In this document: one piece after another, positions 1 through 36,286 of the stretch
Numbering within the stretch: position 1 is the first letter of the stretch
Layout: each line of letters starts with the position of its first letter
DNA from: a virus
Direction: 5' to 3' (one strand)
IMG/VR virus record: IMGVR_UViG_3300035388_000088
Span: 1-36,286 of that record
DNA: 36,286 nt
Made by a program: the position numbers and the translations under genes
Notes under the pieces: generated by a model
What the model was told of the DNA's origin: nothing
Databases searched by the model: none
Seen by the model: only the letters and a program-made list of their open reading frames with translations

Positions 1-222
1 TTACTTCAGAAGAACCTTGTTTTTCTGATCGCAATGCTTGCAGCGGAAGTATAGTAAAATGCCATCTTCGGTTTTCTTGGTTCTATACGGTTGCACTACT
101 TCGCGATCTATTCTATGCACATCATAGCGCGGGCTGTCGATATGATTCGCTTCAATATATTGCCATTTGTTCTCTTCGTTGCACTCCGGATTATTACAAA
201 CAAATTTACCTGTCTTCTGCAT
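1..222 (-). CDS. small zinc-ribbon protein
   Basis: This encodes 73 residues and begins at MQKTGKF. The ATG is preceded by a near-perfect ribosome site (GGAGGAG) lying between it and the stop codon of the PH-domain gene. A longer in-frame start exists upstream, inside that gene, but lacks this signal. Cysteines at 9 and 14 (VCNNPEC) and a CKHC pair near residues 61-64 suggest one bound zinc; the middle is charged and mostly hydrophilic. It is the second gene of a two-gene unit. The function is unknown. Small ribbons of this type bind nucleic acid or protein, but nothing here decides which. Confidence 0.72.
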   Translation of the reverse strand: MQKTGKFVCNNPECNEENKWQYIEANHIDSPRYDVHRIDREVVQPYRTKKTEDGILLYFRCKHCDQKNKVLLK

Positions 223-232
223 TATTCTCCTC

Positions 233-700
233 CTATTTGTTGATCCGTCCCATGTTCTCCATAGCCAACCCAAGAAACTTCTTGTACAAGCTACTGATAT
301 CATACTGCTTGGGAAATTCAAACTTCCGATCATCAGTGGTCACTGTGTTTCCTGTGTGATTCGGTGAATCAATGTATGAAATCGTGATTTCGCTGTCATC
401 GAGACCAAAGCCTGCAGTCTCACAAGTAACCCCTACGATCGTGTTCAGGAAGATCGTATTGGCTCTCATCTTCGATCCAGTAGCTCCTTGCCTGTTGAAA
501 TCGATGATCCGGAGATCTGTAACAACCATTGCATCCCGAACTAGCTTGTAGCCGACACTGACTTCTTCACCTTCAAGTAGGTACTGACCATACTCTTCGG
601 TCAGGTCTTCTGTTGATACTTCAGACAGATTACCTGCCAAGCCTTGCAAGATCCCTTTCGTATTAATGCCTTTCATCAATCCTTTTGGTTTTAATGCCAT
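233..700 (-). CDS. bacterial PH-domain (bPH) protein
   Basis: This encodes 155 residues. The central segment (about 45-125) has the pattern of the bacterial pleckstrin-homology-like family: a strand with VRDAMVVTDLRIIDF, then a QGATGSK turn, then strands with IVGVTCETAG and DSEITISYI. There is no signal peptide or membrane segment, so a cytoplasmic protein is expected. The start has GGAGG 8 nt upstream. The gene follows a sigma-A-like promoter and lies downstream of a terminator, so it is transcribed apart from the lysis operon, possibly in the lysogen. The N-terminal 40 residues are glycine- and lysine-rich. The family assignment is by pattern only, and the ligand is unknown. Confidence 0.72.
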   Translation of the reverse strand: MALKPKGLMKGINTKGILQGLAGNLSEVSTEDLTEEYGQYLLEGEEVSVGYKLVRDAMVVTDLRIIDFNRQGATGSKMRANTIFLNTIVGVTCETAGFGLDDSEITISYIDSPNHTGNTVTTDDRKFEFPKQYDISSLYKKFLGLAMENMGRINK

Positions 701-751
701 TCATGTTTCCTCCAATCTTCTGATTTTCCCGAAACATCTTCCCTATAAACT

Positions 752-780
752 ATTATTGCACTTATTGGAGTTTTTGTAAA
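752..780 (-). promoter_or_regulatory. promoter of the PH/zinc-ribbon unit
   Basis: On the minus strand there is TTTACA (780-775), a 17-nt spacer and AATAAT (757-752), each hexamer one base from the sigma-A consensus. It lies about 50 nt before the PH-domain start codon and just after the upstream terminator. Confidence 0.6.
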
Positions 781-821
781 TATTTCCACAATAGATATAG
801 TAAATTCATTTTCCAACACAC

Positions 822-848
822 AAAAAGGGCTAGTTTTCACTAGCCCTT
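822..848 (-). terminator. intrinsic terminator after the HEPN-like gene
   Basis: A perfect 10-bp stem (825-834 with 839-848, loop TTTC) is followed on the minus strand by a run of five T. It ends the transcript of the HEPN-like gene and separates it from the PH-domain unit. Confidence 0.85.
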
Positions 849-889
849 ACTACTTGGTTCAAGAATCCTCGTATGCAGTTTTTAAGTCA

Positions 890-1444
890 TCAATAATCGT
901 TTGTCATTTTTTGAAAATTATCGATTATTTCTAGACACTCTTCAGGAACACGACTATATCTTTGGCCAATTTTTTTCTTAAATGCCTCATCTTCCTCAAA
1001 ATCCATTTTCTCTAAGCATTCACCCATGCCAGCAAAAAATAGAGTTTTCAATTTGTCGCCTTCAATCACAATTCTATCCTCATACCCAAGAAAACCCATT
1101 ACATGTTCTAGTGCCTTATCAGCTTTTTTCCATTTATAAAGAATAATCTTCGCCTTTCCATTTCGCGATAATCTCGATTCGGATGTGTATGTATGTAAAG
1201 TTGAACATCTTGCTGCATACAAATCAATGGCTTTACATCCCAAATTCATTTCGGGTTTTACATATGTGTTAATCCATTGAATGTAATCATTCTTTGTCAC
1301 ATCCGACTCATCTTTTCTACACAACCAAGCTAAATTATCAATACCAGAGTATATCAATATAAGTGCTTGCATGTAGTAGTTTTTGGATAAGCAAAACTCT
1401 ATTGATTGAGTAAGATTATACAACTCTTTAATAAATACATCCAT
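890..1444 (-). CDS. HEPN-like all-alpha protein, possible RNase or exclusion factor
   Basis: This encodes 184 residues, probably all helical, with no membrane segment. An N-terminal helix carries a polar pair (SGIDNLAWL, D36-N37). A later helix contains R79-CSTL-H84, an Rx4H motif as in HEPN ribonucleases. In that family, the arginine and histidine of two subunits form a metal-independent RNA-cutting site. The start ATG has an AGAGGTG site upstream, a strong promoter precedes it and a terminator follows, so it is a single-gene transcript at the accessory end of the prophage. That position is typical for defence or superinfection-exclusion genes. The HEPN assignment is inferred from motif and helix pattern and is not certain; otherwise call it hypothetical. 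Confidence 0.5.
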   Translation of the reverse strand: MDVFIKELYNLTQSIEFCLSKNYYMQALILIYSGIDNLAWLCRKDESDVTKNDYIQWINTYVKPEMNLGCKAIDLYAARCSTLHTYTSESRLSRNGKAKIILYKWKKADKALEHVMGFLGYEDRIVIEGDKLKTLFFAGMGECLEKMDFEEDEAFKKKIGQRYSRVPEECLEIIDNFQKMTNDY

Positions 1445-1491
1445 TAGATTTCACCTCTCATTTTGTATGTAATAAATACTTTACTACCTTA

Positions 1492-1520
1492 AGTATAGGG
1501 TTTAAATTTCCATATTTCAA
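1492..1520 (-). promoter_or_regulatory. sigma-A-like promoter of the HEPN-like gene
   Basis: Minus strand: TTGAAA (1520-1515), a 17-nt spacer, then TATACT (1497-1492). Both hexamers match consensus at five of six bases. It sits 48 nt before the start codon and after the terminator of the lysis genes. Confidence 0.75.
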
Positions 1521-1561
1521 CAATGTTTTGCTATAAAATCCCCTTTCACATATTTCCTAAG

Positions 1562-1584
1562 AAAAAAAACCGGCTCTCGCCGAT
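1562..1584 (-). terminator. intrinsic terminator of the late/lysis operon
   Basis: A short GC stem (CGGC/GCCG with a four-base loop, extended by one GU and one AU pair) is followed on the minus strand by eight T. It lies directly after the last lysis gene and probably ends the whole late transcript. Confidence 0.75.
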
Positions 1585-1598
1585 CCTCTTCCATTTCT

Positions 1599-1982
1599 CT
1601 ATTCAATTGACATCTCCACAAGGAATACCTGAAGTTGATCGACTGCAGCTTCCAACAACTCATCTAATTTCTGCTGAGTCACAAACAACTTCACGATCCC
1701 TGGTATCATCGAGTATGTCTTCCCTAAAACGTAATTATACTTCATCATCCCAGTACCTGATCCGTAGATCTTTTCGGCTTCAATCACCAGCGAAAGTAAG
1801 ATCTGCCGCACTATATCGATCTGCCCATTGTAGAGCAGTACCAGGAGAACACCAACGAACACTCCTATCGCAACCACATTCATGGCCACCGGCATAGGAA
1901 GCACACCCTGGATCCCCATAATTAAAACTACTGCCAACAGCACTACCAAGAGAGCCGCCAGAATTTTAATTGTTTTTTTCAT
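1599..1982 (-). CDS. LLH-family holin-like membrane protein
   Basis: This encodes 127 residues starting at MKKTIKIL. That start has GGAGG 9 nt upstream; upstream in-frame methionines overlap that signal. Two hydrophobic segments (about 5-28 and 34-54) are followed by a cytoplasmic helical tail. The tail contains EAEKIYGSGTG and a later YVLGKTY, typical of the LL-H phage holin family. It overlaps the end of the amidase gene by 17 nt. Holins of this kind make the membrane holes that release or activate the endolysin. Together with the second holin-like gene on the other side of the amidase it may act as holin and antiholin; which is which cannot be read from sequence. Confidence 0.75.
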   Translation of the reverse strand: MKKTIKILAALLVVLLAVVLIMGIQGVLPMPVAMNVVAIGVFVGVLLVLLYNGQIDIVRQILLSLVIEAEKIYGSGTGMMKYNYVLGKTYSMIPGIVKLFVTQQKLDELLEAAVDQLQVFLVEMSIE

Positions 1983-2706
1983 TCTTATCATCCTCCTCTG
2001 CATATCGAGCCATCACGACCAGCATCAACCAAGTTGGTGCCGGCTTGGCCAACTCCTCTTCTTCACTCCATTTGTCAGGATCATTCAAGATCCCCCGCGC
2101 AGCCAATTCCTTCACAGCTTTTCGACCGAGGTCTCTTTGCCACTTCTCAAGTTTCTCACTCATAACAATCTCCTCTACCTGCTCTTTAAATTTTTCAAAT
2201 GCATCCGGATGCTGCACAAACCAACGTGGGCAATCTTTCCAACCAACTATTCCATGGTGCGTCCAGATGTCCTGAAGTGGATCCAGGTCATACTTGATAC
2301 AAATCTCTGCACATCGATACGCTGCTGAATCCAACGTTGCATCGGTGAACTCACCAGTCCAATCCTTGTGGCACATTTCTATGCCGTAGGTGTAGTCATT
2401 TGGATATGAGCTCAGCTTGGTCAAGGCTGCCCTGGTGTACTTTTTTGAGCCAGCATGATAAGCCATTTCCTTTTCCGGAATACACACTAGACGTTCACCG
2501 CTGAGCCCAATGATCTCATGTGCAGAACCGAAACCTTTATTACCATACTTCCGTGTCTCGAAGTAGCTTCGATTGCCTGAAGGTGTAGACCCTGGGTTAG
2601 CCACCCAGTGAACCACAATTCCCCGCATCCCCTTCAGCAATCGCCCTGGGCGTGAATATCGATTATGAGGCAAGAGATCAACTGCTGTTTTATACTCTAC
2701 TTTCAT
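1966..2706 (-). CDS. endolysin: N-acetylmuramoyl-L-alanine amidase (Amidase_2)
   Basis: This encodes 246 residues. It cleaves the bond between muramic acid and the stem peptide of peptidoglycan. The T7-lysozyme-like fold shows zinc ligands H33 (VVHW), H151 and C159 (THHGIVGWKDCP, the usual spacing of eight), with a conserved AYHAG segment between. A C-terminal region (about 185-246) with EKWQRDLGRKAVKELAARGIL and a tryptophan helix resembles the small helical tail of many clostridial phage amidases. There is no signal peptide, so export depends on the holins. The start was chosen for GGGAGG placed 9 nt before the ATG; an earlier in-frame ATG sits directly on that signal. It overlaps both neighbours. 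Confidence 0.92.
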   Translation of the reverse strand: MKVEYKTAVDLLPHNRYSRPGRLLKGMRGIVVHWVANPGSTPSGNRSYFETRKYGNKGFGSAHEIIGLSGERLVCIPEKEMAYHAGSKKYTRAALTKLSSYPNDYTYGIEMCHKDWTGEFTDATLDSAAYRCAEICIKYDLDPLQDIWTHHGIVGWKDCPRWFVQHPDAFEKFKEQVEEIVMSEKLEKWQRDLGRKAVKELAARGILNDPDKWSEEEELAKPAPTWLMLVVMARYAEEDDKNEKNN

Positions 2707-3220
2707 AGTCCTCATCCTCCCTTCTCTTCCCCTGGTACTCATCAATCTCTGATTCCAAAATCTGTTTCTGCTTTCGCTTTACCCAAAAAAGAAGCCACCC
2801 AAGGTCAGCTCCTCCATCTACTAAATTTTCTATTACCGACTGTCCTTCCCGAAGAAACATAACCGCGTAAACTACTGTTGCAAAGAAGATTCCCATCTCC
2901 TTGAGCGGTGCCACCCTATAACTCAATCCAGCAAGAATCATAATGCAAAGATACGAAAATAATTTGATTTTCGTTTTGTCCCAGAGGGTCTTGCTATAGA
3001 TCACTCTCTTTTTTACCGCTTCCCGGTACCCTTCGTTCTGCTTGGCCAAGGACCAGAACTTCGTAAGAATATCCAAGATCATGGCCACCCCCACCGCGAT
3101 AATACTGGTGAAGAAAGCTTGATCTGGAAAGAGCAGATAACTGACAGCTGATAAAACTAATCCAATCATAGGATTGGATCCATCAAGCGCCTTCGAAAAG
3201 TATTCCTGTAATTGTGTCAT
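2690..3220 (-). CDS. phage holin (holin_4 type)
   Basis: This encodes 176 residues with several hydrophobic segments, near 17-32, 36-52, 88-103 and 108-122. The second is followed by LDILTKFWSLAKQNEG, matching the phage holin family in which an acidic residue ends a membrane helix and precedes a basic cytoplasmic loop (REAVKKRVIYSKTLWDKTKIK). The tail is highly charged (KRKQKQ, ending in EDEDYESRV). It is somewhat longer than the usual 130-150 residues because of this tail. It forms the membrane lesion that lets the amidase reach the wall. It is the first gene of the lysis cassette and overlaps the amidase start. Confidence 0.82.
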   Translation of the reverse strand: MTQLQEYFSKALDGSNPMIGLVLSAVSYLLFPDQAFFTSIIAVGVAMILDILTKFWSLAKQNEGYREAVKKRVIYSKTLWDKTKIKLFSYLCIMILAGLSYRVAPLKEMGIFFATVVYAVMFLREGQSVIENLVDGGADLGWLLFWVKRKQKQILESEIDEYQGKRREDEDYESRV

Positions 3221-3232
3221 GTCGCCTCCCCA

Positions 3233-4156
3233 TTAGAAATTTGCCGCGAACATCAAAGCATTGCCTGCACTAAGCAAGTCAAAAAGTAAAAATACATCTG
3301 CACCATCAAATAACCACCCCGGGACAAACGTATCAGCAATGACCATATTTGAGGTATCGATTTTCAAAATCTTCTGATCACCTTTGTCAGCGGTATACAC
3401 GTAGCCTCCATGGTACGCTATGCCCTTATTCCAACCACCAACGAACGCATGCGAGGCAACCACCATCATAGTGCCCATGTCAATCTTTTCCGTATACTCT
3501 AAACCATTTCCTGAGTTTACATAGATATGTGTTCCATCATTTTCTCGTGCAATTCCAACACCATCATTCCCATCAAGATTAGCTCCATCTACATAACTAC
3601 CGTTAGAAACTTGTAGCTTCTTGATGTACCCACCGTCATTGGCAAAGTAAACATAGTCTCCGTATGCATAAACAGCACGTGCATAGCCGCTATCTCCATA
3701 CTTCCAATTTAAACTTCCTTGCCCAGGTGTCCAAGACCACACGTCACCGCTCTCATCAGACCCATACACAATGCCATCAGCACAATGCATATCTCGTGCA
3801 TCATTTCCTGTTGCTGGTCCTTCTCCCACTTTTGCTAATGTATCTAAAGACAAAACGTGGAGCATAGTACCTGATACCTCAGGCGACACAAAAATATAAT
3901 TGCCATCGGTACATATGCCGTCCTCATAGTCATAGCCAGTAGACGATGTTGCCTGCAATGTGAAGGTATCTAAATCATACTTCACGACCGTTCTTGGATT
4001 CGCATCGAAATTGATGAAGTATGCATAATCCCCTACAATAACCCCTGGCCCCAGATTGATATCCGTAATCATTTGTTTTATATCGAAGTCCAGATCTGTC
4101 ACCCACGCCTTATCGGGAGATCCGTTGTTGACACCAAAAAAAAGACGTTTTGGCAT
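3233..4156 (-). CDS. beta-propeller protein, putative tail tip or receptor-binding protein
   Basis: This encodes 307 residues with about six repeats of roughly 40-45 residues, each with a G-x-Y-x-Y/V-F-(A/V) strand (GDYAYFINF, GNYIFVSPE, DGIVYGSD, GDYVYFANDGG, THIYVNSGNG, GGYVYTADKG). This is the sequence pattern of a WD40/YVTN-like beta-propeller. There is no signal peptide. It is the last structural gene before the lysis cassette, the usual place for fibre tips and host-recognition proteins, so surface binding is a reasonable inference. It is shorter than most fibres and has no trimeric coiled-coil stalk, so it probably sits on another fibre protein. Confidence 0.65.
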   Translation of the reverse strand: MPKRLFFGVNNGSPDKAWVTDLDFDIKQMITDINLGPGVIVGDYAYFINFDANPRTVVKYDLDTFTLQATSSTGYDYEDGICTDGNYIFVSPEVSGTMLHVLSLDTLAKVGEGPATGNDARDMHCADGIVYGSDESGDVWSWTPGQGSLNWKYGDSGYARAVYAYGDYVYFANDGGYIKKLQVSNGSYVDGANLDGNDGVGIARENDGTHIYVNSGNGLEYTEKIDMGTMMVVASHAFVGGWNKGIAYHGGYVYTADKGDQKILKIDTSNMVIADTFVPGWLFDGADVFLLFDLLSAGNALMFAANF

Positions 4157-4166
4157 ATGTCACCTC

Positions 4167-4436
4167 CTACAAGACACCGTACATCTTCTCGTAAATTGCT
4201 TCAATCATTTCCGTCTGTGTTAGCGGTCTCTCGACTTCCTCAAAGAGATACCCCCTTATTTCTAAATCATAAAGCAGCACTGGACGAATCCCTCTTTTTC
4301 TTTGAGGCATTACAGGAGGTTCATCTGCTTTGTATAAAGCTTCTTCCTGCTCGTTACTCAACCCCTGAAAGGAATGCACCACTGACTGTACCACAAGCAA
4401 ACCGTCTTCTCTAATATTTCCTGTTAATCCTACCAT
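4167..4436 (-). CDS. small tail-region protein of unknown function
   Basis: This encodes 89 soluble, acidic residues with a strong AGGAGG site before the ATG. It ends with a short helix (TQTEMIEAIYEKMYGVL). In PBSX-like phages a small XkdW-like gene follows the fibre gene at this point, so it may be a fibre accessory or chaperone. There is no motif to confirm that. Confidence 0.6.
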   Translation of the reverse strand: MVGLTGNIREDGLLVVQSVVHSFQGLSNEQEEALYKADEPPVMPQRKRGIRPVLLYDLEIRGYLFEEVERPLTQTEMIEAIYEKMYGVL

Positions 4437-4447
4437 ATTTTCCTCCT

Positions 4448-4969
4448 TTAGCTAAAGGCTAATCCAGCCATCGCATAATAATTTGTGCCGTCATAGTATA
4501 TGGACACGATATCAACAGCATTGGCATCCGTGGACAATGTCGGCTCTGATCCACCTGGCCACTTCACAGCCGATGGCCAAGTCACCTCTCGGCTCCCTGT
4601 AGCATCCTGAATCAGTTTCAGCGTCAAACTGCAAGGGTTGCTTGGGGCTGTCAACGTTAATATGCAGTTGCCGGTCAAAATTAACTTATGCTTATTGCTC
4701 ATCTTCAGGTCGATAGTCTTCGCTGTACCGCTATTCCCATTGTCTTTTTCAGTGAAACCGATTGTATGCTCCCCGGCATCCATTTCTCCACCAAGTTCAG
4801 GTGTCGCATCCTCACCCAGTGTTGATATCTTACTTTCTGCTAAATCAGCATTCGCTTTCATCTGCGCATCGATCAATGCATTATCCGCCACAAAGTCAAC
4901 ACGCTTAGGATACTCATTCCCATCCCACTGGTTTAATCCGTAGTTTGTTGTTTTAGTTGCACTTGGCAT
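4448..4969 (-). CDS. tail fibre protein
   Basis: This encodes 173 residues. The N-terminus TTNYGLNQWDGNEYPKRVDF followed by a helical stretch is the common attachment region of Firmicute phage fibres. A TPELGGEMDAGEHTIGF segment, then a beta-rich C-terminal domain ending in VTWPSAVKWPGG and YYDGTNYYAMAGL, is found at the end of many short fibres. It is likely trimeric and attached to the baseplate through the upstream DUF2313 protein. Short length means it is probably the stem, with the downstream propeller protein as a possible distal partner. Confidence 0.8.
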   Translation of the reverse strand: MPSATKTTNYGLNQWDGNEYPKRVDFVADNALIDAQMKANADLAESKISTLGEDATPELGGEMDAGEHTIGFTEKDNGNSGTAKTIDLKMSNKHKLILTGNCILTLTAPSNPCSLTLKLIQDATGSREVTWPSAVKWPGGSEPTLSTDANAVDIVSIYYDGTNYYAMAGLAFS

Positions 4970-4984
4970 TTACTCACCACCTTA

Positions 4985-5542
4985 TCAATTGTACATTTCA
5001 AATTCATCCCATGTTAGATTCAGAATATCCCACTGATCCCATGGTTTGTTGTATACATCAAACTCATCCCATGTCATAAAGCTAAACTCGTATATCACTC
5101 CCAAGTGTGCGGGCTTAATGTCTTCGAGCCAGGACTTAAATTGATCATAGTTTGGCGGTATGCCGCGCAATGAAACAAACTTGATTTTAAAATAGCCTAG
5201 TGTTGCGTACTCAGTGATCTTGATCTCCCCGTTCTCATAGGAAAGAGCAGCATTCATTACCATCGACTTGGTGAACGTCCCTACTCCTCTAAGTTTCGAT
5301 ATGATAACTGAACGCCGGTAAGCATTGCTTTGACTCACATCCGTCTCTAGCTCAAGAAACTCTTCCCAGAATGCAAGGCCCCACGTTGCTGTCGGGACAT
5401 AAAGCTGAATCAGCACATCCTCAATGGCAACATGCAAATCTCCGGACTCAGCCCCACCTGCCTCATAGATGCTCTTGAACGGTTCAGCCTCTCTCAAGGA
5501 GAATGGAACATAGGATTTCACTGTTGCTGTTCTATCACTCAT
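4985..5542 (-). CDS. baseplate protein, XkdU/YmfQ-like (DUF2313)
   Basis: This encodes 185 residues and sits between baseplate J and the fibre, as in PBSX and Mu-type tails, where it links baseplate and fibres. The main domain (1-150) has the family pattern with YRRSVIISKLRGVGT and a LGYFKIKFVS strand. The last 35 residues carry three near-repeats, TWDEFDVYN, PWDQWDIL and TWDEFEMYN, rich in tryptophan and acid. These tails are seen in related proteins and may dock the fibre. Confidence 0.85.
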   Translation of the reverse strand: MSDRTATVKSYVPFSLREAEPFKSIYEAGGAESGDLHVAIEDVLIQLYVPTATWGLAFWEEFLELETDVSQSNAYRRSVIISKLRGVGTFTKSMVMNAALSYENGEIKITEYATLGYFKIKFVSLRGIPPNYDQFKSWLEDIKPAHLGVIYEFSFMTWDEFDVYNKPWDQWDILNLTWDEFEMYN

Positions 5543-5555
5543 TCCTTTCTCCCTC

Positions 5556-6605
5556 CTATGTCAGCTCCACAGGTCCAAGCACCGCTACCTCAGTTTCTGC
5601 AATGGCCACATTAGCCGTGCCGACATTCACGGTGAAAGCTGAGTAATCTAGTATGCCTGGCACCTCAAGGATCCGGCTCCCGATTTGGCCATATGAAACA
5701 TAATTTTGCTGAAACGCAATCTCCTTCAAATACGCTGTGATCATTTCTTCTATTGGTGCCTGGACACTTCCCACCGTATAACCGGTAGCCAAAGTCAACG
5801 TTGCAACTACATTGATGATAACACCGGTTGCCGCGACAACCGTTGCTTGTGCGCCGATCGGTCGCATCTCTTCGATATAATCCGTCACATCAGTTACCAA
5901 CGCAGCACTTGCTGGTTCCTTATCCGTATCCAGGAGAACAACCTTCACAGTACCGTTCCCATTCCATTCCGGAAGGACATGGGCATCGCCAATCCCATCT
6001 ACATCCTTCGCCCATTGCTTGTAGTGGTACTTGTTCCCACTGGTCGCCGGCTCCCGCACCTTCTCAAGAAGACGAACCAGTAATGCCGGATCTTTTTCCT
6101 CGTCAGCACCACCGATTGTTTCCGCAGCATTTGTCACTCCGGACACGCCTTCAATGGATACCGGGATCGAATTGATTGCAGCTATAGCAACATTCCCTAC
6201 AACACCAGCTTCAGCTGCAGTTACAAATGCATCGATGGAACCGCCAACGCCGACCGTGACTTCCGCATCGGTTTCAAATTGAATCCCGGCACCAGTGGCC
6301 ACAATGCTTCCTGCAGCTATTACGCTTCCGCTATCTCCTGAGAAAGTCACCGGTCCCGTCGACTTGACTGCAGAGTTCCTTTCAACGCCATGTTCCTGGG
6401 CTCTGTAATCTAAATAGGTTCCTTCTGTTGTTGGCGCAAATCCAAGAGCCAAGACTCGATCCAGATTTGCATATGCTATGGCCAACTCAATAGACTGAGG
6501 ACTTACCGAATCGAAATAGAACGATCCTTCAGCCTTATTCAATCCGGTGGCCGCGGCACCTAACATCCTAGCCAATACTACCGCTTCTGTTTGATTCTCA
6601 TACAT
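5556..6605 (-). CDS. baseplate J-like protein (XkdT)
   Basis: This encodes 349 residues from MYENQTEAV. This ATG overlaps the stop of the upstream gene and has GGAGG 9 nt before it; the longer upstream start lacks this. It shows the baseplate J/gp47 pattern: LDYRAQEHGVERNSA near the N-terminus, a glycine-rich beta domain with SIDAFVTAAEAGVVGNV, and a C-terminal helical/beta domain. It forms the wedge of the contractile-tail baseplate. It is preceded by XkdR- and XkdS-like genes, exactly the PBSX order. Confidence 0.92.
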   Translation of the reverse strand: MYENQTEAVVLARMLGAAATGLNKAEGSFYFDSVSPQSIELAIAYANLDRVLALGFAPTTEGTYLDYRAQEHGVERNSAVKSTGPVTFSGDSGSVIAAGSIVATGAGIQFETDAEVTVGVGGSIDAFVTAAEAGVVGNVAIAAINSIPVSIEGVSGVTNAAETIGGADEEKDPALLVRLLEKVREPATSGNKYHYKQWAKDVDGIGDAHVLPEWNGNGTVKVVLLDTDKEPASAALVTDVTDYIEEMRPIGAQATVVAATGVIINVVATLTLATGYTVGSVQAPIEEMITAYLKEIAFQQNYVSYGQIGSRILEVPGILDYSAFTVNVGTANVAIAETEVAVLGPVELT

Positions 6606-7017
6606 ACGCAACCACCTCCAATGCATCATCTGCGAATGTCGTTACCTCAAAAGTAACCGTTACTTCTCCACCTGTCTGGTTAAATGTAAAGCCTTGTACA
6701 ATAGAAATTCGATTATCATAGATCAGCGCTTCACTGATGTATCGCTTGATTTCAGCTTGCGTCACCGAATTGCCAAGGCTCTTCCCGATCAGATCTTCAA
6801 TCTCGGATCCGTAACTCCATGAATAAACCGGCCACCGGTACCGCGCTGTTCGTATCGCCTTTTCAATCCACATCTTCAGCGCATCAATGCCGTACAGAAT
6901 TTCGGGCTCTCCGTCTTTCAAAACAAAGACTTCGTTCTCAAAATCAAAGTTGATTTCGGATCCGTATTCAACCGGACTCGTTGCTTGAGTGGTTACTGAT
7001 ACCTGTGGAAAAATCAT
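6598..7017 (-). CDS. baseplate wedge protein, XkdS-like (DUF2634)
   Basis: This encodes 139 residues with the XkdS signature: DFENEVFVLKDGEPEILYGIDAL, a helix (MWIEKAIRTARYRWPVYSWSYGSEIEDLIGKSL) and C-terminal strands with VTVTFEV. It is a gp25-like wedge component. The start overlaps the stop of the DUF2577 gene by four bases, so translation is coupled. Confidence 0.88.
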   Translation of the reverse strand: MIFPQVSVTTQATSPVEYGSEINFDFENEVFVLKDGEPEILYGIDALKMWIEKAIRTARYRWPVYSWSYGSEIEDLIGKSLGNSVTQAEIKRYISEALIYDNRISIVQGFTFNQTGGEVTVTFEVTTFADDALEVVAYV

Positions 7018-7394
7018 GATGCACTCACCACCTTATCTATTACAAAGTACTTCTGACCACCGGCAAGAGGAAGCACTGCAACTCGATCATCAACTTCTAA
7101 TCTAGTCAAAATAGTTATCGGACTCTCAGTGATATCCATTTCAAGAACATCATGTGTGTGCAAGTCGGCATTCATTGTTGTCGCTTCCACTTCCAAGTTG
7201 ATCGCCTCTACATCCACCTGGTGCTCTGCCAGACCGTCAGATAAAAAGAGGAATGTGGCAGAAATATCAGAATCCATAGCATCGATCCGGATCGACAGTG
7301 GAGATACTGATTTAACCGTAGCAAGTTCAAGTCCAAGGGACATCCCCTGATTTGCCATTCGTTCCATCAGCTTAATCATTCTAGATCCTGTCAT
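7014..7394 (-). CDS. XkdR-like baseplate/tail protein (DUF2577)
   Basis: This encodes 126 residues. The pattern is LELATVKSVSPLSIRID, a variable loop, then LTRLEVDDRVAVLPLAGGQKYFVIDKVV, an OB-fold-like protein found next to XkdQ and XkdS in PBSX-like phages. It is probably part of the central hub/spike. It overlaps both neighbours by four bases. Confidence 0.85.
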   Translation of the reverse strand: MTGSRMIKLMERMANQGMSLGLELATVKSVSPLSIRIDAMDSDISATFLFLSDGLAEHQVDVEAINLEVEATTMNADLHTHDVLEMDITESPITILTRLEVDDRVAVLPLAGGQKYFVIDKVVSAS

Positions 7395-8470
7395 ACGTCA
7401 ATCAGCTCCTGTCTTCCACCGGCTCTAACAAGCGATGCATAGTATTCGTTATTCACTCCTGCTGCTTCATAGATGGCTTGATCAATCGATGCATCTGTAA
7501 CTTCTTGCTCTACAACTTCATCCGTCCAGTTCAGTGTCAGGTTCATCGTGTGCGAATCGTTCTGGAAGGAATGCGATACGCGGTCCACATAGAATACTGC
7601 AGACACCTCAAGAAAATCATCAGAGATCTGAACCGCGTCGCCGGCTCTCAGCTGAGCAATGCCTATTGCATTTACCGAGAATTCCTTCAGGACCGTCCCG
7701 AGATCAGTAAGGTAATTTTTGGCTAAGCTCTGGGCGTCACCGGCGGCATCCGCTTGCTCAGAAAACTGTTCCTGCAGGAGTCCATATGCCGCTATCAACT
7801 CCTGGTCTTCTACTATCGCCAGTACCTGGTTGTTCTCACCGCGAATCACAATTTTGTTCTTTAGGTTCTCGATGGATTCACTGTACTGAGCATCGACCAG
7901 ATTCTCTCCCAGGGCAATACGCCAGGACAAAACCTGATCAGACTTCTTGATGATATTGAGCTTCCCCTGGACCATCCTTACCTGGTACTTCTCACCAGTG
8001 CGCTTCGTTACTTCTGTAAGTGCTGAAACAATCATGTCGTAAAGAGTCATGTCGCGATAGATCGCAGTCAACGCCAGGCTAATCTCAGGAATTGATCCAA
8101 TAGGAATCCCAAACTCACTGCACAAAGATGTGATGAACTTTTTCACACTGACACTGTCCAAGATCTTTGTTGTTTTGTTCTTGGCCAAGTAGATCCCGTG
8201 GTCATAAGCAGTGATGGAAATTGTTTTCTTGTGATTCCTCGGGGACTTAAAAACAACCCCTCTCAAGATCTCCTTTTCACCCTCCAGGAGAACAACCACG
8301 GATCCATTCCTCACCTGGTACCTTGGTGTGTACGCATCATTTGAGTACACCATTCCAACGGTCAATTGTTGTGGTGCCTGGCGAATATCACTGTTCCATT
8401 TGAGACTGGTCATCAATGCCGTAATATCATTCACTGTTCCATCCACCAGGTAATTCAAGATCTTAAACAT
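7391..8470 (-). CDS. XkdQ-like tail hub protein (gpD/gp27-like)
   Basis: This encodes 359 residues. Features of the XkdQ family include an N-terminal TALMTSLKWNSDIRQAPQQL, a central KFITSLCSEFGIPIGSI segment, and a C-terminal FYVDRVSHSFQNDSHTMNLTLNW. The family forms the trimeric hub below the tail tube. No peptidoglycan-hydrolase motif is visible. The start overlaps the LysM gene by eight bases. Confidence 0.88.
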   Translation of the reverse strand: MFKILNYLVDGTVNDITALMTSLKWNSDIRQAPQQLTVGMVYSNDAYTPRYQVRNGSVVVLLEGEKEILRGVVFKSPRNHKKTISITAYDHGIYLAKNKTTKILDSVSVKKFITSLCSEFGIPIGSIPEISLALTAIYRDMTLYDMIVSALTEVTKRTGEKYQVRMVQGKLNIIKKSDQVLSWRIALGENLVDAQYSESIENLKNKIVIRGENNQVLAIVEDQELIAAYGLLQEQFSEQADAAGDAQSLAKNYLTDLGTVLKEFSVNAIGIAQLRAGDAVQISDDFLEVSAVFYVDRVSHSFQNDSHTMNLTLNWTDEVVEQEVTDASIDQAIYEAAGVNNEYYASLVRAGGRQELIDV

Positions 8471-9080
8471 TGATCACCAACTCCTGCCCTGCGAAGATGC
8501 TATTCGGATCCACCCCGATCACTGCCTGGTTTGCATCATAAATACTTCGCCAATTATCACCGTTTCCGGTTGTCTGCTTAGCAATAATCCACAGCGTATC
8601 CCCATCCTTCACGTTATAAACCTTCGGCGTTTCTTTGTCGCTTGGCCGTGCTGAAGAGGTATCTTTTATTGCCTTCACGGTTACAAATCGATATTCCTTT
8701 AGATCCAAGGAGAAAGTTATATCACGGCTCTTTGCCTGCTCCCCATACTCAAAACTCTCAATAGAAACAGGAAGATTGATGTTCGTCTCTGTGATGATCA
8801 ATCTGATTGGCTGCTTCGAAGCTTCCCACCGCTTGATCTTTTCTGCTGCTTCATATGGATCAGGGATCGCCGCATACTCACAATATGGACCGTAATACTT
8901 TGGAAAGAAGGACTGGAGCTTTATGGTTCCCAGTCCCAGCTCACCAATCTGATTCAATTCACCAAGTTCCGCCAGGCTTAGCACAGTGTTCCGCATTCCC
9001 TGGACAAAACTAAAAGAGGTAGGATTCACAGGAAGCTGCAAAAATTCTTTGAAGTTATTGAAACTCAACCAAAATTGCAT
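8463..9080 (-). CDS. XkdP-like LysM-domain tail protein
   Basis: This encodes 205 residues. The N-terminal 150 residues resemble the gpU/XkdP tail domain. The C-terminus (about 157-205) is one LysM domain: YNVKDGDTLWIIAKQTTGNGDNWRSIYDANQ with a final AGQELVI. In contractile tails this protein lies between the tube and the hub, and its LysM can hold peptidoglycan or a spike. It has a clear GGGAGGG ribosome site. Confidence 0.9.
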   Translation of the reverse strand: MQFWLSFNNFKEFLQLPVNPTSFSFVQGMRNTVLSLAELGELNQIGELGLGTIKLQSFFPKYYGPYCEYAAIPDPYEAAEKIKRWEASKQPIRLIITETNINLPVSIESFEYGEQAKSRDITFSLDLKEYRFVTVKAIKDTSSARPSDKETPKVYNVKDGDTLWIIAKQTTGNGDNWRSIYDANQAVIGVDPNSIFAGQELVINV

Positions 9081-9083
9081 GTC

Positions 9084-10721
9084 CTAAACCCTCCCCATAC
9101 ACATCGCTGTTTCCAACAGCTTATCTTCAAGACGATCAAGTAAACTGTCAACATCTCGTGGATCACTTGCGTTGATTTGATCAGCAAGTTTCGGAATCAA
9201 AATCTGTATACCTCTACCGCTGCCGCCTTGGCTATTCTCCTGTGCCGTCACAACACGCTCCCCTCGATGGAGCCGTGCAAGATAACCATCGTATGGAACA
9301 TACGGCAAGCCTGCAGCATGAGGTGTCCCCTTATCATCAGTGTCACCGCTCAACCAACCAGTAAACTTGTCAGCTTTATCACCAACCCAGGAAGCAACCT
9401 TGCCCATACCTTCAACAATCGGCTTGAGTTTTTCCCACATACTCTCGAAGATGGGGGACAATTTCTCCCAGACAGTTTTTGCAACCGTACCAATCATTTT
9501 GAGCAAACTCCAGGTTGTCTTCAGAACCGGCTTCAGGAACTTGTCCCAAGTCCACTTCAACCTTGTGCCAATCTCAGTAAAAGTCGGCGTCCACTTCTTT
9601 TTCAGCTCAACAGCTTTGTTCTTCAAGTTTATAATGCCCTGGGTAATTTTCTGAGCGCCAGCTGTTAGTGCCGGTTGTTTCTCAACCAGCCAATCAGCAA
9701 TGCCGCCAAGTGGACCAGACATTGCTTCTCTCAATGGAGTACCAATGCCATCCACCAAGATTGTCTGCAATGTTCCTTTAATTGTTGACGCCTTGCCTGC
9801 TGCTGTTTGCGCAAGCTTATCTGCGCCACCTGCGAAGAAATCAGCCATGCCCTTCCCATTCTTGCCTTGAAGTTTCATTAAGTCTCCACCGGCTGCATTG
9901 AATTCATCTTGGCCAACTTTGAATCCGAACTCCTTCAGACGTTCCATCTCGCCCATTTTAGCATCAGCTAACGCTTCCATTGCCTCTTCTACCGTTTTGC
10001 CAGGCGTCAATGCTGCCATATTCTCAGCCATCTGAACCAACTGCTGAGCCATGCCAGTATCACCTTCGGAAACCTGCACTGCTCTTGATCCTGCAGCAAC
10101 AATCTCATTGGTAGCAAATGGAGTCGCATTGGCATTCTTCCGTAGCCACGCCATATAGTCATCACTTTTCTTTTGTACCTGCGCATCACCCATACCTTCG
10201 TTACTTGCGCCGATAAAATGTTTCATGGAAACTTGCTGCTGTTCCAATGTCATTGATCCCTTCAGACCAACACCAGCAACTGCACCCATGGCCGCGGCAA
10301 CAACACCGCCCACTTTACCGGCTACCCCGAGTAATCCTCCAAGCTTCCCCTTGATCGCCCCAATTTTCCCACTGATCTTATCCTTCAGTGCAATCACCGG
10401 CATAAATGGCTTCCGGATCAACGCCTTCAACTTACTCTTTGCTTTAGCCAAGCGTTTTGAAAGATGGTCCTTGTATGCCAGAACAGTAACAATCTTCTTC
10501 CTGAACGGATCCATCTTCTTTTTGACGCGCGCTAATTTCTTCTCAATGGCAGATGTCTTCAAATCCAAGCGCATCTTCTTGTTCGCTTTCTGCATCTCAT
10601 CCATTTTCTCACTGGCGTCTTGAACTTCCTTCTTGAAGCTCGTTGTCGCTTTGGCTGCAGTCTGAACAACCGCAGTATAGTTGTCCTTCATGGAGATCAT
10701 TCCGGATAGTTTGAATCTCAT
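9084..10721 (-). CDS. tail tape measure protein
   Basis: This encodes 545 residues. The first 125 residues are basic and helical. A hydrophobic glycine/alanine segment (about 127-160) follows, then a MuF-free region with SMKHFIGASNEG and AAGSRAVQVSEGD typical of PBSX tape measures, then amphipathic tryptophan-rich repeats (about 390-450). The end has HAAGLPYVPYDGYLARLHRGERVV and a final helix DPRDVDSLLDRLEDKL. It sets tail length; at about 0.15 nm per residue it implies a short tail of around 80 nm (inference). It lies directly after the frameshifted chaperone gene, as expected. Confidence 0.9.
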   Translation of the reverse strand: MRFKLSGMISMKDNYTAVVQTAAKATTSFKKEVQDASEKMDEMQKANKKMRLDLKTSAIEKKLARVKKKMDPFRKKIVTVLAYKDHLSKRLAKAKSKLKALIRKPFMPVIALKDKISGKIGAIKGKLGGLLGVAGKVGGVVAAAMGAVAGVGLKGSMTLEQQQVSMKHFIGASNEGMGDAQVQKKSDDYMAWLRKNANATPFATNEIVAAGSRAVQVSEGDTGMAQQLVQMAENMAALTPGKTVEEAMEALADAKMGEMERLKEFGFKVGQDEFNAAGGDLMKLQGKNGKGMADFFAGGADKLAQTAAGKASTIKGTLQTILVDGIGTPLREAMSGPLGGIADWLVEKQPALTAGAQKITQGIINLKNKAVELKKKWTPTFTEIGTRLKWTWDKFLKPVLKTTWSLLKMIGTVAKTVWEKLSPIFESMWEKLKPIVEGMGKVASWVGDKADKFTGWLSGDTDDKGTPHAAGLPYVPYDGYLARLHRGERVVTAQENSQGGSGRGIQILIPKLADQINASDPRDVDSLLDRLEDKLLETAMCMGRV

Positions 10722-10734
10722 TGCCTCACCTCCT

Positions 10735-11312
10735 TTATAGTAAGAATGTAGGCTTCACCTCTTTTTTCATCAAGCTCTCAATCTCATCCACTCGATACTC
10801 ATAGAATGCTTTAATGACTTGTTTGTCTCCTGCGCTCAACGCATGAAAGGCTGAAGGAATCATACCAAACCGGGACCACATATAATACATGGATCCAACC
10901 TCTCCATCAGCCTCTATTCGTTTTTTATTTTTTCCACCGAGTTCTCACCAAAACCACTGAGATCAGAAACAATGTTATAAATCTTCAATATTTCACCAGG
11001 ATTCAGCAGCTTTCGTACAAGATCTCGGTAGGTCGGCACATGAAGCTTTTCCTTCAATTCCTTGGATCTGATGACAGGATCTTTAGTACCATAGAGTGTA
11101 ACAAGAACCTGAAGAAGATCCGAGTCAAGTTCATCCCCTTTCGTCGCTTTATCTTCAATATCACTATGTTCCTTAGACGTAACAGCTTGAAGAGTAAAAA
11201 TCACTGGTTCTCCTGCAAGCTTTGATAACCGTTTAATTTCAACTTTTGCTTGCGGGCGCTCATCAATTTTGCTGTCATCAATCGACAATAATAAATCAAT
11301 TACACTACTCAT
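10735..11312 (-). CDS. long tail-assembly chaperone made by -1 frameshift
   Basis: The zero frame stops at 10914-10916, but a -1 slip on A-AAA-AAC at 10920-10926 opens 61 more codons down to a TAA at 10735-10737. The product is about 192 residues: 130 from the XkdN-like frame, one lysine from the slip, then 61 starting RIEADGEVGSMYYMWSRFGM. The extension has the pattern of chaperone T proteins (GMIPSAFHALSAGDKQVIKAF). This is the conserved G/GT arrangement upstream of the tape measure gene: the long form binds the tape measure while tube subunits assemble. No strong stimulatory structure was identified after the slip site. Confidence 0.82.
10914..11312 (-). CDS. short tail-assembly chaperone, XkdN-like
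   Basis: This encodes 132 residues. It matches the XkdN family by length, place (between tube and tape measure) and pattern: acidic, helical, with FTLQAVTSKEHSDIEDKA and PTYRDLVRKLLNPGEILKIYNIVSDLSGF. It is the unshifted product, expected to be in excess over the frameshifted form. It has AAGGAGG before its ATG. Confidence 0.88.
   Translation of the reverse strand: MSSVIDLLLSIDDSKIDERPQAKVEIKRLSKLAGEPVIFTLQAVTSKEHSDIEDKATKGDELDSDLLQVLVTLYGTKDPVIRSKELKEKLHVPTYRDLVRKLLNPGEILKIYNIVSDLSGFGENSVEKIKNE
10920..10926 (-). promoter_or_regulatory. -1 ribosomal frameshift slippery site A-AAA-AAC
   Basis: The heptamer is in the right frame (ATA AAA AAC GAA TAG). It lies one sense codon before the zero-frame stop, and a second A-run lies just upstream. 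Confidence 0.82.
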
Positions 11313-11326
11313 CTATGTGCCTCCTT

Positions 11327-11355
11327 AAAAAAAGAGAGCCTGACTAATCAGGCTC
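11327..11355 (-). terminator. intrinsic terminator overlapping the end of the tube gene
   Basis: A perfect 8-bp stem (11336-11343 with 11348-11355, loop of four) is followed by TC and seven T on the minus strand. The hairpin contains the last codons and stop of the tail tube gene. It probably reduces transcription of the downstream low-copy genes. Confidence 0.8.
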
Positions 11356-11781
11356 CACCGTATCGAAATCTTCCCAATCACCAAATCCAAATGAGAGTTC
11401 CTCATTGATTGGCTGTTTCACTTCCCAATTGGCCAAGACCAACTCATTGAAACTGACCTCTTTTAAAAGTACTCGTTCAGCTCCATAGGCTGCAGGATCC
11501 TTTACTTCTGAAAGAATCTCCACTTCCGGAAGGCGTCCAGCTTTAATGGCTGCAGATAACTTTTTTGTCATCCGAGAATAGACTTTTCGAAGCTTAAGCG
11601 TTCCAGTTCCCTTATAGCCCATGAACTTTTCAGATTCATTGTACTTCCCACAAACTGCAACGACTTCCTTCTGGATCTCTACTCTAGCTTCAAGGCCATA
11701 ACACTCCAACCATTGCTCGCCATCAATCCAAACGCTACCAAAGGTACCGCTCATAATTCTATTCGTATCTAATTGATTCAT
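11344..11781 (-). CDS. tail tube protein, XkdM-like
   Basis: This encodes 145 residues of the phage tail tube family. It begins NRIMSGTFGSVWIDGEQWLECYGLEARVEIQKE, continues with GTGTLKLRKVYSRM, and ends with a beta-strand EVSFNELVLANWE. It polymerises inside the sheath to form the DNA channel. It follows the sheath gene at a short distance and has GAGGAG upstream. The terminator at its end fits a high-copy product. Confidence 0.92.
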   Translation of the reverse strand: MNQLDTNRIMSGTFGSVWIDGEQWLECYGLEARVEIQKEVVAVCGKYNESEKFMGYKGTGTLKLRKVYSRMTKKLSAAIKAGRLPEVEILSEVKDPAAYGAERVLLKEVSFNELVLANWEVKQPINEELSFGFGDWEDFDTVEPD

Positions 11782-11798
11782 TCGGTCTCACTCCTCTC

Positions 11799-12875
11799 TT
11801 AGATGTTCACGATCAAGGCAACATCCTCAATCGCATCCAGTGGACGCACTGTAGATATCAAGAACACTTTGTCGGCCGTGTTATACTCCTTGATCTCCTG
11901 GTTGCTCAGCACTGTCACATCAATACCTTGGGCAAGAAGATAAATTCTCTGCGCATCGATATTGATCTGGCACTTGTTCTCAGCATTCGAATCCAAGAGT
12001 TCTAGGCGTTCGAGCATGGCAAAATAGTTGTTGATCGCAGCGATCAGCAGAATCTTGTTTTGATAGCTGTTGCTCACCTTGCCAACATATGAGTCCTCGA
12101 TGAGCATCTTCAGATCTCGATATACTTTATCCAGAATCCGGACAATTTTGATCTTCTGCCACTCACTCGCCTTGTTGGTCAACGTAGTCAAAGAGGTAAT
12201 GCCTCGTGCAATCTTGACCTTCTCCCCGTCATGGAAGAGAATCAGCTTGCCGGCATTTGTCGAAACACTAGCCTGCGACTTCGTCAGATGCGGCACATCG
12301 TCGACTTCGCTCAGCACATGAAATGTGGGGCTGATCTTGTAACTCAAGCCAGCAATCACACCGGCAATCCTCGCCAGATACTGATTTGCCGTGTAAGTCG
12401 TTTCCCCAACCTCAATATCATCCGTATCGAAATTGATGATTGATTCATGATCACTCACGGTACCAGGCAATACTGCCAGGCATGGAATATCATTATCATC
12501 ACGCATACCCTTCGCCCAAGTGTCCACTGCTGCAACATCTGCATCATCGATGCTCGGTACCGTCATAACGTCAAACTTGACCGTCTCCAGATACGTCAAT
12601 GCCGCCGCCCAATCCAACGCTGCACTCGGAATGCATACCGCAATCACCTTAGAAGGTGCTACACCGTCCTCTGCCTCAACAAATGCCTGCTGGATCAATG
12701 TCTGATTGGCGGCATCCAACGTGTCCGGAATACCACTCTCCGTCAATATCACATGCGCAGTCACCCCGGTTGCTACACTAGAATCCTTGAATACAAGCGC
12801 AAGGACCCCAGCTACTGTCTTCACAACAGTGGCTGCAGCCTCTCTAAATGTAATGCTAATATTAGGATAATCCAT
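11799..12875 (-). CDS. contractile tail sheath protein
   Basis: This encodes 358 residues, shorter than many sheaths (430-490) but the same length class as PBSX-like ones. It contains ISITFREAAATVVK at the N-terminus, a central domain with DVMTVPSIDDADVAAVDTW, SPTFHVLSEVDDVPHLTKSQ, and a C-terminal domain with QRIYLLAQGID. The C-terminal strand (DVALIVNI) fits the donor strand that joins sheath subunits. It defines the phage as a myovirus. Confidence 0.92.
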   Translation of the reverse strand: MDYPNISITFREAAATVVKTVAGVLALVFKDSSVATGVTAHVILTESGIPDTLDAANQTLIQQAFVEAEDGVAPSKVIAVCIPSAALDWAAALTYLETVKFDVMTVPSIDDADVAAVDTWAKGMRDDNDIPCLAVLPGTVSDHESIINFDTDDIEVGETTYTANQYLARIAGVIAGLSYKISPTFHVLSEVDDVPHLTKSQASVSTNAGKLILFHDGEKVKIARGITSLTTLTNKASEWQKIKIVRILDKVYRDLKMLIEDSYVGKVSNSYQNKILLIAAINNYFAMLERLELLDSNAENKCQINIDAQRIYLLAQGIDVTVLSNQEIKEYNTADKVFLISTVRPLDAIEDVALIVNI

Positions 12876-12878
12876 CTG

Positions 12879-13334
12879 TTACCCCTCCTTTTCAATATTC
12901 ATATCGTTTGCTACTTCGCCCATAGTTTCATGAGTAGGCATTGTTCTTGTTGTTTCAGCTGTCAATGTAAGAGACATATACAACTCATTGTCCCTCTTTC
13001 CACCTTCCAATCCTTCAATGTGTAAAACAGATCCATCTGGACCCGTAAGCGCTGCAGTTTCACCAAAAGTCTTCTCCATTGTTTCTAGAACGTCGAGGAG
13101 CGAAAGCTTATCAACATTCTGAGCATCATCGACTAGACCAAAATAAACGATCTGCCACATGATTCGCTTTTCAACAATAAACTGGGAAAGATCGTCTGAT
13201 CGATCAAAGACATACTCCAAATAGAAGCTTGGCCGCTTGAACCCATCCGGAACATTGTTCATGTAGATCCGCGGTACCTCCGGGAAAGTATCGACCAGGA
13301 TCTTTCTGATAGCATCTCTCGATTCCTTAATCAT
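12879..13334 (-). CDS. tail terminator protein, XkdJ-like
   Basis: This encodes 151 residues. The start IKESRDAIRKILVDTFPEVPRIYMNNVPDGFKRPSFYLEY and the strand-rich remainder match the tail terminator family found upstream of the sheath in PBSX-like phages. It caps the tail and joins it to the head. It sits two bases before the sheath. Confidence 0.78.
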   Translation of the reverse strand: MIKESRDAIRKILVDTFPEVPRIYMNNVPDGFKRPSFYLEYVFDRSDDLSQFIVEKRIMWQIVYFGLVDDAQNVDKLSLLDVLETMEKTFGETAALTGPDGSVLHIEGLEGGKRDNELYMSLTLTAETTRTMPTHETMGEVANDMNIEKEG

Positions 13335-13344
13335 TCATATCCCC

Positions 13345-13791
13345 CTATCGAAACAGCTCTTCGAAAAAGTCTTCAGCCAATCGTGCCAGCTGACGCCTGG
13401 TATCATCTAAGGCTTTCTTCTGAAAGTGTTGACCTTCAGCATAACCAACCGAAGTCTTATTACGTCTTGTCCGTTTTCCCTTTTCCTTCGATCGAGAAAT
13501 TTTTACAATCGGATGCCCTTGTTCAACGATATTTGCATAAAAAACCGTGGAACCCGCCTCAACTGTGTCCTTGTTTATGATCCGGATTTCACCTTCTACC
13601 GTTCCCTTGTAGGGAAGCATTTTGTACGAGGCTCTTAGTCTGCCAGACTTCCGCGGTGCCCGGTCAGCTGTGTTGGCCATTAACGATTTACCAACCCGCT
13701 GCAGAAGTTTTTTATATTGAACCTTGTTCTTCCGGAGAGCCCTCATGTAGGTTTGTTCCAATTCATCCAATCCATCAATCTGTAAACTCAT
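13345..13791 (-). CDS. HK97 gp10-like tail-completion protein (XkdI)
   Basis: This encodes 148 residues, basic. The pattern LLQRVGKSLMANTADRAPRKSGRLRASYK and VFYANIVEQGHPIVK is typical of the gp10 family, which joins the tail to the connector. The start codon overlaps the stop of the upstream gene, suggesting coupled translation. Confidence 0.88.
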   Translation of the reverse strand: MSLQIDGLDELEQTYMRALRKNKVQYKKLLQRVGKSLMANTADRAPRKSGRLRASYKMLPYKGTVEGEIRIINKDTVEAGSTVFYANIVEQGHPIVKISRSKEKGKRTRRNKTSVGYAEGQHFQKKALDDTRRQLARLAEDFFEELFR

Positions 13792-14108
13792 TAGCCATCA
13801 CCCTCCTTCATCAACTCCACTTCCAAGTGGTGATTTCGTGGTCGATAAGGCATACCGGCAGTATACTTCGCTCCATCCACCTCAATAATATCGCCTTCCT
13901 GGATGTCAACACTGGCATAAGAGTAAAGCTTGAGAGTCTCAGCTGTTACTATGTTCGGATCTTCTTTGGAAACAGTGGCAGCTTTTCTGGAAACTGAGCA
14001 AACATAGTTTCCTGTTTTTGGAAAATTTTCACCCGTTGGAGTTTTGTACTCATCAAGCGTTTCAGTTGTCCTGTACACATCGCAGTGCTTGTCAAAAGGC
14101 ATTCTCAT
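13791..14108 (-). CDS. head closure / head-tail adaptor protein
   Basis: This encodes 105 residues, beta-rich: DVYRTTETLDEYKTPTGE, IQEGDIIEVDGAKYTAGMPYRPRNHHLEVEL. Size and place between the connector and the gp10-like gene fit an XkdH-type head closure protein that seals the DNA channel. Confidence 0.75.
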   Translation of the reverse strand: MRMPFDKHCDVYRTTETLDEYKTPTGENFPKTGNYVCSVSRKAATVSKEDPNIVTAETLKLYSYASVDIQEGDIIEVDGAKYTAGMPYRPRNHHLEVELMKEGDG

Positions 14109-14109
14109 G

Positions 14110-14706
14110 CTAACTCCTCCCTTTATATGCCGACACCATCATTTGAACTACTGGTGGAAGCGGGATTGCTTTAGAGAATGCATCAGTGAATTGTCTTGCG
14201 TAGCTCACAGAGTAATCGCTGAACTTCTCAGACATCTTTGCATCCAACTCATTGTAAAGTGCTTTCACAAATAGAATGCACGCAATGCCCAATGCACCAG
14301 GAAGAGTCGTTTCACCTTCATCACCTGGCATTACATAACCTGCCGTATATGTCACCTTCACTGTTCTTTCACCAGCAAGCCATCCGGCGCTCTTGAATAG
14401 CATTCCTGATTTTGCAACCAATTCGTAATCGTCTGCTTCAAGGACGACTTCATCCTCTATGACCTCCGAAATTTCCTTCACTGGATACTCCTTCAGCAAT
14501 AGATAAGCGGTGTTCTTCCCACCCAAAACATCCACATGCTCCTGCAGCCTAAATTTTCGATTGCAATATGTTTCGATTTTCTCACTGGTTGCATTCACGA
14601 AAGCCTCAATCTTTGCATATTCAGGTTCAGTCACAGTCTCAATCGACAATTCCAAATGAGCCAAGACCTCTTCGACGGTCGTCAATGCATTTTCTTGTAG
14701 ACTCAT
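14110..14706 (-). CDS. head-tail connector protein (gp6/gp15-like)
   Basis: This encodes 198 residues. An N-terminal helical part has TTVEEVLAHLELSIETVTEPEYAKIEAFVNATSEKIETYCNRKF. A beta middle has LLLKEYPVKEISEV and VTYTAGYVMPG, and a helix PGALGIACILFVKALYNELDAK follows. This is the gp6-like connector pattern (ring below the portal). It has an AGGAAGGTG site before the start. Confidence 0.85.
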   Translation of the reverse strand: MSLQENALTTVEEVLAHLELSIETVTEPEYAKIEAFVNATSEKIETYCNRKFRLQEHVDVLGGKNTAYLLLKEYPVKEISEVIEDEVVLEADDYELVAKSGMLFKSAGWLAGERTVKVTYTAGYVMPGDEGETTLPGALGIACILFVKALYNELDAKMSEKFSDYSVSYARQFTDAFSKAIPLPPVVQMMVSAYKGRS

Positions 14707-14718
14707 TTAGTCACCTTC

Positions 14719-14952
14719 CTATTCAGTCCCATCCTTCGGATCCGCAGTAGCCTTCTTTTTCCCAGCCGTTTTTTTAGGTGGATCTTCCTTTGGTGGATCC
14801 TCCTTCTTCTGCTCGATATATTCCTTATCAATGCACCCAGCCTTAAGAAGCTTTTTCTCTTCCTTCTGGTTCAACTCGACAACATCACCGATCTTTACAG
14901 TCCGATTTTCTCTGTTAAACACAAACGAACTATCCACTTTGAACTTCTTCAC
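14719..14952 (-). CDS. small lysine-rich head-region protein
   Basis: This encodes 77 residues from a GTG start with GGAG upstream. The first 50 residues form a small beta/helix unit (RTVKIGDVVELNQKEEKKLLKAGCIDKEYI). The rest is a disordered K/P/D-rich tail with a doubled EDPPKEDPPKK. Similar short proteins lie between capsid and connector genes in many Firmicute phages, with no known role. It lies directly behind a terminator, so it is probably made at a lower level than the capsid. Confidence 0.75.
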   Translation of the reverse strand: MKKFKVDSSFVFNRENRTVKIGDVVELNQKEEKKLLKAGCIDKEYIEQKKEDPPKEDPPKKTAGKKKATADPKDGTE

Positions 14953-14967
14953 AACACCACTCCTTTC

Positions 14968-14994
14968 AAAAAAAAGGCAGGCTAAGCGCCTGCC
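14968..14994 (-). terminator. intrinsic terminator after the capsid/decoration genes
   Basis: A perfect 7-bp GC stem (14976-14982 with 14988-14994, loop of five) is followed by eight T on the minus strand. It is inside the late operon, so it is likely partial and lowers expression of downstream genes. Confidence 0.85.
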
Positions 14995-15003
14995 CCAATA
15001 TCA

Positions 15004-15717
15004 CTAGATCGTCAATGCATCACCGGCAGCCAGAAATTGAGTTGGCGGGATGTAATCAGGCTCTCGCAACAACACTGCAGCCACTACTGTGTTTGCAGTT
15101 GTCGTTAACTTTGCCGCAACATAAGCATAGTCTGGTGAAAGATCTTCTTCATCAATCTCCGCATAGGCTAACGCCTGAACCGTTGCAACGGTGATCGTTG
15201 AATCCAGAGTAGAGGCAGTCACATAAGCCTCGCCTGGATCTACGGCTTTTAAAACCACTACCGCATCCGCCGCCTCAGCCACTAGATCACTGAAGTTCGC
15301 GTTGATGCATGCTGCCAAATCTACTGCACAGGTCGCATTGCTGGACTTCACTGAAAAAGTCTTCGCCGCATGGTCTTCAGACGCATCAGCAACAGCTGTA
15401 AATTCAACCCCATTGATCGTTACAACATCTGTAGCAACTACTAAAGCCAAGGTCAAAGTGGCTTCGGTTGCCTTAATGTTTGCAGTAATGATTGCCGCTA
15501 GATCGGTAATGGCTTGCGCATCGGTACCAGCTGCATCTTTTGCTTCAAAGACTTCGATCTTTGTAGTCTTGGTCACTGCCATTGCACCACCTGAAAGAAC
15601 GAATAACGCCCTTTTGTGTCCCTTCATTGAGAAGTATTGCCCAATGGCATTCGTGTTGTTCAAGGCCTGAGCTTTCAAGCCTGTATCAATTTTGAAATTT
15701 TCATAAAATCGGTTCAT
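15004..15717 (-). CDS. putative capsid decoration / head protein
   Basis: This encodes 237 residues, very rich in Ala, Thr and Val, beta-type. The N-terminus (MNRFYENFKIDTG) and C-terminal part (YIPPTQFLAAGDALTI) look like head-decoration proteins that follow the major capsid gene. Between them is a segment (about 85-155) with TINGVEFTAVADASEDHAAK and FSVKSSNATCAVDLAACIN, a module also seen inserted in other phage structural proteins. Exposure on the capsid surface is inferred. Its place between capsid and a strong terminator suggests a high-copy product. Confidence 0.7.
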   Translation of the reverse strand: MNRFYENFKIDTGLKAQALNNTNAIGQYFSMKGHKRALFVLSGGAMAVTKTTKIEVFEAKDAAGTDAQAITDLAAIITANIKATEATLTLALVVATDVVTINGVEFTAVADASEDHAAKTFSVKSSNATCAVDLAACINANFSDLVAEAADAVVVLKAVDPGEAYVTASTLDSTITVATVQALAYAEIDEEDLSPDYAYVAAKLTTTANTVVAAVLLREPDYIPPTQFLAAGDALTI

Positions 15718-15742
15718 TATAGTCCCTCCTATCTACCAAATC

Positions 15743-16975
15743 CTACGCCTGAGGAATATCAAGCGTTACAAATGGTGAAACTTGCGTTTCACCATCTTCG
15801 AGTGTCAACGGTTCATTCAACCAAGGTTTTCCATCAACATTCCATACAGCTTTGATGATCGTCTTGTTGGATGTAAACAATGGATGCTCAGAGGCTGACA
15901 AGTAGATACCAGAACCGTCCTTGATCATATAATGGCTCAGATCAAGAAGCTGCAAGTCGCCTTTGCTTCCTAGAACAGGATTACGCTCATTGTAGACTAG
16001 CGAACGTCCAAGCAATGAGTTTGGTTGACCATCTCGTGCACTTGTTTGCCAGATCAATTGACCCGCTCCATCCACCATGGTCATCAGCTTTGGCTTGATT
16101 CCTTGGTTGGCCAAGTAGATATAGTTTCCTCCGGCACGAGATTTACCTTCCATCTCAACCAAATCATCATACTTAACTGTGCCTGCGGTATCACGATTAA
16201 CAAGAATATTTGCCTTATGTCCAAGAATACCAGTTGGCTTCGCCACGCCATTCCCTCTCAAGAATGCAACATCTTCAGCTGCAGCCATTGCTTGACGCAA
16301 CAACGTCTCAATCAATGCAGAAGCCGCCGCTGAATTTCGAAGCAACTTGTCAGTGATTACGATATATGCGGACACTTCATGCGGCTTCAGGTTGACTTCT
16401 CGGAAAGTAGGAGAAGCAGATTTTGACATGGTTCCCCCTTCACCAGTCCATGTAACCGTAACTCCAGAGTAAACCCCTTTTTCGGCACTTTGATCCAGCG
16501 CAGGGAATGAAACTTCTGCATCCGGATATTCACCTGCAGGAATGATCGTAGCTCGAGGTCGAACAATCGCACTCTGCGGATCAAACTTTCGAAGTGTCGA
16601 CTGCCATTCTTTTGGTACCAGAATACCGCCTTGAACACCTTCCTTCATGGACATATCGCGAAGCTCTCTCAATTTGTCACTTCCCGGATTGAATCGCAAA
16701 TCATTTACGAATTCACCAAGATTCCGATAGCCAGTTTCGTCCATACCAGGAACATTCTCTGGATCTGCCGATGGCTTTTCCATTTCTAGAGCTTGCAACC
16801 GTACTTCGTCCACAATCTCTGTTTTCATATTATCGGCCTGGTCCATTAAACCGGTGTACTTCGAGCGTTCTTCCTCGGTCATACTTCTGTTCTCTTTTGT
16901 TACTGTACCGCGAAAGTCACGCGCCTCTTTAATCTTTGCTGCCAATGCTTGTCTCAACTCTGCAATGTTTTTCAT
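15743..16975 (-). CDS. major capsid protein (HK97 fold)
   Basis: This encodes 410 residues. The N-terminal 100 residues are a charged coiled coil (scaffold or delta domain, AELRQALAAKIKEARD to LQALEMEK) that the protease is expected to remove. The body has the phage_capsid family pattern: GGILVPKEWQSTLRK, SIVRPRATIIPAGEYPDAEVSFPALDQ, FREVNLKPHEVSAYIVITDKLL, AEDVAFLRGNG. The start overlaps the protease stop by four bases and has GGAGGT before it. Confidence 0.94.
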   Translation of the reverse strand: MKNIAELRQALAAKIKEARDFRGTVTKENRSMTEEERSKYTGLMDQADNMKTEIVDEVRLQALEMEKPSADPENVPGMDETGYRNLGEFVNDLRFNPGSDKLRELRDMSMKEGVQGGILVPKEWQSTLRKFDPQSAIVRPRATIIPAGEYPDAEVSFPALDQSAEKGVYSGVTVTWTGEGGTMSKSASPTFREVNLKPHEVSAYIVITDKLLRNSAAASALIETLLRQAMAAAEDVAFLRGNGVAKPTGILGHKANILVNRDTAGTVKYDDLVEMEGKSRAGGNYIYLANQGIKPKLMTMVDGAGQLIWQTSARDGQPNSLLGRSLVYNERNPVLGSKGDLQLLDLSHYMIKDGSGIYLSASEHPLFTSNKTIIKAVWNVDGKPWLNEPLTLEDGETQVSPFVTLDIPQA

Positions 16976-17589
16976 ACTTCTACCTCCAATTCCAATAGTC
17001 TAAGTTCATCTTCTTGCGCTTCCATCCAGCGCTTGGATGTATCATCATCCTTCTGGTTCCGATATTCTTCATAGGCATTGAACCCGCCTTCTGAAGATCG
17101 AGTAGCAACCTCGCTATCCGGGTAAGCTGGAAACGGCGTCGGACTGATCTCCCATAGGTCAACATCAACCAGAGTACGGACAACCTTGTTGGGATTCGAC
17201 TCATCCCATTCTTGCTTCTTTACATCGAATCCAAAGGAAACACCATCCACATCACCTGCACGCACCATCTCAATGGCATCCTGACCAGCTCGAGACTTAT
17301 TCGGCTTCAAGCTAAACCGTAATCCTTTTTCATCTTCATACAGCTCTAGGCTACCGGACCGCATGGATCCAATCACCAGATCGGAATTGTGATTCCATAA
17401 TGCTTTGATTCGCTCTTTCTGCTCAGTTAGAGTCCTCGTAAAGGCACCTTTTCTGACTTCCTCGTAAAATCCCCATAGCCTTTCAGAAAGCTTTCCAAAC
17501 TGGACCACATACCCTTCGATGTACTCGGCTCCGTCTTCCGCTGTTCTAATCTCAGCAGTTAATGGCCTTACTCGAATTTCTCTTGGCAT
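16972..17589 (-). CDS. HK97-family prohead protease
   Basis: This encodes 205 residues of the U35 protease family: EYIEGYVVQFGKLSERL at the start, the catalytic histidine in KALWNHNSDLVIGS, and the serine in DVDGVSFGFDVKKQ, followed by LWEISPTPFPAYPDSEV. It cleaves the delta domain of the capsid protein and itself during head maturation. The extra acidic helix at the end (MEAQEDELRLLELEVEV) may target it to the prohead. Confidence 0.92.
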   Translation of the reverse strand: MPREIRVRPLTAEIRTAEDGAEYIEGYVVQFGKLSERLWGFYEEVRKGAFTRTLTEQKERIKALWNHNSDLVIGSMRSGSLELYEDEKGLRFSLKPNKSRAGQDAIEMVRAGDVDGVSFGFDVKKQEWDESNPNKVVRTLVDVDLWEISPTPFPAYPDSEVATRSSEGGFNAYEEYRNQKDDDTSKRWMEAQEDELRLLELEVEV

Positions 17590-17593
17590 TTTC

Positions 17594-19714
17594 TCACTTC
17601 CTTTCCGCTACAATTTGACACACACAACCCTTGTGAAGCGGGGGATGTGTGATCTTGCTGCTTACCCTCAATACATCTTCACCATCTGGAGAAACCTCTG
17701 TTCCTTTGTCCAGGAATGACGATTCAATCCCGACAATCTTCCCATCCAGTGATTCACAATAGGGGCACGACTTGCTGCCTGAATTGACCCAGCGCATATA
17801 GGAAATCCCACCCAACGCATAGGTCGCTATAGAAATAAATCCTGAGAGCCGCGTTGTCTCAACCATGGCTTCCCGATCTGCTCTCGTTTCACACCAATCA
17901 TCGAGACGTTTCTCGATTGATTCACTGGCTTCCCCGTCGGTAAGAGCATCCCTGGCCAAAGCTTCGATCTGTTGGCGAGAGCTAATGGTATAACGAAGAA
18001 TAAATCCATCGACATACTTGTTCAGACGATTCTCCATTTCCTCATTGAACTCACTGTCAAAATCAATCTCCTCAGCTGCTTCTTTGAAAATGAGCTCCGA
18101 AAAGCTCCGAAAGATCGGTAGCACACTTTCCGTTATGTCATCAGAGAGGCTTTCGTAGTAATTCCGCAACCATTCCCTGAATGAACCAATGTCCCTGGTA
18201 TGTTTCTTCAGCTGCTCGCGCACCTGGCCAACCTCGTTATCGATGATCTTCTGGAACGCTTCAGCAAATTTTGACCTCTCCTGAACCGATAACTTACTCC
18301 GCTCTGCAGCAGAACTCTTTGAACGCAACTCAAAGATCATGGCTCTACTCTCCAACCCGATACCTAAAGCCTTCGAACATGGACCTTCCGCATCGATACG
18401 GTTCTCTATGTTGCGCGATCCAGATCCCGTCACCACTTTTGAATCTGCATTTTTATTAAGCAGATTAATCTGCGCATCGATCTTCTCAACAAGCTTTGAT
18501 GCCGGTGTCATATTCACCTGTACCAAATACTCATCACCACCCTCAATGGGATTCATATTCTCAGCGCGGCGAATGTCATTAGCTGACAACCATCCATTCT
18601 GACGAGCTTGCGCATAAGCCTCATACCTGGTCTTCAAGTCTCCGCGTTCAAGCGTTGCAAAATTGAATTCTGCATAATACTTTTTCTTCTCCATCCCAAC
18701 CAGAAGTTTCAACTGAGTCACTTGCTCCCATCGTTTTGCCCAGTTTGCCAGGCAATACTTCACAAACTCAATGCCCTGGTGTTCAATATTAGAGAATGTT
18801 GCTTTATCCAGATCACCCAGCAAGTGTGCCGGCACACCATAGATCCTTGCAATTTCAGTTACTTGGAATTTACGTGTCTCAAGAAATTGAGCATCTTCAG
18901 GAGGAACACCAAGCTGCTTGTACTTCAGCCCATCTTCAAGAATCTTCACCCTGTGCGAATTCTGGAGACCCTTCCAGCCACCAAGATTATCCTTTAGTCG
19001 ATCGTATGCAGTGTCAGATAAATGTCCATCCATTTCAAATACGCCGGCAATATGGGTCCCATCACCGAAGAACTTTGCACCAAATTCTTCTGTGGCAAGT
19101 GAAAGACCAATAGCTTCGCGTGCATATTTTACGGGGCTCTTTCCTTTCAGCCCATCAAAACCGAATCCTGGAATGTGTAGTACTTGTTCTCCAGCAAGTT
19201 TTTGAGTAGATCCATTCGGCAAACGAATCTGATAATACAAAAAACCACGGGGATACTTCTCATTTGGCCGCACCCGCTTAGGTTCGACTCGGCTAGGTGT
19301 TAATGGCCACAAAGCAACAACTTCACCTTTAAAATTGCGCTCGATCTCTGCGTACGCATTTCCATTAAGCAAGAGGTGCGTCTGCATCATTTCTCTGAAT
19401 TGAAATGCCGTGATCTCTGGATTTGGTTGATACTTCAGCAAATAATGCAACGGATGATCAACAGCTTCCCTTCTCCCCGTTGGATCTCTCTCATACATGG
19501 TCAAAGGCATCGTTGCAATCTGACCGGCAATCAATGAAACTGCTCGGTAGACGGCGGTCGATTCCAACGCTGTTGCCTCGTTCACCATTTTTCCACTTTT
19601 AACTGGTCGCATCCCATAAAGATTTGAAAGCCAGGAAGATGGAAACTCCAGGGATGAACTGCTATCTGTTGTACTTCGTTTCTCTTTTGGTTTAAATAAA
19701 TCTCGAATCCCCAA
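17594..19714 (-). CDS. portal protein fused to a MuF-type head morphogenesis domain
   Basis: This encodes 706 residues, about 300 longer than a lone HK97 portal. It starts at TTG with GGAGGT seven bases upstream. Residues 1-about 400 are portal: AVYRAVSLIAGQIATMPLTMY, LLLNGNAYAEIER, VLHIPGFGFDGLKGKSPV, a tunnel helix and ARQNGWLSANDIRRAEN. A linker follows, then about 470-706 with MuF features: helix-rich, YMRWVNSGSKSCPYCESLDGKIVG and KITHPPLHKGCVC. Portals form the DNA entry ring; MuF proteins are minor head proteins that may enter the cell. No stop or shift is visible at the junction, so the fusion seems genuine. Confidence 0.9.
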   Translation of the reverse strand: MGIRDLFKPKEKRSTTDSSSSLEFPSSWLSNLYGMRPVKSGKMVNEATALESTAVYRAVSLIAGQIATMPLTMYERDPTGRREAVDHPLHYLLKYQPNPEITAFQFREMMQTHLLLNGNAYAEIERNFKGEVVALWPLTPSRVEPKRVRPNEKYPRGFLYYQIRLPNGSTQKLAGEQVLHIPGFGFDGLKGKSPVKYAREAIGLSLATEEFGAKFFGDGTHIAGVFEMDGHLSDTAYDRLKDNLGGWKGLQNSHRVKILEDGLKYKQLGVPPEDAQFLETRKFQVTEIARIYGVPAHLLGDLDKATFSNIEHQGIEFVKYCLANWAKRWEQVTQLKLLVGMEKKKYYAEFNFATLERGDLKTRYEAYAQARQNGWLSANDIRRAENMNPIEGGDEYLVQVNMTPASKLVEKIDAQINLLNKNADSKVVTGSGSRNIENRIDAEGPCSKALGIGLESRAMIFELRSKSSAAERSKLSVQERSKFAEAFQKIIDNEVGQVREQLKKHTRDIGSFREWLRNYYESLSDDITESVLPIFRSFSELIFKEAAEEIDFDSEFNEEMENRLNKYVDGFILRYTISSRQQIEALARDALTDGEASESIEKRLDDWCETRADREAMVETTRLSGFISIATYALGGISYMRWVNSGSKSCPYCESLDGKIVGIESSFLDKGTEVSPDGEDVLRVSSKITHPPLHKGCVCQIVAERK

Positions 19715-19726
19715 ATCGCTACCTCC

Positions 19727-21265
19727 CTATACTTCTCTAACACCACGATCTTCATAGACTGATTTCTCGATACCATGGCGCATCGCCCGGTCCAGTCCCA
19801 TAATCGTTGCAACCATTCCGTCTATCTTCTCTTCAGAATGAGCCTTGTCCGGTTTGATATTGCCGGCTGGATCCATTCTCATGACCAGGTTCGATGCCAT
19901 CCAATTTGTTACCGGATGATCTCCATTGTGGAATTTCTTAGACAATGTCAATTTGATCAGATCCTTTGAAGGAGCTGACATCGATGCGAAGCCTTGGCCA
20001 AATCCAACCATCGTAAATCCTTCATTCTCAAGTTTTGTTGAAAGATAAACCGCTTCCCACCGGTCATACGCAATCTCGCAAATCCGAAAGAGGCGATTCA
20101 GCTCCAATACCTTAAGATAGATCGCATCATAATCTAGGACATTGCCTGGCGTCGTAATCAAATAGCCTTGCTTTGCCCAGACATCATATTGAACGCGATC
20201 CCTCTTAACTCGTTCCCGCATATTCTCTTCCGGAATAAAGTAGAAATACTTGGCAGTATACTCTCCATCAGGAAGAGGAAAAATCAGAACAAGTGCTGTA
20301 ATATCCGTGGTACTGGAAAGATCGAGTCCGGCATAGCAGTCTCTTTTTAGTAATGATTTCGTTTTTATCTTGCGATTGCACGCTTTCCATTTTCGAATAT
20401 CAAGCCACTTGGTCTTATCGCCAACTACCTGGTTCAGGTATAGCCGGCGAAAGGCGAATTCCTCCGAAGGTATTTCTAATGCCCTTTTGTACTTCATGCG
20501 CATTTCTTCAATCAATCTAAATGTTCCTAATGCTGGATTTGCTTTGTGCCAAATCTTTTCATCTGTCCAATCGTCATCATCCTCTGCATAGTAAAGAACT
20601 GGTAAAAAAGAAGGGTCAACAACGATCCCTTCTTTCACTTTCTTTGCATATTCAAATAGATCCCACCACAGGCCGGCCTTTTTCTGACCAGCCGTTGTAA
20701 TTGAAATGAAAAGCGGCTGTCGTCTTGTACCCATTGAAGTAATAAGAGTGTCGTACAGTTCGCGTGTTCTCGCTTCATGGGGCTCGTCATAAACAACAAC
20801 ATTTGCATTGAATCCATGAGCGGTTGAGCTCTCAGCTGATATTGCTCGATAGAAGCTATTAGTGTCATACCTAACGATCCGCTTCTGTGATCGAATGATC
20901 TTGCATTTTTTCTTCAGCGTAGGATTTTGCATGATCATCGCGCATGCAGCATCAAAGACAATCGACGCCTGAGCTCTCGAATTCGCTGCGGAATAAATCT
21001 GAGAACCATATTCACAATCGACAAACAAAAAGAACAAGACCAATGCTGCAATCAGCTCTGATTTCCCGTTCTTCCTTGCGATAAGGATAAACACCTCGCG
21101 TATAACCCGATATCCTTCCTCATCAACATTGCCGATGATTGGCTGGATAATATCATTTTTCTGCCAATCTTGAAGATTGAACAATTCACCGCCAGTACTA
21201 TGCTTGAGAAGGTTTATGAATAAGACCGCTCGATTCGCACGTACTTGATCATAGTAGATCGCCAT
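19727..21265 (-). CDS. terL: terminase large subunit
   Basis: This encodes 512 residues. It packages DNA using ATP and cuts the concatemer. The Walker A-like motif is ARKNGKS (63-69), Walker B is VVVYDEPHE with D160 and E161, and the nuclease domain has AGLDLSSTTDITALVL plus a later FTMVGFGQGFASMSAP. It lies directly after terS. The start has only a weak ribosome site; a better one (GGAGG, about 38 nt upstream) serves a seven-codon reading frame instead, so the true start or a coupling peptide needs care. Slightly short for the family (usually 550-570). Confidence 0.92.
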   Translation of the reverse strand: MAIYYDQVRANRAVLFINLLKHSTGGELFNLQDWQKNDIIQPIIGNVDEEGYRVIREVFILIARKNGKSELIAALVLFFLFVDCEYGSQIYSAANSRAQASIVFDAACAMIMQNPTLKKKCKIIRSQKRIVRYDTNSFYRAISAESSTAHGFNANVVVYDEPHEARTRELYDTLITSMGTRRQPLFISITTAGQKKAGLWWDLFEYAKKVKEGIVVDPSFLPVLYYAEDDDDWTDEKIWHKANPALGTFRLIEEMRMKYKRALEIPSEEFAFRRLYLNQVVGDKTKWLDIRKWKACNRKIKTKSLLKRDCYAGLDLSSTTDITALVLIFPLPDGEYTAKYFYFIPEENMRERVKRDRVQYDVWAKQGYLITTPGNVLDYDAIYLKVLELNRLFRICEIAYDRWEAVYLSTKLENEGFTMVGFGQGFASMSAPSKDLIKLTLSKKFHNGDHPVTNWMASNLVMRMDPAGNIKPDKAHSEEKIDGMVATIMGLDRAMRHGIEKSVYEDRGVREV

Positions 21266-21309
21266 CCGTCATCACTTCTTCAAAAGATCTTGTATTCATC
21301 CATATCCTC

Positions 21310-21795
21310 CTACTCCAATCCCATCATAAGCTTTGCCATTGGATCATCGTCTTCATTACTTGGTAAACTCATCCGACCTCTTGCACTTGGCGTCAATCCA
21401 AACTCTGTCATGAATTTCTTGCATTGAGCCAGGTATTTGTTTGCAGCATTGATCTGCGGTACCTGTTGCTGATATCCATTTGGCGTAACAAAAAAGAGCT
21501 TATCCATTTCACTAAGCTCTATCTCAATTTGTTGCCATCTGCTATATGTAACACAATATGCTTCGAGAGCAGACACATCTGCTTTTGTGAACAAATCCAT
21601 AACCACTAATTCGGGAACGATCCGCTTCCATTCTCCTTTTGCTCGATCATCCATCCATTCAGGTGGACCCGGAAGATTATCCATTGAATACTTCCGTGCC
21701 TTCGGCTCTTCAGCTATTCTTTTGTCGAGATCGATTTTGGAACGATTCCCTTCAATCACATGTAGGCTCGTTGGCTTTTTCGGTCTTCCGGCCAT
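21310..21795 (-). CDS. terS: terminase small subunit, P27 family
   Basis: This encodes 161 residues. The start MAGRPKKPTSLHVIEGNRSK, then LPGPPEWMDDRAKGEWKRI, and FTKADVSALEAYCVTYSRW are the P27-family signature. The end KFMTEFGLTPSARGRMSLP also matches. It recognises the packaging site. P27-type terminases with an HNH gene nearby are normally found in cos-type phages, and the GC-rich stretch just upstream fits. Confidence 0.92.
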   Translation of the reverse strand: MAGRPKKPTSLHVIEGNRSKIDLDKRIAEEPKARKYSMDNLPGPPEWMDDRAKGEWKRIVPELVVMDLFTKADVSALEAYCVTYSRWQQIEIELSEMDKLFFVTPNGYQQQVPQINAANKYLAQCKKFMTEFGLTPSARGRMSLPSNEDDDPMAKLMMGLE

Positions 21796-22040
21796 CGTCT
21801 CACCTCTCCTCTATGGACCAGCATGCCTTGCTCTGGCTCTCGCCACCGGCTGGCCTTCCACCAGGGCTCCCCTCTCACCGCTCACGCCTGGGTACCCCCC
21901 TTAACGAATTTCCCGATTTCTCCACTGAGACTCCCCATGCGGTCATACGCGCCAGGGCTGTAGGTATTTGCTCCCCCTACCCCTTTCACGCAAAATCAAT
22001 GTGTCCATGCATCATTAAGTCCTATAACTCCTCTATGAGG
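21796..22040. other. GC-rich intergenic region, candidate cos/packaging site
   Basis: There is no convincing gene on either strand in these 245 bases. It is clearly more GC-rich than its surroundings (45 of 60 bases between 21841 and 21900). It contains the palindrome GGGTACCC next to a run of C (about 21890-21900) and lies between the HNH and terS genes. In HK97-like cos phages the cohesive-end site lies here. The exact cut site cannot be read. Confidence 0.5.
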
Positions 22041-22409
22041 CTACCATCGCCTCTTCGCATTCTCTCTTCGAGTCTTCGCACTATGATGACTCTTGCATAA
22101 TGGCTGCCAGTTCGACCTGCTCCAGAAGAGCTTGTCGTCTCCGTCATGCGGAACGATGTGATCGACCTCTGTTGCTTCAGTGTAGATCCCGTCATTCAGA
22201 CACTCAACACAGAGAGGATGTTCTCGTAAATAAGAGGCACGTTCTTTTCTCCACTTACCTCCGTACATCTTATGCTTCTTCCGATCACGATGATCACGTT
22301 CATAGGTTTCTTGCTTAATAATTGTATGTTTCTCACAGTATGATGTGCCAACCTCTATCAGCTCTGGGCATCCAGGGTAGGCACATGGTCTCTTTGATTT
22401 TCTTGGCAT
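22041..22409 (-). CDS. HNH endonuclease (packaging-associated)
   Basis: This encodes 122 residues. The N-terminus has a zinc pair CAYPGCPELI with a later YCEKH. The HNH core is CVECLNDGIYTEATEVDHIVPHDGDD, then LFWSRSNWQPLCKSHHSAKT, with the catalytic DH and final HH. HNH proteins next to P27 terminases are needed with TerL for cos cutting in related phages. The start has AGGAG upstream. Confidence 0.9.
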   Translation of the reverse strand: MPRKSKRPCAYPGCPELIEVGTSYCEKHTIIKQETYERDHRDRKKHKMYGGKWRKERASYLREHPLCVECLNDGIYTEATEVDHIVPHDGDDKLFWSRSNWQPLCKSHHSAKTRRENAKRRW

Positions 22410-22450
22410 ATCTTATCTCCTAACAGTTGGCTGTACTTCTGCCCAATAAC

Positions 22451-22459
22451 TGGTAAAAT
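22451..22459 (+). promoter_or_regulatory. extended -10 element of the plus-strand small gene
   Basis: TGG-TAAAAT is an extended -10 (TGn plus a hexamer one base from consensus). No good -35 is seen. It lies 19 nt before the start codon of the small gene. Confidence 0.4.
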
Positions 22460-22478
22460 GAAAAGAGGAGGTGTTCAT

Positions 22479-22667
22479 ATGAACCAGCAACTACTTGAAG
22501 AAATTAGAATTAAAGTAATGCAGCGATTCGAGGAAAATATTAACACGAATCCTTCTCTTGCAGATTCTAAAAGTCAAAAAGACTTGCTTTGGACAATTGG
22601 ATTTACTGCAAGTGATATCGCTAAGGAAATGCTCATTGAGTATGACAAAATGCGAAATGAGCAGTAG
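22479..22667 (+). CDS. small plus-strand protein of unknown function
   Basis: This encodes 62 residues, helical and charged (NQQLLEEIRIKVMQRFEENI, then AKEMLIEYDKMRNEQ). The start was chosen for its excellent ribosome site GAGGAGGTG; an earlier in-frame ATG lies before that site. It is the only plus-strand gene within the minus-strand lytic half. It lies between the terminase and YjcQ-like genes. No family was recognised; it could be an antagonist or regulator expressed in the lysogen, but this is only a guess. Confidence 0.62.
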   Translation: MNQQLLEEIRIKVMQRFEENINTNPSLADSKSQKDLLWTIGFTASDIAKEMLIEYDKMRNEQ

Positions 22668-22679
22668 TCGAATCACGAC

Positions 22680-22705
22680 TGGGCTTGAACTGACCTTCAA
22701 GCTCA
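22680..22705 (+). other. hairpin after the plus-strand small gene
   Basis: A 10-bp stem (one GU pair) with a six-base loop lies just past the stop codon. There is no T run on either side, so it is not a standard terminator; it may protect the 3' end of the message. Confidence 0.4.
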
Positions 22706-22726
22706 GCCATCTGCACCTCTCCAAGA

Positions 22727-22755
22727 GAAAAGCACTAATCAGTACGATCAGCGCT
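22727..22755 (-). terminator. terminator of the YjcQ-like pair
   Basis: On the minus strand a 10-bp stem (22746-22755 with 22731-22740, two GU pairs, loop of five) ends in T and is followed by TTTCTC. It begins inside the stop codon of the upstream gene. The T tract is short. Confidence 0.5.
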
Positions 22756-23068
22756 ATGTAATCACTTCAACTATTCCTTTGGCCAAGTTCGAAGCCTTTC
22801 TCATGAGTGAGTTCTCATCCAAGAACTGCAATCCACCCATTGTAATACGAGGATCCATAATCTTAATCCCATGACCACCAATTGTTTCTATAATCGCAAT
22901 TCCTTCGATCAGTCCCTCTTTATAGAGCATCTCCAATATCAATTCCCATCGTTTCTTCGAAATACCAAGTGATTTATGGGATATTGCACTTACATCGACC
23001 TCTTCACAATCCATTGCCTTCTCTAATGCTTTCAATATTTTATAGATGATTCTAAAATTATCCATCAT
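22754..23068 (-). CDS. YjcQ-like winged-helix protein
   Basis: This encodes 104 residues with the YjcQ family pattern: MDNFRIIYKILKALEKAMDCEEVDVSAIS, then LGISKKRWELILEMLYKEGLIEG, then a beta wing (GHGIKIMDPRITMGGLQFLDENSLM). It is a small winged helix found in many Firmicute prophages, presumably DNA-binding, with no known target. It is the second gene of a pair with its own promoter and terminator. Confidence 0.8.
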   Translation of the reverse strand: MMDNFRIIYKILKALEKAMDCEEVDVSAISHKSLGISKKRWELILEMLYKEGLIEGIAIIETIGGHGIKIMDPRITMGGLQFLDENSLMRKASNLAKGIVEVIT

Positions 23069-23123
23069 AGTCCTCCTTCATACAAAAACTAACACTCAAC
23101 AACAAGTATTCTCAAAAACACCT

Positions 23124-23489
23124 TCAGTTAATGATTGAAGAAACTGCTGCATTTACTAAAGCTGTTACCACCACAACCACAATAAAAGCTATACACTTTT
23201 TAAAAAATCTCAACAACCTTGCCCGAACGGAATTATAGTATAGGTGTTCCCGTCCCTCTTCAGTAATACGTAATCGATCATATACAACAATCGTATCCCC
23301 ATATGATGTCCTCTCAACACCAAAACCATCGATTAGCCCATACTCTATCAGCATTTTCATAATGCTCAATAACCGAGATTCAGGAATTGTTGTGAAATTG
23401 GATCTAAAAACTTCATATGAATCATTTTCTTCTTTTACTCCAGGCTTAAGATACTTGAGAATCTTGCGGATAAATCTTTTGTTTTTCAT
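23124..23489 (-). CDS. YjcQ-like winged-helix protein with C-terminal membrane anchor
   Basis: This encodes 121 residues from MKNKRFI, chosen for GGGAGC upstream and the promoter position. The first 90 residues repeat the pattern of the neighbouring gene (KILKYLKP, ESRLLSIMKMLIEYGLIDGFG, YDRLRITEEGREHL). Residues about 100-118 are a hydrophobic helix (CIAFIVVVVVTALVNAAV) after a basic stretch. The winged helix should therefore be tethered to the inner face of the membrane, unusual for a phage regulator. Paralogue of the next gene; possibly a pair working together. Confidence 0.65.
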   Translation of the reverse strand: MKNKRFIRKILKYLKPGVKEENDSYEVFRSNFTTIPESRLLSIMKMLIEYGLIDGFGVERTSYGDTIVVYDRLRITEEGREHLYYNSVRARLLRFFKKCIAFIVVVVVTALVNAAVSSIIN

Positions 23490-23520
23490 TAAATTGCTCC
23501 CTTCTAAAGTAATCAATTTG

Positions 23521-23529
23521 ATTATAGCA
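23521..23529 (-). promoter_or_regulatory. extended -10 promoter of the YjcQ-like pair
   Basis: Minus strand TGC-TATAAT is a perfect extended -10. The -35 region is poor, which such promoters tolerate. It lies about 32 nt before the MKNKRFI start. Confidence 0.65.
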
Positions 23530-23553
23530 CTTTAAAAAGGAGTCGTTTCTAGT

Positions 23554-23660
23554 AAGATCAATAGCGCAGGTATGAACAGCATGCGTAATACGGGGTGTTG
23601 CCATTAATCTATCGAAAGGAGGTTTTCGTTTGAAAAAATAAGTCCCGCGCTATTGGTCTT
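23554..23660. ncRNA. candidate structured RNA or regulatory element
   Basis: Two 17-nt arms (23554-23570 and 23644-23660) pair at 15 positions plus one GU, enclosing 73 bases. Inside is a perfect CGAAA/TTTCG hairpin (23613-23628). On the plus strand its loop holds GGAGGT, part of an ideal ribosome site in front of a TTG-AAA-AAA-TAA mini-frame (23630-23641). On the minus strand the loop is ACCTCC, like C-rich sRNA seed loops. The rest of 23490-23734 has no gene except the promoter above. Strand and function are undecided. Confidence 0.4.
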
Positions 23661-23734
23661 CCATACTTTTCTACAATTTCAGTATACAGGAAGAAATGTT
23701 TCATTTTGTTGCATCTTTCAGAATCTGGTTGTTT

Positions 23735-24190
23735 TCACTCACCTCTTCTTGTCTTATCATCTTCCTGATCCGAGAAGTACTTTTGCATTTGATTGACGCT
23801 TTTTACAAATATTCGATGACATTGAGTCCTGGAGAAATGAGTCGCTCGTTCAATTTCCTTCCATCGCCGATCCTCAAAGCATCTCATCTCAACGATCTTA
23901 CGCTGCTTAACATCCAACGTCCAGAGAGCCATGCTTATTTCATAATGTTCTTTCATCAACTCGTTGATCTGCTCTTGTGCCTCTGTCATCTTTACATCGT
24001 AATCATTAATGATTCTCTCGACAGTCTGGAAAACAGGATCGCTGATTTGTCCACCACCTGGCATACCGGTGATCGTTGGTGTAACTTTCACGTTATACCG
24101 TTGCTCCATCAAACCATCAAGCTGCCCTTTGAGTTCTTCTACCTCATCCATCAGAGAAGGGTATCGATATAGCCTCTTCTTTATGTCCAA
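23735..24190 (-). CDS. sigma-like late transcription regulator (ArpU/RinA/DUF1492 type)
   Basis: This encodes 151 residues from a TTG start with GGAGG seven bases upstream. The first half is a coiled coil (RYPSLMDEVEELKGQLDGLMEQR, then VERIINDYDVKMTEAQEQINELMKE). The C-terminal half has a sigma region-4-like HTH: LDVKQRKIVEMRCFEDRRWKEIERATHFSRTQCHRIF. In related phages this protein turns on the packaging and structural genes, and it stands at the end of the early operon just before them. The target promoter is not obvious in this sequence. Confidence 0.82.
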   Translation of the reverse strand: MDIKKRLYRYPSLMDEVEELKGQLDGLMEQRYNVKVTPTITGMPGGGQISDPVFQTVERIINDYDVKMTEAQEQINELMKEHYEISMALWTLDVKQRKIVEMRCFEDRRWKEIERATHFSRTQCHRIFVKSVNQMQKYFSDQEDDKTRRGE

Positions 24191-24208
24191 AGCAACTCCT
24201 CCCCTTCA

Positions 24209-24685
24209 TTACGAATTTGCCTCTTTAAGCAAGTCATCCATGTTTTCCATTGCAAATAACATAGTTGACGAAAATGGTACTCCAGTCTCCTGACTTCTAT
24301 TCCTCAGATAATTTGTCAGTTCAACATATCCGATCGAATTGTGGATCTCTGAGAATCCTCTATACTGAACCCGTGCTGGAAAGACATTGTCCAGGATCTT
24401 TTTCCCCTTTGTTTCATCTTCGGAATAGTCAAAACAGATCGCACACCCAAGAAGATGGAGATGAACATTCACCCACCAAAGCAAACCGTTGTCCTGAAAT
24501 TCTTTCCAGGTCATTTGCCATGGACTACCCTTGTATCCGATCGTGATCTCTTCCATCGGAATCTCTGTTGTTCCCCAATTATTAAAAAGCACCTCTAATC
24601 CGAAGGGTTCATCAAGAATCTTGTTTAACCACGTCATCATACCGGCTCTAGCAAATTCATTCCATGACATTGGCTTCATAATCAT
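24209..24685 (-). CDS. early protein with duplicated W-x-EF motif, function unknown
   Basis: This encodes 158 residues, soluble and tryptophan-rich. Two copies of a motif lie 52 residues apart: M-S-W8-N-E-F11 with G15, W19 and N21, and M-T-W60-K-E-F63 with G67, W71 and N73. The second is followed by LHLLGCAICFDY. Similar proteins are encoded near the MazG-like gene in other Firmicute phages. The start overlaps the previous stop in ATGA, with GAGGTGG upstream. Confidence 0.7.
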   Translation of the reverse strand: MIMKPMSWNEFARAGMMTWLNKILDEPFGLEVLFNNWGTTEIPMEEITIGYKGSPWQMTWKEFQDNGLLWWVNVHLHLLGCAICFDYSEDETKGKKILDNVFPARVQYRGFSEIHNSIGYVELTNYLRNRSQETGVPFSSTMLFAMENMDDLLKEANS

Positions 24686-25362
24686 TTCGAACCACCTCGA
24701 CTAGCCGATATTGCCTTTTCTACTAGTTTTTCTTCGAGTATCTCAAGTAACTTATCTACATCACCTGGCGAATTGATAGAAATATTGATGACAGTTGCTT
24801 CACTAGGTTGATCCGGAACACCAGGAGAAAGTGCAAGACACTTTTCTTCAGGATGCGGCGAAAGAGCTTGACCACTGTTCACTCCGTTGAGTTCCGATTC
24901 ACGAAGTTTCAAAATCTGATCACTTGTTCTTTTGAGCTTTTCTTCGACTAATTCCTCTACCGTACCAGGAAGAAAATCATTCCTCTTCGCAATGATCTGC
25001 AGGAGATTCTTCACCTGGCCCGAATGCATAAAGATCATGAATCGATCTCGACCTCTCAAAGAGTGCTGCAACTTCGCCTGGTACATGATCAATTCATCGA
25101 CCAATTCATTAAAACTCCCTCTGAGCTCAACTGCAATCTTGTACTCATCACCCATAGCATCAACCATATCCTCATCCCATTTGTGCAACGCGTGGAACTG
25201 TCGCATCAGGACCAGATTGTCCGCAATTTCTTCTAGGATATTTGCCTTGTCATTGCAACGGAGTGCATGCTGCAGTTCGGCTTGTTCTTCAGCCAACTTG
25301 TCGATCTGCTTCTTTTCCCCATAGAATTTCAAGATGTCTATATAATCCAGAGCCTTACTCAT
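24682..25362 (-). CDS. MazG-like nucleotide pyrophosphohydrolase, with a degenerate second copy
   Basis: This encodes 226 residues from MSKALDY, which has GGGGGAG upstream and overlaps the preceding small gene. The first domain has the all-alpha NTP-PPase metal motif: E26-xx-E29 (EEQAEL) and E45-xx-D48 (EEIADN), so hydrolysis of NTPs or (d)NTP analogues is likely. A second segment, YQAKLQHSLRGRDRF (about 94-108), copies the first (EQAELQHALRCNDKA) but has lost the acidic ligands, so it should be structural. The last 40 residues (TVINISINSPGDVDKLLEILEEKL) resemble the end of this phage's tape measure protein. Confidence 0.75.
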   Translation of the reverse strand: MSKALDYIDILKFYGEKKQIDKLAEEQAELQHALRCNDKANILEEIADNLVLMRQFHALHKWDEDMVDAMGDEYKIAVELRGSFNELVDELIMYQAKLQHSLRGRDRFMIFMHSGQVKNLLQIIAKRNDFLPGTVEELVEEKLKRTSDQILKLRESELNGVNSGQALSPHPEEKCLALSPGVPDQPSEATVINISINSPGDVDKLLEILEEKLVEKAISASRGGSK

Positions 25363-25504
25363 TGTGTTTTTCTCCCCCTTTTCCGTTATTATTAAGCGGC
25401 TTCTTGTTAGCAACAGGCGCCTTTTTGTTATTTTCCCTCACCTCGCCTCTCCGCTCTTCTAAGTATTTTGATTTCATCCTTGCTGTTTCATAACTCCTCT
25501 TCAT
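25355..25504 (-). CDS. small basic protein, 49 residues
   Basis: This reads MKRSYETARM, then an arginine/glutamate-rich helix and a lysine/asparagine-rich tail. The start has GAGAGGTG just upstream. The stop TAA lies inside the ATG-AGT-AA start of the MazG-like gene, so translation is coupled, which supports a real gene. It fills an otherwise empty gap. No family recognised. Confidence 0.55.
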   Translation of the reverse strand: MKRSYETARMKSKYLEERRGEVRENNKKAPVANKKPLNNNGKGGEKHNE

Positions 25505-25521
25505 CTTTCACCTCTCCCTTC

Positions 25522-26541
25522 CTATGCCAATAATGCATGTAAAACATCGATTACTTTATCCACTCGATCTGTTCGTTCTACTCTCACTTCTTCGAGTTCA
25601 GCTGGAGTCTGTAGCTCATTTTCAAGCTTTCGAATTTGTTCATGCGCAGCATCCAATTCAAGTATTAATTCCATATTTCTCTCGTCATGATGCTTAGCAA
25701 GAGCAATCGCCTTTTCTTCATTTTCCTTACTGTGCTTGTTCTCATCCTGAAGCTTATGGACTTGCAACTCAGATTCGGCTATAGCATTGCCTAATTTATT
25801 GATTTCGACTTGATCTCTTTCAGTTTCTTCCGCTACTGTAACCACTTTAGCTTTATCCAGCTGATCTTTGAGTTCTTTGATCTGTTGCTTCTGGAAACCC
25901 ATAATATTTTTAGTCGATTTGACCTCTGCCACAAGCTTTAAATTCTCTTCTTCAGCCTCTTTCGATCTTTCCTCAAAATCCTTGTTCGCCTTGCCAAGAA
26001 TCTTTATCTCATTCTTAAGCTTCTCGATCCGAGTTTGGTAATAAGCTTCGTGCATTTTCTTACGCTTTTCTTCCTCACCTTTCGCTGGCATAACATCTTG
26101 AGCCTTCTCAGGAAGCGATTTTTTCACAGGCGCCTTTTCTAGAGTCTCAGTCTTCTCCGTCTTTTTCAGCGGACAGAGCGTATTACTTCTCAGCTGCTTA
26201 TTTGATTTCATGCAATACTTAAACTGTCCATCGACACCATCCGACCGCTGGCGGCTTCGAATCGAAAAAAATTCACACTCTCCTCCAGTCACTGGACATG
26301 CTGTATCCGACAGCACTTTCTCAACTTTTGCTTTTTCTTCTTCCCCGGGTTGTTCAAACATTTCTGGATTTAACTTCGGGCATCCGCTCTTCGACTCTAT
26401 ATACTTCCCAGTAATTTCACACCTGGGTTTCCGCTGTTTTTTATTGTTTTCATTCAGCACCGTAACCAGTGTGCATTCACCGCAGATCCGCCGAGTAATC
26501 GGACACTTCGCATTCCGTACTTCTTCAAGTTCACGTTTCAT
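25522..26541 (-). CDS. tandem four-cysteine module protein with long coiled coil
   Basis: This encodes 339 residues. The N-terminal 125 residues hold two cysteine modules with identical spacing: C13, C20, C41, C54 and C82, C89, C110, C123 (steps 7, 21, 13 in both). Each begins C-P-x-T and ends C-P, and the first has one extra cysteine (C23). Each probably binds one zinc. From about 155 to 325 it is a charged coiled coil (KLKNEIKILGKANKDFEERSK and onward), with no membrane segment. It lies between the HNHc nuclease and MazG-like genes in the replication region, so a DNA-binding or scaffolding role is possible. No family recognised. Confidence 0.72.
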   Translation of the reverse strand: MKRELEEVRNAKCPITRRICGECTLVTVLNENNKKQRKPRCEITGKYIESKSGCPKLNPEMFEQPGEEEKAKVEKVLSDTACPVTGGECEFFSIRSRQRSDGVDGQFKYCMKSNKQLRSNTLCPLKKTEKTETLEKAPVKKSLPEKAQDVMPAKGEEEKRKKMHEAYYQTRIEKLKNEIKILGKANKDFEERSKEAEEENLKLVAEVKSTKNIMGFQKQQIKELKDQLDKAKVVTVAEETERDQVEINKLGNAIAESELQVHKLQDENKHSKENEEKAIALAKHHDERNMELILELDAAHEQIRKLENELQTPAELEEVRVERTDRVDKVIDVLHALLA

Positions 26542-26562
26542 CGCTCCTATCCTCCTTGTCTC

Positions 26563-27249
26563 TTAGTCAAATAAATCGCTCTCAAACTTCCTCTTAATCT
26601 TCTTCTGGTCGAAGAGTATCCCAAACACATGGTATTTTTCACTAAAAGCAATTTTCCCAATCGCCTCGGCCTCTGTATGATGCACCCTGCAAAGAGCAAT
26701 CTTTTTCAATTTCGAGTCATCAACCTTATCGCGATCTCGCCCCATTCCGATCGCATCCTCGTGATGAAGGTCTGCCGGCTTACCACAAATTGGGCAACGG
26801 CGATATAAGAGGCTAAGCCACATCAGCCGAGCAATGTCCTCCGGTCTATCCTCAACTCGATTCATAGCGCTTTGATTCATCGGTATCCCTTCAGCAATCA
26901 CCAACTCGATCAAGAAGCTGATATATTGCCGTGCCGTATCCATCGAGCAGTCCGAAAGTGAGAATACCGCCTCTCCGCTCTCAGCCATATACCGGTACTT
27001 GAGATACTCATGCACTTCTCGCTGCTTCCAACCGTAGTGTTCCGCAATCTCATTGAGCGTTGCCCAGGCCTTCTTGCGCTGCATAGCTGTGATCATTCTC
27101 GCATCATCCAGTTGAAGCTGGCCTTGGTACTTCGCCTTGCTGCAATCAATCTCGAATCTATTCGGATCCGTTCTCACCTCGCCGATAAAAAGAATGCCCG
27201 TTCCATCCTCATTCTCCTTGATCTTCCTGATAGTGACATGGTCGATCAT
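26563..27249 (-). CDS. putative HNHc nuclease (phage recombination/replication region)
   Basis: This encodes 228 residues matching the phage HNHc family: a helical N-terminal half with a DNA-binding look (LNEIAEHYGWKQREVHEYLK) and a C-terminal zinc HNH domain RRCPICGKPADLHHEDAIGMGRDRDK ... IALCRVHHTEAEAIG. Both cysteine pairs and the histidines are present. Such genes lie beside replication initiators and single-strand annealing functions. Start overlaps the initiator stop as ATGA. Confidence 0.85.
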   Translation of the reverse strand: MIDHVTIRKIKENEDGTGILFIGEVRTDPNRFEIDCSKAKYQGQLQLDDARMITAMQRKKAWATLNEIAEHYGWKQREVHEYLKYRYMAESGEAVFSLSDCSMDTARQYISFLIELVIAEGIPMNQSAMNRVEDRPEDIARLMWLSLLYRRCPICGKPADLHHEDAIGMGRDRDKVDDSKLKKIALCRVHHTEAEAIGKIAFSEKYHVFGILFDQKKIKRKFESDLFD

Positions 27250-27932
27250 GATTGCACTTCATCCCGGATCCGATCGATGAGCGCTTCAAAGTCACTCTCG
27301 TACCTCTCGCCGGTAGACTCCTTGTGCCGATCCAGATCAAGGATCTTTAGCATTGCATCCTCTTCACCAAATTGATCAACCAGGTAGTCGTATTCAGCTT
27401 TGGCCAAATAGATCGTTTCCCCGAAGCCCAAAGTCGATGCTTTGTCAGTAGGTAAAAGAAATAAATTCTTAAGTTCTTTAGTTCTTAAGTTCTTGTTAGT
27501 TGTCAGTTGCCTGTCAGTTGCCTGTCGGTTGCCTGTCAGTTGCCTGTCACTTTGCATGTCAGTTTGTTTGTCAGCACCCTGATACAATCCCCAATTTTCA
27601 ACAGTTACAAGCATTCCTTTGTTTGTCGTTTTGTATGTCAAAAAACCGTACTTTTTAAATTTTGCTAAAGCAGTCCTCACATTGCGTATTGAAACGCCTT
27701 TCCCGCAGTTATCGGTAATTTTCTGATATCCAGTGATCTGTTGACCCGGTTGAACCGTGATCAATTCACCACTAAAATCACGCTCAACCGGACAGTATTG
27801 AACCATCATTAAAATCGTTATGAGGATCACTTTTTGTTCTGCCGTCGAATCCACCCATATAGGCTTCCCCATCAGCTCTCTGTATAGGTATATCCAGTTG
27901 CCCTCATCTACTTTACTTTCCAACGACATCAC
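27246..27932 (-). CDS. phage replication initiation protein (winged helix, DnaD-like)
   Basis: This encodes 228 residues. The N-terminal winged helix (about 12-115: GNWIYLYRELMGKPIW, ITGYQKITDNCGKGVSIRNVRTALAKFKKYGFLTYK, GMLVTVENWGLYQG) is typical of initiators that bind the phage origin. A repetitive hinge DRQLTGNRQATDRQLTTNK is encoded by iterons inside the gene. The C-terminal part (about 165-228) is helical and acidic and should contact the helicase loader. The start is either GTG or the ATG after it. There is no helicase gene in the window, so host DnaC/B are probably used. Confidence 0.82.
   Translation of the reverse strand: MMSLESKVDEGNWIYLYRELMGKPIWVDSTAEQKVILITILMMVQYCPVERDFSGELITVQPGQQITGYQKITDNCGKGVSIRNVRTALAKFKKYGFLTYKTTNKGMLVTVENWGLYQGADKQTDMQSDRQLTGNRQATDRQLTTNKNLRTKELKNLFLLPTDKASTLGFGETIYLAKAEYDYLVDQFGEEDAMLKILDLDRHKESTGERYESDFEALIDRIRDEVQS
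27440..27495. other. AT-rich stretch beside the iterons
   Basis: This region has few G/C bases and contains a doubled AGTTCTTAAGTTCTT-like segment. It is probably the DNA-unwinding element of the origin. Confidence 0.5.
27496..27574. repeat. 11-bp iterons, probable replication origin
   Basis: The unit on the plus strand is TTGCCTGTCAG. Four close copies lie at 27507-27550, with diverged copies before (27496) and after (27552, 27564), the last two spaced 12 bp. They lie in the initiator gene, as the lambda-type origin does in gene O, next to an AT-rich flank. Confidence 0.72.
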
Positions 27933-27960
27933 CTCTTCTATGCCTATCCCTTAGGTTACC

Positions 27961-30024
27961 TTACACTGGATGCCCTTCAGCATCTTGAACAACCAGTGCT
28001 GGATCCTCTGTTACAAATAGATGAATCGATTGCGACTTCATAGCCGGCACATTGTGATCGTTCACTGCCTCTCTGTTGTCTATAAAGATCGGTACACGAA
28101 TTCCATAATGCTCTGAGAGGATATTGATGACCCTTATTCCAGTTACGATCTTATGACCATTGTTGGCGTCACTCCACGGCACACCTTTCACCAGCACTTC
28201 ACATGTTGGTGATATGTTGCCATTGATCAACAAATCGTAAAGTTTGAATTCTACACCACCAAAGGTCTCTCTCACCCGTTCTCCGAGCATGCAGATCTTT
28301 TCAATGATAAATTGATCACACAAGGTCTCATGCTCTTTCAATTCGTCCAACGTGTCTTTCAGCTGCCGATTCTCTTCATGCAGCTCAAAAACACGCTGCC
28401 GTTTTCCCTCATACATTTCATGCCTGGCAATCTGTAATGAACACGAGTCCATCTCAAGCCGCTTCCTCTGAAGATCTGTCTTAATAACATCCTCACCGCT
28501 ATCCAGATCCTTTCGCAGTTCATCAATTTGAGACTGCAGCACATTGATCTCCACTTTCGCCTTGCCAATTTCTTTCGGCTCCTCCAGATTAGCAAGTTCA
28601 TCCCGGGCATCTTTCAACTGATCAATGGCTTTGGCCAGCAACGCAGTATCAGATGCAATCTCTTTTCGACACTGCCCCCTCACCGCTTTGCACCCATTGA
28701 TTTGTTCGCCGTATTCTGTTAGAGCAAACTGGATCCTTTGAATTTCTTCAGACAGAGCTAGCTCCCGTTCATTTACCGTATCCCACTTCACTTTCGTCAT
28801 TTCCTGTGAAGCGCGGATCCGCTTCTCACGATCCTCTTCAGCCTGATCTTCAGGAAGCACTTGGTCACATATAGGACAATGCAACTCCATTCCACTAATT
28901 GCTTCAACCTCTATAATCCCTTCTTGCTCGATCACTGCCAATCTTTCAAGAATCTCTCTATGTTCCTTCCCTTTTTGTTCCAAATAGAAGGATGATTCTC
29001 CCCTGCTCTTTTCAATGGTATGAATCTCTTCTCTCTGGCTAACGATCTTCGCCTCTTTATCCCGAATGGAAGTGGTGAGTGCATCTCTGATCGATTTCGT
29101 ATCATCAATCCTGCTTTGAATTTCTTCCCGCTGATCACGTTTTGCCGTCGCTGCAGCGCTTTCAATTTTCTCCTGGCGTGCAATCAATCCATCAACATAA
29201 ACGCGTTTCTTTTCATTCGCTTTCGCCCATTCCACTTGCTGCTCTTGAAGATCCTCAATCTCACCCTGCAATCGATCTTTTCTCGCATTTAGTTCTTCCG
29301 GATCAAGCGATTCTTCTTCTGCAACTTCATGCATTGCCTCTTCGATGCGCACTGGCATTTGATCCAGGGAAATTTTTGTGTCTTTTATCTCCAGCTTCAG
29401 CTCTTCTTTCGTTTCACCAATAGATCGCCCCTGGGTGACCTCATCGAGTTTATTCAGCTTCTCGGGATTGTGATTGATCACTTCATCGAACCCTGGATCC
29501 CCAACCACATCCATAATGATTCGACGCTGATCTTCCCAATGCATTCGGCTAAAGAACATCGGATCTGTAAGCTGTCTAAATTTATCTTCATCAACGAGAC
29601 CATTAACTATGACCTCGAACTCTTTCATTTTCTTCTTCCTGCTATCACAGTAGCAAGACATTACATTGCCCTGGTACACGGGCTCTCCCTGGCCATTTTT
29701 TTTCACCCAGCTCTCTTCCGAGACCTTTTTCAGTGTTATCTCCGTATTATCGACAAAAAAATAAGCGGTTACTGATGTCGAAAGATTATGTATGACCTGA
29801 CCGTAGTTTGAAGAAGCTCGATCTGTCTCATGTGGCTTGAAGTTAAACTTCCCATTGCCTGAGCTGTCCTTACCGAACAGCAACCATAAGAATGCATCGA
29901 AGATCGTCGTCTTTCCCTTTTCATTTTGACCACGGATATGGGTCGTCTGTGAAAAGTCGATGGTCCTCTCCTTGATACCTTTAAAGTTTTCAATTGTAAG
30001 TGACTTCAGAATAATTTCTCTCAA
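27961..30024 (-). CDS. SbcC/Rad50-like AAA ATPase
   Basis: This encodes 687 residues. The Walker A GQNEKGKTT lies at 32-40, followed by FDAFLWLLFGKDS. Long coiled coils (about 220-600) are broken near residue 380 by a CPIC zinc-hook motif. The C-terminal lobe has NNGHKIVTGIRVINILSEHYGIRVPIFIDN, a Walker B-like end; the classical LSGGE signature is replaced by NNGHK. Such ATPases process DNA ends with a nuclease partner; no separate SbcD-like gene is seen here. It lies upstream of the initiator in the early operon. Confidence 0.85.
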   Translation of the reverse strand: MREIILKSLTIENFKGIKERTIDFSQTTHIRGQNEKGKTTIFDAFLWLLFGKDSSGNGKFNFKPHETDRASSNYGQVIHNLSTSVTAYFFVDNTEITLKKVSEESWVKKNGQGEPVYQGNVMSCYCDSRKKKMKEFEVIVNGLVDEDKFRQLTDPMFFSRMHWEDQRRIIMDVVGDPGFDEVINHNPEKLNKLDEVTQGRSIGETKEELKLEIKDTKISLDQMPVRIEEAMHEVAEEESLDPEELNARKDRLQGEIEDLQEQQVEWAKANEKKRVYVDGLIARQEKIESAAATAKRDQREEIQSRIDDTKSIRDALTTSIRDKEAKIVSQREEIHTIEKSRGESSFYLEQKGKEHREILERLAVIEQEGIIEVEAISGMELHCPICDQVLPEDQAEEDREKRIRASQEMTKVKWDTVNERELALSEEIQRIQFALTEYGEQINGCKAVRGQCRKEIASDTALLAKAIDQLKDARDELANLEEPKEIGKAKVEINVLQSQIDELRKDLDSGEDVIKTDLQRKRLEMDSCSLQIARHEMYEGKRQRVFELHEENRQLKDTLDELKEHETLCDQFIIEKICMLGERVRETFGGVEFKLYDLLINGNISPTCEVLVKGVPWSDANNGHKIVTGIRVINILSEHYGIRVPIFIDNREAVNDHNVPAMKSQSIHLFVTEDPALVVQDAEGHPV

Positions 30025-30056
30025 TCCGATTTCCTCCTTCCGAATTTATACTGCCT

Positions 30057-30257
30057 CTACTTCGTTAATCCACTACCAGACACCCCAGACTTCCCTACCA
30101 AGCTATGTTGCACTCTCTTGGTACCAGTCAGCTGGTTGTGCCGTAATTCCTGAACGAGATCCAGATATACTCTTTCCGCATCCATATCATCATCAAACTC
30201 GACAAATGCACATCTACTGCCTAATCGTTTAATAGATATTTCTACTGTTGCTTTCAT
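30057..30257 (-). CDS. small conserved early protein
   Basis: This encodes 66 residues from MKATVEIS, chosen for AAGGAGTGG upstream. Pattern is strand-helix-strand, then a flexible glycine/serine tail. No family was recognised. It overlaps the stop of the previous gene by four bases (ATGA). Confidence 0.6.
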   Translation of the reverse strand: MKATVEISIKRLGSRCAFVEFDDDMDAERVYLDLVQELRHNQLTGTKRVQHSLVGKSGVSGSGLTK

Positions 30258-30478
30258 CTTCCACTCCTTATCGAATTCAACCAAAGTAGCTGCATCACGT
30301 TCTTCCCTGGGCGCCGTCTCTTATAGTCCATTACTATAAAATATTCTAGCGAGATCCCATGAAATTTCCGGTACCGCGTTTCAATACGGTCAACCACCTT
30401 GTAATCATCAAACCGCCACATCAGAAGCTCACAGGCCACAGGCGAGAAATAAGTGCCATATTGAAGGTGCTTTTTCAT
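30254..30478 (-). CDS. small early protein, function unknown
   Basis: This encodes 74 residues from MKKHLQYG. This ATG overlaps the TGA of the zinc-ribbon gene, giving coupled translation with GGGAG nearby; a GTG twelve codons earlier has no ribosome site. Basic and aromatic (YRKFHGISLEYFIVMDYKRRRPGKN). Confidence 0.6.
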   Translation of the reverse strand: MKKHLQYGTYFSPVACELLMWRFDDYKVVDRIETRYRKFHGISLEYFIVMDYKRRRPGKNVMQLLWLNSIRSGR

Positions 30479-30597
30479 GACTCCCAATCGATATCTTCTC
30501 GGCAAGATTGACACGAGTCTTCGTTAGCTTTTACGATTTGTCCACAATCTGGACATTCCCAAAGGTCCTCTTCACTGTTCCATTCCGGTATAATCAT
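30475..30597 (-). CDS. tiny zinc-ribbon protein, 40 residues
   Basis: It begins MIIPEWNSEEDLWECPDCGQ and continues with a second pair CQSC, so one zinc knuckle fold fits (CxxC twice). It has GAGGTGG upstream, its ATG overlaps the previous stop and its TGA overlaps the next start, strong signs of a real gene. Confidence 0.7.
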   Translation of the reverse strand: MIIPEWNSEEDLWECPDCGQIVKANEDSCQSCREDIDWES

Positions 30598-30854
30598 TGC
30601 ACCACCTCGCTTTTCTGAACAGCGTCCCTTACCGATTCGGTCGTTAACATCACCGGTTGAATACGCAGTCCAATCACATTGAGATAAATCCGACCACTTT
30701 CCATCACTTGGCGAACTTCCTCTTCATCCAATTCCCATACGGTCTCAATCGATGGCGTCTCACCACCTTCAAGATAAAAACAGCTGCCGGGAAGATCCTC
30801 ACAATCTTTTCCCTTGAAAATCATATTTGTGTTCTTAGTTTGTACTGGCTTCAT
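30594..30854 (-). CDS. conserved small phage protein
   Basis: This encodes 86 residues. MKPVQTKNTNMIFKGKDCEDLPGSCFYLEGGETPSIETVWELDEEEVRQVMESGRIYLNVIGLRIQPVMLT follows the layout of small phage proteins of unknown role. No catalytic motif is visible. Confidence 0.65.
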   Translation of the reverse strand: MKPVQTKNTNMIFKGKDCEDLPGSCFYLEGGETPSIETVWELDEEEVRQVMESGRIYLNVIGLRIQPVMLTTESVRDAVQKSEVVQ

Positions 30855-30866
30855 CTGTTGCCTCCT

Positions 30867-31349
30867 CTAAGTAAACTGTAATTGCCCCTCTTGCTGAAAG
30901 TTCCTAAGATTCCGGATCCAATGATGGAAGCCGGCAATTTTTGAAGGTACTTCCCACTTTCCATTCATCTTGTTCTTCTCTCTCACCAAGACTTCTACAT
31001 CGTGGTAGTTCTTGCAGCCAATCAATTTGCTGAATTCCACGCACTTCGCAATGGTGGGTAATGGCTCGATGGATACCGGTACTCCATCAATTTCATATGG
31101 AACTAAGATTTCGTCGCCATATCTCTCGATGAATACAAGCCCCTCTCTACACTCTGCAATGAAAATTGGTGAAATTAAAAAGATTGGACAGCTTGGCATA
31201 CGGTACCGAACACTACTCACTTTCGCACCAGGTTTCAAAGAGTAACTGTAAGAACCATTCGACACTTCTTTTTGTTCAGCTATACCTGGCAATCCGCGTC
31301 CAGTATCATCCCAATACCACACTTTCAAATATGGAGCTCGAATATTCAT
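30867..31349 (-). CDS. hypothetical early protein, 160 residues
   Basis: It begins MNIRAPYLKVWYWDDTGRG; the longer open frame upstream overlaps the zinc-ribbon gene, so this start was chosen. It is beta-rich with a hydrophobic SCPIFLISPIFIAEC segment and a helical C-terminus (KYHDVEVLV-like, WIRNLRNF). No family recognised. Confidence 0.6.
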   Translation of the reverse strand: MNIRAPYLKVWYWDDTGRGLPGIAEQKEVSNGSYSYSLKPGAKVSSVRYRMPSCPIFLISPIFIAECREGLVFIERYGDEILVPYEIDGVPVSIEPLPTIAKCVEFSKLIGCKNYHDVEVLVREKNKMNGKWEVPSKIAGFHHWIRNLRNFQQEGQLQFT

Positions 31350-31356
31350 GCTTCCA

Positions 31357-31533
31357 TCACACCTTCCTGCAGGTATATTCTTTCTTCTGGTTCCGATGAC
31401 CACACTCCAGACAAACTCTTTCTGATACAGCCTGAATAACATTTCTGTTCCAAGGATCCGATAGTGAATATTTCTTTGTTCGTGTGCCGGCTATATCATT
31501 CCCGCAGTTTTGACACTTGCTTTTATTTCCCAT
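31357..31533 (-). CDS. tiny zinc-ribbon protein, 58 residues
   Basis: It reads MGNKSKCQNCGNDI near the start and CLECGHRNQKK near the end, two CxxC knuckles about 31 residues apart. GGAGGTAGGG precedes the ATG. It overlaps the preceding gene by eleven bases. The start of the longer open frame in another phase overlaps it and is likely false. Confidence 0.68.
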   Translation of the reverse strand: MGNKSKCQNCGNDIAGTRTKKYSLSDPWNRNVIQAVSERVCLECGHRNQKKEYTCRKV

Positions 31534-31693
31534 TCCCTACCTCCACTAAAGGACAACCCACGTGGATCTCATTTTCAGAACAAATAAAATCACCGAGTCC
31601 ACAATAGAATAATGCCTCTTCTTCGTCCCACTTTTTGCATGGACACTGTTTACATTTTCTGATCGGGCCATGTTCGAATTGATATTTTATCAA
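31523..31693 (-). CDS. tiny cysteine-rich protein, 56 residues
   Basis: The start is TTG in a TTGA overlap with the stop of the preceding gene, with GAGGTGG upstream. Cysteines cluster as CKQCPC, then single cysteines at 31, 38 and 47, followed by P. This layout could bind one or two metals. No family recognised. Confidence 0.6.
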   Translation of the reverse strand: MIKYQFEHGPIRKCKQCPCKKWDEEEALFYCGLGDFICSENEIHVGCPLVEVGNGK

Positions 31694-31956
31694 TCCATCC
31701 ACCTCTTCGCCTCTTCAAGCTCATGGATCAGCACATCAATGCTTTCCTTCTTCGTGAAAGTGATCCACACATCTACATTCTTAGGAGAAACATCAGAACC
31801 TGCACCATGTACCCCAGGCGTTCCTATTAGGCGGGCTTTCTGATTCGTCAATGTAACCAGGCCATACTCAGATTGATTCGAGTCTCCACCGGTGATGCAA
31901 ATATCACCAGCGCCAAATTCGATCATCACCGTGCCCTCTTCCCTTACTTTGATCAT
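31690..31956 (-). CDS. small early protein, function unknown
   Basis: This encodes 88 residues: an N-terminal beta region (IEFGAGDICITGGDSNQSEYGLVTLTNQ) and an end helix (ESIDVLIHELEEAKRWMD). Start overlaps the previous stop as ATGA. No family recognised. Confidence 0.6.
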   Translation of the reverse strand: MIKVREEGTVMIEFGAGDICITGGDSNQSEYGLVTLTNQKARLIGTPGVHGAGSDVSPKNVDVWITFTKKESIDVLIHELEEAKRWMD

Positions 31957-32318
31957 GCATCCCTCTCCACTGAGTCCATGTGTCGTAATACAACATCACC
32001 TACTGCAGACTCAATTACATCATCAAGTTCCTTCAATGCACCCAACATATCGTTTTTCTTCAATGAACCAATGATCTTCGATGCAATAGCCACCATGAAG
32101 CCGCAGCCTCCGGTATGTCGGAGCGTCATAAGTAAAGTTGATTCCTTAACGCTATAGTCCCCTTCTGCCGATACAGCGATGAGCAGACTATTTTCTGTAG
32201 ATCCATCAGACAACTGCAGGCAGCCATCCTCGTTTCGAGTGTACTCAAGTACCCGATCATCAGTAAATGTAATTTGCACTTTTTTAAAGTTCACTTCTCT
32301 CAGCTGTTCTTGATTCAT
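31953..32318 (-). CDS. conserved small early protein
   Basis: This encodes 121 residues from MNQEQLREV, chosen for GGAGG eight bases before the ATG. Beta-rich first half (VQITFTDDRVLEYTRNEDGCLQL), helical end (GALKELDDVIESAVGDVVLRHM). Function unknown. Confidence 0.62.
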   Translation of the reverse strand: MNQEQLREVNFKKVQITFTDDRVLEYTRNEDGCLQLSDGSTENSLLIAVSAEGDYSVKESTLLMTLRHTGGCGFMVAIASKIIGSLKKNDMLGALKELDDVIESAVGDVVLRHMDSVERDA

Positions 32319-32383
32319 TATATTTTCCTCCATTTGTCTTTTACTCCTCGTCAACAATCTCTACTTTGCTTCTCATGACTTCA

Positions 32384-32722
32384 TTACGAGCCTCCTGCCA
32401 ATGCATCTAAAGCCAACTGGATTCGTAGATCAACTCCACTGGGGATCTCCTGAATATATGCCAGGTCAATCTCAGCTAGCGTCTGCCGAGCAAAGCTGAC
32501 ATCCTCCCAAAGACTATTGTATGAATCCAATATGGCCGCTCTGTCATCCTCAAGGATCTCAACTGCCTCTTCATATTGACCAATGATCCCATGCTGCTGA
32601 ATCGCAATAACTGTTAACATAAGGATGATCAGTACCAGGCATGGAATGATCAAGGGATCGATCTTCATGCGTTCATGGTTCCGATCTGGTTCCTCTGTCC
32701 AATCCTTCAGTTTGTCATTCAT
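32384..32722 (-). CDS. single-pass membrane protein with coiled coil
   Basis: This encodes 112 residues. One membrane helix (about 24-45, LIIPCLVLIILMLTVIAIQQHG) is followed by a helical tail (EEAVEILEDDRAAILDSYNSLWEDVSFARQTLAEI). The short charged N-terminus suggests the tail is outside or, with inverted topology, inside. Found in an early operon, so it may modify the cell membrane or block superinfection; no direct evidence. Confidence 0.6.
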   Translation of the reverse strand: MNDKLKDWTEEPDRNHERMKIDPLIIPCLVLIILMLTVIAIQQHGIIGQYEEAVEILEDDRAAILDSYNSLWEDVSFARQTLAEIDLAYIQEIPSGVDLRIQLALDALAGGS

Positions 32723-32957
32723 CCAACTCCTCCTCTTCTATTTGCTTATATTTTTCAAATAGTCCTGTCTCCCGCAACATCTGAACCTTATGTAAAATAG
32801 TCGCATGGGTCCGGCCAAGTGCGATGGCAAGATCTGCCTTGCGCATGGTATCGTACTGTGAGCAAAGGTATGTCAAATCCTCTTCCGACCACGGTTGATA
32901 ATGCTTGGTATGCAACTCAGGATCATAAGGCTTGCGATATTTGTACACCCACTTCAT
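32715..32957 (-). CDS. SANT/Myb-like HTH protein (copy B)
   Basis: This encodes 80 residues from MKWVYKYRK, chosen because homology with the neighbour starts there and GGGGTGG lies upstream. Pattern PWSEEDLTYLCSQYDTMRKADLAIALGRTHATILHKVQML is a small three-helix DNA-binding domain. About 39 of 67 residues are the same as in the next gene upstream. Confidence 0.68.
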   Translation of the reverse strand: MKWVYKYRKPYDPELHTKHYQPWSEEDLTYLCSQYDTMRKADLAIALGRTHATILHKVQMLRETGLFEKYKQIEEEELDE

Positions 32958-32991
32958 CCTTTCCACCCCGCTTGCTCCAGTTCTCAAAATC

Positions 32992-33213
32992 TCATCTCCT
33001 TCCCAATTGCTTGTAATACTCAAACTCGCCTTTCTTCCGAAGCACATACACTTGCGCCATAGTAGCAGCGTGAGTACGACCAAGGGCGAGTGCGAGATCC
33101 GACTTCTTCGTTGATCCGTACATAGAGCATAGATAGATCAGGTCTTCTCTACTCCAGGGACGCCCATGCTGCTCATGCAGATCTGGAGTGTATGGTGTCC
33201 GGTACTTATTCAT
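32992..33213 (-). CDS. SANT/Myb-like HTH protein (copy A)
   Basis: This encodes 73 residues. The core PWSREDLIYLCSMYGSTKKSDLALALGRTHAATMAQVYVLRK aligns along its whole length with copy B, so the two arose by tandem duplication. Probably a DNA-binding regulator of early genes. It overlaps the end of the excisionase-like gene. Confidence 0.7.
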   Translation of the reverse strand: MNKYRTPYTPDLHEQHGRPWSREDLIYLCSMYGSTKKSDLALALGRTHAATMAQVYVLRKKGEFEYYKQLGRR

Positions 33214-33436
33214 CCTGGATCACTCCCTTCGGTTGCAAGTCTGTGATTTCATCCAGATTTGTCAAATCCTTGCCTTCGTATTTTTCAAGAAATTCTATCA
33301 ATGCCGTCCTTCTGACTTTGTAACTTCCTAGTTTCAAAGCGGGCAAATACCCCTTTCTGATCAATTCATAGACATACGTTATATTCGTTTTTATCAGTTT
33401 CGACACTTCTTGAACGGTGTATAGCACATCATCCAT
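33206..33436 (-). CDS. excisionase-like HTH protein (HTH_17)
   Basis: This encodes 76 residues. YTVQEVSKLIKTNITYVYELIRKGYLPALKLGSYKVRRTALIEFLEKY is the MerR-like helix-turn-helix of the excisionase family. It may help the integrase excise the prophage or act as an early regulator. It is separated from the Cro-like gene by one operator copy. Confidence 0.78.
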   Translation of the reverse strand: MDDVLYTVQEVSKLIKTNITYVYELIRKGYLPALKLGSYKVRRTALIEFLEKYEGKDLTNLDEITDLQPKGVIQDE

Positions 33437-33456
33437 AGTTTAGCTCCTTTAAAATG

Positions 33457-33470
33457 TCGCACTTCTGCGA
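33457..33470. promoter_or_regulatory. operator copy 1 (TCGCA-CTTC-TGCGA)
   Basis: A perfect inverted repeat with a 4-base spacer. It lies between the Cro-like stop codon and the excisionase-like start. Confidence 0.65.
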
Positions 33471-33471
33471 C

Positions 33472-33681
33472 TTATTTGCTAAAAAAAATATCACTTGCTT
33501 CCTCATAGGTTAGTGAAAGAACTTCTGCAATGAGATTTGCTTCCTTGATTAAAAAAGTTTCACCATTCTCGCTCAACTTTCGATATAGTGTGCTTTTATC
33601 AATGTTTAAAGCTTTTGACAGAGATTCGACATTCATACCTTTCTCTACCATTTTCCCCTTTAATTTATTTATTTTCACCAT
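33472..33681 (-). CDS. Cro-like HTH regulator
   Basis: This encodes 69 residues. KGKMVEKGMNVESLSKALNIDKSTLYRKLSENGE is a helix-turn-helix of the Cro/CI type, with no peptidase domain, and LIAEVLSLTYEEASDIFF follows the family ending. It is the first gene of the lytic operon, divergent from the repressor, with GGAGGTG upstream. It should compete with the repressor for the operators. Confidence 0.8.
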   Translation of the reverse strand: MVKINKLKGKMVEKGMNVESLSKALNIDKSTLYRKLSENGETFLIKEANLIAEVLSLTYEEASDIFFSK

Positions 33682-33721
33682 AACAAGGCACCTCCTTCTA
33701 TCATTTTAAGATGAAATGTAT

Positions 33722-33735
33722 TCGCATATCTGCGA
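33722..33735. promoter_or_regulatory. operator copy 2 (TCGCA-TATC-TGCGA)
   Basis: Perfect inverted repeat, directly downstream of the -10 of the lytic promoter, so binding would block transcription start. Confidence 0.7.
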
Positions 33736-33743
33736 CTTAGTTA

Positions 33744-33772
33744 ATCATAGCATCTAAAATTTTGCTAGTCAA
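33744..33772 (-). promoter_or_regulatory. main lytic promoter
   Basis: Minus strand TTGACT (33772-33767), 17-nt spacer, TATGAT (33749-33744) with a TGC extension before the -10. It is the strongest promoter in the window and serves the Cro-like gene and the early operon. Half an operator (TGCGA, 33791-33795) lies just upstream. Confidence 0.85.
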
Positions 33773-33822
33773 TATTTTTTTCTAATAATATGCGACTTTA
33801 TTGCTTTTTATCGCCAAGTTAG

Positions 33823-33836
33823 TTGCATATTTGCGA
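33823..33836. promoter_or_regulatory. operator copy 3 (TTGCA-TATT-TGCGA)
   Basis: One base differs from the perfect repeat. It overlaps the -35 of the repressor promoter, suggesting autoregulation. Confidence 0.65.
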
Positions 33837-33851
33837 AATAAATAGTAAACT
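33823..33851 (+). promoter_or_regulatory. repressor promoter
   Basis: Plus strand TTGCAT, 17-nt spacer, TAAACT. Both hexamers are partial matches; moderate strength expected. Confidence 0.45.
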
Positions 33852-33887
33852 GTTATTGGAGAATAACTTTTGAAAGGTTGTGGATTA

Positions 33888-34502
33888 ATGAATATTGGAA
33901 ACCGCATCAAAGCTCGCCGTAAAGAACTTGGACTTTCTGCTGATGATGTTGCCACAAAACTTGGAAAAAATCGAGCAACTGTATACAGATATGAAAGTAA
34001 CGCAATAGAAAATTTGCCAACAAGCATTTTGGAGCCTTTAGCAAAAATTCTTGAAACTACACCAGCTGCCTTAATGGGTTGGGAAAAAATGAATCATAAA
34101 AAACGGTCCGTAAAAATCCCGGTACTTGGTCGAGTGGCGGCAGGAATTCCAATTGAGACTGTAGAAGATATTGAAGACTATGAAGAGATCCCAGAAACCA
34201 TGGCTGCAAGCGGTGAATTCTTTGCGCTTCGCATTCAGGGAAAAAGTATGGAACCGAGGATCCTTGATGGTGATGTAGTAATCGTTCGTAAACAAGAGGA
34301 TATTGAATCTGGTGAGATCGGAGTTGTAGTTGTGAATGGATCCGATGCTACTGTGAAAAAAGTCATGAAAGAGGAGAACGGGATCATGCTGGTAGCTACT
34401 AACCAAACTATCTATCCTCCGAAGTTTTATGATAAGAAAGCAATTGAAGATTTGCCAGTCTACATACTAGGTCGTGTTGTTGAGTTAAGAGCGAAGTTAT
34501 AA
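33888..34502 (+). CDS. LexA/CI-like repressor with S24 peptidase domain
   Basis: This encodes 204 residues. HTH at 5-45 (IGNRIKARRKELGLSADDVATKLGKNRATVYRYES). A hinge contains the cleavage site V-A-A85-G86. The S24 domain has the serine S120 (QGKSMEP) and lysine K157 (SDATVKKV), 37 apart as in LexA. It keeps the lytic promoter off and is expected to self-cleave with RecA after DNA damage. A TTG start at 33870 with GGAG upstream would add six residues; the ATG fits the family better, but either is possible. Confidence 0.92.
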   Translation: MNIGNRIKARRKELGLSADDVATKLGKNRATVYRYESNAIENLPTSILEPLAKILETTPAALMGWEKMNHKKRSVKIPVLGRVAAGIPIETVEDIEDYEEIPETMAASGEFFALRIQGKSMEPRILDGDVVIVRKQEDIESGEIGVVVVNGSDATVKKVMKEENGIMLVATNQTIYPPKFYDKKAIEDLPVYILGRVVELRAKL

Positions 34503-34558
34503 TTGATATGGGAATGCTATAGAACCGGGAAAAATCTTTTGAAGAAGGTGGTTTTATT

Positions 34559-34909
34559 ATGGGAGCGAAGAACAAAGTTATTGCAGGAGACTACAAAGGA
34601 AAAGGCATCTCCGGAGGAATTGGTGCACCATCAATTAGTAATCTACTTGGCAAGAACATTAGACTAACCAGTGCGGAAGTTGCCAAGTACGAGTTGGTCA
34701 CAGATGAGATCAGAAAGAGTATGGCAAGCGGCGCTGCAAGAGGTATTATCGGAACTATCGCACTTGGTCCTATCGTAGGGATTGCCGGAGTGCTATCCGC
34801 AAAAAGTAAAGGGGTTTACCAGGTGGCCATCGAATTTAACGATGGAAAAAAGAGTCTACTCGAAGTAGACAAGAAGATTTACCAAAAAATTGTGAAGCAC
34901 TGCTTCTAA
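34559..34909 (+). CDS. small glycine-rich protein of the lysogeny module
   Basis: This encodes 116 residues, with AAGAAGGTGG upstream. The middle (SGAARGIIGTIALGPIVGIAGVLSAKSKG) is a glycine-zipper-like hydrophobic part, and the end (YQVAIEFNDGKKSLLEVDKKIYQKIVK) is beta/helix. Similar proteins accompany repressors in Firmicute prophages. It is probably expressed in the lysogen, perhaps at the membrane; role unknown. Confidence 0.72.
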   Translation: MGAKNKVIAGDYKGKGISGGIGAPSISNLLGKNIRLTSAEVAKYELVTDEIRKSMASGAARGIIGTIALGPIVGIAGVLSAKSKGVYQVAIEFNDGKKSLLEVDKKIYQKIVKHCF

Positions 34910-34921
34910 ATAAAAAGAACC

Positions 34922-34941
34922 CTTGGTGCTAGAACACCAAG
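34922..34941. other. short hairpin after the glycine-rich gene
   Basis: A 7-bp stem CTTGGTG/CACCAAG. Downstream T run only exists on the minus strand, so it is not a clear plus-strand terminator. Confidence 0.35.
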
Positions 34942-34966
34942 AGCTCAGAGATGGCAATCAATCTAT

Positions 34967-35006
34967 AGAATGATATACCAACATCACATGGTAATTATAT
35001 CATTCT
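34967..35006. repeat. 11-bp inverted repeat upstream of the integrase
   Basis: AGAATGATATA (34967-34977) and its exact complement (34996-35006) frame an 18-base loop with an inner CCA/TGG. It could be an operator, an integrase/excisionase site or an mRNA leader hairpin controlling int. Confidence 0.5.
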
Positions 35007-35041
35007 GGACTATGATTTGGCAAAGAAAGGATGATAAATAA

Positions 35042-36286
35042 ATGGAAGGTCATATTCGAAAACGCGGGAACAAGTACTACTACTCCTTCGAGGCATCGAG
35101 TGTTGACGGGAAAAGAAAACGAATCGAGCGCATCGGTGGCCGCACTAAGAAAGAGGCGCAGACAGCTCTAAGGAAAGCACTGCTGGAATATGAGAATGGC
35201 GGTTTGCATTTTTCGCCATCTGATATCTCTGTTGCAGATCACCTAGATCACTGGTTCAAAAATTATGTTCTGGTGAACTGTAAATACAATAGCCAGCGCA
35301 GCTACACTGTCATAATTAAGAAACACATCAAGCCTGCTCTGGGGCACTATAAACTCAAAGCATTAACACCTGCAGTTCTTCAAGATTTCGTAAACGAGAA
35401 GTTCCGTTCCGGAATCAAGTATTATCATCTCAATTGCATTCTCAACGTATTGAATAGTGCAATCAAATATGGCGTCTATCCTTGCGGATTTATCAAAGAG
35501 AATCCCATGCAGTACATCAAGCGACCCAAGTATGATCATGATGTCAAACGGATGGGACATAAACTTATCAACTCAGAAGATTTCAATCGAATCCTCAAAC
35601 GCTTCCCCCAAGGGACTTATCCTTATATACCCATTATAATAGGATATTTCACTGGATGCAGGATCGGCGAAGTGATGGCCTTGACCTGGGATGATATCGA
35701 TCTAAAGAATCAAATAGTCGATATTAATAAAATCGTTTACAAGAAGAACAATGCCTGGTACTTCGGATCTACAAAAACGAAGTACTCTGTAAGAAGCATC
35801 AGAATCGGCTCTGCTCTTACAAGTATCCTAAAACAACATAAGAGGTGGCAGATGGAAAACAGAATGAAATACGGGCCATTCTACCTCGTTCAATCGGTAT
35901 CTACCATCCCCGATCCAGATACAGGCAACACTTTGAGACTAATTCACCAAAATAAGACATCGGAACCTTCCGGATCTTCAACTTCGATCAATATGGTCTG
36001 CACAAAAGAAAGCGGCGAGCTGGTCACTCCGATTTCATTTTACACAGCAGTTGCGATTATTCATAACCAGCTAAAGATCGACTTCAACTTCCACTCACTT
36101 CGACATACCCATGCAACAACCTTGATCGAGAATGGCGCAAACATCAAAGATGTACAAACGCGGCTCGGACATGCTAACATCAAAACAACCATGGATACCT
36201 ACACTCATGCCACTGAATCCATGGCGGAGAGATCAGTGGAGATTTTCGAACTTGCTTCCGAACAAATCATCGGCAAAAAGCAATGA
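35042..36286 (+). CDS. int: tyrosine integrase
   Basis: This encodes 414 residues, full length. An N-terminal arm-binding domain (HIRKRGNKYYYSFEASSVDGKRKRIERIGGRTKKEA) is followed by a SAM-like core-binding domain (about 60-160). The catalytic domain has R207 (TGCRIGEV), K245 or K247, H351-xx-R354 (FHSLRHTHATT), H377 (RLGHANI) and Y387 (MDTYTH). It inserts and removes the prophage at attP/attB. The gene reads out of the window, so the attachment site should be just beyond its stop. Confidence 0.95.
   Translation: MEGHIRKRGNKYYYSFEASSVDGKRKRIERIGGRTKKEAQTALRKALLEYENGGLHFSPSDISVADHLDHWFKNYVLVNCKYNSQRSYTVIIKKHIKPALGHYKLKALTPAVLQDFVNEKFRSGIKYYHLNCILNVLNSAIKYGVYPCGFIKENPMQYIKRPKYDHDVKRMGHKLINSEDFNRILKRFPQGTYPYIPIIIGYFTGCRIGEVMALTWDDIDLKNQIVDINKIVYKKNNAWYFGSTKTKYSVRSIRIGSALTSILKQHKRWQMENRMKYGPFYLVQSVSTIPDPDTGNTLRLIHQNKTSEPSGSSTSINMVCTKESGELVTPISFYTAVAIIHNQLKIDFNFHSLRHTHATTLIENGANIKDVQTRLGHANIKTTMDTYTHATESMAERSVEIFELASEQIIGKKQ

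Follow-up and report, generated by a model that had tools for sequence, protein, structure and literature searches.

A HEPN-family gene behind the lysis genes of a prophage-like virus record, a candidate stand-alone ribonuclease of superinfection exclusion

What does a single gene, placed behind the lysis genes of a prophage and accompanied by no evident partner, contribute to its carrier? The question is raised by the open reading frame at positions 890..1444, on the minus strand, of an IMG/VR virus record of 36,286 bases, the whole of which was analysed and is referred to here as the window. The reading frame starts with an ATG at 1442-1444 and encodes a protein of 184 aa, in which D36 falls in helix 2 and R79-C-S-T-L-H84 at the end of helix 3 of a predicted HEPN fold. 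HEPN ribonucleases turn up again and again as effectors in bacterial immunity. Those encoded by a single prophage gene have received some of the least attention, since neither a partner nor a named domain draws notice to them. A family that lacks a curated Pfam model, and in the case of the window protein an NCBIfam model too, would be annotated as hypothetical. We find that the gene is best read as a stand-alone HEPN endoribonuclease, carried as a prophage moron and acting in superinfection exclusion of the abortive-infection type, a reading to which we give a probability of roughly 0.6.

The record holds a tailed-phage late module and a repressor, with a tyrosine integrase at its right end. 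Its terminase is nearest to those of Lachnospiraceae phages, at about 49% identity, and the host therefore probably belongs to the Bacillota. We regard the record as prophage-like and cut at gene ends, with its exact prophage boundary unproven; no direct repeat (att) of at least 10 nt is shared between the record ends at 1-1600 and 34501-36286, and since the record is also trimmed at gene boundaries, the true ends of the prophage are probably to be sought beyond it. Related prophages found through the portal protein had at most 51% identity and were too distant for a comparison of the HEPN locus. In the early region, two adjoining paralogous small genes of PHROG 11013 (32715-33083 and 32992-33213, minus strand) form a tandem duplication.

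When examining the transcription signals, we observe that the gene is isolated from the lysis operon by a terminator just upstream of it, a hairpin CGGC-GAGA-GCCG followed by T8 at about 1562..1587 (minus strand), recognised by both fold and sequence. The holin-like ORF (1599-1982) and the amidase gene (1966-2724) precede it on the same strand, with this terminator in between, and the gene thus lies outside the lysis operon, as had been claimed in the original prediction. The ribosome-binding site GAGAGGTG (1452..1459, minus strand), 7 nt upstream of the ATG, is a good one. The gene also has the terminator of its own that had been predicted, a convincing one at 825..848 (minus strand), in which a perfect 10-bp stem formed by an inverted repeat is followed by a T-rich tail; the scan returned 1 such site versus 0.4 expected. 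The promoter had been called strong, and here the outcome is divided: the candidate sigma-70-type site TTGAAA-17-TATACT (1492..1520, minus strand; 10/12 matches in a consensus scan) fits the position and is a plausible promoter of the gene, but its strength is not borne out, because promoter-like sites in the region occur at chance level (5 found versus 4.2 expected). The intergenic stretches on both sides, at 701-889 and 1445-1598, are long and AT-rich. The composition of the gene is foreign to the record. Its GC content is 32.8%, whereas the record as a whole has 44.0% (mean 44.0 and SD 3.5 across windows of 555 bases), and the gene ranks 4th lowest among 715 such windows; its GC3 is 0.30, compared with 0.31 for the repressor and 0.40-0.55 for most phage genes. 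The low GC content, together with the transcription signals of its own, makes the gene read as imported cargo, a moron.

Next, we investigated the sequence family. Among the Pfam and NCBIfam models, the HEPN models of Pfam included, none recognises the protein, and the matches obtained were to two PHROGs to which no function is attached (PHROG 18591, E 3.7e-7; PHROG 12390, E 2e-5) and, weakly, to the PADLOC Csx1/Csm6 model (E 0.0013). When the protein or the family profile was used to search PDB sequences, nothing meaningful came back, the matches being of the kind of snake-venom lectins and plectin. A tblastn search at E 0.01 recovered no relative from any of the 50,697 phage records, and plasmids gave none either; the outcome was the same for phages and plasmids when two homologues served as extra queries, and an exact-peptide scan of IMG/VR likewise found none. 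A degenerate motif pattern returned chance similarity only (locus L082). An improved pattern yielded 2 genuine prophage relatives among 15 matches, and the alignment of the window protein with these two led to 21 loci in genomes. Conservation of R79 in those 21 loci is partly built in, because the pattern behind them contained LYAARC; H84 and D36 were outside the patterns used at that step. A motif-free profile search of about 1,000 genomes of Acidobacteriota, Chloroflexota and Pseudomonadota added 10 new relatives, in about 1% of the genomes, and R-x4-H is kept in all 10.

The resulting family set consists of 33 sequences from at least four phyla and two other prophages. In the joint alignment D36, R79 and H84 are invariant (33/33), and the same three residues are invariant in an independent alignment (n=29). 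The Rx4H motif is therefore present as originally described, R79-CSTL-H84, and its two catalytic-type positions are kept in every homologue, a result under which the HEPN call stands. The polar pair D36-N37 survives in part: both residues are there, but N37 occurs in only 2 of the 33 sequences and falls outside the site. The residue following R79 is Cys in 32 members and Asn in the remaining one (RNSLLH, the canonical RN form); a polar residue (N, D or H) after the arginine is typical of HEPN proteins, though not universal. By itself R-x4-H is a weak signal, occurring in 7% of shuffles of the protein, and it is therefore its conservation, rather than its presence, that carries weight. In the tree, the window protein has no supported sister and relatives from several phyla are intermixed, a pattern that would be expected of a mobile gene.

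The predicted fold points in the same direction. The AlphaFold2 model built with the family alignment (pLDDT 89.8, pTM 0.82) contains helices at 2-20, 24-41, 51-62, 72-84, 129-146, 153-162 and 168-182 and short strands at 101-104 and 125-128, so that the earlier description of the protein as all-helical is nearly right, the two strands being the exception. HEPN domains are defined by two alpha-hairpins, an insert between helices 2 and 3 and R-x4-6-H at the end of helix 3, and an acidic residue in helix 2 is conserved in many of the families (PMC3710099). In the model, helices 2-20, 24-41, 72-84 and 129-146 are assigned to H1, H2, H3 and H4 of the HEPN core, D36 is predicted within H2, R79-x4-H84 would end H3 and an insert is placed between H2 and H3, a modelled layout that matches the published definition; the HEPN helix arrangement is thus present in the predicted fold, and the claim passes this check as well. 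This layout recurs in the AlphaFold2 model of a diverged member (L132), whose H3 spans 72-85 and ends in the motif.

Structural searches against the PDB gave E-values above 2 for the window model, with Foldseek, although the three highest query TM-scores among the matches listed (0.31-0.35) all belong to HEPN proteins. For the diverged member, the best match is the HEPN protein 2hsb (E 0.49, probability 0.69), individually non-significant, and matches labelled HEPN make up 12 of the first 13 and 23 of 35 overall, with TM-scores of up to 0.43; these 23 come from four distinct proteins, AbiV, 2hsb, sacsin and 1wol, and are mostly AbiV chains. A search against viral predicted structures retrieved two phage proteins without a named function at a probability of 1.00. 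Profile comparisons by hhalign with DUF4145, PF05168 and HepT were non-significant, but those families, used as positive controls, do not match each other either, and the comparison therefore had no power. The HEPN identity originally proposed is upheld by the triad invariant in 33/33 sequences together with the canonical layout of the model; membership of the superfamily is very probable, and the fold and active site, as modelled and aligned, are well supported.

Upon examining the genomic surroundings of the relatives, we found no gene family that recurs beside the HEPN gene across the homologue loci, in agreement with the earlier statement that no partner antitoxin is adjacent. What recurs is the kind of place, namely mobile elements and defence islands; we selected the defence neighbours for scanning by eye, with no background rate to set against them, and claim no enrichment value. 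One relative (L089) lies at a prophage end, beyond lysis genes of the endolysin type on the opposite strand. In another prophage record (L119, 6538-8441; 2919367315), the HEPN gene is directly behind a PD-T7-5 homologue (E 1.9e-107). Elsewhere the gene overlaps the end of hsdS of a type I restriction-modification system (L100), stands beside a type III restriction-modification system (L101), or is found near Schlafen AlbA_2 (L106), PDC-M36A (L115) or AbiTii (L117). In an Ardenticatenales MAG (L097, 7947-9116), a C5 cytosine methylase adjoins the gene, and the HEPN domain is fused to a C-terminal part matching the candidate defence family PADLOC PDC-S05 (E 1.3e-6), possibly a new restriction-like fusion. 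The motif-free set contributes a relative between ssrA and a phage integrase (L130), one with an integrase and tRNA-Leu (L122), one with a tyrosine integrase (L131), and one whose neighbouring helicase has a sub-threshold match to the MTES_1575 nuclease (L121).

Several of these loci have further features of their own. The spot behind the PD-T7-5 homologue, with a terminase-like gene nearby, is a two-gene defence cargo spot. The integrase at L131:1-2022 carries a SAM-like domain at its N-terminus and is oriented away from the HEPN gene and a small ORF, a layout resembling an integron cassette array. In two acidobacterial genomes (L109:5727-8507 and L113:5874-8534), the HEPN gene begins 9 nt after an elongation factor G paralogue, and this spacing suggests a translation-linked operon. 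A distant family member that keeps R-x4-H is found in an acidobacterial genome (L200 in G136, 4454-6437), and a HEPN relative is also present in L124. Immediately downstream of this member come a gene for 345 aa, whose CARF match is sub-threshold, and an mCpol gene (PF18182, E=1.2e-31), making up a nucleotide-signalling operon of which the HEPN protein is the likely effector.

In the reading that we favour, the lysogen would express the HEPN protein from the gene's own promoter and keep it inactive. Upon infection by a second phage, a trigger made by the invader would activate it, and the HEPN dimer would then cut cellular and phage RNA, either mRNA or tRNA, in a metal-independent reaction carried out by R79 and H84 with the assistance of D36; the ensuing growth stop or cell death would block the invader. 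We infer the dimerisation, the ribonuclease activity and its target, the trigger, the silence in the lysogen and the anti-phage effect, and superinfection exclusion by this gene is plausible on the basis of its genomic context.

Among the alternatives, the one that survives best, while still being unlikely, is a toxin restrained by a small-RNA antitoxin, as in AbiF, or by a protein antitoxin encoded elsewhere, whose main role would be prophage maintenance, with defence being secondary. It has a precedent in the AbiF of a C. difficile prophage, a HEPN RNase near lysis genes that is held by an adjacent ncRNA (PMC12373285), and the long AT-rich stretches at 701-889 and 1445-1598 would offer room for such an RNA. 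However, no Rfam family scores above threshold in 600-1700, the folds of the flanks surpass those of shuffled sequences by a modest margin only (z -1.9 and -2.2), owing for the most part to the terminators, and no locus closely related to this one turned up for an analysis of covariation; as for a toxin-antitoxin unit in general, no neighbour recurs among the homologues.

A considerably smaller chance attaches to an ordinary host gene just past the true prophage end, or to a non-catalytic, RNA-binding HEPN protein at that position. The cut at gene ends and the missing att repeat would allow the former, and non-catalytic HEPN domains do exist (PMC3710099), but the gene is flanked by the lysis cassette on one side and, on the other, by a gene that has a phage homologue, its composition is unlike that of its neighbours, and the full active-site triad is invariant. 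Slightly less probable again is a HEPN RNase serving the lytic programme of the phage itself, for example in late degradation of host mRNA; the gene adjoins the late genes on the same strand and read-through of the lysis terminator would give late expression, yet it is closed by a terminator of its own and set off by another one upstream, it is absent from all the phage records searched by tblastn, and most homologues are in chromosomes, in islands linked to integrases or in defence islands, rather than in phage late operons.

The gene downstream, at the left end of the record (233..700, minus strand), encodes a bacterial PH domain (bPH_1, PF08000, E=1.6e-24). Its homologue in Lactococcus phage phismq86 is located between repressor and integrase, beside the integrase, which makes the bPH_1 gene likely lysogeny cargo, and we consider it probably a separate phage cargo rather than a demonstrated partner. 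A two-gene module in which the bPH_1 protein senses or restrains the HEPN protein at the membrane is the least probable of the alternatives: the two genes share strand and order, HEPN first and bPH_1 second, both here and in a single distant relative (L125), but the neighbour occurs in only 1 of about 36 HEPN-family loci, the phismq86 homologue has no recognised HEPN gene with it, and a terminator stands between them in the window.

Beyond the single locus, superinfection exclusion by a stand-alone HEPN endoribonuclease would extend to a more tentative proposal, for which we see somewhat less than an even chance: that these proteins form a widespread family, as yet without a name, of HEPN RNases of abortive infection that are encoded by single genes without partners and share the signature D...RCx3H. 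Prophages, integrase-linked islands and defence islands would have carried the family into at least four phyla, a single small protein would both sense infection and cut RNA, and distant members would be the effectors of mCpol nucleotide-signalling operons. If the protein works alone, it would offer a compact case for studying how a 20-kDa protein is kept silent in the lysogen and switched on by infection, and defence catalogues could flag its relatives, present in about 1% of the sampled genomes in three phyla.

Prophage HEPN proteins that stop phages are a known kind of system, whereas this family has no curated Pfam model. The window protein belongs to, or is close to, PHROG 18591 and PHROG 12390, neither of which has an assigned function. 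It differs from the HEPN-MNT toxin-antitoxin pairs in that no ORF for a minimal nucleotidyltransferase is adjacent in the window and no recurrent partner appears in the homologues. With Csm6/Csx1, effectors that combine CARF and HEPN domains, it shares the weak PADLOC match and a beta element after the motif, a beta-hairpin at that place being described for Csx1 (PMC3710099); in contrast to them, it is a single 184-aa HEPN domain without CARF and outside a CRISPR locus. The Lactococcus HEPN RNase AbiV (PDB 9bj5-9bj7) is the closest solved fold by number of matches and is similar in size; it is an anti-phage RNase in which we found no sequence similarity to the window protein, and its family usually lacks the motif His and uses another (PMC3710099). 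AbiF/Abi_2 (PF07751), a prophage HEPN RNase behind lysis modules with an ncRNA antitoxin (PMC12373285), resembles the present case in being a HEPN RNase near a prophage lysis module, whereas the window protein has no PF07751 match and its gene no adjacent ncRNA recognised by Rfam. Finally, Tha, the tail-activated HEPN anti-phage system of S. aureus prophages, is a HEPN RNase activated by the tail protein of the invader (PMC11087260). The two proteins have in common that they are prophage-borne HEPN proteins with R-x4-H and without a classical toxin-antitoxin partner next to them. Tha, however, has 301 aa, a separate N-terminal region and its motif, RNSIMH, near the C-terminal end, compared with 184 aa and a mid-protein RCSTLH here, and it is encoded in the lysogeny operon with the antisense inhibitor Ith, whereas the window gene stands behind the lysis genes; no Ith-like gene was recognised and no plus-strand ORF of at least 60 aa overlaps the HEPN gene. 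Exclusion of other phages is shown for Tha, and it is the role that we propose for the window protein.
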